Assembly: GCA_010645155.1 (NCBI GenBank)
Contig: JAAGOF010000250.1
Location: forward strand, 546,747 to 610,746
Direction: 5' to 3'
Source of the DNA: Tigriopus japonicus
Lineage: Eukaryota; Arthropoda; Copepoda; Harpacticoida; Harpacticidae
Length of the DNA stretch: 64,000 bases
A program made the translations under genes and the position numbers. Shown one piece after another: positions 1-64,000 of this stretch (the stretch's first letter is position 1; each line of letters starts with the position of its first letter). The notes beneath the pieces were generated by a model. It had not been told where the DNA came from, searched no databases, and saw only the letters and a program-made list of their open reading frames with translations.

Positions 1-638
1 TCTATGTTAGGTGAACATTTGTTCAGAACAGATGATATACGTATGTCGATGTGAGACATCTTGGCTTTGAAAGATACATCATTTTTATCATGTTGCTCAT
101 CTTGACACTTATTTTCTATGTATTCAGGGGTCAAGCAACACACCTTTGTCTAATTGAGTCATAGCTTCGAACAAGGTTGTCTGACAACAACATTTGTAAA
201 GAAATGTCCTCAAAAGAGATCAATCTTCAATTCAACTTTTTTCATAAATAAAAAATCGTGCCTTTAAGCGAGTTACAAGCCCAGTCGATCTCAAGTCTGG
301 CTATCCCTTGTACCTTGTCTGATTAAAGTTTAAGTTCAAACAGGGTTACCAAACGACAAAAAAATACAAAATAGCATCAGCTCACGAGAGAACTAAAATC
401 CTCCTTTCAATTTTCTATACTATTCAGAAAATCGTGCATTTTAACGAGTTACAAGCCCGGCCCATCTATGTATAGTCTGGATACCCCACGTAATAGTCCA
501 TGGACCACGGAACTTCCTTAGTCCAAGACAATTCCAAAGAAAAATTTGAAGAACATCTACATACAATCCAAAGTGAACAAACCTACCAAATGTGCGGCTG
601 GATTCATCATTGTGGGTGCCAGGATCGAAGCAATGATC
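1..638. other. Gene-free stretch with a direct repeat
   Basis: No supported gene. Two related segments lie in direct orientation at about 252-307 and 428-485. Both contain AAAATCGTGC, then CGAGTTACAAGCCC, then a TCTGG-rich tail, spaced about 175 bp apart. They look like copies of a dispersed or tandem repeat of unknown type. Short open frames here have no recognisable protein content. Confidence 0.4.
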
Positions 639-806
639 CTCGCCCAACCAGCGAAGCCAGTCATCACATTGTCCAAATGTTTCCGATAGGTAATTTCAAG
701 TCAGGTGTCAGAATGGTTCTCCGTCTATGGGTGTGGAACAGTGTCTTAAAGTTTCCTTGAGAAAGGGCGAGAGGGGAATCGAACCTGGGACCTCTCTCAC
801 AATAGG
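639..806 (-). repeat. SINE-like dispersed repeat, copy A
   Basis: Read on the minus strand, this roughly 168-bp segment matches 2644-2817 nearly throughout with scattered mismatches. Both copies begin near TATTGTGAGAGAG, carry a pol III B-box-like stretch (CAGGTTCGATTCC at the 773-790 end of this copy), then CTTTCTCAAGGAAAC, AGACGGAGAAC, ACTTGAAATT and GGCTTCGCTGG. A B-box-like tRNA core with a conserved non-tRNA body is typical of tRNA-derived SINEs. No A box or full tRNA fold could be assembled, so tRNA origin is an inference. Confidence 0.6.
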
Positions 807-2131
807 AAACTGGGCTGAAGCAAGAGACTCGCTCATAAAAACTTCATTCTCTGCAGAAATTCGCGTAAAAACACTTACAACGAATACATCGATAGCTCAG
901 TCCATTTGCAAAATACCTCCCCCCTTTTGTCCCCAATCTTAACGGAAGGATAAAAAAAAACTGAAGGGTGACACGGAGGTTCACGAGAGCCCCTTGCATT
1001 TATTGGGAACGGCTTCAACACTTTTTTTTTGATGAGTAAAGACGCTTCGATAGCTATCAGATCATATACCCTGATTCGAAAGTTCTGTCGTGATCACACA
1101 CCGAACCTAGATAATATAGTCATGCGTGGACAAATTTGAACGATCACATTTCCAGTGTACCCCACTAGATTCTAAATGTTTCGGTTTTCTTTAGGATGTA
1201 ATGTGAAGATGAATAAGTGATACATCATTGCTGGCACAGCAGGTGTCGCTTTTGACATCCAGTGTTTTTTCCATGCAGGGTTCTACCGCTTTCTAAACCA
1301 TTGTAAAAAACATTAAATGCCGGGAATCAAATTTTACTTAGTCCTGGAGAAAAGAGAGCGGTTTGGGAACACTTCCAACCAAAAACAGTGAAATTCTATT
1401 GCCCACTATCATTCAAGAGCTTGAACACTAGAACCTCGACAGTTCATTTTAGACAAAGGAAAAACTTCTTGATAATGTGGACGAACTTTAGTTCCATATT
1501 TATGGTTGTGGATTAGCATCTAAAGAGAGGGTTTGATTTAAATATCCTTCTCATGCGTTGGGGTATTTGGCGGGTAGCCTGATGATCAAATGAAAATCAG
1601 CCATTTCTTTTTTTAGACAGTCGTTGACATGGAAATGTAGCGAAAGAAAACTGAATGTCAAAGTCACTACCTTCACTCTTCTTACGAGGGTAAGAGGACT
1701 CCATAGGAATTGCCGTTTCATTCTTGCCATACCGATGCCTCCAAGAGATTGCACGATTTTAGTTTTCCTTAATTTGTATCACCAATGGTATGCTCTCTAA
1801 AAAGTTCTTGCTGCCAGTTATTGTATGGCAATATGTATTCCCTCTTTTCCCCAAACTAAGAAGGTAGGTAGCCATTCAAGACCGTTTTTGAGCGTTCGAG
1901 AGATCAAGAGCTTCACTTCCAAGTATCACGCGGTTTCTGTGAATGTCCCTTTTCGTACACAATTTGGAACAGATCGCTGCGAAGAAATGCAATGTTTTTT
2001 TGAACTTTTCGCTGATACGAATTGAATGTGAATAACTAGACGATTCGTGTGGTTTTGGCATTGATGTGCTTATTGGATTATATTGAAGTACAAAAGTGTC
2101 CTTGAGTAGATCGTTCCGGAATGCCTGATGA
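807..2131. other. No gene recognised
   Basis: About 1.3 kb between the SINE-like copy and the end of the TMA7 coding region. Short open frames on both strands lack domain content or consistent splice signals. Part of it is presumably the 3' UTR and downstream flank of TMA7. Confidence 0.4.
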
Positions 2132-3594
<1,463 letters not shown>

Positions 3595-4000
3595 CTAGAA
3601 AAAGGTCTAACGGGTTACATTGAGATGAATAAAATCGTCCACAAGACGTCTTACCTCGACGATTTTAGTCGAATTTGTGAAAATGCGACACAAGCGTGTT
3701 CTTCAAATTACCGAAATGAGGCGATTGTTGAGAATAGTTGATGACGTCACAAGGGCATTTGAGCGGGTTATTTAAAGACATATATTTCAAGTTAAATCAT
3801 TGTACTAATAAGTGGGCTATTTCTTTATTAACATCGTGAAAAAGTAGTCGAAACTTAATTTTTTGCACGTTCGGTGGCTAATTTTTGCTGTTGATGCAAT
3901 ATTTATGACACTACCCGCATTTTATTTTTTAGTGAACTTTTTCTTACGACGGTAGCAAGTGGTGTTTGACACGAAACCTCTTCATACTGTTCGTCTTTAG
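3595..4000. other. Intergenic region upstream of TMA7
   Basis: About 400 bp between the TMA7 start codon and the stop of the next minus-strand reading frame. It should hold the TMA7 promoter and 5' UTR. No TATA box was recognised. AT-rich, with no coding signal. Confidence 0.4.
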
Positions 4001-5380
4001 TCATTTTAAGCACTCATCTCTTCTTTCCGACCTACATTCTGGCGGTGCCGAGGTAAAAAATATTTCCCCAGTTTGCCGCTCAATTTCAAAATTGTTCCTT
4101 TGTGTTCCCAAGTGCAAAAAGGTCTCTTGATTCCAAAGGTGCCGATGGTTGAATTGGATGGGATGTGTAAGATTGTCGGCAGTTGATGGAAAGAGATCAA
4201 CTCTTGGTTGACTAGGATTAAAAATTGGGGACCTTATGGTGGCTCCACGAGCATCACAAGTTGTCCCAAGGGCGCAAGGTCGATCCACAAAGCGGGCCCT
4301 ACAACGAACTCCAAAAAGCCTAGGTGCAATAACTCTTTTCGGTTTGACATAAGAAGAGTGGACTTGGACTGGCCTTGGTTTTGGATCTGGAATATGCCTG
4401 AATGTGGGCTGTTCAGAAAAGGTATGATGAGGTCTTTCGGGTGAGCTAAACCGAATGGGTCGCTTGTTAGGATGCGATGCCATGTTCCGAGGTCGGCGTT
4501 TGCTAGTGAAAAATCTCCGGATATTCTGGGAGTATCGATGATACATTTGTCTAAATCTTCTCGGGTTAATGAAGCGCTTTGAGCGCCTTTTGGCGCTTCC
4601 TGTTGCTAAAAATCCTTCAATGCTGTCAAAGTCAGACTCGGAAAAAATGACGCATACTGCGGGGAAATTTCCTGGGTCAGTGAATGGCGGCATGAGAGAC
4701 ACTGGGAAATGGTCTGGAGGTACCAAGGCCAGGGCTAGTGCGGCTTTTGCGTCGACTGCAATTGGTAACCTTCCCCCTCCCGGTTCACCCGGTTGAGGCT
4801 GATCCGGAGGAGCTTTTCCAACTACTGGCAAAACCAAATAACGTGTGGCCAAAGCCTCCTCGGATTGTCTCTCGTTCAACGAGGGATTCCATGATGTTCT
4901 TGACCGTTGTCCACGTTGAATGGGTACCCAGCCATTATTTTCCACTTGAACTGGATCAATAATACTTCTGTTTCGGAACCTCGTGATTTCAATCTTGATT
5001 CCAATTGGATCGGACCGCTTTTTTCGCCGACGTCTGACCACGTCTTCGGCACTGGCAAAAGTTTCCTCTTCATAGTCACGTGTGTTAACAATCTCCAAAG
5101 CTTGGGAGTATGGAATGTTCCTGGCTTGATAATCCTGGTCACAAAATTGTTGATGGCAAATTGGAATCTGTTGAGGTACTGGGGCTTGAGTAACACTAGG
5201 TGGGTTTGGCGTTCCGAAGAATGGAAGCCTCAATGGATCGTCATTAAATCGAATGTTAGTTGTGGAGGCCGGAGTTTGGCCTCCATTGCCAAGTGGTTGA
5301 TCGAAAAAGGATGACAAACCAGACACATCAAAGTTCTGACTGGAGACAAATTGGTATTGTACTTCAAACACGACGAGGAC
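4001..5380 (-). CDS. Unrecognised, possibly secreted protein with furin-type sites (3' exon)
   Basis: A long minus-strand reading frame of about 459 residues. It begins after a polypyrimidine-AG acceptor (TTTCTTTCAG at 5390-5381, read on the minus strand), so the true start lies in an upstream exon that I could not identify. The first residues are VLVVFEVQ, which could be the tail of a signal peptide. Two clusters fit the furin rule R-x-K/R-R: RRRRKKRS near residue 120 and RRSKR near residue 265. The middle is Pro/Arg-rich. The C-terminal 110 residues hold five Cys (in CRARF, RPCALG, TTCDAR, PECRSE and DECLK), suggesting disulfides. I recognise no domain. Secretion and processing are inferences. 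No function is assigned. Confidence 0.5.
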   Translation of the reverse strand, partial: VLVVFEVQYQFVSSQNFDVSGLSSFFDQPLGNGGQTPASTTNIRFNDDPLRLPFFGTPNPPSVTQAPVPQQIPICHQQFCDQDYQARNIPYSQALEIVNTRDYEEETFASAEDVVRRRRKKRSDPIGIKIEITRFRNRSIIDPVQVENNGWVPIQRGQRSRTSWNPSLNERQSEEALATRYLVLPVVGKAPPDQPQPGEPGGGRLPIAVDAKAALALALVPPDHFPVSLMPPFTDPGNFPAVCVIFSESDFDSIEGFLATGSAKRRSKRFINPRRFRQMYHRYSQNIRRFFTSKRRPRNMASHPNKRPIRFSSPERPHHTFSEQPTFRHIPDPKPRPVQVHSSYVKPKRVIAPRLFGVRCRARFVDRPCALGTTCDARGATIRSPIFNPSQPRVDLFPSTADNLTHPIQFNHRHLWNQETFLHLGTQRNNFEIERQTGEIFFTSAPPECRSERRDECLK

Positions 5381-6050
5381 CTGAAAGAAATTGTATGAAC
5401 TTGTTGGCGCATGACGTTACACATGAGATTCGCTAAATGTCTTCATTAGTTGGTGGTTTGTGATGATTCTATGCTTTTCAATGATCAAGTTCATTGTCGG
5501 CGTACGGCGAATCGAGAAAGAATTGACATTTCACCCGTGTCGAATTCGTACTTGTCAAAGGAATCAAAAGCACTTCCGTTTTCAAATCGTCTGCTTTGTC
5601 TCGTTTTCTCGATGTCATTAGCAGACCAACCAAATTCAGACCATGTTAACGATTTGTATTTTAACCTGGTTTGCTGACTCGAAAGCGCTAATCTCAAGAT
5701 TTAAATCGCGAGGAATGTCGTAAATTAAAAGAAAACCAATTGACACGGTTCATTTAAAACGGACGGGGATGACCTTGAAAACGACAGAAAAACATCGAAT
5801 TACTCGTTCAAGTAATTTCAATCGATCTTGCGTCACTTTACTTGAGGATGAGGGGCTCTAGAAAATCTGCACGGCCGTGTTTGCTCTTTTTCCAAGTGAT
5901 AGAAATAACAACTCTGAAGCACCTCATTCCACATCTTTTGGAGCTCTTGAAAACTACAGAAGCTTTAATGCAAACAATTTGGAGTACTGGATCTACCTAA
6001 CAGCAACCATCCTGGAACTAAACACAGAAGGCTCCTTAATAAACTCTTGA
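5381..6050. other. Intergenic, probable 5' region of the minus-strand gene
   Basis: Should contain the missing first exon of the 4001-5380 gene. A weak candidate start lies at 5446-5444 on the minus strand (MKTFSESH), but it would need an intron of only about 44 bp with a poor donor and lacks a hydrophobic core, so I do not call it. Nothing else is recognised. Confidence 0.35.
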
Positions 6051-6974
6051 GAGGTGCAGACCATTCGTTTCGATAGCTTTCCTCAAAGAAAAACAAATAG
6101 GCAAAATTCCTACGAACATCTGCAGGCCCTTCTTCAAGACCTTGAAAGATATTGTGGTCAAAATGGACTCCAAGTGAATACATAGAAGACAAGATGCATG
6201 ATTTTTCATAGAGGACGATTACTTTCTGGCTCTTTAAAGTATGGGGGACAAGAGTTGGAACGAGTGAATGAATTTGTTTACCTCGGTATCAAGTTCTCCA
6301 CCCAGCTTTCGTTTTCAGCCCATGTAAAAATGGTTGCAATAAAAGCAAAAACCAGAATCGGGTTCCTCTTTCCAAGATTGGAACTTAGGATAATGCCTCT
6401 TTGGATGGTTCTTAGAGTGTTTCAGTGTTTTGTCCTACCCAAATTCGAATACGGCCTTCCAGTGTGGTTAACCGACTCGCTATCGGTCTCGGCATTGAAG
6501 GACATTAACACTACTCTAACCAAGTACCTGAAAAGGTATCTAGGGCTACCTTACGGGAGCAATAACGCCATCACATACTTCCTAACCCTTAACCGAAACA
6601 AGGCCTTCGGACGAGTGGTTGAAGGCAATTCTTCCCGACCAAGTCGGATCATTGGGAGAGTTGGGGACTTGGAAAGTACCCAGCTCACGCTGTTTAAACG
6701 ATTTCCCCCAATCTCTGAGCTCAACATTGTGAAGAATGTCCCGAGTTGGTTTTGGAGGAGCAGGACAGTCAACTCAATCCCTTGCAATCCAATATATAGT
6801 TCACAGGTTTGCCGCGAAATTTTCGATTTGAACCACTCAAACCTCTGCAAACTCCAATCGTACCATCTAAATACAACAGGGGCGTGCCTTTGTCAGATTT
6901 GCCATAAGTTTTTAAGCCCCTACCATCAGCAACTTAATTTTTGTGAGGATATTGATGTCAATGCATCGCAATAA
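6051..6974 (+). pseudogene. Non-LTR retrotransposon (LINE) reverse transcriptase, 3' fragment
   Basis: The C-terminal part of a LINE reverse transcriptase. Reading in one frame gives LLQDLERYCGQNGLQVNT, a TAG stop at 6183-6185, then KTRCMIF, which is the conserved N-x-x-KT-x-C-M-x-F block of Jockey/R1-type elements. Next come LERVNEFVYLGIKF, the thumb region and a Cys-rich tail (CLCQICHKF...NFC). TGA at 6048-6050 closes the frame on the 5' side, and no YADD active site or endonuclease domain is present. The copy is therefore 5'-truncated and has a nonsense mutation. The last 258 codons (6198-6974) remain open. It is distinct from the CR1-like LINE seen elsewhere in the window. Confidence 0.85.
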
Positions 6975-8971
6975 ACATACAGACATTCAAATATCATAAT
7001 CCTTAACTCGTTTACTAATTCAGTGATCACATTATGGGGGTTTGGTGAATTATTTTTGAGCATTTCCGGCGAAACAGAAGGAAAGAGCAATTCTGTTATA
7101 CAAAAAAAATTAAAGCGCAACAAAAAAAATTCTCTTCATCTTTCTCACTTCATCATAGCAATGAAAAAGCATTCTAGGCAAAAGGCAAGCCAAAAAAAGT
7201 GTTTTTTGTTTATCAATACTACTCATACTTTCATGACAAAAAGAAAATTGTATCAACCAAACGTGAAATTTGCAAAAACATAGCTGATGTTTGGGTGGTC
7301 TGGTTATAGTTGCTACTCACTTTGATAAGGTAGTTTGCTTGATCCATGGCGTAGATGAGATAAATTGGTCTATTTTTTGCACTTCTTTTTGAGATCAAAC
7401 TGAACTTATAAAGTCAACCTTTCCGGTTACACTCGTAATAAGTGGAAAATATCTTTTTTGATCACCATCCTTCGATAAGTCAAGTTAGTTTCTTGTCTCG
7501 AACGCAAATGGCAGGAGTCAACGGACTAAAAAAGTTCACTTTTCTCATGATCAAAGATGACCACCGACATTACACTTGATTTGTTCTATCTTGGAGCACC
7601 GACAGGATTGGCTTGAGATACAATATATTTTCACATGGTATGGCCAGTAAACTGAGTTAATGCCCTTTTTCTCGAACGTCTCACTATCAAATTGTCACCA
7701 TTTCAAGTGGTTAACTACATCTCTGGAGATAATTACTTTTCATTGCAAAGACATCTCGATGTGATTGCGTCAAGGACTTTTTGAAAACTGTCGACAACCT
7801 AGACGTTCAGATTGGCGCGCTTTTTCTGAAAATCCTGCGTTGTTAGCCAATCCAGACGGAGTCTTTGCGTACTATGCCCAAAGAGATTACCGAACTGAAA
7901 ATGAACGATTAGTTACTTTCTACCATTTAAGTTCTTCTTAGCAATTTTTGAAAACCCGCCTCCCTTTTACCACTTGAGATGAGTTGCAACTTTGAAGAAT
8001 TCGGTTGTTTCATGTCGATTCATGCAAATGTAGATTACATGCAACAGTAGATTTTGAACGGCTCAAATGTTTACCTGCTCTTTTAAAAGAAACAGAACAA
8101 TTAACTTTGACTTCTTTAACTTGGGATTGAAACCATAATTGAATTGAATTGAATATAAAACAATAACCACTTGGCTTGAAGAATCAGAGAAGCCAATTTC
8201 CTCTTAGTTCAATATTGAAGCGATAGCGATTTTTCCCCTACAGTGTGGTCATTTTTTGAAAACAGAGCCTGACTAATATTTTTCTCCCTCCCAAATTTGC
8301 CTCAAACCGAGAAAGGGCCACGTAAAGCGAATAAAAGCACATTTACCAAAAGAATTAGCTACTGCGTCGTTGAGTCCCGTTGCTCATGAATTACCCGGTA
8401 TTTTGGGGGGTTGGGTCAACAGAACCCAGGGCTGTAAGTTTTTTCTTGGAGGGTTAGGGGTTAACCAAAGTGGCTGGCCATAAAATCATTCATTAACACT
8501 TTGACCTAGGCACATGTTTGGAAGTGTGATATTTTTTGTTTATTTTTAGTTTTTTGATTGTCTATTTATCCATCTTTTTTGTGCCAAAAACTCTTCTTCA
8601 CGTATTGTGTTTTAAGTGCATTTTCATACAACGCAATAGAGAGGTAGACAGTACCTCAAATCGGCACAAGGACGCCACCTGGTTTTAGTGTTTCCAGTTT
8701 TTGAGGTGGTGACTTCCCTTTAGCGTAATTTAAGATAATGCAATGCTCTGCTTTTTTGGTGGTCAGTTACTCGACCATGCAAACTCAGATTGAGTGTTGG
8801 ATGCAAGACGTAGAAACCAAAATCTTCGAATAATTTCTGTTCATGATGAGTAATTTTGCGTTGCAAGTTTTAGAGAGACTGGAAGAGCTTTGATCATGGT
8901 AGTTTTTGCAACGATTGTGGCGCAGCCTGAGCAGCCTACAAAGCTCAAAAATCGTGCCAGTCCTATGACAA
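6975..8971. other. Gene-free AT-rich stretch
   Basis: Two kilobases with no recognisable gene, no convincing splice-linked frames and no terminal inverted repeats that I could pair. It contains short A- or T-runs and a short GAATT-type simple repeat near 8138-8155. Confidence 0.4.
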
Positions 8972-9541
8972 CGGGGGATGCACAGAGGTTGCTCAAGTGA
9001 GTGTTTAAAATAATACTGCTGGCGGTAAAACAGGGCCGTTGGCTGTGCTGAGCTGCTCAGCCAATCCAAGTCATTTCAATTTTAGCGTGTATTCAAGGAG
9101 TCGAGGTTTATGGCAGCGATAGATATTTGACGATAAGATGCCTTGCTAGAGTTTGGTCAAAAAAATGTAAAACTCGCTTTCAAGGTGATTGAATGAAAAA
9201 CAATTAACCAAACATTCTGCTTCTGAAAAAGGACATAACAATGATCTAAAGGATAAATCAATGAAGCATATCTATTTAGTTGATTTTGTAGAATCACATC
9301 AATTCCTAAGAATGTTTGCCATGAAGAGAAATAAAATTGCTTTATTGTTTCTTTCTAGAAATGTATTATGTATCTCATTTTTACCCAATAAACTGAGCAT
9401 ATTATCAACCAGATGTAATTGGAGGTAGCTAAATTTAAAATATCGATCATTTCCAGAGACCTAGACTCATTGAATACCCGGTAAAGTTGAAATGACTTGA
9501 ATTTGCCAAAATTGGCCGAGCAACTCGGCACAGCCGATCAT
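8972..9541. mobile_element. Palindromic element family P1, copy 1 (right end truncated)
   Basis: The left end (GATGCACAGAGGTTGCTCAAG, then GCTGGCGGTAAAACAGGGCC, then GCTCAGCCAATCCAAGTC) matches the ends of copies at 48666-49334 and 62278-63125. The right end is the same sequence inverted (GACTTGAATTTGCC, then CGAGCAACTCGGCACAGCC). It stops at about 9541, where the LINE tail begins, so roughly 50 bp of the right terminus is missing. Non-coding. The element type is unknown, but long inverted arms suggest a foldback-like or MITE-like DNA transposon. Confidence 0.7.
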
Positions 9542-10200
9542 AGGAATGAGTGAGCTCTCGTATGAGGAGAGACTCCAAAAGTTAGGACTGTACAGTACTC
9601 AGAGAAGGTATGAACGGTATCTGATGCTTGTTTGTTTGTTTGTTTGTTTGTTGTGGAGTCAGAACGCAGCTTCGCAGCTGTGATCTGATAGAGGCTGTCC
9701 GCCATATGGGGATATTGCCGCTCCACTTGACAAGCCAACAAGCATTAATTTTTACCTCACCCTCGGGAATGACCCCAGGTTCGCCCATTTAAGCCGTCAA
9801 GGGCCGTGACTACTGCATGTAACTTAATACCAGTCTGTATCTGATGCTGTATGTCTTCAAGAGCATTCATTCATGTGCTCTGTCCTGATCCAGGATTTGA
9901 GGTCAGCTGTAGCGACCGTGGAGGTTTTTATTGCGGTCTGAGAGCCCCTCTAAATCCCAAGGAATCTAGGCTAGTTTGAACATTAAAGTCCTCCTCTCTT
10001 CTTTGTTCGATTGTTCAATTTGGTCCCCATCAATCTTCATCGGGAACATGTAAGGCTGATCCTCTAACAGCTTTTAAAGCAGGGCTTTTTGAGGGCTTTT
10101 TGAATTTTTAAGTACTATTCCTGATCAACCCACTATTCAAATGTTGTGTAGATCTGCTTACAATAACTCGTTGCTTGATCAAATTCAAGTACAAGTTCTA
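9542..10200 (+). mobile_element. CR1-like LINE 3' tail, interrupted by a SINE
   Basis: Frame fragments read MSELSYEERLQKLGLYSTQ, then RRYERYLML, and after an interruption YVFKSIHS and FEVSCSDRGG. This is the C-terminal end of a CR1/L2-type reverse transcriptase (the YEERLKKLGLY motif is typical). The same tail occurs inverted at 16260-16640 and at 17795-17860. The 3' end, with CAACCCACTATTCAAATG, also recurs at 45960-46020. A 209-bp insertion lies at 9629-9837. Strongly 5'-truncated and degenerate. Confidence 0.75.
9629..9837 (-). mobile_element. SINE-like insertion with 11-bp target duplication
   Basis: A 209-bp segment that cuts the LINE reading frame and is flanked by exact copies of TATCTGATGCT (9618-9628 and 9838-9848). 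On the plus strand it starts with five TGTT units, so on the minus strand it ends with a (AACA)n tail, as expected for a retroposed SINE of minus orientation. The block at 9657-9702 recurs at 54961-55012. Removing the insert and one duplication joins the LINE frame (RRYERYLML to YVFKSIH). Confidence 0.82.
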
Positions 10201-10252
10201 GTTGCATAAATTCTTTGTATTATTTATTTGTTTTACAAGGAACCCCGTAGAA

Positions 10253-10500
10253 CAGGGGTCGGCAACCGGTGGGCTGCGGCCCACATGTAGGCCCAAGGGT
10301 GGTCTTTGGTGGGCCCAGGAGCCATGGAGAAAGTCCAAAATAGTGGGACCGCGAGACATCCATAGTACTGTTCTCGTGGGCCCAAAGGTCTTTGATCGTT
10401 AATTTGTGGACCCCTGAACCTACCAACGTCTGTTTGGTGGGTCCCTGACAACCCGTAAATAAATTTGTAGGCCTTGACCCAAAAGTGGTTGCCGATCCTG
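10253..10500. mobile_element. hAT-type MITE with perfect 8-bp target duplication
   Basis: A 248-bp non-coding element. The left end is CAGGGGTCGGCAACC and the right end, inverted, CAGGATCGGCAACC, matching the typical hAT terminal consensus. It is flanked by CCGTAGAA at 10245-10252 and again at 10501-10508, an exact 8-bp target-site duplication as made by hAT transposases. The interior is GC-richer (GGCCCA-rich) than its surroundings. No transposase is encoded, so it must have been moved in trans. Confidence 0.95.
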
Positions 10501-10508
10501 CCGTAGAA

Positions 10509-11587
10509 TTACTCGTAGCGAAGGAACCCAAAATCTATTTCAGGGAATTGTATTCCTTGTAGCGGTAGTAAGAATCTGCAGGTAAACCAAAGAAATACAA
10601 CGCAACATAACTTACGTGAAAGCTCCTACTTGTGTAATCACTCAAGCAGAGAATTTACGAAAAAAATCAAAATAATTCTGTCACAAAAGTTTTTGAACAA
10701 TATTCACAAATTTTTGTGAAGTATTTGTTTCCTGCCTTAAAAATATATAAAACATATCAATTTTTCCTCGAAAAAGTCAAATGCTTAAAACCCGGGGAAG
10801 AATGCAGAAATATTTTTAAAAGATTTTATCATCCAAAAATATACTTCCGAGACTAATTTAGTGATGGACCGAAAGCACTTTCGGCTGAAATTCTCGCCGA
10901 ATTAATGTTTCGGTAAGCATAACATTTATAAAACAACACTAACTTCCTGCATTTTTGTTAAAGGTATAACCTATTAAAGAACAATGGATGATGAGTAGGC
11001 CTGGGAATTAAATGCAATTCAAACAGCCCTAAATGTCCTTAAAAATGCAAATAAAAATAGCCCAGAATGCAATAAAAACTTTTGTCAGAAGGGCATTTCA
11101 TGTTTTTTTAGGGTCTGGGACGTTGATTCAAGACTTATAGGGCTAAAAAATATGGTCTGTTAGCAGCATATTATCTTTCAATAGTTCGATTTTTTCTGTC
11201 TATGTTTGTAAATAGGCTTTAAAAACCAGATTTCAATTCAAACTAATATCAATTAAGTAAGGCTTAAGTAAACGAGTGTACATTTTTACTCGTTTCATTT
11301 TAATTGGCAAAAAATGAAACCCCACTCCGACAGATTTTGGACATTTCTCCCTTCCTTTGCAGGTGCATCTACTAGTATGTATAGTATTTATTGTCTAGGA
11401 AAAAACACTCGTTGATTCAGTTTTGGTCGGATCGTTTCATCGGATTCCCAGAACAAAACCTCATGTTACTACCATACGTACACCTCAAACAAAATACACG
11501 ACCCATTTGACATCATGCAACCAACAGGTTTTTCTTTACGTCCAAATGCTCCACGACTTCTTAATTATAACTTGAGGTAATATTCAG
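10509..11587. other. Gene-free stretch
   Basis: AT-rich intergenic sequence between two MITEs. No open frame with recognisable content. Nothing else seen. Confidence 0.4.
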
Positions 11588-11896
11588 TACTGATGTGTTT
11601 CGAGTTGGATTTTTGGCAGAGTTTTGCCATTTTGTTTTTTAGGGTCAAAAATCTGACCACAACCAAACTTTTCAACAAGCAATAGAACTTATCTACCATA
11701 AAATATGGCAGCACTGCCATATCGAAATCCATAAGTGTGACTACTTTTAGAACTCGAAATCGAACTAGTTCGAGTGTTGCCAAATTGGTCCCTGTTTAGG
11801 TCTTTTGAAAAAGTTCAGTACAACCTGCCCTTTTTAACAACGATAAACTTCCGAGTCAAAACCTGGCAGCACTCCTGGTTCGAAACACATCACTAG
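11588..11896. mobile_element. MITE, TGATGTGTTTCGA family, copy 2
   Basis: A 309-bp second copy of the element at 2966-3265, in the same orientation, ending GGTTCGAAACACATCACTAG. The flanks are TATTCAG (11581-11587) and TATTCAG (11897-11903), an exact 7-bp target duplication. It shares GGCAGCACTGCC, CTCGAAATCGAACTAGTTCG and TTGCCAAATTGGTCCCTG internally with copy 1. It lies about 200 bp upstream of the first Kazal gene's TATA box. Confidence 0.85.
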
Positions 11897-12091
11897 TATT
11901 CAGCGACAAAAGTAATTCAAATAAGCTTGAATACCTTTACATCTAGTAACATATCGACAAAAAAAGTCAAGCCTTTCAAAAGACTGAGATTATTTAGAGG
12001 CACAGAGATCATAAAAGGCATCACCAAGAATTTTCAAGATTTGTTTTACGAAGTCCAAGTTCGTACTATAACTGTGTACTGCTGCACGGCG

Positions 12092-12098
12092 TATAAAA
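12092..12098 (+). promoter_or_regulatory. TATA box of Kazal gene 1
   Basis: TATAAAA, 101 bp upstream of the ATG at 12199. The first exon shows no other ATG between it and the start codon. A start of transcription about 30 bp downstream (near 12125) would give a roughly 75-nt leader. The second Kazal gene has the same arrangement. Confidence 0.65.
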
Positions 12099-12198
12099 CA
12101 CCTCTGATTTCATCCAAGGATTACCATTCAAGTTCAGCAACAGAAGAGTTAGCTCAAATATAAAACAAACTCTCCACCTGTGCTAAAACTCCATAATC

Positions 12199-12817
12199 AT
12201 GAAGACTCTGTTGCTCATTTTGAGTGTTTTGGTCAGTCTTTGCCAAGGCCAAGAAACAGAATCGTCCGTTTCAGAGGCTGAGTTAGCTTCATGTCCTTGC
12301 ATTACTCTCTACAGACCCGTTTGCGGTGAAAATGGGGAGAGTTTCTCAAACTCCTGTGTTGCTGATTGCAACAAAGTGGTAAGAAATCTTTAACGAGTGT
12401 GGAAATCACAAGAAAAACAGAAGGAAAATTGAGTGCTTCATGCATTTAAAATATTCTAATCCCATTTAGGATGTCCAATGTCAGGGAGAGTGCCCTTGCA
12501 AAGAAGATACTACGAATGTGGACTTTCCCTCACCTCCTGAAGAGCAGCAACCCTGCCCTGCACTTCTTCGGCCAGTTTGTACTGTCGATGGCAACACTTA
12601 CGATAACGAGTGCCAAGCCCAAAAATCTGGCGAGGTTAGAAAAACATCATCAAAATATTGTCAAGCTGTGTACATAATTATTCATCTTTTTTTCTAGGAA
12701 ATCCTTTGTGACGGAGAATGCCCATGCACCGATGATTGTCCATTTTGCTGCACCAACAGTAGTCCTGAATGCAAATTGGTCCGAGTTGCTTGCAATGGTT
12801 GTACCAATAATTCATAA
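12199..12817 (+). CDS. Secreted two-domain Kazal serine protease inhibitor, 154 aa
   Basis: Three exons: 12199-12378, 12470-12634 and 12698-12817, with GT/AG introns of 91 and 63 bp, all in phase 0. The product starts with a clear signal peptide (MKTLLLILSVLVSLCQG). Kazal domain 1 contains CPCITLYRPVCGENG and ends in exon 1-2. Domain 2 contains CPALLRPVCTVDG then TYDNEC. By Kazal numbering (Cys at P3), the P1 residues are Thr and Ala, which predicts elastase- or subtilisin-like targets rather than trypsin. The last exon encodes a short Cys-rich module (CPFCC...CKLVRVACNGC), also found at the end of the neighbouring gene. The two genes are tandem paralogues. Likely secreted to gut, venom-like gland or haemolymph; the site is not inferable. 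Confidence 0.94.
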
Positions 12818-14530
12818 ATTGTAATCTAGTCGTCATTAATTCGTGTTTAAATACATATATATGTTAAAACTTAACCAAATTTTTTATTTCATATGTCCTG
12901 AAACAAAGTTGTGAAGATTTTTAACCATCGATATCTCTGTAGATAACATCTCTTTACATTTTAGACTTGTTCTGGCTTACTTGTTACGTAACTGTTCGAA
13001 GATTTGAAAAAAAGAGTTGATAGACTCTTTCATATATCAAATAGCATTGATGTTTTATGACTTATCGTTAACCAAGGAAAATTTCAAGATGGGCTCAGAT
13101 ACCACATGTAAGAATAACCATTTTGACGTCACGATCAACCAAATCATGTCTCCTCTTCATTACTTAGTGTTTGTGGCACAAAGAATCTATGACTTGGGTT
13201 TTAACAGAATCGAATTTCGAAGCCAAAAGTCCTCCCAATACTCAGAATAAAAGAAGACCTTATTATGAGTTATCTGACCATCTCAGACAACTGAAATATC
13301 TCTACTTGAAGAGCCCACCTCCCAAGATTAGCAATAAGTTTGAGTTCAAAGAGTAAAAAAAGCAACAACAAACCTGCAGCGGAAGTTGTCATATTTGTCA
13401 AATGTTGTCAAAAATATGTCAAATGTTTGGTCAAACGTGGAACGTTTTTCATTTCAAATAAAACTCAGCTCGGAACTCAAGTAATGATGAAACAATGGAT
13501 TGGGTATGAAGGGATCAAATTAAAAGATCTTTTTCTTCAAGGTTTTAAAAAAATATGTTTTTTTGCACTGGTTCGGGTACCTTTGAAGAGGAATGCCTAC
13601 TTTTCAGAACTAAAGTTGTCCACGAGAACCCCGTTCAGGACGTATCCCACTGTGGTGCGCAAAAAGCCTGAAATCATCTTTGTAAATCTTAAAATCATGG
13701 CCCCTTTCAAAAATGGCTTACAAGGTCCAACGGTCTCCATTCTCGTCTCTCTTTCTTCAAAGGCCGGGGAAAGACAAGCATTGTTGTAAACTTCAAGGCC
13801 CACCATTATGGACTTCCGACATACTCCGGGGCCTTCAAAAATTCATTTGACCGCTGCCCACTTCGGCGAATGGTTACAGTCTTTGAAGGAGGGCCTTTTG
13901 AGGCTCAATTGGGCATTCTTGTCTTTAGCTAATCCCCAGGTAAGAAAGCAATTTTCCTCTGAACCCAAATATGAGGATGCAAACAAAATTTCACAGAGAA
14001 TACTGCTCCACAGCTCTTTGATAAAATTCACGCAAGACAATCGTCGCCTTTTTGGCTTTGATGAGCTATTTCAAGCATCTAAACATAATGTACCTGGTGT
14101 TTTTCCCACTTTTTTGGCATTACTTATGTTTGGCGAGATTTACATCCTTCCTTTTACTCCATTAAAGATGTCTTGCCTTCACGGATTGAAGTAAGTTGCT
14201 CGGAATAAAGAACTTCTTAATTTCTTGTTTTTTGTTGACGAAAAAGAGTCTAATCTGCACAAGCAAGTCAACCATCATAGGTTAGAAGAGTAAGGCCAAA
14301 ACTGCATCACGAGATATCACATTTCACTGAGCTTTAACGAAGTGGGTTATTCCTTGTCATGGATCAATGAAACGTTTCTACCAGAACAAACAAACCGTCA
14401 ACGTTATGGGAAATTACGTTATTTTCTAGACTTTGATTGAGTCATGAAAACCAAAGAAACGAGTTTGAACGAAGCAAATAGTCGAACCCTGTTGTTTGAT
14501 GAGGGAATTCCTTTTGCTCGTGGCGAAACC
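12818..14530. other. Intergenic region between the Kazal genes; unassigned open frames
   Basis: Two plus-strand frames (13340-13789, 149 codons; 13808-14194, 128 codons) are open but match nothing I recognise. The second has a good donor-like CAG-GTAAG at about 13938. Minus-strand frames over the same bases are equally open. I cannot support a gene and leave these as possible relics of a mobile element or pseudogene. Confidence 0.35.
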
Positions 14531-14538
14531 TATAAATA
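14531..14538 (+). promoter_or_regulatory. TATA box of Kazal gene 2
   Basis: TATAAATA lies 93 bp before the ATG at 14624. It is followed about 30 bp downstream by TGCAGTATC, an arthropod initiator-like sequence. The spacing mirrors Kazal gene 1, which supports both as core promoters. Confidence 0.65.
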
Positions 14539-14623
14539 TTCCTCTACCATCAACTTCCTGTGCAGTATCTCAAACACAACTCTCGAAACAGGTGTTTCCA
14601 TAAATCGATTGTTCTAAGAAGCA

Positions 14624-16026
14624 ATGAAACTATTCGTGTTCTTGGCCTTTGTGCCTTTCATCCTTCATTCCAGCCAAGCTCAACCGAATAACTTGGCTGC
14701 GTGCTCTTGCAGTAAAGAAATTAAGCCCGTTTGTGGAACAGACGGTCGAAATTATCCCAATTCCTGCCAAGCCAATTGTCATAACGTGGTGAGTGAAAGA
14801 TGTTGCCAAATGTGTAATAACTCTTGATTTTGTCATTAACAATCACTAGTTCGGTTAAAGTTGGTGGTTGTTAAACATTTTTTTCGGGGTTACATAGGGC
14901 GTGGCATGTCGGGGTAAATGCCCATGTCGGACAAACTCTTGTGTGTGCCCTGAAATTTTCAGCCCAGTATGTGGAGTTTCGGGGACGACTCACGAGAATG
15001 AATGTGTTGCCCAATGCCAACAAGACGTAAGTGTATTTTGCCGCCTTACCTTCTAATGCTTTTGGGTGTTGGTTGAATTAAGCGTACTTTTGTTCAAGAG
15101 GGTTGAATGTGATGGGCCTTGCCCTTGCAAGAACCCTGGGCGCCAATGTGCCTGTCCATTTAACTTTGACCCGGTGTGTGGGGTTAACGGGAATGATTAT
15201 AGTAATCGATGCATGGCAAAATGCGCTATGGAGGTAAGGGAGTCTTTGATTGAATTTCACTAACCTTTGGAGTGGTGCGTCTTACGAAAAGTTCCCTTTC
15301 AGAGGGTGGAATGTGAGGGGCGTTGCCCATGCGGAGATGGTCAGGGAGAGCAATGCATTTGTCCATTAAATTTTCAACCGGTTTGTGGCGTTGATGGACA
15401 AACGTACAGCAATCGGTGCTTCGCGAATTGTGAAAATAAGGTTTGGTTTTGAATCCTTTGATAGGCCCACATGTTTATCACAACAATCATAAAGTACATA
15501 TGTACTGTATATGTATGAATTATGTGCAGTGTGTTGGATGTAACAACATAATTGGATAGGTCAACGCGCACACACACGGAAATTAGAATTGATTCTTTGT
15601 CGTCTCGAGTGTTTTTGATTTTCCATTGCCAAACTAGTTCCAAAGTCTGATCCAAAAGTCTTATCATACATTTTGAAAATTTAAAAATAATGATGCAATT
15701 TATCCTCTTTCAGGAAGTCCGATGTGAGGGTAAATGCCCCTGTCCCGCCCCTGACGTTTGCCCGGCCATCTATTCGCCAGTTTGTGGCACAGATGGTGAA
15801 ACTTACAGTAATGCCTGCGTAGCTGGACAAAAACGAGTGGTAAGACGAATGAAATTTTAGGGTTTTGATCCATGGCTAAATGGTTTATATTTTTTGATAG
15901 CGTGTGGAATGCGACCAAGAGTGCCCATGTAACCAATCTTGCCACGAATGTTGTCGTCCCAATGATAATCCTCAATGCCAATTCGTTCGCGTGGATTGCC
16001 GTGGATGCCCTCCCATGTGGAACTAA
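14624..16026 (+). CDS. Secreted five-domain Kazal serine protease inhibitor, 272 aa
   Basis: Six exons: 14624-14788, 14898-15026, 15099-15233, 15303-15440, 15714-15839 and 15901-16026. All introns are phase 0 and GT/AG, and each internal exon carries one Kazal unit. The signal peptide is [19 protein letters not shown]. The five domains have the inhibitory loops [40 protein letters not shown] and [10 protein letters not shown]. With Cys as P3, P1 is Lys, Glu, Phe, Leu and Ala in turn, so each domain should prefer a different protease class (trypsin, Glu-specific, chymotrypsin, chymotrypsin/elastase, elastase). Domains are linked by repeats of the form RVECxGxCPC. The terminal module CHECC...[11 protein letters not shown] matches the end of the upstream gene. 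Intron 4 (273 bp) is the longest. Confidence 0.95.
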
Positions 16027-16070
16027 TTTTAACTCGAAAAATATTGCGTATGACTATTTTTAAACTTTGC

Positions 16071-16076
16071 ATTAAA
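16071..16076 (+). promoter_or_regulatory. Polyadenylation signal of Kazal gene 2
   Basis: ATTAAA, the commonest variant signal, 45 bp after the stop codon at 16024-16026. It is followed by AT- and T-rich sequence suited to 3' end formation. Confidence 0.55.
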
Positions 16077-16259
16077 GTAGAAAAATGTAAGCAGAAATAG
16101 ATTTCAACTTTACTGACTCTTGTTTTATTTCCTCGCTATCTTTTTCTTTCGTTTTATTTTTTTGGGGCGGATTTTTTATTACCGTTACAAGGAATGGTAT
16201 TCCCTGTAAGGAGAGTTAATGATTATAGTTTATAAAATTACCGTTTATACGAAATTTGA

Positions 16260-16640
16260 CCTACCAATGAGTTACTGTTGGCAGATCTGTACAACCCTTG
16301 ATTAGGGTGTTGATCAGGAATAGTATTTAGAAATTCTCTAACCATGCTTTAAAATCGGTTAGAAGATCAGCTAGCTCCTACATATTCCCGACGAATACTA
16401 ATGGGCAACAAATTGAATAATGAAGAAGCCCGATAAAGAAGAGAGGAGGGCTTCATGTTCGAACTACCCTCGATTCCCTTGGATTTGGAGGCGCTCTCAG
16501 AATGCACGTAAAACCTCTACGATCACTACAACTGATCTCAAATCCTGGGTTGGGACAGAGCCCATGAATGCTCTTGAAGACATACAGTATCAGATACCTT
16601 TCATACCTTCTCTGAGTACCTTCTATAGCCCAGGAACCAC
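16260..16640 (-). mobile_element. CR1-like LINE 3' tail, second copy
   Basis: The minus strand reads EGTQRRYERYLILYVFKSIH, then GFEISCSDRRGF and LRAPPNPRESR. The reading and the order of fragments match the plus-strand copy at 9542-10200. The 3' end includes the inverse of GGTTGTACAGATCTGCCAAC. It is bordered on its 5' side by the hairpin MITE at 16640-16785. Confidence 0.7.
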
Positions 16641-16785
16641 TGTACTTCAGGACGGATTTCAAAAATACACACTGGGTCCGATCATTGTACTAAAATGTGA
16701 GGTTTTTGCAACAAATATATATTTCCGTTGAATTTCCATTGTACTAATCGGACCCAGTGCGCATTTTGAAAGTAATCCTGGCTTG
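16640..16785. mobile_element. Small hairpin MITE
   Basis: The left end is CAGGACGGATTTCAAA, followed by ACACTGGGTCCGAT and CATTGTACTAA. The right end inverted is CAGGATTACTTTCAAA, then GCACTGGGTCCGATTAGTAC. The arms are about 45 bp with few mismatches around a roughly 45-bp AT-rich loop. Non-coding. The target duplication is not clear. It adjoins the LINE tail. Confidence 0.65.
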
Positions 16786-17794
16786 ACCCATCCTTGTATT
16801 AAGATTATTAGAGAAAACAAGCATTTTTGTTCTCTAGATGGCACCTCTATTGTTTTGAAAGGAACGTCTACGCAGTGCTAGTAACGCCATCTATTGATTT
16901 TACATGAAACTTTCACCCAAAATAAATATTTCTGAATTGCTCAAGGTTACCAAAATATTTTAAAAGACATGGAGGATTGTTATTTCCGTGTTTAATCACA
17001 AAGGATTGTAAATTACCTAGTGCCCACATTGATAAAGATGAGAATATGCCATGCTTCCAACGATTGCATTCGTGAATACTCTTCATATCCAAATAGATCA
17101 CTTTTCTCCACAATTGAAATCAATAGTAACTCATACAACCAAATTCATCGATGTTCTGTCTTAATTAATTCAGCTACCCTGGTAGTTTTCGTTCCACATG
17201 CAACGTAGAGACGCTCTAGTACACTGAAGTGCTCTTGATGCCAGCCCTACACAAACGATTATGTGCAGGTAAACTGAAAATTTAACGAGAAATTTTCTCT
17301 TAAACAAGTCTGCCAACATGGAGAGTATTTCTTTTATTCATATACTTATTAAATAACTTTGAGATTTTTTTGCTCAGAAACCCTACGAAAAAATATCAAT
17401 TTGTTTTCAAGTAGCTTTGCAAAGAAAGAAAATTTGGCTTTCAATGGAAAAATATTGAGGCCTGTCCAGAGGAAGCCGAACATCTTGAACAGCAATTCCA
17501 CGTACCAATGAAATGACATTCAATGACATCTAGCGGCAGAAACTAGTCTTTCACATTTTGATGCAATCTTTGGCCTTAATTTAGGATCAAACAGTATGAC
17601 TTGGCGATATTCTTTCTTATAGACATTGTTCCTAAGGTCGAGTAGGATGAAAATATGATGAAAAATGGCATTTTAGTCTCAACCACTAAGGTTCACATCA
17701 AGTTAAAAAATATCTACGCTCTATTCTCCCATGACTTTGCCCCTGTTTTGGCGCCATCTAATGGTAAATTTTGAAGCTTGCGCTAAAATCCACA
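16786..17794. other. Gene-free stretch
   Basis: AT-rich sequence without recognised genes. It contains short motifs such as GCGCCATCTAATGG that resemble pieces of dispersed repeats seen elsewhere in the window, but no element ends could be paired. Confidence 0.35.
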
Positions 17795-19066
17795 ATAGCC
17801 CTAACTTTTGGAGTCTCTCGCAATACGAGAGCTCTCTCATTCCTGTGATATTCCTGTAATGTTCCTAGTGAAACATCTTTGGACCTGCTCGACCTTTTGC
17901 AAACCTGTCGAACTCATTGGAGCCCAAATGGGTGAGGCATATTCAAGATGCGGTTGAAAAAAATATAGTTGTTACTCTGATGCTCGATAGACCTGACATT
18001 CTGGGACCCCAAGTCGAGGACAATCTCCGTGGTGGAGCAAGGCGAGTTGCTCGAGCCGAAAGCTCCGACTGAATTCCTATCAAAGATGGCCGAGTGTCAA
18101 TTCTAGTCAAGGTCATTCTTTGAAAACAAACCACCAGGGTTACAGCATTACCTAGGGATCTCGACTTACTCATGCTTTTCCTCTCAGACTTCTCTATTTC
18201 TTTTAACATTTATGCCAAACGTGTCCCTGGATAAAAACATCATCATCAACAATCGACTTATACAGAGTTAGGATCGTAATAGTCTCTCCGGACTTGAAAG
18301 TACGATAGATCCAGCCACATGTTTGAAATGCCTTCCCCACTTTCAACTGGATGTGCTCGTCAAGCTTTCCGTCATCTTGGATGACAACTCCTAAATCCCT
18401 CATGGACGATACCTGCTCAATATCACAACTTCCATTGTCTTTGAATGGAACATCTAATTTTGACGTCCCATACGCCATTGTGAGGAAATTCATCCCGTTC
18501 AATGCCATATTACTCTCGCCAACCCAAGAGTAGACTTTCTCCAAGTCATCAACTAAACATTTTGAGTCCTGACCATTCCTTCCACAAGCTAATTTTGTGT
18601 CATCAGCATATGAAAAAATGTACTGGCTTTTGTACTAGACTTCTGGAGAGGAGCAATGAAGAGAATAAACAGGAGCGGACCTAAAATAGAACCTTGTGGA
18701 ACACCTGACTTGACATCATACATGCCACTAAATGATCCTTGAGCCTTGACTTTTTGCTTCCTATCACTCATGAAACTACCAATCCAATTCAGGACCTTAC
18801 CCTGGATCCCAAACTCCTTGAGTTGATCGAGCAAAAGACCATGATCTACCTTATCCAAGGCCTTGGCAAAGTCAAGATAGACTTCATTAACTGACTCGTG
18901 ACATTCAAGCCCCTCAATTATCTGCTCAATGTGTTCAATCAATTGGGTTACAGTACTAAATGGGCTCGAAACCCATGCTGCCCCGGGGGAATGATATCAT
19001 GGACTTCCAAATGCTCAAAAAGCTTGGACTTCATGATCTTCTCAAAGACCTTTGCAATACCTGATA
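17795..19066 (-). mobile_element. CR1-like LINE, degenerate reverse transcriptase
   Basis: Minus-strand frames read, in order, ISGIAKVFEKIMKSKLFEHL, VYLDFAKALDKVDHGLLLDQ, SGVPQGSILGPLLFILF, then after a frameshift near 18640 SYADDTKLACGRNG (the active-site YADD is at 18610-18599), MRDLGVVIQDDGKLDEHI and finally LSYCERLQKLGLL at the 3' end. This is the RT palm and thumb of a CR1/L2-type LINE with several frameshifts. Its 5' side stops abruptly at 19066, exactly where the BEL LTR begins. The minus strand at 34817 onward can be read as a plausible continuation, which suggests the BEL element landed in this LINE. Confidence 0.85.
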
Positions 19067-19186
19067 TGAGAGCAATATGACAGAACGCTAGAGGGCGTTG
19101 ATTTCGGAGGAGCAAGCGTGAGTTTTGGCGCTAAAGCTAATGCTGCCTAAGGATCGAGCGACGAGCGAATTAAAAGAGGATTGCAG
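19067..19186 (+). repeat. BEL/Pao 5' LTR, left part (120 bp)
   Basis: Starts TGAGAGCAATATGACAG and matches the first 120 bp of the intact 3' LTR (34581-34816) with one visible change (GGATCGAG versus GGATTGAG). It ends in GATTGCAG, after which the sequence is unrelated. The remainder of the LTR resumes at 28229 beginning with the same GATTGCAG. Confidence 0.95.
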
Positions 19187-20450
19187 CAGAGACGGCTTGA
19201 CCACACTTCCAGTGAGGGAGACTCCCAACCCTACGAGGACCCCTATCGGCGCATCTCAGAAGAAAAACGGGTATTGCACGCATGCACAAGCAAGCCCACT
19301 GGGCTCAAATCGACTAAGTCCATCTCGGTTCCAAATTTGAAACTAATCATCAATAGATGGCGGTGTTGACCATCAATTCACACTTCCTGGTTGGAATTTG
19401 CTCCTCTGCCTGAAAAAATGTCAACTAACAACCGAAAATCACAGATGATCATTGAAGCAGATCATTATTGTTGTGCCAATTTTCGTTTTTTATCTACTCA
19501 ATATTCACAAATAGGCGCCCTAACATGAGACTCGACCAGTGTGACCAGATCTGGCACTACTGTGCCGTTGAGAGCACTAGTTCAGGCTCACGGCATCAAA
19601 TTGGGATCTGTCACTATTCTGGCACTATTTGAACTTTTTAGCTTGTTTCTATTGCACTAAGAAATTTTCTAGAGACCAGTAAACAAAGTTAAGCTTTACA
19701 TTGTGAGATGCTAACTTTTTCTTCAAAGTTAGATATCATGAAAAGCCAAAAAGCCTCCACTTATAAAAGAACTATTAACTTGTTTGGTTAAAAGAGCCAA
19801 AAAAGTTTTTGATAAGTACTTTTCAACACTTATTATTGTGGATGCTTTTAGTGAGGGCAATGGCACCACAGTATTTTAATGTTTCTGGTTGGAATGCTTC
19901 CATTTTTACTCAGAGCTTTTGTGTTCAACTTTTAATAAGCTTTCTAGCCTAAATACTTATGTTAGGACTAATATTGCAGCATTATGTCAAACTAAAACCA
20001 TTTCAGTACTTAGAAGAAGTAAAAATAATTGTTCTGGTGTTTCAAAAAGAAAAAAAGAGCCAGTGCCTTAATGTCCAGGTATTGCACAAACTCTAGCTCT
20101 AAAGGCTTTCATGGCCCCCAGGACTATGTGTAGTGTTTATCTTGCTCTATTTTAAAACAGCATCATTATTAGCACTATTTGGGACCTTCCATGATGTCAT
20201 TAGCACTATTTGAATATTTTAACGGCATTATTTCCATTAGTCATCCGGTCACACCGGATTCGACAGTTCCTACATTAATCGTTGAAGTTGCCATATTTTT
20301 AAAGAATTAGAAAAAACAACTGCAAAAAATAACAGTACTCTCGCATTTTCTCCCAGTTGACAAACCTTTATTTTTGAATAGCAACCATTCGGGGTGCAAA
20401 CGAAGAAGAATAGGACATTTACAGATAGGTTGCTATTGTGTTCCCCCAAA

Positions 20451-23400
20451 ATGCGGAAGTGTTGTGTTAAGGGGTGCAAGTCTTATGATCAAAAACAAAA
20501 TCCATCCGCACCAATGTTCATTTTTTTCAAGTTTCCTGTAAAAGAAGAAGAAGCAAGAAAATGGAAATCCTTTTGCCAAACTGACCCCGGGACTGGACGT
20601 AAGTTCACCCTCCCTCTGAATCCGGTCATTTGTAATCTACATTTCGGAAAACATCACTACAGACGTACAAATCTTAAGTCGTAAGTGACAGTTAATTGAT
20701 GACATGAAGTTTAGTATCAAGTTCAATTTTGCTTCTCTAGTACAAAATGAATGACACCTTAACAGGGATACCCTCAAAACTTCATTTTCAGTTCACGAGT
20801 TCTGTTAAGGAAAGATGCATTGCCATGTTACCGTCCTCCTAATACAAAATCTGAATTAAAACATATTCCACTACAGAAATCTGAGCAATTCATCTCTCCA
20901 TGGCGTTTGAATTTTCTCCCTTCTATTAACTATGAAAAAAATGGTTTGATGGTCTCCGTTGAAGAGTCAAAAGAAAATGACATTATTAATCCAGTCTTCC
21001 AAGATTGTAACACTCTCAACCAGAGCCCAATTTTGACAAAAGATGTTGCCCCAACACTACAACACCTAACCATGACGCACATGGTTAATCAGGACCCAAT
21101 TGAACATGAGGGTATGAAAGAAGTTCCATATGAACATAAATTTGGACCCATCACCAAACAATACCAGAGTCATCAGAACCCAAGCCATTGGGACCCGAGC
21201 CAATGGAACCCAAGTCATCCCGTCCAAAGTCGTCCTGACCCAAGTCCTCCTGTCCAAGCTCATTCTGACCCAAGTCATCTCGTCCAAAGTCATCCGGACC
21301 AAAGCCATCCAGACCCAAGTCATCCTAACCAAAGTCATCCGGAACCAAGACATCCAGACCCAAATCTTCCCGTTCAAAGCCATCCAGAACCAAGTCATCC
21401 AGACCCAAGCCATCCACACCCTAATCAACCCGTCCAAAGTGATCCGGACCCAAGTCGTCCCAACCAAAGTCATCCGGAACCAAGTCATCCAGACCCAAAT
21501 CTTCCCGTTCAAAGTCATCCAGAACCAAGTCATCCAGACCCAAGCCATCCACACCCAAATCAACCCGTCCAAAGTGATCCGGACCCAAGTCATGGGCCCC
21601 AAACCCATGTCCATGATTTCAATATACTTTATTCTTTGATCAATTTAAGAGTAAAATCCCCGTGGCTGGTGTTGGAGGAGGATTCGTTTCTTCAAGTGGT
21701 GGAGATGAAAATACCAAGGCTTGGAGCACATCCAATATGTGCTCAAAGACTTCTCGTTGGCAAGTTGACAGGATCCATTACTTTAGAAAGAATGGGTGTC
21801 GCCATCGATCTTGACTTGCTTTGTCCTTCTGCATTCACCAATGGCAAGATGCAATTTTCAGTTGATAATTGCGATCGACTTTTGAAGTCCATTTTCAATT
21901 GGAGTGAAAAGTCGTTTTCAATCAGGAGGCAAACTGAAAGTTTAGATTGTCTTTTGAAAGATCTAATTACTCGGGTAATGGAAAAGGGAATGAATAAACA
22001 AAGCAATACTTTACGATTTTTGTCCAAACAGCTTCAGCTTACAACTGGCGGCCTAAATGAATATCCTTCATCAATTGTGAAAATTGCTATGGTCCTTCGA
22101 TTTCATAGCAAATCAAGCTATAATGCGTTGCGTGATTCTGAGATCCTTTCTCTTCCCAGCAACACAACTTTGGACAAATTCATTGTTTCAAAGCGTGCTC
22201 CAGGAATATCACTAACAAGAGAGCAAGAACTCAGGACTCTAGCCTCAAGCTTAGATGAGAAGGGGAAGTTGGTGTCAATAGTTTTTGATGAAATGGCTTG
22301 CCAGGCCTCTGCAAGCTTTGACCACTCCGGAGATCTTTTTGGGTTTGCAGTGAACCAAAACGGAAAAGACATTTTGGCCGAGTCAGTGCTGTGCTTTTTA
22401 GTCAACGGACTGGCTTCCAAATTGCAAGTTGTTTGTTTCTATCCAGTAAAAAATCCGGACGCCAACTTTCTCCAAGAGTGTTTCTGGGATACAGTGATTT
22501 GTCTCGAGAATGTCGGCTTTAAGGTGTTAATGAGCGTTTGCGATAACCATCCAACCAATCGAAAACTTTATTCTACCCTCACAGGCAAGCATATGGATGA
22601 AGTGGAGCAAACGCCTCTCGTTAAAAATCCCTATGCAGACCGAGATATCATTTTAATGTTTGATCCCATTCATATAATCAAGTGCATACGAAATAACTTT
22701 TTTTCTAAGAATGATTGGGACATTCAGAGTAAAAATGGAAGTATTTCTTGGTCTTTACTTAAAAATTTACATTCACATGAAAAAGATTATGTTGTAAAGA
22801 AGGCTCACCAGTTGTGCGAAAAGGTATTGAAACCAAATAATTACCAAAAAATGAAAGTGAGCTTAGCTTTAAAAGCATTTGCATGGTCGACAGTCAATGC
22901 CCTACACTATTATAAAGAGGAAACGCCGGATGAATTTCCAAAAAACAGTTGCAATCTAACAGCGGAGTTTTTGGACAATATTAGGGTGTTATTTGAGATT
23001 TGGAACGTGAATCATCCAAAAAAGGGACCCATAACATCAATGACATGTCTCAAAATCACAAAGTTGTGGTGCATCCAACAATATCTTGAAGAAATTGTCC
23101 TCCCTGCCGGAATTCTTTCAAAAGAGACGAAATCTGCCTTAATTCTCACAATCAATGCAACATACATTATTGTCGAAAAGCTCTTATCATTTGATGTGAC
23201 GAATATTCTCACTGGAAATTTTCAACAAGATCCTATCGAAGAATATTTTGGGGCTCAGAGACTTCGTGCGGGATGTTCTTATCGGGTTACTGTGCAGCAA
23301 TTTGCTGAAACGGAGAGAAAGTTGTGTAATAACAGCATAGTTACCAACAGGCAAAGTACCAACACCTTCAGAGGTAAACGGAAGAGCATCAATTGGGATG

Positions 23401-24077
23401 AAACAACCGTTGTTAAAAAGAAATCAATTTCCGATGTATCAACGAATTCACACCAAGTGTCAAAGATGGATCAAATGAGGATGGAATTGAACAATGAATT
23501 ACAGAGTATGTGTCTCATTGAAATCAATGCATCTCTCGATTCAACCCTTAGTTACGTTGATGAGTTTGTCTCGAGCAAAGTCCTCGAGAATTTGAAATGT
23601 CCGGATTGCACGAAGATCACCCAGGAATTACTCTTGAACAATACCAGCTCCAAGACACATGAATTTACAAAACTTATGGATTTCACAGGATCTTCGTTGT
23701 GCCTTATTGGAGACAAGCTGAGAAACTTTTTTAGAGCTATATTAACTGTCTTCACTTTGGCAAAAGATAGATTGCCTATCCTGAGCCATAAGGGAAATGT
23801 TATTGAATGCTTATCTTTGGTTTCTTTTGAGTTCCTGGAGAGAAGAAGACTGGGCCTAGAATTTTGCGTCATCCATAAAACAAACATATCCATGAAGATG
23901 ATTATCAAGGCCTTAAAAACCTTTTTGAAAGGCTACATGAACGACGTGAATCAAAGACATCAAAAAGCGGTGCAAGAAAACAATGTTATCAAGAAAGAGA
24001 GGAGACAAGTCCAGCTTTGTCGCAAAACTGTTATTCTCTCAGGAAATCGTTGGTTAGTACTAAATACGTATTTCTAA
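20451..24077 (+). CDS. THAP-domain P-element-type transposase (THAP9-like), about 1171 aa
   Basis: Exon 1 (20451-20680) encodes a THAP zinc finger: MRKCCVKGC (C-x4-C), FFKFP, a Trp, and ICNLHF giving the C2CH set. Donor GTAAGT at 20681 and acceptor TTTTCAG at 20791 bound a 111-bp intron. Exon 2 (20792-24077) continues in frame. Residues about 199-346 are a tract of roughly 30 pentapeptide repeats (SHPDP, SHPEP, NLPVQ types). The P-element transposase core follows: VSIVFDEM (Asp near 576), SVCDNHPTNRKLY, MFDPIHIIKCIRNNF (Asp near 701), then QQDPIEEYFGAQR (near 890). These are the RNase H-like and insertion-domain signatures of P/THAP9 transposases. The frame is intact. The C-terminus may extend through another exon, since a GTTAGT donor lies just before the stop. 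Confidence 0.92.
21158..21598 (+). repeat. 15-bp tandem repeat coding His/Pro pentapeptides
   Basis: Roughly 29 degenerate units of 15 bp, each of the type CAAGTCATCCGGACC, in frame with the P-like transposase. Longer higher-order blocks of about 120 bp are also repeated (the stretches around 21353 and 21493 are nearly identical), which indicates expansion by slippage or unequal exchange. The array is open in other frames too, because the 15-bp unit contains no stop codon in any frame. Confidence 0.9.
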
Positions 24078-27000
24078 AAGTAGCAACAAGTCAATTATAA
24101 TGCTCAACTTAATTCCTAGATATTTCCTTATCGAAACTTTGCCTTGGATAACTCACTAGTTTGAGGTTCACCAAGATGAGGACTTTGTCCGAGACAATTG
24201 TATCAAGGAATGGCAAGGTAATTTGAAGATGTCATCATCACGTAGAAAAAAGAGAATTCCAGATTTCTAATCAGTCTTGATGTCGTTTTCGATAATTAGT
24301 GTTTATGTAGATTGCTTGCTTAAAATTTGTTGTTAGCAAAATCATATGTCATATTTTGTTTACAATTCACGATTCGACATTTTTTCTTCAAAAAATGAAG
24401 TGTTTAATGCGTAAAGGTAATTTCTCGAATTTTCTGTTACAAATAATGACCACTGATCTGATTTCTCTCCAATTTTCAGGATTCTTCGTTCATTTGTTTT
24501 ATCTATACCATCCAGGACATCGTACGAAAAATCTGCATTGTCAATGAATTTATTCCTTTGTTCGGTGCGTTACCATTAAATACTACTACTACATTGTTCT
24601 TTTCACGTCAATTTCAGAGAGCTGGATCTGGTTCCCTCTTTATCTTGGTTTAGGGAAAGTTAAAATATATCGTTCTTCATTGAAGTAAATAAAAAAATGT
24701 TTTTTAAAAGTCTTGTTTAATGCTTTCCTATTTTCCGTCATTTGAACTGAGATTCTTGTGGCTAAACTTCAATATTTTAACTTCGCCACCAAGTATTGAT
24801 GCCTCACGTCTGGATCCCGCATTTGCGTATTGCTTTTCATCATATTGGATCGACATTGACGAAGAGAAGGTTTCGGCTTGGTTTTGAACATGGCTTGGGA
24901 GTTCGGGATTCTTTTATTCTTCTGCCAAATTAATAAAGGGCCAAGTTCTCATTTAGGGTGATAATCCAACACCTTTTGAAACACTTTTCCACACAAGTAT
25001 GGCGTACATTGATGGATCTCATTAGAACAATAAAAAACCAAAAACAGGACTTGATTTTCAGTGTTTGTTTGATTTATTTACTTATTGTTCAATCGATACT
25101 TACATTGTGGCCACTTGAAGTGAGTATTGAACTAAATTCGGGGATCAAACACTGTACATTGGAAAACCAGCCAATTGTAAGAAAAACTTCGATCAATATA
25201 TTACCTCCACACCCACAGACCTACGTTCTCTTATGCCCTTAAACCTTCGACTCCATTTTTTATCTTCTGCCTTTGTTGATCTGTAATCTGTATTTGCTAG
25301 AGGGCTAAATGGAGAGAAGAGACACTCCCACTCAGCCGCTTGCGTGGTAAATTGCTTTGGCTTTGGTAGCCTGGAGTTGGGCAGAGCAACCTCAAAGTGC
25401 TCTAAAAAGAAGAGTGGCTCGACTGCCCAGGCAGAAATTTGTCAATTTTTGAGCTGATATTTTAGACAAACGGGTCACAAAAATAACTTATTTTACCATT
25501 AGTATCCAAGCCCATTGTCATCCCAACACCCAAAGCACACTCAAACATGAAATACGTTGGTCAAACTCGAATTTGAGAATGTCAGAAATGTTATGATTAA
25601 GAGGTTGTGTTATCCTGAGATTATTCTTTGCGTAGTCAAACACTCTGACTTCGTAACATAGATATGGATAGATATGACATTTTCAATTTTGTGGGACAAT
25701 AGGTGGAAAATGGTTTTGTTAATGCGCCCAAAGTTTCCAAGGAATATTGATGTATCAATTATGGTTGATTTGAGCAGAACCATGTCCTATTTTCTGTCTT
25801 ACTAGTAAAATAAGATTTGTCTCATGTAAATTTGTAGTTTTGAATTTGTTGCCCTCAAATCTTGACAGAGAATAAACAAGAGGTGAAATCGTTTCAGACA
25901 GGGCTAGACATATTGCAAATATTTGAGTGTTAGGCCCCAGAAAATAATTTATTTTGCTATGGAGCAGAAATCCCAGACCTTTAATAATGTAGGGTCAGGT
26001 AATGGTTATCTTCAGCTAGCCTTACCCTCAAAATGTCTGAGACTTCTTCTCCACAGCAAAAGAAGATAATTTTCCTTCAAAGACTGGATTGTCCCAACCT
26101 TAGGAGTGTGTCCAATTTGACTTTGACCAGAGACAACTTTGTTCTCAGTGACAAGAATTGAAGGAAGAGAGCTTGTTGATGTTAATCTGTTCCATGCAAA
26201 GACTCTTGAGCAAGGAAGCGACATGACATTTTTGGTCCCGCCAAGTTAGGCCATTGTTTGCAAGTCTACAGATCAACCAAGACCTTAATTTCCCCCTTTT
26301 ACCCATTCCAAAAGCATAAAATGCATTCATATGATGCCATTTGGTGTTCAAAAATCTATTTGAGCTTTGATTTGTTGTATTTTAGGCAAAAAACTCATGC
26401 ACAAGTTCAGTTTTGCAAGAATAAAGGTTGAACAAAATAACACTTTCTTACAAGTTTTGCCATTTTTATGATATTGAATAGAAAATATATAATTTCAAAC
26501 TCTATTAAACTGAATATGAATTAAGGATAGTATCTAAGTAGTTCGCAACTATTGTTATTAATAAATACATAAGTCAATGGGTAAAAGAGACCTAAAATGC
26601 TAAAATGGGAAGTTTTGATGGCTGCTTGGATATTTTGTGTTTGTTTAACTCATTGGACACTCATGAATTCATGAATTAGGTGCTTGAGTAATATTTAAAA
26701 TGGCAGAAACCCTTGATCCATGGATATTGGTTTGTCTTGGGGATGAACCCACTGGGAACTTTCAGATTATACTTTTAAATAACACTTGAAGAGGAACTTG
26801 TTGTTCTTGTTGTGTTGTTAAGTAGCAATAGTTTGTCATTGCTCTTCTATTCTCTCTGAGCCACAAGCACAGTTGCTTTCTCAAAAGTTAGAGAACACTG
26901 GGCATTGGCAAACAGTTTCTTGACAAACTGATGGCATTGCACCATTGCTTAAATGATTCTTGGTCTTGATCATTGAAGCCTCAGTTCAGGAGCTCTTTTC

Positions 27001-28228
27001 CAACGCAAATGAAACCACTGTTTCAAAACCACTCTTTGATATGCCTCAGACACCTTAATTTGCTTTGGCACACACAAATACTATTGGCCAACCATCCAAA
27101 TCAATGCTCAAAGCCAGAGCATGGGGGATTATGGGCACTATTGACAAGCAAGCTTGGTTCAAAAAGTTCTTTAGAGCCTTTGAATCAATGACATAATTGT
27201 GGCATCTGAAAACACAGGTATTCCTACCCACTGCAATTGGGTTTTTAGATGAGATAACATGCAATTTGAAGCTTTTTCTTCTCTTGACTGTCTTAACGTT
27301 CTTTGTTGTCGTTTACACTTAGGCCCAAGTTGGCGGGTGATTGCAGAAGGTGACCATTCTTTCCTGGAGGGAGTTAACCCCAGAATCATGCGACAAAATC
27401 ATAGGGAGAGTTGACTGAGCCTGTCCTATCTATACATATCTATGCTTTGAAATACAACTGGACAGCGGGCCAGGTTGACCAAATGATGCACGAGTCCTAA
27501 ATGTTCCTAAATGTCAAACGGTTAGAAAGTTTTGATTGGTACTCTTGAATTGATATTTGAATGTACTCTCTGGGTACACATTATTTTCTGATTTTTAATA
27601 ATTTGACCCATAGTTACGTTGGTTGAGTTGCAAGTACATTTCTTGAACTGAGTCCAACTCATTGATGGAGCTTGGAACCCTTTTTGCATTTCGAGTGAAA
27701 GCACAAGCACATGAGGTTATTGACGTATTTTTGAATTTGGCGTCATGACTGGGGAAGCAGAGAAACAGCAAACAGTGTTCATAACACAATCCTTGCTCAT
27801 GGGAGTGACATTTCTCTCCATTTAGCACGCTAGTATTTGCCATTTGGTCACCATGGACCTCCATGTTGGTCACCTGTTAGCGTGATGAACAATATCACAT
27901 ACATAAAAACCAAAAGTTAATATAAAAGGCTTTAGAACATCTGAAAGCCATAATGAGCACCATTTGCAAGAAGTTTCGAGGAATATCAAAAACTGTTGAA
28001 TCTTGGAAGTTTTGCATATCCAATTCAGGTGTCTTTTTTGCCAACGCGAGTTTTTCACGTTGTTTTTTTTGGTCACATTGCTATTGGACATCTCTAGTGA
28101 TTTGCTAAGTTAGAAAAACGACTAAGTCCATCTCGGTACTGAATTTAAATTCTCCATCAACAGATGGACACCTGGCACCAGAGGACGTGTTAGGGATGGG
28201 AATCTAGGCGCTTCGCGCCTATAACTAT
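24078..28228. other. Right part of the 9-kb insertion; no recognised gene
   Basis: Four kilobases between the transposase stop and the 3' part of the LTR. Several minus-strand open frames (around 26012-26351, 27171-27389, 27595-27873) look coding-like, but are separated by stops and have no motif I recognise. They may be a decayed second protein of the element or a nested older element. A short segment at about 25930-25985 recurs inverted at 55165-55225. Confidence 0.4.
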
Positions 28229-28352
28229 GATTGCAGTCCCAAAGAGTTGAACTGTTTTTTACGTTGCATATAACCATTGAAATATATCTATTCCTTGATT
28301 CGACGGTGTGTTGACGTGGTTAGTCCGGGCCCAAGCCGTGCCCGCGGTATCA
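28229..28352 (+). repeat. BEL/Pao 5' LTR, right part (124 bp)
   Basis: Begins with the duplicated GATTGCAG, then TCCCAAAGAGTTGAACTG, and ends GCCCGCGGTATCA, matching the 3' LTR to its last base. The sequence after TATCA differs between the two LTRs (GTAAAA here, ATCTGTG at 34817), which fixes the LTR end at 28352. Confidence 0.95.
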
Positions 28353-28390
28353 GTAAAAAATAGTATTCTCACACGTTGGTGATTGCGATA

Positions 28391-28660
28391 ATGGAAAAGG
28401 ACAAAGAACGTAGTGATCACGTTGGGAAGGTGGATTCGATACCCAGTAAAGTGACACCCACCAACCCCAACGTGGACAAGGTGCATCAATTGGAGGCCAC
28501 CGGCGTCATAACGAGGCAGGGGCGGATCAAACAGAGGTCAATTGTGGAGGCCAACGTTCAAGCGGCTCTCCAGGACCTGAGATCCCATTCCCAACAATGC
28601 CGGTCCGAATTAGAGGGCAGTGCAGTATCTCGGGAGGTTGTCGTTGAGCAAAGTCTATAA
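28391..28660 (+). pseudogene. BEL/Pao gag N-terminal fragment
   Basis: An open frame of 89 codons starting ATGGAAAAGGAC just inside the 5' LTR, ending in TAA at 28658-28660. A charged, helical sequence (GRIKQRSIVEANVQAALQDL) fits the N-terminal region of a BEL gag. The stop lies within the left arm of a 36-bp inverted repeat (28656-28691 and 28870-28905), and the main gag-pol frame opens only in the right arm. It is probably the separated start of the same polyprotein, which would make this copy defective at its 5' end. Confidence 0.6.
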
Positions 28661-28905
28661 ACGGCCGTCAGAGAATCTGTGGTCACGGCAGCTTCAGTGA
28701 CAGCTTTGTCAACACAGCCTGAGGTGCAAGAAAGGAGAAGAGCTAACCCCAAGCTTGCTCCTTGGGAATAGACAAGAGAACTACTTAAGTGGCTTGAGAG
28801 AAGCGCTTTGAAGTCTCAGCTCAGGGCAAGCGAGCTTTTGCTGCTTTCAAACCTGCCATCTCTTTAATGCTGCCGTGACCACAGATTCTCTGAGAGCCGT
28901 TTATA
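28656..28905. repeat. Inverted repeat interrupting BEL gag
   Basis: 36-bp arms, 34 of 36 identical when inverted: TATAAACGGC then CAGAGAATCTGTGGTCACGG on the left, and its complement on the right, around a 178-bp spacer. Both arms can encode AAVTTDSL-x-AVY, the left on the minus strand and the right on the plus strand, so the arms are duplicated coding sequence rather than transposon termini. The spacer has stops in the gag frame. Confidence 0.8.
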
Positions 28906-31900
28906 AGCAAAGTCGCCTCCATTTGGAGTTACTTGCTGGCTCTGTGGCTCTAATTGAGGAAAAGAAAAGCCTAGTAGAAGAGAACGAGCGCGTGGATTGC
29001 GATCACCTTGTGGAAGAGATCCGTCAAGAATCGGCGGAGTTTTCCACCTTTTTGCGGAATTTTTTGGTCGATCAGAGCGACGCTGAAAGCCATCATAGTT
29101 TCCGATCAAACCAAAGCGCCAGATCTTCAGCGTCCAGCCAACGGGCTGAAGCTCGGGTCCAGTTAGCCAAGAAGAGAGCGGAGATGTCTAACGCCAACAA
29201 AATGACAGAGCTGGAGCTGGAGCGAATTTCCTTGAATGCTCGGATTGATCAGGCAAGACGGGAAAATGATTTAGCAGCTCTGGAAGCCGAGCTGCAGGTC
29301 AGGGATCAAATCGAAGCGGAGGAGTCGAGGCCGCAGTTGCCCAAGGTCTCGAATAGCAAGATGAATTATCCCGTCAATGTCGCGCCGTTAAACAAGGCGG
29401 AAAGAGGGCAATCGTCATGTACTCAGACTTTGGTGCATCAAAGCAAGCTTAACCCGGTCGCAGAGGTATTTCAGCCCCACCCAAGGGTGGAGCAATCTGA
29501 TGCTTCAATGATCGTCGACATGATGAGAAGACAGGCCATCAGCCATCGAATTGAACCCTTTTCGGGCAATCCCGTTGATTTTCGACATTTTTGGAAGCGA
29601 GTAGAGGACATCATCGAACGAAATCTTCCAGATCAAAGATCAAGATTGCATCGTCTACTGGAAGTCGTGGAAGGAGATCCCAGGCTATTGATCGATGGGT
29701 GTGTGTTTCTTCCTGATGAGAGATGCTATAGTGAAGCCAAGCGTCTACTGTCAAGACGTTATGGCGATGATCTTCTTATTACCAACAAGTTTACGGAAGA
29801 ACTACGAGATTGGCCTACCATTGTGGACAATTGCGAAAAGAGTCTGGGTGATTTCTATAGTGCTCTCCTACGATGCTCGTCTGTGGTGAACCGGACCGAA
29901 TTGGATTCTCCTCGATTTTTGGGCGATCTCTTGGCTAAACTATCATTTAGAGCTAGGAATACGTGGAGGGGTATTGCCATGAAGAGACGGCGGGAGCCGG
30001 GTGGGCAAGAGACATTCCAAGATTTCTTGGACCTGGTGGAAGACTTGTTAGATCGCGCAAGAGATCCCGTGTACGGCGAAGAAGCCATCAAAGCAAAGGT
30101 TCATCGGATGAGTGAACGTCAAGGAACCAGATCTAATCAACATACCTCACATTCAAGTGCACCCAAGTTAAACTCCACTCACAGAGTAAGCACGTTCACC
30201 GTCACCGCGGGCAAAGAGGAAAAGGTGGACAGAAACATATGTCTCGCCTGTCCGAAGGTACATGACACCGACTCTTGTGAGATATTTAAGTCAAGAAGCT
30301 TAGAAGAACGAATTGAGTTAACAAGAATGGAAGGGGCATGCTTTGGTTGCCTAAGAAGAGGTCATATTTCACGCAAATGTCAGAGCCGAAAAACTTGTAA
30401 TCATTGTCAACGGAAACACCCAACATCTTTGCACAAAGAAGACAATGAGTTGTTCACATCTGAAGTTACCACTCGTGCCGTGGGAGTTGGTAGCTCGGTC
30501 GTAGCCATGAGCGTGGTTAGAGTGAGGGTGTCGCATGGAAGCAAGGTTGGAAAGTTCATGGAAGGGCTGGCGTTGCTTGACCCCTTAAGTTCGGGAACAT
30601 TTGCATCAATTAGTCTGATACAGGCTTTGGGAGTGTGCGGACCCAAAACTCGCATTGCCATCAACACACTCAATGGTGAAAAGTTGGAAGAAACCGAGGT
30701 GATTTCAGGTTTACGGGTACAACAAACGAACGGCGAGGGTGAAGTTCTGTTGGGCCCAACGTTCTCCAAATACCACATTCCACTCCAGGAAAAGGAAATC
30801 GCTACGCCCAATTTAATACGTAAATTCGGGGCCTTCAATACATTGTATCAAGATATCTCGAGCCTGGACATGAAACTTCCCGTTATCTTGCTGATTGGAG
30901 CAGATAACCCCTTAGCACTTCGACCATTGGAAGTGCGGGTCGGAGATGAAACTGACCCTTGGTCCCCTTACGCGGTCCGGACTGTGCTTGGATGGTCTGT
31001 TATGGGACCAATGACGGCTGGGGATGCAAAAGGAATTGGGAAGAAGGTATCATGCCATAGAACTATTGCCTTACCCAACCGAGTGGTCAACCGTGAGGTC
31101 ATCAGAGACTTGGGGGTAGTCGAGATGCTAGCAAGCTTGGGAAGTTTGGACTTCGTTACACCCAAGTTCTCGACCGCTTTATTGGATATGATGACCAGTG
31201 ATTCGATCTCAAACGACGACGTAGAATTCATGAACATTGTCAATAAAGGAACCCGTTTTGTGGATGGATTTTACGAAGTCCCTCTTCCAATCAAGGAGCG
31301 ACCTTTGATCATGGCTGAAAGCCGGGATTTAGCCAAGAAGATGATGATTTCCATCATAAAGCGATTCGACAAAGATCCCCGGATGAAACAAGATTACTTT
31401 GCGTTCATGGCTGACCTTCTGACAAACGATTATGCACGGGAGATTAACTCGACCAAGCTGGAGAAGACTATCATTGGCAGATCTCATTACATCCCACATC
31501 ATCCCGTTTACCATCCGAAGAAAAGATCGATCCGAGTTGTATTTAACTGCGCCAATCGGGTTGGAGGGCAGTCCATTAACGATCCTCTGCTCACCGGTCC
31601 TGATCTCACAAACCAATTGGTGGGCGTATTGCTGCGATTTCGGATTGAGTCGGTTGCCTTCACAGCCGACATACGGAAAATGTTTTATCAGGTTCGGGAT
31701 CCTGAGGATGACATGGATTACTTGCGATTTTGGTGGTTCAAATCCAATGACGAGAGCCAAGGCTTGGCAGAGTTTGAGATGACTCGCCACCTTTTCGGGG
31801 GAAGAAGCTCGCCGGGTTGCGCAAATTATGCCTTGAGAAGGACGGCCTTAGACCATGGGCATGAGTTCTCAACCGACGCAAGAGAGACTGTGACAAACAA

Positions 31901-34583
31901 TTTCTATGTGGATGATTGTCTGAGGAGCGTGGCATCCGTGGAAAAGGCTGTAGTATTAGCCAAAGAAGTGACGGCTCTGTGCAAGTGTGGAGGTTTTGAG
32001 CTCACCAAGTTCCTGTCCAATTCACGAGAATTTTTATCTCAGATGCCAAACGAAGTTCGCAGCCCCTCGCTGAAGACTGTGCAATTGGACGAAGCTGAGC
32101 TCCCCACGGAGAGGGCCTTGGGCGTGTTATGGCACATTGAAGACGATACCCTCGGGTTTCACGTTGAAGCAAAACAAGAAGTATCAACCAAACGATCAAT
32201 TTTGGCCATGGTCTCTAGCATTTACGATCCGATTGGGGCAGCTGCTGCGTTTATCCTTCCTGGAAGAATTTTGATGCAAGAGGCGTGCGCGGCCAAAATC
32301 GGTTGGGATGAGAGGGTCCCGCCCGACCTCGACAAAAAATGGAAAGATTGGCTCGGAACACTTTCCAATTTGACTAGTGTTCGAATACCGAGATCTGTCA
32401 AGCCTCCTGGATTTGGAGGAGTAGTTTCTCGTGAGCTCCACAGCTTTGGAGATGGATCTGTGACGGCCTATGGAGCTGTTGTATACCTGAGGTTGGAGGA
32501 TGATCGTGGCCAAATAAACGTAAGCTTGGTGGCTGGTTCGTTACTGGCTGCTTCAATTGCCCACCAAGTCAAGTCCGAGTTGCACTGGGAGGAACTGACC
32601 TGCTATTATTGGACTGATAGCATGGTTGTGATGGGTTATATTAATAACGATGAGAAGAGGTTCCATCTCTTCGTGGCAAATCGAGTCCGAAAAATCCGTG
32701 ATCTGACCCATCCTACCAATTGGAGACATGTCAAGTCCGCCCAGAACCCTGCAGACGATGCCTCCCGTGGATTGAGTTGTCGAGATGCCAATGCCAACTC
32801 CCGTTGGTTTAGAGGACCAGATTTTTTGTGGAACAAGCAAGCCACTTGGCGAGAACCAGAGACAAACCCATTTCAAATCAACGAGGATGATCCAGAGCTG
32901 AAACGCGAAAAGGTAGTTCGTTTGGTAGCCACCAATGAACCTGATTTCCTACATAGAATGATAGATCGTTATTCATCCTGGGAGAGGCTCAAGAAGGCTG
33001 TGTCAGTTTGGATTCACTTTGTTGAATATGTCAGAAGCAAGGCCATTCCTAATACTGCGCTGGAAGTGGATGCCTTATTGAAAGCAGAACGTTTCCTCGT
33101 CAAGAATGAACAAGATAGGGCCTTTGGAGCCGATTTGAAGACATTGGAGAACACGGAAATCGATGGAAGGCGCAACAAACAGAGAGTCCTGGCAAAAGTC
33201 AAAAGCCCATTAGCCAAGTTGGACCCGTTGAAGGACGAGAGCGGCTTATTGCGTGTGGGAGGACGACTTAATCGCCTAGGCAACGAAGAGGTGAACCCTG
33301 TTGTACTTCCCAAGTCCAGCAAGCTCACCCAGCTTATTATTCGGACATTTCATCGTCAAGTTGGCCATGGGGGACGCGGAGCCACCATGAATGCGATTCG
33401 ACAAGGAGGGTGGTGGGTTGTGGGCTTGAACTCGGCCGTTCGAAGCTTTGTGGGTCAGTGCTTCCAATGTCGGATTCTCCGCGGTCAAGTGGAGCAACCC
33501 AAGATGTCAGATTTGCCCGTGGACAGGATGCAAAATGCCCCTCCATTCACCTTTGTTGGTGTTGATTATTTCGGACCGTTTGTAATCAAGAACAAACGTA
33601 AGGAAGAGAAGAGGTATGGGGTCATTTTTTCATGCTTATCATCAAGATCCGTCCACATTGAAATCGCACACTCCATGGACACGTCATCGTACATTGGAGC
33701 TCTCAGAAGAATGATCGCACGCCGAGGACCCATTCGCCTCTTAAGATCAGATAATGGTCTCAATTTTGTTGGAGGAGATCGAGAGTTGAACGAAGCTCTC
33801 AATGAAATGGATCAGAAGAAAATTGCCGCCTTTCTCAATGAACGTGGAGCTGACTACCAGGGTTGGAAAAGAAATCCGCCATCAGCCTCCAACTTTGGTG
33901 GCGTATGGGAACGACAGATCAGGTCAGTTCGATCGATCTTGGAGGCATTGATGATGGAATATGGCCACATCTTAAATGATGAGACCTTTGTGACCCTGAT
34001 GTGTGAGGTGGAGGCTATAATCAATTCCCGTCCTCTCACTGTGGACACCTTGAGTGATTCTGATAGTCCGATGCCTCTATCGCCGTCCATGCTATTGACA
34101 CAGAAGACGAGGGTGATACTTCCACCCCCAGGAGAATTTCAAAGAGCCGATGTGTATTGCCGTCGTCATTGGCGCCGAACCCAATTCCTTGCTGACCAAT
34201 TCTGGAGCAGATTTCGAAGAGAGTACTTAGACTCCCTTCAGCCCAGGTCCAAATGGAACAAGGCTAGTCTCAATTTGACAGTGGGTGATGTGGTTATGCT
34301 CAAGGAGGATAACATGATGAGGAACTCATGGAAGTTAGCTCGCGTGTCAGAAACATTCTTAAGTGACGATGGCGTCGTTCGCAGCGTCAAGATCCGGATC
34401 GGAGATCGAGACTCTAAAAATCTTAAATCCTTCCGTACATCAGAGCTATATAGGCCAACGAACAAGCTTGTTCTCCTTGAGCGAGCAAGGACCGGAGGGA
34501 TACCCGACGAAGGAGCCAACCACGACCGAGTCATTCAGGACAAGCCAAAACCGCCTCCGGATTTTGGAGGGAGCCAGATATGA
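28875..34583 (+). CDS. BEL/Pao retrotransposon gag-pol polyprotein
   Basis: One uninterrupted frame of about 1900 codons. Residues 1-470 are gag-like (Gln/Glu-rich helices, then PFSGNPVDFRHFWKR, the DUF1759-type capsid signature). A zinc region follows (CLACPKVH...C, CFGCLRRGHISRKC, CNHCQRKH). The protease segment reads ALLDPLSSGTF, where BEL proteases normally have D-x-G. RT has FTADIRKMFYQV, HLFGGRSSPGCANYA and the YVDD active site near residue 1013. RNase H has FGDGSVTAYGA and WTDSMVVMGYI. Integrase has the H-H-C-C finger (HRQVGHGG...CFQC) and catalytic Asp1564, Asp1626 and Glu1679 (VDYFGP, RSDNG, GGVWERQ). The frame ends with TGA, which is the first triplet of the 3' LTR. Intact from capsid to integrase, so a recent copy. 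Confidence 0.96.
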   Translation: MTTDSLRAVYKQSRLHLELLAGSVALIEEKKSLVEENERVDCDHLVEEIRQESAEFSTFLRNFLVDQSDAESHHSFRSNQSARSSASSQRAEARVQLAKKRAEMSNANKMTELELERISLNARIDQARRENDLAALEAELQVRDQIEAEESRPQLPKVSNSKMNYPVNVAPLNKAERGQSSCTQTLVHQSKLNPVAEVFQPHPRVEQSDASMIVDMMRRQAISHRIEPFSGNPVDFRHFWKRVEDIIERNLPDQRSRLHRLLEVVEGDPRLLIDGCVFLPDERCYSEAKRLLSRRYGDDLLITNKFTEELRDWPTIVDNCEKSLGDFYSALLRCSSVVNRTELDSPRFLGDLLAKLSFRARNTWRGIAMKRRREPGGQETFQDFLDLVEDLLDRARDPVYGEEAIKAKVHRMSERQGTRSNQHTSHSSAPKLNSTHRVSTFTVTAGKEEKVDRNICLACPKVHDTDSCEIFKSRSLEERIELTRMEGACFGCLRRGHISRKCQSRKTCNHCQRKHPTSLHKEDNELFTSEVTTRAVGVGSSVVAMSVVRVRVSHGSKVGKFMEGLALLDPLSSGTFASISLIQALGVCGPKTRIAINTLNGEKLEETEVISGLRVQQTNGEGEVLLGPTFSKYHIPLQEKEIATPNLIRKFGAFNTLYQDISSLDMKLPVILLIGADNPLALRPLEVRVGDETDPWSPYAVRTVLGWSVMGPMTAGDAKGIGKKVSCHRTIALPNRVVNREVIRDLGVVEMLASLGSLDFVTPKFSTALLDMMTSDSISNDDVEFMNIVNKGTRFVDGFYEVPLPIKERPLIMAESRDLAKKMMISIIKRFDKDPRMKQDYFAFMADLLTNDYAREINSTKLEKTIIGRSHYIPHHPVYHPKKRSIRVVFNCANRVGGQSINDPLLTGPDLTNQLVGVLLRFRIESVAFTADIRKMFYQVRDPEDDMDYLRFWWFKSNDESQGLAEFEMTRHLFGGRSSPGCANYALRRTALDHGHEFSTDARETVTNNFYVDDCLRSVASVEKAVVLAKEVTALCKCGGFELTKFLSNSREFLSQMPNEVRSPSLKTVQLDEAELPTERALGVLWHIEDDTLGFHVEAKQEVSTKRSILAMVSSIYDPIGAAAAFILPGRILMQEACAAKIGWDERVPPDLDKKWKDWLGTLSNLTSVRIPRSVKPPGFGGVVSRELHSFGDGSVTAYGAVVYLRLEDDRGQINVSLVAGSLLAASIAHQVKSELHWEELTCYYWTDSMVVMGYINNDEKRFHLFVANRVRKIRDLTHPTNWRHVKSAQNPADDASRGLSCRDANANSRWFRGPDFLWNKQATWREPETNPFQINEDDPELKREKVVRLVATNEPDFLHRMIDRYSSWERLKKAVSVWIHFVEYVRSKAIPNTALEVDALLKAERFLVKNEQDRAFGADLKTLENTEIDGRRNKQRVLAKVKSPLAKLDPLKDESGLLRVGGRLNRLGNEEVNPVVLPKSSKLTQLIIRTFHRQVGHGGRGATMNAIRQGGWWVVGLNSAVRSFVGQCFQCRILRGQVEQPKMSDLPVDRMQNAPPFTFVGVDYFGPFVIKNKRKEEKRYGVIFSCLSSRSVHIEIAHSMDTSSYIGALRRMIARRGPIRLLRSDNGLNFVGGDRELNEALNEMDQKKIAAFLNERGADYQGWKRNPPSASNFGGVWERQIRSVRSILEALMMEYGHILNDETFVTLMCEVEAIINSRPLTVDTLSDSDSPMPLSPSMLLTQKTRVILPPPGEFQRADVYCRRHWRRTQFLADQFWSRFRREYLDSLQPRSKWNKASLNLTVGDVVMLKEDNMMRNSWKLARVSETFLSDDGVVRSVKIRIGDRDSKNLKSFRTSELYRPTNKLVLLERARTGGIPDEGANHDRVIQDKPKPPPDFGGSQI

Positions 34584-34816
34584 GAGCAATATGACAGAAC
34601 GCTAGAGGGCGTTGATTTCGGAGGAGCAAGCGTGAGTTTTGGCGCTAAAGCTAATGCTGCCTAAGGATTGAGCGACGAGCGAATTAAAAGAGGATTGCAG
34701 TCCCAAAGAGTTGAACTGTTTTTTACGTTGCTTATAACCATTAAAATATATCTATTCCTTGATTCGACGGTGTGTTGACGTGGTTAGTCCGGGCCCAAGC
34801 CGTGCCCGCGGTATCA
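34581..34816 (+). repeat. BEL/Pao 3' LTR, intact (236 bp)
   Basis: Runs from TGAGAGCAATATGACAG to GCCCGCGGTATCA, with TG...CA ends. A purine-rich tract (GGAGGGAGCCAGA) precedes it and should be the plus-strand primer site. It contains GGTTATAA-like and TTAAAATATA sequences compatible with a promoter. It differs from the 5' LTR pieces at only a few bases (for example GCTTATAACC versus GCATATAACC), consistent with a fairly young insertion. Confidence 0.95.
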
Positions 34817-35261
34817 ATCTGTGACCTCCTATTTTCTGAGGCATTACAATCGGGTTTCGACTAAGGATTTTTTTGTCAACAGACACCCCTTTAAAGATAT
34901 TAAAGAGAATAAGGCACAACACTCATGTGGCTAGATTACGTATTATACCTTCAGACGTACATTTCCTGTACTTCAGAATCATTTTTAAACAGAAAAATTA
35001 GGAACCATTGTGTGCTTCTGTTTCTCTCTTGTCTCAACAAAGCACAAATTTTGCATAACGTCTTTCTGATACTGGTCTCCTGCTTCATCTCCTGTTCAGT
35101 GTTATCAGTAAGGCTTGAACGAAGTTGCTGAATGTAACTTGTATTAAAATGCAACTTTGGCCCATTTTAAGCAAATTTTAAAACTTTTCTATAGTTTCGT
35201 AGCCAACAGCAACTTTTGGCATTTTTTGTCAGTCACTCAACTCTACGGTATTTTGATCAAA
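34817..35261 (-). mobile_element. Possible 5' continuation of the CR1-like LINE
   Basis: Minus-strand reading gives, with two or three stops, MSVVPYSL, then SKPDCNASENRRSQ directly up to the LTR edge. The LINE on the other side of the BEL element resumes as ISGIAKVFEKI. LINE RTs have V-x-P-x-x-K...NYRPISxxS-x-x-x-KVFEK at this point, so the two sides could be one decayed frame split by the BEL insertion. The match is short and degenerate. No BEL target duplication could be confirmed. Confidence 0.35.
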
Positions 35262-35527
35262 TGGAAGAGCGTAATCGAACAAATTCAGCTGGGGATTCTG
35301 GGGCCAAAATGGCTAAGGATGGGTGAGAACTAGGTTTGGACATTTCATAGTTTTAGTTTGCTACATGAGGAAAAAATCTTATTTCAATTGATTGTCAAAA
35401 TGAAGAAAACGAATTGGGCTCACGAGTTTTGATTAAGTTTTATGGAGGGTGAGTCTCGACACTGACGCATCCCTAGCCATTTTGGCTCCAGAATCCCCAG
35501 CTGAATTCATTCGATTACACTCATCCA
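35262..35527. mobile_element. MITE with about 60-bp inverted termini
   Basis: The left arm (about 35262-35325) contains GCGTAATCGAACAAATTCAG, CTGGGGATTCTGG and GCCAAAATGGCTAAGGATG. The right arm (about 35458-35527) is the same inverted with a few changes. Spacer about 135 bp, non-coding. The outer limit is approximate because no target duplication is evident. Confidence 0.75.
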
Positions 35528-35542
35528 TTAAGGCCAAAATAA

Positions 35543-35585
35543 GCTCAAAGATAAGATTTATCAAAGATAAATCTCATCTTTGAGC
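35543..35585. repeat. 43-bp palindrome
   Basis: GCTCAAAGATAAGATTTATC, a 3-base loop AAA, then the inverse with one mismatch. It could form a hairpin in single-stranded DNA or RNA. It may be a tiny MITE or a chance product of repeat decay. Confidence 0.7.
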
Positions 35586-37271
35586 ACATTACGAAACTTA
35601 AAGCATTTTGTTCGTAAAAGCACCAAAAATGCCTTATGAGTCCTTTAAGCGCAACCAGTGAAATGGAAAACACGTGCAACCTTTGAGCTTTAATTCGCAA
35701 ATTTTTTATTCTTACGTGTCCAATATACATTGAGAAGTTCGAAAATATGTCAAACGTTTGTGTCTGGGTGCGATATTTGGAGCTGTATTACTAATACATT
35801 AAAATACGAAATATTTAAAAAAAATATAAAAAAAATAGATACATTCGTCCAGTCTTATGTACTGTGACCTCCCAGTCAGCTGCTTGTTAAAGGACCCATA
35901 TAAAATCCCTTAAATTGTGGCCAGTTGTGTAGTGAAGAATTGGTCAGCGAGGAAAAAATACCGTCAGCCGAGATTTTCCCTTAAATTGAGATCTCTTGAA
36001 TAGACATCCAACTGAATGTACTCGTACAACGTCCAAAACTCGCCCATTCTCCTTAATAGTTTTTTTTGGGAATCATTTGAGTTTTTTTAAATTGATAAGA
36101 TTTCGGGAAAATGATTACATTTTTGACAAAACATGCCTTAAAAGTAATTATTGAACATGTAACAACAATCCAAATTATTCTGAATGTTATGTGAACTATA
36201 TTTATTCTACATGTCCACTAGATTTGCGCAACATTTACTTCACGACTGACTTAAAGCTTTAGACTGACTGAAGTACACTTCAAAACCTTTGAAAACTTGA
36301 ACCATGGTGAAGATCCTCTAACATCTGAAACGTGTCAAAAAGGCCAAAAATGTATGTAAAAGATAAAGTGGAAAATGTTATTTATTTTTCCGAGCTCTCT
36401 TTATCAAGCACGATTTGTTAGTAAAAAACAAGTACGTACAAGTCAACACATCGTCACCATTAAGTTACGTACAAGTAAAAAACACCTGAAGAAATGTTGT
36501 AGGAAATGAAATACAACAATATCTTATAAAATTAGTGATATACCGAAAGAGCTTTTGGCCGAAATTTCGGGTTGGTTAATCGACAAAATGACCCTTGACT
36601 CACGAGTCTTCAAAAAATCGACTCAATCAAAGGCCTACTAAGGAGTCCTAACTCATACTAATAATGAAGGGAAAGGACAGGAGTCAAGGACGACGTCAAA
36701 CTCACCAAGTTTGAACATGATCCCGGATTCCTTGATTCGGGAGAGAAAGTAAAAATCAACGGAGGTGACTGGATTCTTTGATATAAAAAGCTCAAACCAG
36801 GGAGGGGCTTACCTGACCTTTAAACCTAAAATCGACACACTTCAAAGAGCCCTAGCATTGGCAAAAAGAGGGCGCAAAACATTTATCAATAAGTTAGCCG
36901 CAACCATGAATATTGGTTAAAAGTTGTCCGGATCAGAAATAATAAGCGGTCAAGTCAACGGATAGCATCAATTGGATACTCAAAAATAACCTCTCCATCC
37001 CGATTTTTTTTTCAAAAAACAAATTACAATCAGTAGTAGCCTGATTTCCCGACGTTAAATGTTCCTTCGAGGAATCAATCCTATCCGCGATCCGCCTCTA
37101 AAAAATCCTCTATTTGGAGCTCAACTCAGCTGTTTTCCGTCACGCTGCGTTGAGTCCTTTGATGATAAAAACTCATGCCGAGTGATGTTTTAAAGGAGTC
37201 CAAGTTGGGCGACCTTCGTATTATGAGCCTCGCTTCGAGATTACTTAGGTAGTTAGTTCGTCTCAAAAGCG
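35586..37271. other. Intergenic region upstream of DNA ligase III
   Basis: No gene recognised over 1.7 kb. AT-rich in its first part. The last 250 bp are GC-richer and should hold the LIG3 promoter and 5' UTR, with no TATA box seen, as expected for a housekeeping gene. Confidence 0.4.
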
Positions 37272-40200
37272 ATGGGTGACAATCGTTACAGTGCGGATTA
37301 CGCTAAGCGCGTGGCCAATTGCAAAAAGTGCAAGGCCAAGATCGACAAAGGCCAATTGCGGTTAGCCAAGATCACGGCCAACAATCCGTTCAGCGATGGC
37401 GGCGACATGAAGCTTTACCACCATCCCCAATGTCTCTTTGACACGTTCCAAAGAGCCAGACCCACCACCAAAATCATCGAGGTAGGTACGTAGGTGGGTA
37501 ATTCGTTCAAGTACGGGCCTTTTTTTGCTGCAATTTCCTCGACTTCCTCCTCAACATGTTACATACCTCATATATACACATGGGGTATTGTAGCCCAAGA
37601 TTCGTTTGGATGTATTGGATAGGATGCTTGATTTATCGTGAATTTGGTCTCTTTTAAGCGTGCAGGCACAGTATTGGCTGCTTTGACGGATACCTACGAA
37701 TCGGTTGACAAGTTTTGTAAAAATACTTACGTAGCCAAAGAAATTCGATGATATCAAAATTTTTGGGCAATGTTTGGCGGGAAATTGATAGGATCACAAT
37801 TTTGTTCGTTTTTTTATTCAAAAATATATAAAATAAAGTAATTTATCTTTTCTAAGCGACCCCTCGTCATTTGGATCATCACAAAGTTAAATCGGAATTG
37901 AAGTTCCATTGAAAATCCTGTTTAGCCAAACAAATAGCATTTTCAAAGTGCATGATGCATTTTTCAATTTTTTCTTACTTGCAGGAAATCGAGGATATCG
38001 AAGACTTTGCCGATCTAACGGACGAAGACAAAGCCCTCGTGAAGCAACTCATCAAGGACAATCCTCGGGCGTCCAAAGGTCCAACGCCCACCAAGAAAGC
38101 CACGCCCAAAGCCAAGGCGTCCAAAGCCAACACGCCCATTAAAAGTCCGCCCAAGGCTGCATCCCCGCCCAGTTCTACTCCAACCGCGGATTTGCCCGCA
38201 TCTGCGGCTTTAACCCGCTCCGTTCAAGGCGATCCTAATCACAAAGATAATGGATTCCGCCAATTCCGCAAAATTTGCGCCCGTTTAGCCGAAGAACCCA
38301 GTTACAATGCCAAAACCGAGATTGTCCGTCAATTCTTGACTCGTGGCACGGATCAGAGCTCGTTTAAAGGCGATTTATACGTTTGGGTCCGGTTGTTATT
38401 ACCGGGTACGGTCAAACGGGTGTACAATCTCCAATCCAAGCAATTGGTCAAGATTTTTAGTCGGATTTTTGGCACCTATGAAGAAGATATGTTGGAGCAT
38501 TTGGAAGCTGGTGACGTGGCTGACACGATCGCCGAGTACTTTGAAAAATCCAAGAAGGTTCAACCCAATAGTAAGGCCAATTTAACCCTACACCAAGTGG
38601 ACCAGCACCTGGAAGCCTTATCCCAATTGACTCGTGAGGATGACCAGCAATCCGAATTGACTCGAATCGCCGAGCAATGCACGTCCAATGATCTCAAGAT
38701 GATCATCCGCCTCATCAAGCACGACTTACGGATCCATGCTGGAGCCAAACACATCCTGGATGGCCTCCATCCCGATGCCTATGATGCCTTTAACAGCTCG
38801 AGAAACATCATGACTGTGTTGGATAAGGTCGTGGCCATGAGGAAGAGTGGCCAAATCAATGGGCCACTCGAGGTGGCCACGGCCTTGATGCATCCGGTTC
38901 AGCCCATGTTGGCCATGGCCTGTAAATCCGTAGATATGGCATTCAAAAAGTGTCCCAATGGCATGTACTCGGAGATCAAATACGATGGAGAGCGGGTTCA
39001 ATTACACAAACAGGGCTCGGATTTCAAATATTTTTCGCGAAGTCTCAAGCCAGTTCTACCTCATAAAGTAAGTCGAGGATAATTTTTATACCGGTATAAA
39101 TGCTTAACTCGAAAGAGACCAACGTGCTAGGAATTCTTTACACTAGGTTGGTATGAGATAGACTCTAGGAATTATTGGAAAGTGAGAGGATGAAGTGAAT
39201 TTACTACTGTCTGATCTGAATAACTAAAAAAATTTGGGGTTCATACAACATGTTTTTTTGCAATATTAGACCTAATGCGAACTCAGAGTAAGAAGCTTTT
39301 TGGGAATAGAGTGAGTCAAGGCAATCAAAAAGCTATTGATAGATTTCCTTGAAGTGAGCGTACCTTGTTTAGATTAAGATTCATAGTTTCACGCGTCGAT
39401 CAATTTCAAGAATACTTGGCCTTAATACAGTTAAAAGTTGGAAATGAAAATGCTCAGTTATTAAAGAACACTTAAAAAAAGAATAACTTTGTGCTGACCG
39501 GTTCATTAGTGACCATATATCTATTGTTTTATGTATGTTCATGGTTTAACCTTAAGTAACTGAACTTCTTTGGTTTTCAGGTGAAACACTTCAAAGACTT
39601 CATTCCGAAGGCGTTTCCCGATGGCTCTGATCTAATTCTGGATGCTGAGGTGCTCATGGTGGACAACAAAACAGGCGATCCTCTGCCTTTCGGCAGTTTG
39701 GGTGTGCACAAAGGGGCGGGTTTCAAGGATGCCACGCCCTGTTTGTTTGTATTCGATTGCCTCTACTACAACGGTCAGAGTCTGCTCCAACGACCCATTC
39801 AAGAACGGAGAAAACATCTTCTCGATCACATGGTGGAAGTGGGCAATCACATCAAGTTCTCAGAAGCCCTTCTAATCACCAAAAAGCAACAATTAGGCGA
39901 CATGATCAAGCGAGTCCTCGCCCAAGGTCTCGAAGGATTAGTCCTAAAAGACCTCAAGAGCATCTATGAACCGGGAAAACGTCATTGGTTAAAGGTCAAG
40001 AAGGACTATTTGAACGACGGAGCCATGGCCGATTCCGCGGATTTGGTGGTTTTAGGGGCGTGGTATGGCACTGGAGCCAAAGGTGGCCTAATGTCCATCT
40101 TTCTCATGGGATGTGTTAATCACGCCAAGACCAAATGGCACACGGTCACCAAAGTACACACAGGATTGGATGACAACGAGCTCGAACGCGTTCAAAAAGA

Positions 40201-41542
40201 GCTCGAACCCAATATGGAGAAAATTAAGGGCGATTACTCCAAAGTGCCTTCATGGTTGGATTGTACTCGGCAGATGACTCCGGATTTTGTGGCCAAGGAC
40301 CCGAAAAAATCGCCGGTTTGGGAAATCACCGGAGCCGAATTCACCAAAGCTGAGATTCACACGGCCTCAGGAATCTCGATTCGATTCCCGAGAATCACCA
40401 AGCAAAGGAAGGATAAAACTTGGCAGACGGCCACATCTTTGGATGAGCTCAAGGCCTTGTTTAAGGCCTCTAAAGAGAATGTGGACTTTGACATTGACTA
40501 CTCGAGTGAAAGCAGTCCCAAGAAGGAAATCAAGGCTGAACCTGAAAACGGTTCTCCATCTCCGAAACCAAGTCCAAAGGTCAAAGAAGATACACTGAAG
40601 CCGTTGGTTCCAACCACTTCGTCGACAAATGGACGCTCTTTCGAGAAGAATCACATCAAATCTGAATCAAGTGGGTTCGAGTTGATTGTCAAATCGGGGG
40701 ATTTATTCGTTGGGCCCAGTTCGAATGAGTCTTTGGCCCATTGTATCAGTCAAGATTGCAAATTGGGTAAGGGGATTGCCAAAATTTTTCGCGACAAATT
40801 CGGCCGGATCTCCGAAATCGAAGCTTGCAACGCCGGGATTGGCGAAGTGGCTCCACTCAAAGAAGGTAATCGATACATCTACAACCTTGTCACAAAGGCC
40901 AAATACCATCAGAAACCTACTTATGAGAGCCTTAGACAAAGTTTGGCAGCCATGAAGAGCCATGCTTTGAGCAACGGAGTGAGACAAATTTCCATGCCCA
41001 AGATTGGATGTGGATTGGACGGATTGAATTGGAATGCTGTTCGAACCTTGATTAAGAATGTGTTCTTGGATTGTAGCATTCGAATCACGGTTTATTTTGT
41101 CGGCCAAGGAGGTCAAGAAAACAGTAGTCCAATAAAGAAGGGCACTAATCAGAGTCCTGTGAAGAAAATTGCTCCCAAGAAGAGAGCAAGTTCTGACGAA
41201 GACGATGACTACAATGCTTCAACTGACGAGGAATCGACACCGCCGAAGGTCAAGGTTGAAAAGCTCGATCTTCCAGACCTTTTTGTGGATAAGAAAATTC
41301 GTTTAGTGGATGGCATTCGATTGCCGAAGAAAATGGAACGCTATGTGGTCGCTTACGGAGGAGAGATCTTGAGTGATTTCCAAGTTGGTGAAGCCACTCA
41401 CGTAATCTATCCCAAAGGTTCAAGGAAGAAGGAACTTTTGAACAACGCCCCTTCAACGGCGCTCCATCTCGACGAAACCTGGCTTCAAGACAGTATTAAA
41501 AAACAAAAATTGGCCCATATAAAATCCCACACGATTGCCTGA
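37272..41542 (+). CDS. LIG3: DNA ligase III with an inserted TARG1-type macrodomain, 1084 aa
   Basis: An ATP-dependent nuclear DNA ligase for single-strand break and base excision repair. Exons: 37272-37481, 37985-39067 and 39581-41542, all junctions phase 0 with GTAGGT or GTAAGT donors. Residues 1-70 hold the PARP-type zinc finger (CKKC ... HHPQC) that recognises nicks. The DNA-binding domain follows. The adenylation domain has EIKYDGER with nucleophile Lys402, EGLVLKD and KVKKDYL, then the OB-fold. Residues about 797-940 form a macrodomain of the TARG1/OARD1 type (SLAHCISQDCKLGKGIA, PTYESLRQSL, MPKIGCGLDG) with the two catalytic positions kept, Lys870 and Asp911. Residues about 998-1084 are the BRCT domain that in other animals binds XRCC1. 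Human LIG3 has no macrodomain. Ligase, macrodomain and BRCT all lie in one exon, so the fusion is not an annotation artefact. Confidence 0.97.
40676..41106 (+). other. TARG1/OARD1-type macrodomain within LIG3
   Basis: A sub-feature of LIG3, residues about 797-940. It opens with FELIVKSGDLFVG (macro strand 1), then SLAHCISQDCKLGKGIA (ADP-ribose-binding loop), RYIYNLVTKAK with the TARG1 catalytic Lys at 870, KPTYESLRQSLAAMKSHAL, and MPKIGCGLDGLNW with the catalytic Asp at 911, closing IRITVYFV. The order, spacing and both catalytic residues match human TARG1 (Lys84, Asp125), which removes mono-ADP-ribose from acidic residues and ADP-ribose from DNA bases. It is bordered by Ser/Lys/Pro-rich linkers on both sides. 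Confidence 0.93.
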
Positions 41543-41660
41543 TGATTGGTTGAGTGAAAGAGTGTGATAGTGTTGTTTTAAGTTCATCCACTTTTGTTAT
41601 TCGTATTCAGACCTTGGCCATAAACATAGTGAACAGAAATGTACAGTCATACAGATTATT

Positions 41661-43319
41661 CTAATGATCTTTCCGTCGTTTTCGGTCACGATCTCGGTCG
41701 CGTCGATCATCGTCCCCGGTGCGTTTACTACTGGCACGTTTGGCAGTATCCAAAAACTGATCCAAACCAAAGGGATCCTCATCTTTTTCGAACTGAACTG
41801 GTCCGGATCGCGACGCACCAGCCGCTCCACCGCGTTCGGTGCCGCTGAATTCTTTATCGGGCACAAATCGATTAGTTTGGCGTAACTCGTCCAGATCCTC
41901 ACCCCCATAAACCTCTTGATCCACATTCTTGCCCGGACGGTAAATGCTATTGCCCACGTTGGATTCTTTGCGCCAAGCTTCCGAGTAGACATTGTAAGCT
42001 TCATCATCGCCAAAGCCGGAGCTCATGCCGCCTGAAGCGTTGAAGAGGCGAGCATCGAAAAGGCCTTCACCCGTTGGCGCGGATTTCGCTGGCAGACCCA
42101 ACGCCACCAGTTCACTCACATCGCGCTCGCGATTACGCTCCAGCTTCGATCGGCGTTCAGGCGCGGCTCGCTCCAGATTGCGCTGGCGCTGCCGGTCACG
42201 GTGGCGCTCTTGGCGCAATTCATCGCGCTCCTTCTCGTCGTCGTCTTTCTTGGAGGCACTGCGTATGCCAGCGCGCTCTTCCCGCGCCTTTTGCGCCAAT
42301 TCGCGGAGTTTGCTCTCGTTCTCTTCTTTCTTCTTGGACGCCAATTTCTTCTCCAAATTCGACCTAGCCTCCACGGCTTCCCGAGCTTTGCGATCGGCGA
42401 TGAGCAAGGACTCGGCCAATTTGCTAAAGCCTTCATTGATATGAACCTCTTGTAGCCCTCGTCCATCGGCCGCCAGACGTTTATCCAAGGGAATGGTATA
42501 ACCCTTTTGATTCTTCCAATTCGAAATGCAAGGCGGGATCTTCCAATCTTGTTGCTCTTTCACCGTCACTTTTCTGGTAGGCGAGTGCATAACCGGCGCC
42601 GGTGGCGAGGGTGGCCCACGCGGCACCTTGGTGTTAATCTTAAACCTAGGCGGCGACATGGGATCGCGCTGCGCCTCCACCATCCGAATAACGCGCTGCT
42701 TAGCGCCCGAATTGAACTCATCGCCCTGTTGCGCCGGCGTATACCTAATGTACTGCGCCGGCGCCTGTTTCGCCGCCGCTTTGACCGGCAGCGCCGCGCT
42801 GATCTTGCCCGACACGAGTTTTTCTAAGGCAGCGCGCGTGGCTTCCGTGGTATCTTGTACGGTCTCTTCATCCGGACGCTGCAACGCGCTCTCATCTTCG
42901 TCGGTAATAGCTTTGGGGAGTAAGTCGCTGAACTTGCTATACACCACCTTGTCCGCGGTATGACCTTGACGCGCGATTAAATCATACTTGACCTGGCCTT
43001 TGGCGTCCAATTGGACGGCTAGGGCGTTACTGGGTTTCCGCCCATGGGTCGTTCCGGCCGGTCGACCCAAATCCAAGGGATATTGGGCCACGTGGATCTC
43101 GGGAAAGGCTCCACCCAAGCCGAAATCGCCGATGGCGCGCGGAATGAACCCGCGGCGATGTCCGTAGGGCGGCACCGTTTTCTCGAGGGCGGCCACGGCC
43201 GTGGAGGGCGCGCTTTCGGCCTGATTGGCGGCCTTGAGGCGTTCCTCATCGCGATCCCAGACCGATTGACTGGGGGCGGGCAAGAGGGCGGAGAGCGACA
43301 CGCCGGATGTCGAGGCCAT
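41661..43319 (-). CDS. SNW1: SNW domain-containing protein 1 (SKIP/Prp45), 552 aa
   Basis: A core spliceosome (NineTeen-related/Bact complex) protein and transcriptional coregulator in the nucleus. It is a single exon on the minus strand. The start is taken at 43319 (MASTSGVSLSALLP), because the additional upstream codons to 43421 have no family counterpart. The SKIP/SNW domain spans about residues 150-320 with the signature SNWKNQKGYTIPLDKRLA from residue 266, then KLAESLLIADRKARE. A charged helical region (KEENESKLRELAQKAREERA) and an Arg/Glu-rich segment follow, and the tail is Lys/Arg-rich (RRDRDRDRKRRKDH). The length is close to human (536). The codon use is GC-rich compared with its flanks. 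It converges on LIG3 with only 118 bp between the two stop codons. Confidence 0.96.
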   Translation of the reverse strand: MASTSGVSLSALLPAPSQSVWDRDEERLKAANQAESAPSTAVAALEKTVPPYGHRRGFIPRAIGDFGLGGAFPEIHVAQYPLDLGRPAGTTHGRKPSNALAVQLDAKGQVKYDLIARQGHTADKVVYSKFSDLLPKAITDEDESALQRPDEETVQDTTEATRAALEKLVSGKISAALPVKAAAKQAPAQYIRYTPAQQGDEFNSGAKQRVIRMVEAQRDPMSPPRFKINTKVPRGPPSPPAPVMHSPTRKVTVKEQQDWKIPPCISNWKNQKGYTIPLDKRLAADGRGLQEVHINEGFSKLAESLLIADRKAREAVEARSNLEKKLASKKKEENESKLRELAQKAREERAGIRSASKKDDDEKERDELRQERHRDRQRQRNLERAAPERRSKLERNRERDVSELVALGLPAKSAPTGEGLFDARLFNASGGMSSGFGDDEAYNVYSEAWRKESNVGNSIYRPGKNVDQEVYGGEDLDELRQTNRFVPDKEFSGTERGGAAGASRSGPVQFEKDEDPFGLDQFLDTAKRASSKRTGDDDRRDRDRDRKRRKDH

Positions 43320-45959
43320 GCTCAACGAGAGGCAAACACGGTCTGGATTGTCACGGCAAGCGAGCGAGAACTCTTGAACCAGCCTTTTTGAGATTGAAAT
43401 AGAAACGGGGGAAACACGCACTCGACGCTGGAAACTTATTTGTTGTTGATCGATGAACCTTTAGGATCAGGGAGGCCATGGTGAAATTGCCAATGGGTCA
43501 AATTGACCGGACCGGACGTTGGAGAGGTCAAGTGACGATGATGAATAGAACGGTTCTCGACAACCGTGGGCTTTTCAACTTTTTCAGCCTGGATTCTTCA
43601 CCTAGGGGCCAACTTTATCGACTCATTCAAGTTTCCCATGACAAGAGATAGGTTTAAAACCCTGAAACTGGAATTGTTCTAATAAAGGATGGATAGAATG
43701 AGCTCTATATTCAGAAAAAGTAAAAATTATGTATATTTTTTAACTTCTTCAAAACTTGAAAATCAAAGCAACAAAGAAAAATATCCATTTTCTTTCTTTA
43801 TTTCTGTGAATAAAACGGAAAAATATGGCATTTTTGTTTCTAAGATTGAAAATTCGGACAATGCGAAAAAAAAAAGTCCTGTCTTTCGAAAAGGCGAAAT
43901 CAATCCCCGCTCAAGATGTGACATTCCAGTGGGGTCGTGACAATCAGAGCTTTGAATTTGGCATAGCTGATGCCAACAGAAAGACCTTCTTCGTCTAAAC
44001 CTGGGGCAGTAGTTTTGGCCCAGCGAGCTGTTTGGCAGACGATTAGTGCCAGGGCTGCCAAATTATATTGCAGAACGCGATTGAAGAAGAAAGTTCTTCG
44101 TCCTTTTTAGTCTTCAAACGTTGTTTGTCAAAGTATTGGTGTCTTTATCAATCTAGCAAGCCAAAAAGGCGAATCATTCAAGAGTCTTGAGCCAACAACA
44201 TCAAAAGGGATTTACTTTTCTGTATTCTTGTAACACGTCACTAGAATAAGTTGCCAAAGGTCTTTAGAAAAATGAATTATATCGGGCTGGGGATTAACTA
44301 TCGAGATTGCTATAAAGATTAGCTATTTTTTTCATTTGTACTAATCAATCAGGGATATTCTCTCTTCTTGAAAGACCCCAGCCATGCAGACACGCCCTTA
44401 AAAGTACAATTGCTTATCTCTTTATCAGACTACAGAAGCTTTTGGAAACCCTGAGATTGTCCCCCTTTTTCATGAATGTGACTGGGTTTTGATTTTCTTA
44501 AATTTGGGAAAAACGACAACAAAACGGAAAATTTATTTGAACTGGAAAATATAGAGTTCTTAAGGAAGGACATCCTTTTACGGGCCTTCTTTGTTTTCTT
44601 GTCAAACTTGAACGCCCAACTCCATTTGGCACGTGCTTAGTAAGCAAAAGCTTGAATACGATTTAGATTTAAAAAAAAATCAAGTTGTGACGTCAGAGAG
44701 TAAAATTGATATAGAAAATGAACATACAATCAAATTGCTCACAGTTTGATAAATTTCAGTTCATTGATTTGAAGCCAAAAAGGTTTCAATTTAGAACTGG
44801 TTCTTTAAAAAGATTAAGAGCCAGAATATTGATTTTCTTTTAAGGCACCCTTAAGTGGAAATTCTTGTTGTCTTGTCTTGTTTTCTGCTTGGCAGAGCTG
44901 CCAAATCAAGCTATTAGAGCCATATTTTCATATCTTACTCAAACTTGCCACAACAATTCAAAACCCTGTTTTTAAAAAACTGTTTCGTTAGATTGAGAAG
45001 TAATTCAAGAAGTAATCCTATAGCTTCATTGTTTAATAGAAATTCATTTTAGACTTATTTTGCTCCATTTACCAAGTATTGCGACATTAAAATAGCATGA
45101 ATTTTTTTTTATGCATTCATTAAATTATAATAGTTATTATTGTGGCATTAGAAAAAATTTGATAACGCTCATTTTGACACCAAACCAGCCAGGATTCTTT
45201 AGTTGGCATGAACTAGTCCAAGAATTGGCGTTAAAAACCTGCCCTGAAATTTGTCTCTAAAATACGTCGACGATCGACGTAATAGTGTCTCCAAGTGAAA
45301 CGTGGCCACTCGAGAATTGCACACATTTCTTAATGGTGAAATTATGGAGTGTTCAAACTCATTCACTCTTGTCTAGACCCAATTATCGTTTAATGTGACG
45401 CATTCGGAAGAAGTCAGGATGTTTAAGCTCTAAGTTTTGCTCAACCATAAGACAATGAAAGTTGTCCTTCAGTAACAATCAGTCCGTGAACATTACAACA
45501 GAGTTAAAATGATATCAATGAAATCGCGTTACGAAGGCCAATGTAAAAGATTTGACATCACCACAAACAAATCAAAACTAAACCAATTTTTTAGGGATGA
45601 GAAAGTATAAAAACTGTTTTTGTGAAAACAATTCAGAGAGTTTTGTTTGTGCAAATTTCTTAAGATAGCGCTTACATAAACATGAAGGGAAAGATCTGTT
45701 CACCATGCCATTCTGTTTTTTTTTTTTGTTGTTGTTAGTGCGCTAGTTTTATTTCTACCAGTATTGATATTACTTAACCGGCCTTTTCGAAAGACAACAG
45801 ACCTCAAGTTCCTTAACAAAGAAAATATTCCTTTCTGTTTTCAAAAAAAGCTTCATATCTTTACCATTGTTGCCACCATCAAATCAAAAAGTGCAAGTTA
45901 AAACGTAATTCAATATCACAATTGATTCAAGTCAAAAAATCACTAAATTGGAAGTGTCA
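43320..45959. other. Gene-free stretch upstream of SNW1
   Basis: No gene recognised. The first 120 bp should be SNW1 5' UTR and promoter. The rest is AT-rich with short open frames of no content. A 17-bp palindrome, ACGTCGACGATCGACGT, lies near 45265. Confidence 0.4.
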
Positions 45960-46025
45960 ATCAGTGCCAACCCCACTATTCAAGGGTTGTGCAAATCTGC
46001 CATCAGTAACTCATTCAATTACCAT
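45960..46025 (+). mobile_element. CR1-like LINE 3'-end fragment
   Basis: CCCCACTATTCAAGGGTTGT, then GCAAATCTGCCATCAGTAACTC, resembles the last 60 bp of the LINE tails at about 10130-10190 and, inverted, 16260-16330. Only the extreme 3' end is present, as expected of a severely 5'-truncated copy. Confidence 0.5.
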
Positions 46026-47748
46026 TTTTAGTCAAATAAATGGGAAATATGTCAATTTTGGCCAAATTATTTAAGGATTGTCTTTTTGGGCATGTAAATG
46101 CAAAAGTAGTCTTTTTGAGCAAATAATTGTGAAAAATTGGGCAATGTAAAATTTTTGGTGGGCAAAAAAATCAATATATTCAAAAATTGTCTATATGGGC
46201 TAAAGAATGAGAGAAAGACATTTCTGCCCCAAAATGCAAAGAAGTGTGTGCACAGATCAAGTTTTTTCATATCATTGGACACAATAGTTGACAATCTTGA
46301 ACAAAAAATAAGTCTTGACAGTAAAATATTGACAATAAAACAATCTTCACAACATTATTTCTCTGAAAGATAACATAATGACCCCAGAAAGAAATATTTC
46401 CATCAAGAATAATTCACCCAGTTGAAAGTGGCATTAAAAACTACGTCCTTGTATTATGTCTAAATCTGATTACAAGTGGCGCTAAAATCAATTGGCTCAA
46501 ACTGAAATTTTTCAGGTCCCAATGCTTTCCATTTGAATATTTTGTGATAAATTACGTTCATTTCTTGGATTTGTGTGGAAAGTTTGGCCCTATTTTTGCC
46601 ATTTTTTCGTGTCTATCTGCCATTATATTTGCCATTTGGACGTGCTTATTTGTCATTTTTCGGGCATAAAAGGCATGAATTATTTGCCAAAAATCTGCAC
46701 CCCTACGTATGAGCTCCTTAGAACACGGCTGTCGTAATCGAGAAGAACTTTTCCAGAAACACTGTTCCCGTTCTCATTCCAGTAAAAACAAGTGAGTAAG
46801 TGAGAAGTTGACAGACTGGCAGACCAACCAACCTACCAACTAACTAACTAATCAACCAACCAGGTGGCCTGTCTTCACTAGTATTGTTTTCCAGAATCAT
46901 GCTTCGCTGTCGATAGATAAACTGGGGCTTTTCTGCCGTGGATTTAATCCTAAACCCGAGTGAAAGGTGAGTCCCTAGAACACGTGTCAAATTTTGGAGG
47001 CAAATCCGAAAAGCGTTCAAACCTTCACAAAAAGTAGTAGGAGAAGGGTTTCCGTTGGATTTGTACACACGAGTTTTTACGTCGAGCTTTGACACACCTC
47101 ACTCCAAGTACTAATTGGAGTGCGTTACCCCCAGTCATTCCATATATGAGTCGGTCATATTCCAATTCTAGTCATTAGTCAATTAATGCATTCTGGGGAG
47201 CTTCAACCCTACAAACCACTTTACTTATACTGCGTGTTTCGAGTTGTTTCAAGCTTGTTAAGCTCTTTTTCGAGTTGGGAATGAATGTATCTGAGTTTTG
47301 GCCCAAAAGTAGATTAAGAGGTTTTTGGTGTATAGTTCAGATGTGTAGATTTCTTGCAAATTTTAAGAGCATGAACAAATTTATTCGCCATATTTCGAGA
47401 CTCAAAGAAATTGTGGACCAAACGACATCAAGGTCTGACACCTTTTACTTCTTTAATGAAGAAATTGAAAGTTTGAAACCTGAAAGACGGAAACAAATTT
47501 TGTAATAATAGGAAGGTGTATTACGTAAATGTATATAAAGCCTTTAGTATTACGGTACTGAAAAAATCATATCAAGTTTGTATGGAAATTCCCAAACATT
47601 ATGAGAAATGTTTCTGACATAGAAAACTAAGTAGAACAACTTTGATTTTCATATACCTACAAAACTTTTAATTTACTAGTTTTTGAAAACTTTGTCAGTA
47701 CCGTTTTAAACCTACTTAGATAGCTGTTGCATTGAAATGAAAAAGTGT
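46026..47748. other. Gene-free stretch
   Basis: AT-rich. An ACCAACC/ACTA-type low-complexity tract lies at about 46822-46862. A 76-codon plus frame at 47275-47505 has no recognised content or splice context. Sequence around 46030-46100 and 46640-46700 is loosely complementary (GCAAATAATT motifs), possibly a very old inverted-repeat element. Confidence 0.35.
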
Positions 47749-48363
47749 TAATCAGCTACCCAGTTATTTATGTTTACTGGTCCATTTTTAACCCTCCAAA
47801 AAGCTGCAAATGTTCAGCGTATACAGTCTGCGGACTTGAAATATGATGTAAAGGGTCCAACAGGATCAAGATCAACCAGATGAAGGCAGTTGTATCTTTG
47901 TGAAAGAGAAGTTGGTTGTTATATTTTAGTTTTAGTACAAGAGACTGTTGTCAATTGATTTGTTAACGTGGAAGAGCGCAACAGGCAAAGGTTTATTGAT
48001 TTGCTCACTGTTGATGACATCGCCAACATTGTTGCATCCTCACGAACCATTGCATTTGAATCCAAGAAGAGGTTGGAAGACCAGGGGCTAGTTTTTAGAC
48101 GCAAAGATTGATCTCAAGATCGGACTTATAGTACTAAAGTACGATCATGAGATCGATTTTTTGCGTCAAAAAAAACCAGCCTTTGGGCACCACCACCATC
48201 AAAGGCTTTCTCCTGATTGTACTTGAAGTTATTTCAGATCCACTTTGTTCTGATTTTAAGTCCCCACACTATGAATACACAAATTTGTCTGCCATTGGTT
48301 GAGTTTTCCGCTTTTTGGGGTCAAAAAATGAACCATAACATGAATAACTGGGCAACTGATCAA
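47749..48363. mobile_element. Palindromic element family P2, copy 1
   Basis: Left arm at 47749-47800 (TCAGCTACCCAGTTATTTATG, then CTGGTCCATTTTTAACC). Right arm at 48303-48363 is its inverse (GGTCAAAAAATGAACCATAAC, then GAATAACTGGGCAACTGATC). The arms resemble those at 53085-54275 and 63151-63957. The middle holds the 96-bp hairpin MITE at 48086-48181. Non-coding. Confidence 0.55.
48086..48181. mobile_element. 96-bp hairpin MITE
   Basis: GGCTAGTTTTTAGACGCAAAG, then ATTGATCTCAAGATCG, forms one arm (48086-48122). The other arm (48142-48181) is its inverse ending GACGCAAAAAATCGATC-type sequence when complemented. Loop about 19 bp. Almost the whole element is one stem. No target duplication resolved. 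Confidence 0.75.
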
Positions 48364-48665
48364 CATGAATTTTCAATAAATAAATTTTAACAAATAATAA
48401 ATTTTCAATAATTTCAACGCAACAGGTATCTTAGTAAGCTCTGACAACGTATTGAATGACGTGTAACATTTGCCAGTTTGAACTTTAAAGAGCTTAGTTT
48501 TTGTACATCTTGTATCTTCCCGCCATGGCCATAAAAAATGATATCCTTCTCTTTGACCAAAGCTTGTAGAATTAATGGTGGTAAAATTTTGGTGCCCCCC
48601 TTTTGTGGACTTTTAAAAGGACGCAGAAGATTAATAGATTCAGTCATAATTTGTCTTAGTGGAAT

Positions 48666-49334
48666 GCGACATGACAGAGGTTGCTTCAAGTGAGCGTTTT
48701 AAATCATGCCGATCATAGCGCTAGCGGTAAAACAGGGCCTTTGGGTGGGTTGCGTTGCTCAGCCCATTTTGGTGAATCCAAGTTTTTTTTCCATTTGGGC
48801 GTCCATTCAATGATTCTAGGTCCTTGGAAACGATCAATATTTCACGTAAAGATACCTTCGATGGAATTGGGTCAATAATATGCGAAGTTCAGTTTTAGGG
48901 TGATTGAATTAAAATCCCAAGCCTTGTGCTTTTGCAAAAAAAATTGGACTTCGCATTGATCCAAGCAATAATTTAAAGATGCTGATTTATTCCGTGATCA
49001 TATAACAATCATATCTATAATTCAAAATGTTTCCCATACAGAGAAATGTAATAGTTTCTAATAACAATGTTTCTTTCTGGTAATATGATATTTTAATGTC
49101 TCATTTTCTAGTAAATAAATTGAGCATATTATCAACCAAGTGTAAGCAGAGGTATCCAGACTTAAGATATAGGTCGTTTCCAAGGACCTAGAATCATTGA
49201 ACGGATGCTTAAGTGTGAAAAAAAAACTAAATTTGCCAAAATGGGCAGAGCAAATCAGCACAGCCAACGGCCCCGTTTTGCCGCTAGCGGTATGATTTAA
49301 AACGCTCACTTGAAGCAACCTTTGTCATGTCCCA
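48666..49334. mobile_element. Palindromic element family P1, copy 2 (complete)
   Basis: A 669-bp element. The left end is GCGACATGACAGAGGTTGCT, then TCAAGTGAGCGTTTTAAATC, then CGCTAGCGGTAAAACAGGGC. The right end inverted is GGGACATGACAAAGGTTGC, then TTCAAGTGAGCGTTTTAAATC, then CCGCTAGCGGCAAAACGGGGC. The inverted arms extend at least 170 bp with high identity. No coding capacity. This is the best-preserved family member in the window. Confidence 0.8.
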
Positions 49335-52300
49335 ATGAAACCAAGCGAGGTTGATATTTTCGTAATTTATCCACTCTCCCACTTTTTACCATGATCCTCT
49401 CCATTAGATGTTAATTGTAATGATCAAGTCCCATTAGTCAAGTCAACGTGTTGTAAGAGGTTAGGCTTCGAGCGGAAAACTTAGTCTAACACTTTTTCTG
49501 TGTTTGAGAAAACTTAGACGTTTGAAAACAACTTGTTCTCTCTCGCTTTGCGCTTATCATCGATGAACTAAATTAATTCTTAAATCAAACAGACATTTTG
49601 TACGCGAAGAATGAATGCTTTGATCAGCGACAAAATTATGAATCTGGAATTTTTCTTTTATCCAGCCTTGACTTTGCAATGCAGGAAATATTTTAAAACA
49701 CAAACTGTCCTATAAGATCATGTCTCACAATAGAGATAATTATTGCTAAACGTGCTAGTTAGACGGAGACTAAATTTCTGTAGGAATGAGCCCATTTAGC
49801 CGATGATGCATGGTTCAAAATGTAAGTGCCAGTGATGTTGATCAGGTTGTGGCTAAACAAGAAGACTTGACCACTCATTTTGGAAATAGATGATGGTATT
49901 TGAATTACAAAAAAGGATGAGAACCCTCCTTTTACCATAGAGAAACATTCAGTTGGTGATGCCATTCCCTCCCTCATCCCTTGTTATCAAGCAAGAGTCT
50001 ACAAATCTGATTTGATTTTGACAAGTGTTCTAGTTAGCAGTGCTAGATTTAAGCGGTATTAATTTTGTGCACCTGAACAGAAATCGATTCTCAAAAAGGA
50101 TTTAGATTTTGAAGTATTGATGAAAAATCATAATATTTTTTGTTTTTTTAAATCTGTGAATATTAGTAGCTAGCCAAGCTGTTCAAATTTATTTTGATAT
50201 TATGAACAAGGGCCGAAAATGTTTATTTTTGCTGTGCAGTGTAAATTTTAGGCGTTTCATGGAGCAAGGTCGGCTGAAGATAACGCTCGACAATCTTCAG
50301 CTGACCATAATCACTGAAACGTCTGGCATTTTTGCTCCTCGGAAAAAGGTATTTTCCCGCCCTTTAGTTAAGAATTTAGGGGCTTTTTTCAAAGCGAACA
50401 ACGTGATGTAGTTCTGATTACAAAGGTGTCATAAAAGCAACGTCATTAGTTTTGTTGTGCTAGTGCAAGTGCTGAGTGTGCGCCAACTGTTCATTTCACT
50501 GCGAGGTTTGTTGGTTCGAATCAGTGACATGCCGAGTTCCAGTGACCTGTGGTATTGGATTCATATGCAATGGCTTTGAGAGTTTATAAATGGACAAACC
50601 TCAAGTCATTCCCGAGGAAGAAGTTGTAATTGTTGATTGTTAGAGCGGCAATATTTCCACATGTGGACAGCCTTCTTCAAAGATGTTAAACTGACGTCGG
50701 AAAAAAACAATCAATCGACACAGTCGAAACTCCTGAGACAATTCTAATCAGTTATCAGGTGAAAGATTCAGTAGAATAATCATTGTTTCGAGCGGCTGTG
50801 AGCTCAGTCTTGTTTACATTACTTGCAAGCTTTCATCGGACCGCAACGATTTCAACCATGGTGGAATTTGTATCGGTTACTTCTGTTTCGTCTGAATGTT
50901 ATTTGATGGTGGCGTAGCCTTCTTCATTTGACATTGCTTATGGCCAAAAGGAATTGGTTGTTCAGGACAATAGGTTATTTATTGTATTGGTATTGTGGTC
51001 TTTAAAGTTTTCACAAAAAAGTGGTCTTTAGTCAAAGTTGTCAAAATGGAAGTTTCTTGCCGGCAATATGAAAAATGTGGTAAATTCTCGAGCTACTCTT
51101 AGTTTTTTTTATAATGGTCGCGATTTTCTCCAAGCAAGGCGTCTTTAAGGTGCGGCGTCCTTGTCCGAGAAAACTTGATAGCAAATATAAGGCAGAGTTT
51201 GTCAGCTTTCCATTTGAGACGGCTTTTTGATTGCGTATTATCTGAACGTAGGGAGGCCTTTAAGGATTGTTCTTCGATTTGTTGTCATGCATTTTCGGAG
51301 CAAAAGGATTTGCCTTATTGGTTCTGGTCATTTAGAACTTGATTGAATTCAAAGCATATGACGCCTCCGAATTGATATGCCATCTTCGATTTTCATTTTC
51401 CACATATTGGTTTGGCAAACAAGGCTTATTGACGCTAATCAAAACTTGAATGAATTCATGACCTGAAGTTTTGGATTGCACAGGCTTGTGTTCCAAGTTT
51501 CCTGGTTGAAAAGCATCGCAGATTGTCAAAGCGAATGGATAAATAAGGTTGATGAAGGGAAATGTCAGTTGTCAGCGGTTTGGTCTACTTGGTTCGAGAT
51601 CTTGGTTCACATCTGATCTTGTCTTTTCTTCCTGAAGGTTATCAATTGCTGGCTGTTGAATGGAAATCCATCATAAAGTGTCCCCAATTAGACTTTCCCT
51701 CCTTCTGCCAATTGAATGTGATGATGTATGAGCTTGTGGCGGTCTTATGCCGTCCGATCGTTTCCTCTTCCGTGATGGTGAGTTTCCTTGTCCAACATAT
51801 TCAATGATAAGTGGTGGTCCACAACCTGAACGAAGTTGCTTTGGCCAAGTAGTAAAATCTGGCATTTCTTCAGGGTCCATCGTACCCTCGGCAAATGCAG
51901 TTCACCCAAATTGTAGCCTACAGTGCCTCAAATAGTTTTGCTAGACGATGATAAGTTCAAGCTATTTCAACTTCATGATGCTTGGTGGCGTTGTTGCCAC
52001 CAACGTTTTAAAAACCAGCGAGTTTTAGTATTTCGGAATAGTCGCATGACAATTTCATCATGCCTAATTCTGGTGTTATTCCATCTTGCCCGAACGTGTT
52101 TGCGGCAAATAAGAAAGTCTTGGGCCAAAGAGAATATTCTTTGTCTCAGTTTTGACCACCCTTTCCGCAAGTTTGTACCTTTATGTGTCGACGGACTTTC
52201 GACTTCAGTGCATGATTAACAGAGCTTGGAATTCTTTATGACTTCGCCCAAAAAGCGCTCCCTATGACGAAATAATCAGATGAGGTGTTTGTAGAGAACA

Positions 52301-53084
52301 CCCCGAAACAACAGTAACCATCTGGTGCAACTTACGAGGCACAGATCAAAGGATTTGTCGTCGCGGTTTGCTTGCTTGGCTAAAACATATCTCTGTGGCT
52401 TGCACGTCCATGTGGATTACTTGTTCCACTTGAAATGTGGCAGGAAACATCCAGGCTAGGTGGCACAAATCTCACAGGGATTGGCTCTCTCTCGCACGTG
52501 GGACGTTAATTCTAGCGTTTCTCAGTCCTGATGGTGTACAATGGCGCGCATCTGTTAAGAAACCCTGCTGTTCTCATTGTGTCGTCCAACAACTGTTTGT
52601 CATTGAGTAGTAACATTCATGAAGAGAATGTGGCCGGTTTGAATGAATTTGGCCTGGCCCCTTGGGTCTCTCGGTACCTTGGTATCGTTCATTCTCTTTA
52701 GTGTTACCTTGACCGCCCATGCCAAAGTTCAACATAACTTGACAAAAGTTTGGACACCTCTTTCGGTCAAACTCGCCACCGTGTGCAATTGTCTGGATAA
52801 TATGAATTAGCCAACTACTATTATTTTAACAACTAAAGACCTGCTTTAGACCAAGTTCAGATGCTTTACAATTTGAAGGTTATCTTTATATGTCTGAACA
52901 CAAAAACGCTACCACTTAATTCTTAATTAAATAATTAGCACCCAGCCAAACGACATTCTCTGAAAAGGAAAGTTCGTTTCGTAATCTTTTAAAAAGTTAG
53001 CTGACGTTAGTGATGGCGCTTGTCAGAGAGTAAAGACAGGCAAGAACTGTAGGTATTAAACAACTGGCAATCCTAATGTTTTTG
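49335..53084. other. Gene-poor stretch with unassigned broken frames
   Basis: No gene recognised in 3.7 kb. Between about 51560 and 52800 the minus strand has adjacent open segments (for example 51671-51880 and 51973-52170) interrupted by stops and frameshifts, which looks like a decayed coding sequence, perhaps a transposon. I cannot name it. Confidence 0.35.
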
Positions 53085-53302
53085 ACCCCAAAAAGCCGCA
53101 AGAAGCTATAGTTATATAAAAAAAAAACAATTTCCAAAGATATCATATAACTTTTCAGTGTAAAGTTCAACGAAAAAAATGGAAATTTGAGTTTTGAAGG
53201 TTTTGTTAAAGTAGCTCAAAATAATCCCACTTAAAAAGCACTTCAATTTATTATGCGAAAAAAGTCTTTTGCAATGCCAAAGACTCTCAAAGTTTGATAA
53301 TG

Positions 53303-53904
53303 CAGTCGTTATTCAATTTAGTCACAGTTGTCGGGAAGCAGGCCAATTGTAACTAAATTGAATAATTGTGACTATGTGAATATGGGGCTTCTGAGACCAA
53401 ATTTGTTATATAAAGGGTAAAAACAGTCGTTGGAACCTTGACATAAGCAGCTTTATTTCAACATATCAATCCAGGCCGTGATGCATCTTCGATGAGTTTC
53501 AGCTTTTCAGCGATGGAGATTGCCTTTCTCGGAGGCATTTTGGAAAGCTAAAGTCGACTGTTTACGGTTTACCAAGAAAATGCTAACATCAGCACAGAAA
53601 AACCGGTCATGGCAGCAATTACTAGTGACGTCATCATTTTTGGCGGGAAATTCGAATTTGACTTCATTTCAAATTTCAAAAATTTTGTATCAAATTCGAG
53701 TTTTTACTGCAATGTAAACGGGCCTTAAAACTGGGAAAAAAATCTATGGTTTGACAAAATAATTGTGACTAAATCGAGTCACCAAAAATGCCAAAATTGT
53801 GACTAAGCGAGTCATTTATGTAGTAAAAAATCGGTCAGCAGGGCAATTGTGACTAAATTGAATAATTGTGACTATAGGGATGTGACTAAATCGAATAACG
53901 ACTG
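53303..53904. mobile_element. Pogo/Tigger-like non-autonomous element
   Basis: 602 bp with inverted termini CAGTCGTTATTCAATTTAGT (left) and, complemented, CAGTCGTTATTCGATTTAGT (right). The right flank is TA and the left flank TG (a decayed TA would fit Tc1/mariner-pogo). Subterminal direct repeats (GACTAAATTGAATAATTGTG type) lie at about 53345-53385 and 53842-53880. The interior holds a remnant of a CENP-B/pogo transposase start on the minus strand. It is inserted in the middle of a larger palindromic element. Confidence 0.82.
53458..53538 (-). pseudogene. Pogo-type transposase N-terminal remnant
   Basis: A minus-strand ATG at 53538 opens 26 codons, MPPRKAISIAEKLKLIEDA..., matching the opening of the CENP-B/pogo helix-turn-helix (basic start, then S-x-x-EKLxLI). 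TGA stops it at once and the remainder of the transposase is absent, so it is a deletion derivative of an autonomous pogo-like element. Confidence 0.65.
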
Positions 53905-54398
53905 TACTTAGAAATTTTGAAAAACTTGGGTGATGTTTCAAGTTTTGGTTTTAGTCCATTTTGGATTTTTAATTTTAGTCCGTTTTAATTGCATTTTAAG
54001 TGACATTATATATTATTTTAAGCTATTTTGACATAAAAAGCATATGAAATCTTTGGGAATTTGTTTTTGATACAACTGTTAGCGTTTTTCGTTTTTTGGG
54101 GGGTCAAGAATGGACCATTCAAACCAAATAACTCGGCTATTGATAAATGTATTTTTATTCAATTTGAATGCAAAGGTGAGTAAATGGTCTCTAAATATGG
54201 TTCAAATAGTTTATCAAAAAATGTTGTAAATGATAGGTTTTTGAATATTTAACTTTTTCCTTGGAGCTAAACATATATGATGCAATAAAAGTAAAGTTTT
54301 CCCGATTGAATTTTGGGTCCAAAAAATGCTAAGATGTCTTTAGACTTTACGATCCAAACCTAAAAAGCCCCTTGAAATACCGTGTCTCGTTCATGAAA

Positions 54399-54587
54399 AT
54401 GACAGCACTACCTATTTGAAATCCATAAGTGTAGCTACTGATGAAACTCAAAATCGAACTAATTCGAGTGTTGCCAAATTGGTCCTTGTTTAGGTCTTTT
54501 CACAAAGTTCAATACAACCTGCCCTTTTAAAGAGTTATAAAATTCGAATCAAAATGACAGCACTCCCAACTCAAAGCACATGACTAT
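54399..54587. mobile_element. MITE, TGATGTGTTTCGA family, truncated copy 3
   Basis: Contains ATCCATAAGTGTAGCTACTG, AATCGAACTAATTCGAGTG, TTGCCAAATTGGTCCTTG and TACAACCTGCCC in the order seen in the copies at 2966 and 11588. The left third is missing and the right end (CAAAGCACATGACTA) has decayed. An older copy. Confidence 0.7.
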
Positions 54588-54595
54588 TTGTCTAC

Positions 54596-54797
54596 CAATA
54601 TTCAGCTCAACCGAACGATGGAGCCAAAAGTTTTGAGTCTCTTAAATTCAGGCAGGCGTAGGCGGAAAATGAACTCGTTCTCCCTCTCGTTGCACGATAT
54701 TGCAACAAGAGGTAAAGCAAGTTCATTCCCCTTCGCTTGCTTGAATTTTAAAGGCGTATGACTTTTGACTCCGTTGTTCGATTGAGCTGAAAATTAG
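54596..54797. mobile_element. MITE, CAGCTCAA family, copy 1
   Basis: About 200 bp. The left arm is AATATTCAGCTCAACCGAAC, then GATGGAGCCAAAAGT. The right arm complemented is AATTTTCAGCTCAATCGAAC, then AACGGAGTCAAAAGTCATAC. The arms are about 55 bp. The centre is rich in TTCATT/CTCGTT. Related to 57462-57628. Confidence 0.72.
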
Positions 54798-54960
54798 CTA
54801 AATAATTCCTTGTTACTTAAAGCACAGCTCCTGCAAAATATAAAATTCGCTTGTGTAGGAGCAAAGATTTTAAATTTTTAAGCAACCATCTCAGTCTAGG
54901 TAATACCATGGTCTATGTCTATGCCAAAGAAAGTACAATAGCTTGTTTGCTTTCCCGAAG

Positions 54961-55012
54961 TCAGAAAGTACACGTAGCTTCGCAGTTATGATCTGATAAA
55001 GGCTGTCCGCTC
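54961..55012 (-). repeat. Fragment of the SINE seen at 9629-9837
   Basis: GTAGCTTCGCAGTTATGATC, then TGATAAAGGCTGTCCGC, matches 9657-9702 with a few mismatches, in the same plus-strand sense. The tail and the rest of the element are absent or diverged. Confidence 0.65.
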
Positions 55013-55627
55013 CGTGCAAAGAAAGCAATTTGAGGACACAATTGTTTCTAAATCTGAGTTAGACCTGTTCAAGAACCACTGAATTTATCGAGACTATAGG
55101 CTGCTGGCAATATGAATGATAGTTTCAAGTGGGAATAGCTGTCCAAAGCAAAGGTCAGTGTTTGTAAAACGTCTGGATTTCTGCTCCACAGCAAAGAAAA
55201 AAAGTGGGGCCTAATGACCACGAAGAATAAGTTTGTCACGCTTGCTTTTACTTAAATTCATTAAGTTCATGGCTTTCATTTTACCTATCAACCTTGATTA
55301 GAAACTACTAGTGTTCATAGTAGTTTCTCCAACCCTACCATATTTTAACTCTGCGTTGGGTTATTATGGAGGAAACAAACCCTCTTTGTGCGCCTTTTAT
55401 CCACACTTGTCACCCTTCCCAATCCAAAACTTCTATCGTTATACTGGGCAATTCAGTTTGAAGCGAACCTGTCTGTTAGTCGAGAAATGCAACGGGAAAA
55501 GCAACTTGCTCCAGCAAATAATAAACATAAACGAAAACCCCAAAACCCAGACCCTCCTGTCGTGTTTTGATCGTTGTTAACCTTACATTATTCATCATGG
55601 CTGGTCCCGTTCAATTTTGTTCCAGAG
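55013..55627. other. Upstream flank of the RRM/coiled-coil gene
   Basis: No gene recognised. A segment at about 55165-55225 (GATTTCTGCTCCACAGCAAAG) recurs inverted at 25930-25985. The last part should contain the promoter and 5' UTR of the following gene. Confidence 0.4.
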
Positions 55628-58600
55628 ATGCGACACACCAGAAGCACTCCAATGTCAGAGCGGTCCAAACGCTTGAAAACAAGGTCAGCGCAAAAAAGTC
55701 AGGGCGATCGTTCCTTGTCGGAAGATTCGATCAAATCAACAAGATCCAGGAGTTCAACCATGGAAGTTCGTCAAGGAGATAAGAGAAAGAAAAGAAAAAC
55801 GAATCCGGGACCATCTAACAAACCTGGCACCTCCAAAAAACGTGATCTCGAGCATTCCGACAGCACTGACATTAACACTTCGGACGAAACCGACAACGAA
55901 GATTCCAGTGATCTAACACGACCTACATTGCCAAATCAATTCAGTGAATCCAATGCCAATATGATGGATCTGATAGCTTTAGAAACTCGGATCCACGAGC
56001 AAATCAGCAACACTGTTCGTATTCAGTACCAAGGTCCGGATACCTTGACAATGGATAAGATCAGAAAGATCCCAACTCTTCATCCTCAAATGGAGTCGAG
56101 TAAGATTGCCAGGATTTTTCTGTCCTATTTTTACATCTTGAAATTTAACACACCTCGCGCATGTCAAGAGTACATCAACTATGTGGGACAAAAAGAACCA
56201 GAAAAGGAAGTGACTTTGTATTGTTCCACGTGTGCGTTCAGTCGACAAACCATGCAGGATGCGCATAAAGCCAACGAATGCAAGAGTGGACCGAAGGGGG
56301 ACTTGAACCGAATTTGTAAGCTTTCTTATTCCAATTTTGTGAACTGTACAGGTGACACCGATAACATCTTGCTTGTGCGACAACTCAAACCGGTTGAAGT
56401 TCATGAACTTGAATCTTTGATGGCACAGAACCCAAATATCTTAGATGTCATGTCTGACAAAGTGTTCTACATCGAGGCTGTGTGCAATAGTTATGCCAAA
56501 TTCATAGTGAAGCTCTTAAATGGGTGCGAGAAACATCGCTTTGGTGACTCGGTCAGTCTAAAGGCCCAATTGTACCCAAGTGCGTGTGGCTCCTTTACAA
56601 ACTTCAACGACATTTCGAATAGTAGATCTTCCTCAGTTCTAGAGGAGCGAGCCCATTTGTGTCGAAAGCTCAAGCAAATGACACTGAATAAGGGAACTCA
56701 TAATGGTCATCACTTGATCATTTTGGGCTCAGTGGTCAAACCCATGACTAAACCTCTCTTCCGAGATTATGTGAAGCGGCTTTTGGGGTCTAAGTGTACG
56801 TCTGTTTCGTGCTATCCTACTTCAAAAAAGATTCGCTGGAATTCTGATTATGATGTCTTCTGTTTGGCTGTGTTTGAGTCACCCGATGATGTAAAATATG
56901 CAATTAAGGTCAGTTATCTCCGAACCGCACCCTACAAAGACTTTATCTTGATGTCACTTTTTGACTTTACTAACCTCTTAGATCATGTCCAGGGCTGCAC
57001 ATGACAGGAGAATGCATTATTTTCTAGGTTTTGGCAATTCTTTTTTTTTTAAATTTGTTGACATGGCCAGATTTAAAGGCCTCTGGTATGAAAGCTTAAT
57101 ATTTAATGTGGCAAGTGAAAAAGGTGGGCCCAAATGTTGGGCAAAATCAATGTTGGTGAAACATCAACATAATCAAAATTACTTTCAATTTATCGACATG
57201 AACCCGAATTAGCTTGTTCATAGGGACAAGTAGTAAAAAGGACAAGCCACGAAAATATCAGATAATGTGTTGATGCTTTCCCTCCTGTTTCCATTTTATG
57301 TGCAGCCTCAGTGATGTGGCGGTTCTTGTACCTAACCAAGAAGCACTGAATTTCCTGGAGTGGGGCTCCAGGAAATAGCGATGAGAGTCATGAGTTCTAA
57401 TAGAATCAAATCAATTACGTTCTTCACATTTGATATATTTGTTAGGTAGACTACGTATTTCAATTTTCAGGTCCATCGAAGTCAAAATATTATGCTCTTT
57501 CAAAGCTTAGTGCAAATCCTACTGGGTATTGTTTTGCAACTTTTGTTGGGAAGCTTATTCATTCTATGCTCTCATAGCTTTGTGAAGGCATCACTTTTCA
57601 CCTCGGTATTTGATTGAGCTGAAAATTGAAATTTGTAGTCTAGCCAAGGCAAGCAAGGTAACACAAGGTAACATTTACGACGAACGCAATTGATTTAATC
57701 CTAGGAAATCCAGTGCTTCATTATGTGACATAATAGAAGCTGATGACCGCCAATTTAATTGCATGAAACGCTAAGATCGTGAATACCCGTGATTTTAGGT
57801 TGCTCAGTTTCATCATCTGATGGGACACCATGTGAACATCAACCTTCTCAACGTGTTCGTCAATACGTCCACTGAAGCCCTACGAAAGCGCTCGAAGCCC
57901 ACTCCTGCGTATGAAAGTGCCCTTGCCGAAGCTGAACGAGTAACAGAACGACTCAATATGGAGTTTGAAGGTCGACTAGCACAACAGGTATGCTATATTC
58001 TTACCAAACTAGCATCTGTTACATTTTATGCAATTTAAATCTTACCTTTTTTAGGATAGAAAACAGAACAAATCAAGGAAACGCCCTCATGAATCCCCAA
58101 TTAACTTGTCTTCTAAGCCAAAACATTTCGCGCCAAANNNNNNNNNNNNNNNNNNNNNNNNNNNNNNNNNNNNNNNNNNNNNNNNNNNNNNNNNNNNNNN
58201 NNNNNNNNNNNNNNNNNNNNNNNNNNNNNNNNNNNNNNNNNNNNNNNNNNNTTAACTTTTTTAGGATAGAAAACAGAACAAATCAAGGAAACGCCCTCAT
58301 GAATCCCCAATTAACTTGTCTTCTAAGCCAAAATATTTCGCGCCAAAGTCGAAAGATGCTGACAAAGAGCAATCACACAAAGCTGTTGAACAGTCTTGTC
58401 CAGTGTTGCCAACGACAACCACGCCAACCGTCCATAAAAAGCCAATCCAAACTCCAGAATTGACTTCAAACTTCAGCGATCCGCCTTTAACAAGCAATGA
58501 ACATATTCCACCTTTGGTATCGGACAATTGTATTCAACAAGATCCCTTGGAACAAATAAGATCCAAACCTTTTTCTGATGTGCCACCATTAATCAAGAGT

Positions 58601-61363
58601 GCTTCATTGGCAACATGCTGCTTTTGCTTCAAATATGACCCAACCTTAAAGTCTGTCAAAAAATCGGAATTGGTTGGTGTGGAACTTGACCTTCAAAAGA
58701 GTGAGAAGACTTCATTGACAATGAGTACCTCACTTGAGATTTGCGCGACGTGCTCAAAATTTGTCAGCTTGATAAAAAAGAAAGATTTGGCCCTTTTGGA
58801 GTCCCAAAATACTCTGCTGTCAACCCAACAAGACTTGAAGAAAGAAAACGAACTCAAAATCCGTGTTGTTCAAGCCCTTAAAGACGACCATTCCAACGAG
58901 ACGAAAGCCCTCCGAGATAATTTGGTCAAAGTCAAAGCCAATTTGGAATCTTCGGAAATGGCACTGAAGACATTAAAAGACAAATATCAGAGAAAGTCCA
59001 AGAGCTTAACGACTCCATTGTGTCCCGAATTCACTGTTAAATTGAAGAAGATTGATGAAAGCATCTTGAATTCAAGAGATCTTGCCCTTCTGAAACAACC
59101 AACGACCACAAGTCCTCGTGGACTTCGCCAAATTGAGAGCCATTCAAAGGAAAACCCATTCAAGCGCGAATTGGCAAGGGCCCGATCCGAATTGAGCTCC
59201 TTGAAGGACTCCCTCAAGATCGTTCAGTCTGAATCTGAAGAAAAGAGCAAAGAGATTACCAAATTGAAGACCGACCTTGAGAAGCGAAGACAAATGAAGG
59301 AAGAAAAAGATCTTGGCAATGTCAATCCCACGAGCAATTCCGAGGAGAAGGTTAAAGAGTTAAAAAAGAGGCTCCAAGACGAGATGAGATCAAAGATCGA
59401 AAACATCAAAATGTTTGACCAAACCTTACGCAGCAAAAAGGAAGAAGTTGAAGTCTTGGAAAAAAGTCAAAAGGACAAAGTGGAAGAAATAAAGCAACTT
59501 AAGAGCTCCCTCGAAGAGTCATCAAAGCAATGTGAAGAGAGAAAGAAGGCTGTGGAACACTTGGTGAAAAAGCAAGATGAAGTTCTATCCTTCCTCCAAG
59601 AAATCGGTTCTGAGTCTCTAACTGCCGTAAAGGAGACTTTGGAAAACAATGTCAAAGCCAAGGAAGAGCTAGAATCACGTTTTCAAGCGGTTTCCAAAGC
59701 TGCGACAGAAAGTCAAACTCAAATTAGCTCTCTAAACTCTCAAATTGAGCAGCAAAATAGGAAAGTAATCTCCCTACAAAGATCCTCAAATGAGCACCAA
59801 TCTATTGTGGCTCGGATGATCTCAATCATTTCCTCTGTAGCCAAGATCTCAGAGCCTAGTAAAGATCCAGGCTTATCGGAAGGTCTCAAGACATTGGAAA
59901 CTTGTGTAGATGAAGCTATGAAAAAGCTCCAGGAACTACAGGTGGACTTAGAGAAAAAGCAATCTCTTAATACTGACATGAGCAAACGTTTGGAGGCCGC
60001 TGAACAAGTGAGGAGAGACTATGCTCAACTCCAAAACCTTAGAGAGAAATTAGAAGCATCCCTCCAAAATAAGGAAAGTGAAGTGAAAGAGTTGAAGAAT
60101 CAGATGGAATCCCTGAAAGCAGCCTTGGAAAAGGCCAAAGCTCAACAAGAAGCTAACCAAGTCAAGGAGTCTGCATTGGAACAAAGAAAATCAGCTTTGG
60201 AGAAAGATATCAACATGATGAAAACCATAGCGACAAAAACTGACAAGGACAACCTAAAGATCAAAGCTCAGCTCACAGAAGTCAGAACAGAAGCCCAAGA
60301 GGCTAAGCAGAGCCTTGTGCTCTTGCAAGGGAGACTCTCCTCCATGCAAAAAGAAATTGAGGATGGCAAGACCTTGAAACTTCAGTATCAACAAATTGTC
60401 AGTGAACTTCAAGAGGCTCAACAGGAGCTGATACGTGTTAGAGGTCAACCGGATGCCCAAAATCAATTGACTCATTCACTCCAAAGGAAAATCCAAGATC
60501 TTGTTGGCGAATTGAACAATGCTCGTCAGAAAATCCATGACTTGGAAGTAACGGTGAGAACACTCCACAATATGTCCAAACAACCCACTCCCGTGTCATT
60601 AGCAGACTATGGACCTCCACGTTCCTGGATGAATGAACCAGTGGCTAGACCTTCATTGGAGGACAGAAGAGGCTCGTTTGAGGAGTACTTTGCCGTTACT
60701 TCCGCAGGTCCAAGTCGCACTTCCATGTCTCGAATAGAGCAACAACCTTTCCAAGAAACGCCCCCTAGATCTCAAACCAGCCAACCAGGACCCCCTAATT
60801 CGTCCCAGGTTGTCAGGATTGCCCCTAATAATCATTGGATGGACGGGTTATCAGCCGAAGATCGTGCCATTTGCCAAGATATCCGCTCTGGCCTGAATAG
60901 TGCGTTTGACGAATTGGCCGGTAAATTGGAGCGTGTGAGTCGTGAAGAGAAACAGAATATTTGGGATTCCCTCTTCAATAAAGTTACTCAGGTAGATCCT
61001 CGGTTTTCAAAGAAGACGCATCTGATCAGGATGGTACTGAATGAGATCATTTATGATGGCAAACCACCCATGCCAATTCAAAGAGTCAGTCAGCCAAACT
61101 CAGGACCCCCAAGGCCAGAACTACCCAATCAGCCCAACCCAATGGTAAACCGTGTTGCTGCGGCCAATCGGCCCCGGTCTATACGTGCTCGGACGGATTT
61201 GATGAATAATCCATCCGTTTCGGTTTCATCACAAGGCCAGGCTGTTCCTCACGGGCTAGTGTTGATCAATTCTTCGCATCGTGCATCTCTTTCAAGTTCC
61301 GGCATTGCCGGATCTTGTCAAAATCAAAATGGAGCCCGTTCATTGGGGCCTCAGAGGCGGTAA
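55628..61363 (+). CDS. Two-RRM, long coiled-coil protein, about 1522 aa (unnamed)
   Basis: Three exons: 55628-56908, 57799-57987 and 58265-61363, all phase 0. The first junction (AAG, GT at 56909) is supported because it completes a fold: LIILGSV, TKPLFRDYVKRLLG, VFCLAVFESPDDVKYAIK, then from exon 2 VAQFHHLMGHHVNINLL, which is the beta-alpha-beta-beta-alpha-beta order of an RRM (residues about 361-457). A second RRM-like unit lies at about 246-325 (NILLVRQLK, VFYIEAV, KLLNGCEKHRFG). The N-terminus is Lys/Arg/Ser-rich, suggesting the nucleus. Two CxxC pairs (CCFCF and CATC, about 40 residues apart) precede a coiled coil from about 655 to 1265. A C-terminal helical region (WMDGLSAEDRAICQDIRSGL) follows. 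The protein is probably RNA-binding; I do not recognise the family. The assembly gap at 58138-58251 lies just before the third exon. Confidence 0.75.
57462..57628. mobile_element. MITE, CAGCTCAA family, copy 2 (in intron)
   Basis: 167 bp inside intron 1 of the RRM/coiled-coil gene. The left end is CAATTTTCAGGTCCATCGAA, then GTCAAAATATTATGC. The right end complemented is CAATTTTCAGCTCAATCAAA, then TACCGAGGTGAAAAGTGATG. The same termini occur at 54596-54797. The target duplication is unclear. Confidence 0.6.
58042..58137 (+). repeat. Duplicated exon start before the assembly gap
   Basis: 96 bp, including the acceptor TTTTTTAG and the first codons of exon 3 (DRKQNKSRKRPHESP...), repeated at 58252-58347 with two mismatches. 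The copies sit on either side of 114 Ns, exactly as when two allelic contig ends failed to merge. A true tandem duplication is less likely. Confidence 0.9.
58138..58251. other. Assembly gap (114 N)
   Basis: Undetermined bases. The near-identical flanks imply the true gap may be zero or negative, so intron 2 of the surrounding gene is probably about 67 bp (57988-58054) rather than 277 bp. Confidence 0.98.
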
Positions 61364-62277
61364 ATGAGTAAAGAAAATTAATCTTTTCATTCCACTTCCA
61401 CACTGCTATTTGCACGTCTTTTGCCCCAAAATATAAATATCGAATTAGAAATTTCATAAATGAATCCTGTTATTTTTCTGTTTTTGTCCACCGTTTTCCA
61501 AATAGCCTTGTGTAATTGAATATAAGGCTTGCATAACACGTGATGCATGGTAACTAACGTCATGATGATGATGTGAAACACATTATGTGCATTTTTCAAA
61601 CCATTTTGCATTCTTTGAGATTTGTATTTTAACGATGGATATTGAGAATTGATAAAGATGGAAAAATGAAAGTTTGCTTTTTTATTTCAAAAACTCCTGG
61701 AAATTGGGTTTTCGAAGTGAAGGGGATTTTTTTCTTTATAAAGATAAGGTTAAGACTCGAGGTTGCAACAATTTGAAACATACTGCATTTAAGGAGCTTT
61801 CATTGAATTTTTCAAACCCTGTGTCTGAGAACAAGATGATAATAAATACCGCACTGGTGCAAGAAAAAAGGGAATTCAATTTCGACTTATCAGCTCTCAC
61901 TTTTTGGTTTTTTTTTTTTTGTAAATTTTGAAGAAACATGTTTGCTCATATTGTGGTTATTTGGGATGGATCGGGCCAGGTGCTTTAGGTTCCGAGTCAT
62001 GGGCGGTTTGGTGGCTTTTCAATTTAGAACCGAAAATAAAAAAAATGGGTCCGGATCGGTGTGAATCCGGCTCATGTAGGTTTTGCATCCAGATATTCTA
62101 ACATCATGCGCTTGTTATAACCGCTCCTTTTTCGCAAAAATAACTGTAATGCCATTACATTTGAATTATTTGCAATTGCAACAACCTAAAACCTCAAAAG
62201 TAAACTTATTGCTTGTTACATATTTAAGTCTGAAATGTCTTTGTGATATCATTTCAAAGGCTTAAAACTTCCATTGA
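61364..62277. other. 3' flank of the RRM/coiled-coil gene
   Basis: AT-rich, no gene recognised. No canonical AATAAA follows closely after the stop; the nearest A-rich candidates are in 61420-61445. A 19-bp T-run lies near 61905. Confidence 0.4.
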
Positions 62278-63125
62278 ATGGGACATGCACAAAGGTTGCT
62301 CAAGTGACCCTGTTAAATCATACTGCTTGTGCTAAGTTGCTGGGCCCATTTTGGCAAAGCCAAGTCATTTTTATTTTACGGTCTATTAAAAGAATCTAGA
62401 TTCGTGGAAATGATTGAAATTTCATATTAAAATACCGTGGCTTGAATTTGTGCAATGAAAAACAAAATTCTCTTGTAGGGTAATTGAAAAAATGTGCTTA
62501 AGCAGACCTTGTGTTTCTGGAGAAAAAGGACTTACACCTGATTCAAATGTTGCCTATTTCTTCAGTTGATTCCATAGAATTTTATTTTTATACATAACAA
62601 CGTTTCCCAAGAAGAGAAATAAAAAAAGTTTTTCATTCCTCTTTCTAGGAATATGTGAGTTTATGTATCTTCTTTTCTAATCAATGAACTGGGCATGCTA
62701 TCAACCAGGTTTAAGCAACGCCATCTCAATGTAAAATAGCAATCATTTCATGGACCCTAGACTCTTTGAAGACACGCGAAAATTGAGGTTTTGATGACTA
62801 TGAGAGGTCCGGTCGAAAGAGTGAACCAGTGACACCAGAACTTTACGAACAAATCATGCCAAAAAAGAGGGTCAGACTCGGCTACAAAGAAGCAAACTGT
62901 TTCTGTCATGCTTTGGCATTTCAGCAAACAAATTTGAAAACCTATGTAGTAATGATTTGGAGGATTTCAGATGTTCTACATAGAATACTCTTCTTGCAAG
63001 AATGAATTTCAGATCAAAAATACTTGTTTGAGGAATGAAAATTTTCCTTTGGGCAATATCTTAAGACGTTTTTCTTTCGAAATGACTTGGATTTGCCGAA
63101 TGGGCCGAGCAACTCAACACAGTCA
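62278..63125. mobile_element. Palindromic element family P1, copy 3 (with internal insert)
   Basis: The left end is GGGACATGCACAAAGGTTGC, then TCAAGTGACC, then GCCCATTTTGGCAAAGCC. The right end is GACTTGGATTTGCCGAATGG, then GCCGAGCAACTCAACACAG. The outline matches 48666-49334, but about 280 bp of unrelated sequence (about 62797-63078) lies between the GACTCTTTGAAGACACGCG block and the right arm. Non-coding. Confidence 0.7.
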
Positions 63126-63150
63126 ATTGTTTTCTTATTGTTTAATATAA

Positions 63151-63957
63151 GTTTAGGTCCAGGGAAAAAGCCATTTACCTAAAAACCTAATAATTATGAC
63201 ATTTTTTGAAAAACCATATAATCCATATTTAGAGACCATGTAGTGACCTATTGAATTCAAATTAATTAAAAATAGATTCATCAACACCTGAGCTATTTAG
63301 GTTTGAATGGTCCATTTTTTACCGAAAAAAGCCGAAAAACGCTACAGTTATACCAAAAAACAAATTCACAAAGATTTCATATAGATTTTCAATCTCGCAA
63401 AAGGAGCTGAAAATTTGAGTTTTGAAGTTTACTTCAAAACAGCTTTAAGTAATATATATTATCACTTAAAATGCCCTTCAGACAAGATTTTTGGAAAATA
63501 TCTTTCACAACTTTTTAGAGTACACTTTGTTACATGTTTATCCAAAATTACAAAGAAATATGTCTAACCGGTGCGAATTCCAATTTACGATTTCTTGAAG
63601 GACCATGTTCAAAGTGGACTAAAATCGAAACTTGAATCATCAGCCAAATTTTTCAAAATTTGTAAGAAATACCAAACATAGAGTGTCTTTGACATTGCAA
63701 AAGAGTTTTTTTCGCAAAATGTACTTTTAGTGCTTTTAAGTGAGATTTTTGTTTATTTTAAGTTATTTTGACCCAAAACTCAAAATTAAAAAAATCATTT
63801 TCTTTCACGACATTAAACAGCTATATGAAATCTTTGGGAATTAGTTTTTTGACATAACTAGTGTTTTTCGGCTTTTTGGGGTCAAAATGGACCATTCAAA
63901 CCCAAATAACTCAGCTGTTGATGAATCTATTTTTATTTTATTTGAATTCATTGACAG
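63151..63957. mobile_element. Palindromic element family P2, copy 3 (reaches window end)
   Basis: The left arm runs from GTTTAGGTCCAGGG through TTAGAGACCATG, CATCAACACCTGAGC, GGTTTGAATGGTCCATTTTT, GCCGAAAAACGC and CACAAAGATTTCATATAG. The right arm (about 63700-63957) is the inverse (TATATGAAATCTTTGGGAAT, GTGTTTTTCGGCTTTTTGGG, AAATGGACCATTCAAACC, AACTCAGCTGTTGATG). Arms at least 240 bp. The outer part of the right arm diverges near the window end. Confidence 0.75.
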
Positions 63958-64000
63958 GAATTACTTGTTATGTTATCATTTTGGGCGGGAAAAAAGTTTG

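Follow-up and report, generated by a model that had tools for sequence, protein, structure and literature searches.

The window, a 64,000-nucleotide stretch of Tigriopus japonicus contig JAAGOF010000250.1, carries a DNA ligase 3 (LIG3) gene at positions 37272-41542 on the + strand. Its three exons have GT/AG borders, every junction is in phase 0, and the spliced frame of 3255 nt has a single, terminal stop and encodes 1084 amino acids. Exon 1 (37272..37481, +; donor ATCGAG/GTAGGT) holds the start codon, 18 nt downstream of an in-frame TAG, and a PARP-type zinc finger (zf-PARP, PF00645; about 37299-37472, +; Pfam 1.7e-13). Exon 2 (37985..39067, +) encodes the ligase N-terminal DNA-binding domain (DNA_ligase_A_N, 9.2e-39) and the start of the adenylation domain, including KYDGER at residue 402, which we take to be ligase motif I. 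The adenylation domain is divided between exons 2 and 3 (DNA_ligase_A_M, 3.7e-16 and 2.3e-35, respectively).

A ligase gene with an internal macrodomain

Exon 3 (39581..41542, +) is 1962 nt long without an internal stop. After the rest of the adenylation domain, its Pfam matches run from the ligase OB-fold (40082..40417, +; DNA_ligase_A_C, 5.3e-14) through a linker, a macrodomain (residues 798-940; 40679..41107, +) and a second linker to a BRCT domain (41270..41503, +; LIG3_BRCT, PF16759, 1.6e-13) and the stop, as an earlier sequence-only reading of this DNA had described for one uninterrupted exon. LIG3_BRCT has one match in the whole genome at E <= 0.001, namely this gene. Against PDB sequences, exon 3 matches human DNA ligase 3 (3l2p) at 5e-124, the best LIG1 at 1.6e-31 and the best LIG4 at 1e-24; judged by sequence, the enzyme is a DNA ligase 3, with a core closer to LIG3 than to LIG1 or LIG4. 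Alternative splicing that would cut the macrodomain out within exon 3 was considered and seems unlikely: a simple pattern search of the genomic DNA found no strong splice site in the exon interior (zero GTRAGT donors, zero long-pyrimidine acceptors).

The macrodomain belongs to the TARG1 type. A profile search, proposed in the earlier reading, matched it to Pfam Macro at 2.1e-6 (28.1 bits, cut-off 22), and residues 790-945 retrieved human TARG1/C6orf130 from the PDB sequences at E 8e-44, the next macrodomain being at 5e-6. Identity to human TARG1 is 53% (75/142 aligned residues). In this alignment Lys870 (codon 40895..40897, +) and Asp911 (codon 41018..41020, +) are the counterparts of the catalytic Lys84 and Asp125, 41 residues apart in both proteins, and the nucleotide loop SLAHCISQDCKLGKGIA is intact; the catalytic pair and the complete substrate loop had both been recognized from the letters beforehand. 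All 46 aligned LIG3-linked macrodomains, the window's counted, keep the Lys and the Asp, a count that excludes one decayed (P0209) and one truncated (P0221) domain, which were among 50 rows dropped from the macrodomain set. In Lepeophtheirus (L.) salmonis, Arg replaces Gly beside the catalytic loop (IGCRLDG). We speak of a TARG1-type domain rather than a TARG1 gene because it is an internal part of a 1084-residue ligase frame; TARG1 usually occurs as a small free-standing protein, a form that does not define the catalytic class.

A model of the macrodomain (pLDDT 89.6) superimposes on 4j5s_C with an rmsd of 0.8 Å over 141 columns in Foldseek, and on TARG1 crystal structures generally with 0.8-1.8 Å. 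The first eight Foldseek ranks are all TARG1/C6orf130, and among solved structures the closest after TARG1 is another hydrolase, DarG. In the AlphaFold2 model of exon 3, the folded macrodomain is flanked by two probably disordered linkers with pLDDT under 50, one to the ligase core (40481..40636, +; model residues 301-352) and one to the BRCT (41105..41266, +; model residues 509-562), both poorly conserved among the fusion proteins compared. The model indicates that the macrodomain is probably held on flexible tethers between OB-fold and BRCT. As the sequence-only reading had proposed, and as sequence, structure model and conservation agree, this LIG3 is fused in frame to a complete TARG1-type (ALC1-like class) macrodomain.

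Distribution of the fusion and the genomic complement

A survey of LIG3 orthologues, also proposed beforehand, was carried out on the nearest relatives (homologue matches used: 76 of 76, the best 120 of 163 and the best 120 of 1749). We classed 130 of the 301 fetched proteins as LIG3, giving 131 rows with the window. A macrodomain occurs in 35 of the 130 (Tigriopus californicus, the salmon louse and 33 others), one of them decayed (P0209) and one truncated (P0221), and in 16 of the 35 zinc finger, core, macrodomain and BRCT matches are found together. In a tree of 73 of the 131 rows, the 35 fusion proteins and the window lie within one 42-row clade with a support of 100, and FastTree recovered the same clade with all 131 rows. 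None of the 89 LIG3 rows outside this clade has a macrodomain, and 69 of them have a BRCT match. A macrodomain hidden in other LIG3 proteins was ruled out: when the 95 non-fusion rows were searched by profile with no filter, no match was better than E 1.0. Inside the clade, P0247 has the BRCT and no macrodomain.

The macrodomain is more conserved than the BRCT in five of five hand-picked distant full-length fusions (67% vs 36% in P0004), whereas the order is reversed in the closely related T. californicus (84% vs 90%). Some fusion contigs hardly exceed their frames, e.g. P0004 (1070 aa in 3305 nt) and P0020 (1079 aa in 3412 nt), and P0027 is labelled a TRINITY transcript.

A related macrodomain stands at the C-terminus of Y-family-polymerase-like proteins in a side lineage. 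In macrodomain trees of 158 rows (after 50 were dropped) and of 100 of those 158, 43 of 46 and 35 of 38 LIG3-linked macrodomains, respectively, grouped together. The LIG3 macrodomains of P0042-P0044 cluster with the polymerase-linked ones, and a single clade of all fused LIG3 macrodomains is not rejected (AU p 0.124); the sequences may record a second acquisition in P0042-P0044.

The earlier reading had also recommended looking for a free TARG1 gene. Two queries found none in the window's genome, in a search that could miss a strongly diverged, many-exon gene; a match at E 0.27 holds two internal stops and was judged fortuitous. Apart from LIG3, Pfam Macro matches a single exon, on another contig, in a gene that is MACROD-like by eye and whose adjoining open frame matches no Pfam family at E <= 0.01. 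Since no other TARG1-type gene was found there, the LIG3 fusion probably serves as this genome's TARG1. The genome also encodes XRCC1 (XRCC1_N and two BRCT stretches), PARPs, HPF1, PARG and ARH-type genes.

Proposed function of the tethered macrodomain

In other animals, the BRCT domain of LIG3 binds XRCC1. We propose that zinc finger and BRCT would carry the ligase to PARP-modified breaks, where the tethered macrodomain would strip ester-linked ADP-ribose from Asp and Glu residues of PARP1 and nearby repair proteins. It could also take ADP-ribose off DNA-end phosphates, leaving a plain 5'-phosphate for the ligation step. From its sequence, the domain is very likely an active hydrolase; that it acts mainly at LIG3-bound breaks we consider somewhat better than an even bet, and that DNA-end ADP-ribose is its main substrate is doubtful. 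The architecture suggests a coupling of ADP-ribose removal to ligation in one protein, which is not indispensable, because the macrodomain has decayed in P0209 and is missing from P0247.

Erasure at the nick just ahead of sealing is plausible and agrees with published TARG1 and ligase III biochemistry. Excerpts of PMC5725667 state that TARG1 frees 5' and 3' DNA phosphates of ADP-ribose, that the D125A variant does not, and that TARG1 is among the weaker enzymes on DNA ends; K84A is given as inactive in the part of PMC8501950 consulted. According to excerpts of PMC5843604, human ligase III-alpha needs no ATP to join a gapped end that carries 5'-ADP-ribose, so that cleaning ends first would have a rationale; the evidence there for an abasic product of this joining is circumstantial. 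They add that faulty joining ceases once the ligase holds ATP, alike for every ligase tried. On these counts, a cellular need for an end-cleaner is unproved. Serine-linked ADP-ribose is the main damage-induced form according to published abstracts, and its reversal is ascribed to ARH3 alone in the excerpted PMC8501950. The evidence against an eraser working with the ligase includes this ARH3-only serine reversal, the Arg beside the catalytic loop in L. salmonis, and the PARG, MACROD-like and ARH-type genes of the genome.

The macrodomain might instead be a reader that chiefly binds ADP-ribose and helps recruit LIG3, hydrolysis being slow or irrelevant. The macrodomain of Dictyostelium LIG3 was indeed found using ADP-ribose-binding macrodomains and taken to mark repair proteins (PMC5087659, in excerpt), but the hydrolytic Lys and Asp, kept in every one of the 46 aligned LIG3-linked rows, exceed what binding should need, and the closest solved relatives are hydrolases, which leaves this explanation unlikely. 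Alternatively, the lineage's sole TARG1 could have been captured by chance and still do an ordinary cell-wide job (e.g. on O-acetyl-ADP-ribose or non-repair proteins), its position in LIG3 being mechanistically meaningless. The single TARG1-type locus fits such a passenger, as do low-confidence, poorly conserved linkers that imply no fixed geometry. We nevertheless hold it improbable: ligase and macrodomain remain joined across a deep-branching clade, and the same macrodomain type at the C-terminus of another DNA-repair-like protein, the Y-family polymerase, is unexpected for a random passenger.

That misassembly, a gene-model error or contamination joined two genes has a negligible chance of being true. 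The evidence for this species is genomic DNA alone, but the junctions lie within one exon and lack splice-site consensus, and an artefact or chance frame is ruled out by the recurrence of the domain order in T. californicus, L. salmonis and further proteins, some on cDNA-like contigs. Overall, the best explanation is a LIG3-tethered TARG1, predicted to be a hydrolase, that clears ADP-ribose at breaks before sealing (probability about 0.72). A more far-reaching version is conceivable, although we would not bet on it: a self-cleaning copepod LIG3 whose own TARG1 strips 5'-phosphate caps and the ester-linked ADP-ribose of PARP1 at the nick, keeps capped ends from being joined wrongly and takes the place of a free TARG1. 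In the side lineage, a macrodomain with the same ancestry would later have moved to a translesion polymerase, and TARG1 would then be a module that wanders among the DNA-repair enzymes of these animals.

A review describes what DNA-end ADP-ribosylation does in cells as elusive and proposes that its removal is controlled by whether hydrolases are recruited or excluded (PMC7050489, in excerpt). This lineage bears on the question of whether the main repair target of TARG1 is proteins, DNA ends or both; a TARG1 permanently attached to the ligase acting on PARP-marked nicks would indicate where its activity is required, and provides a single protein whose ligation and ADP-ribose removal can be knocked out independently. 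Tigriopus is a culturable laboratory animal.

Comparison with known systems

Among the open-licence PMC papers searched, a copepod or arthropod LIG3 macrodomain was not found, and the arthropod TARG1-type fusion appears unreported there. A macrodomain-bearing LIG3 is not wholly new, because the LIG3 orthologue of Dictyostelium contains a macrodomain according to excerpts of PMC5087659 (2016). The window's LIG3 resembles it in this respect, a likeness by description alone, and differs in being from an arthropod rather than an amoebozoan. No row named Dictyostelium is among the 76 homologue matches. The same excerpts describe plant proteins in which an APL-type macrodomain is joined to aprataxin and PNK domains; these share with the window's LIG3 the joining of a macrodomain to DNA-end-processing domains, but their macrodomain is circularly permuted and the partner domains are others. 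The bacterial antitoxin DarG is 24-26% identical to the macrodomain and partners a bacterial toxin. Like TARG1/OARD1/C6orf130, the macrodomain has the fold, the catalytic Lys and Asp and the nucleotide loop, at 53% identity, whereas OARD1 of Amia, Ictalurus, Sycon, Pycnogonum and Bradysia coprophila, among the matches listed, is a free protein of 143-226 aa and the window's domain is internal. Zinc finger, ligase N-terminal, adenylation and OB domains and a LIG3-type BRCT are shared with LIG3 of other animals, and the macrodomain distinguishes the protein from all 89 surveyed LIG3 outside the fusion clade.

The LIG3 gene and its third exon

The plus strand carries a complete DNA ligase 3 (LIG3) gene, whose three exons (37272-37481, 37985-39067 and 39581-41542), all with GT/AG borders and in phase 0, encode 1084 residues with one stop. 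The Pfam domains follow in the order zf-PARP, DNA_ligase_A_N, DNA_ligase_A_M, DNA_ligase_A_C, Macro and LIG3_BRCT; the last three, together with most of the adenylation domain, lie in exon 3, a single open frame of 1962 nt in which a simple pattern scan found no strong splice signals. The sequence-only reading had described a ligase fused to a TARG1-type macrodomain with Lys870 and Asp911 as the catalytic pair; its coordinates and residues proved correct.

The mitochondrial form of vertebrate LIG3 has a mitochondrial leader. Here the first exon has none, because an in-frame stop (37254-37256) lies 18 nt upstream of the start; an alternative first exon is possible. Further upstream, a long open frame (28812-34583, plus strand) was read by eye as a BEL/Pao-like LTR retrotransposon, its first piece matching DUF1759 slightly below the cut-off. 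A gene resembling the splicing factor SNW1/SKIP, also read by eye (41661-43460, minus strand), is convergent with LIG3 and ends about 120 nt past its stop.

Spread and conservation of the fusion

We surveyed LIG3 orthologues for the insertion, as the sequence-only reading had proposed, using 301 fetched proteins (the nearest relatives, among the matches listed), 130 of them LIG3. A macrodomain match was present in 35 of these 130, among the matches listed, and 16 of the 35 have matches from zinc finger through BRCT. Only two carry a species name, Tigriopus californicus and L. salmonis (salmon louse). The remaining 33, among which are P0209 (decayed) and P0221 (truncated), come from metagenome or transcriptome sets, and from the two named species we infer that they are copepod. 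Several relatives' fusions lie on cDNA-like contigs barely exceeding the frame and one (P0027) bears a TRINITY transcript name, indicating that relatives transcribe the fusion as one piece.

All 36 fusion rows, window included, fall within one 42-row clade (support 100) in both core trees, built with 73 rows and with all 131 LIG3 rows. Among the six macrodomain-less members, five lack a BRCT match, the protein ending 2-121 residues past the core match, and the sixth (P0247) has a BRCT and only a short linker. Outside the clade, no macrodomain was found in 89 LIG3 rows among the matches listed, 69 of which have a BRCT match and 86 a tail of at least 100 residues; those with names come from Homarus, Procambarus, Palaemon, Hirondellea and Trinorchestia, from many insects, a millipede, Capitella and frogs, among others.

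All 46 LIG3-linked macrodomains that passed a length and identity cut, window included, keep both catalytic residues, Lys and Asp. Against five hand-picked distant fusions, the window protein shows 56-67% identity in the macrodomain, 22-50% in the two flanking linkers and 34-41% in the BRCT. The closest protein among the matches listed, T. californicus TCAL_13609, has the same domains, with 97% identity in the ligase core, 82% over the macrodomain region (84% in the comparison by segment), 70-78% in the linkers and 90% in the BRCT. In L. salmonis, Arg replaces the second Gly of IGCGLDG. The macrodomain of P0209 is recognisable (profile E 9e-9) but decayed, the Lys and Asp stretches being lost, and no Pfam BRCT was found in this protein, a natural loss case usable for comparison.

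Origin of the macrodomain and the search for a free TARG1 gene

Most LIG3-linked macrodomains group together within TARG1 in two trees (43 of 46 rows, SH-aLRT 82; 35 of 38, SH-aLRT 98). Short sequences intermixed with them may be fusion fragments or freed copies, so a free TARG1 is possible in some of these relatives. Three LIG3-linked rows (P0042-P0044) cluster instead with P0038-P0041 and P0127, proteins with a TARG1-type macrodomain near the C-terminus, after UBM motifs (and IMS_C in P0041), a region we take to be the C-terminal portion of a polymerase of the Y family (pol iota or REV1 type). TARG1 would thereby have been joined a second time to a protein of DNA-repair type. A single origin of all fused macrodomains is compatible with the tree test (AU p 0.124), and in the LIG3 core tree the kin of P0042/P0043 include the macrodomain-less P0247; a simple reading would be that the domain passed, within that lineage, from LIG3 into the polymerase.

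LIG3-like TARG1 macrodomains also occur in frames with TatD DNase and PWI domains (P0034, P0022); these may be genuine fusions, or may have been joined in error by the assembly or the gene model. Among 29 further rows with TARG1-like macrodomains (P0048-P0076), 15 have reverse transcriptase or integrase-type Pfam domains, two of these being from the named insects Athalia and Neodiprion. A TARG1-type domain thus seems to be present in some retroelements.

The assembly (194.85 Mb, 158 contigs) has one LIG3 BRCT match and encodes HPF1 and XRCC1 (N-terminal domain and two BRCT stretches), with PARP catalytic matches at 14 places, PARG matches at five (perhaps three genes) and two ARH-type matches. 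The check for a free TARG1 was run with two queries, the window macrodomain and a free TARG1 of the isopod Armadillidium (record marked UNVERIFIED_CONTAM); both returned one TARG1-type place, the window, and no second locus was found beyond its LIG3. A further candidate (E 0.27), which contains stops, was taken for chance. The other Pfam Macro match, an exon-sized stretch on a different contig whose gene reads by eye as MACROD-like, indicates that the search can detect split genes. The fusion thus probably serves as the TARG1 of this genome.

Possible roles and precedent

Passages of PMC5725667 and PMC7050489 describe TARG1 as stripping ADP-ribose from Asp/Glu and from DNA-end phosphates, on DNA ends as one of the weaker enzymes (PMC5725667). 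According to passages of PMC5843604, human ligase III-alpha and other ligases join, without ATP, a gapped end bearing 5'-ADP-ribose, with circumstantial evidence of an abasic site in the product, and ATP aborts this joining. A TARG1 domain within LIG3 could clean an ADP-ribosylated end ahead of joining, and could also release ester-linked ADP-ribose from PARP1 and its partners as repair ends. Two rivals to this role remain: a macrodomain that mainly binds ADP-ribose, as a pure reader, and a passenger, a captured TARG1 doing its ordinary cell-wide job.

The T. californicus protein is public and annotated with these Pfam domains. An arthropod TARG1-type LIG3 with a conserved catalytic pair, apparently replacing free TARG1, was not found in literature searches covering open-licence PMC papers. 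A macrodomain is reported in a Dictyostelium LIG3 orthologue by PMC5087659, whose passages leave the macrodomain's class, position and activity unstated; given this precedent, a macrodomain-bearing LIG3 is an already known kind.
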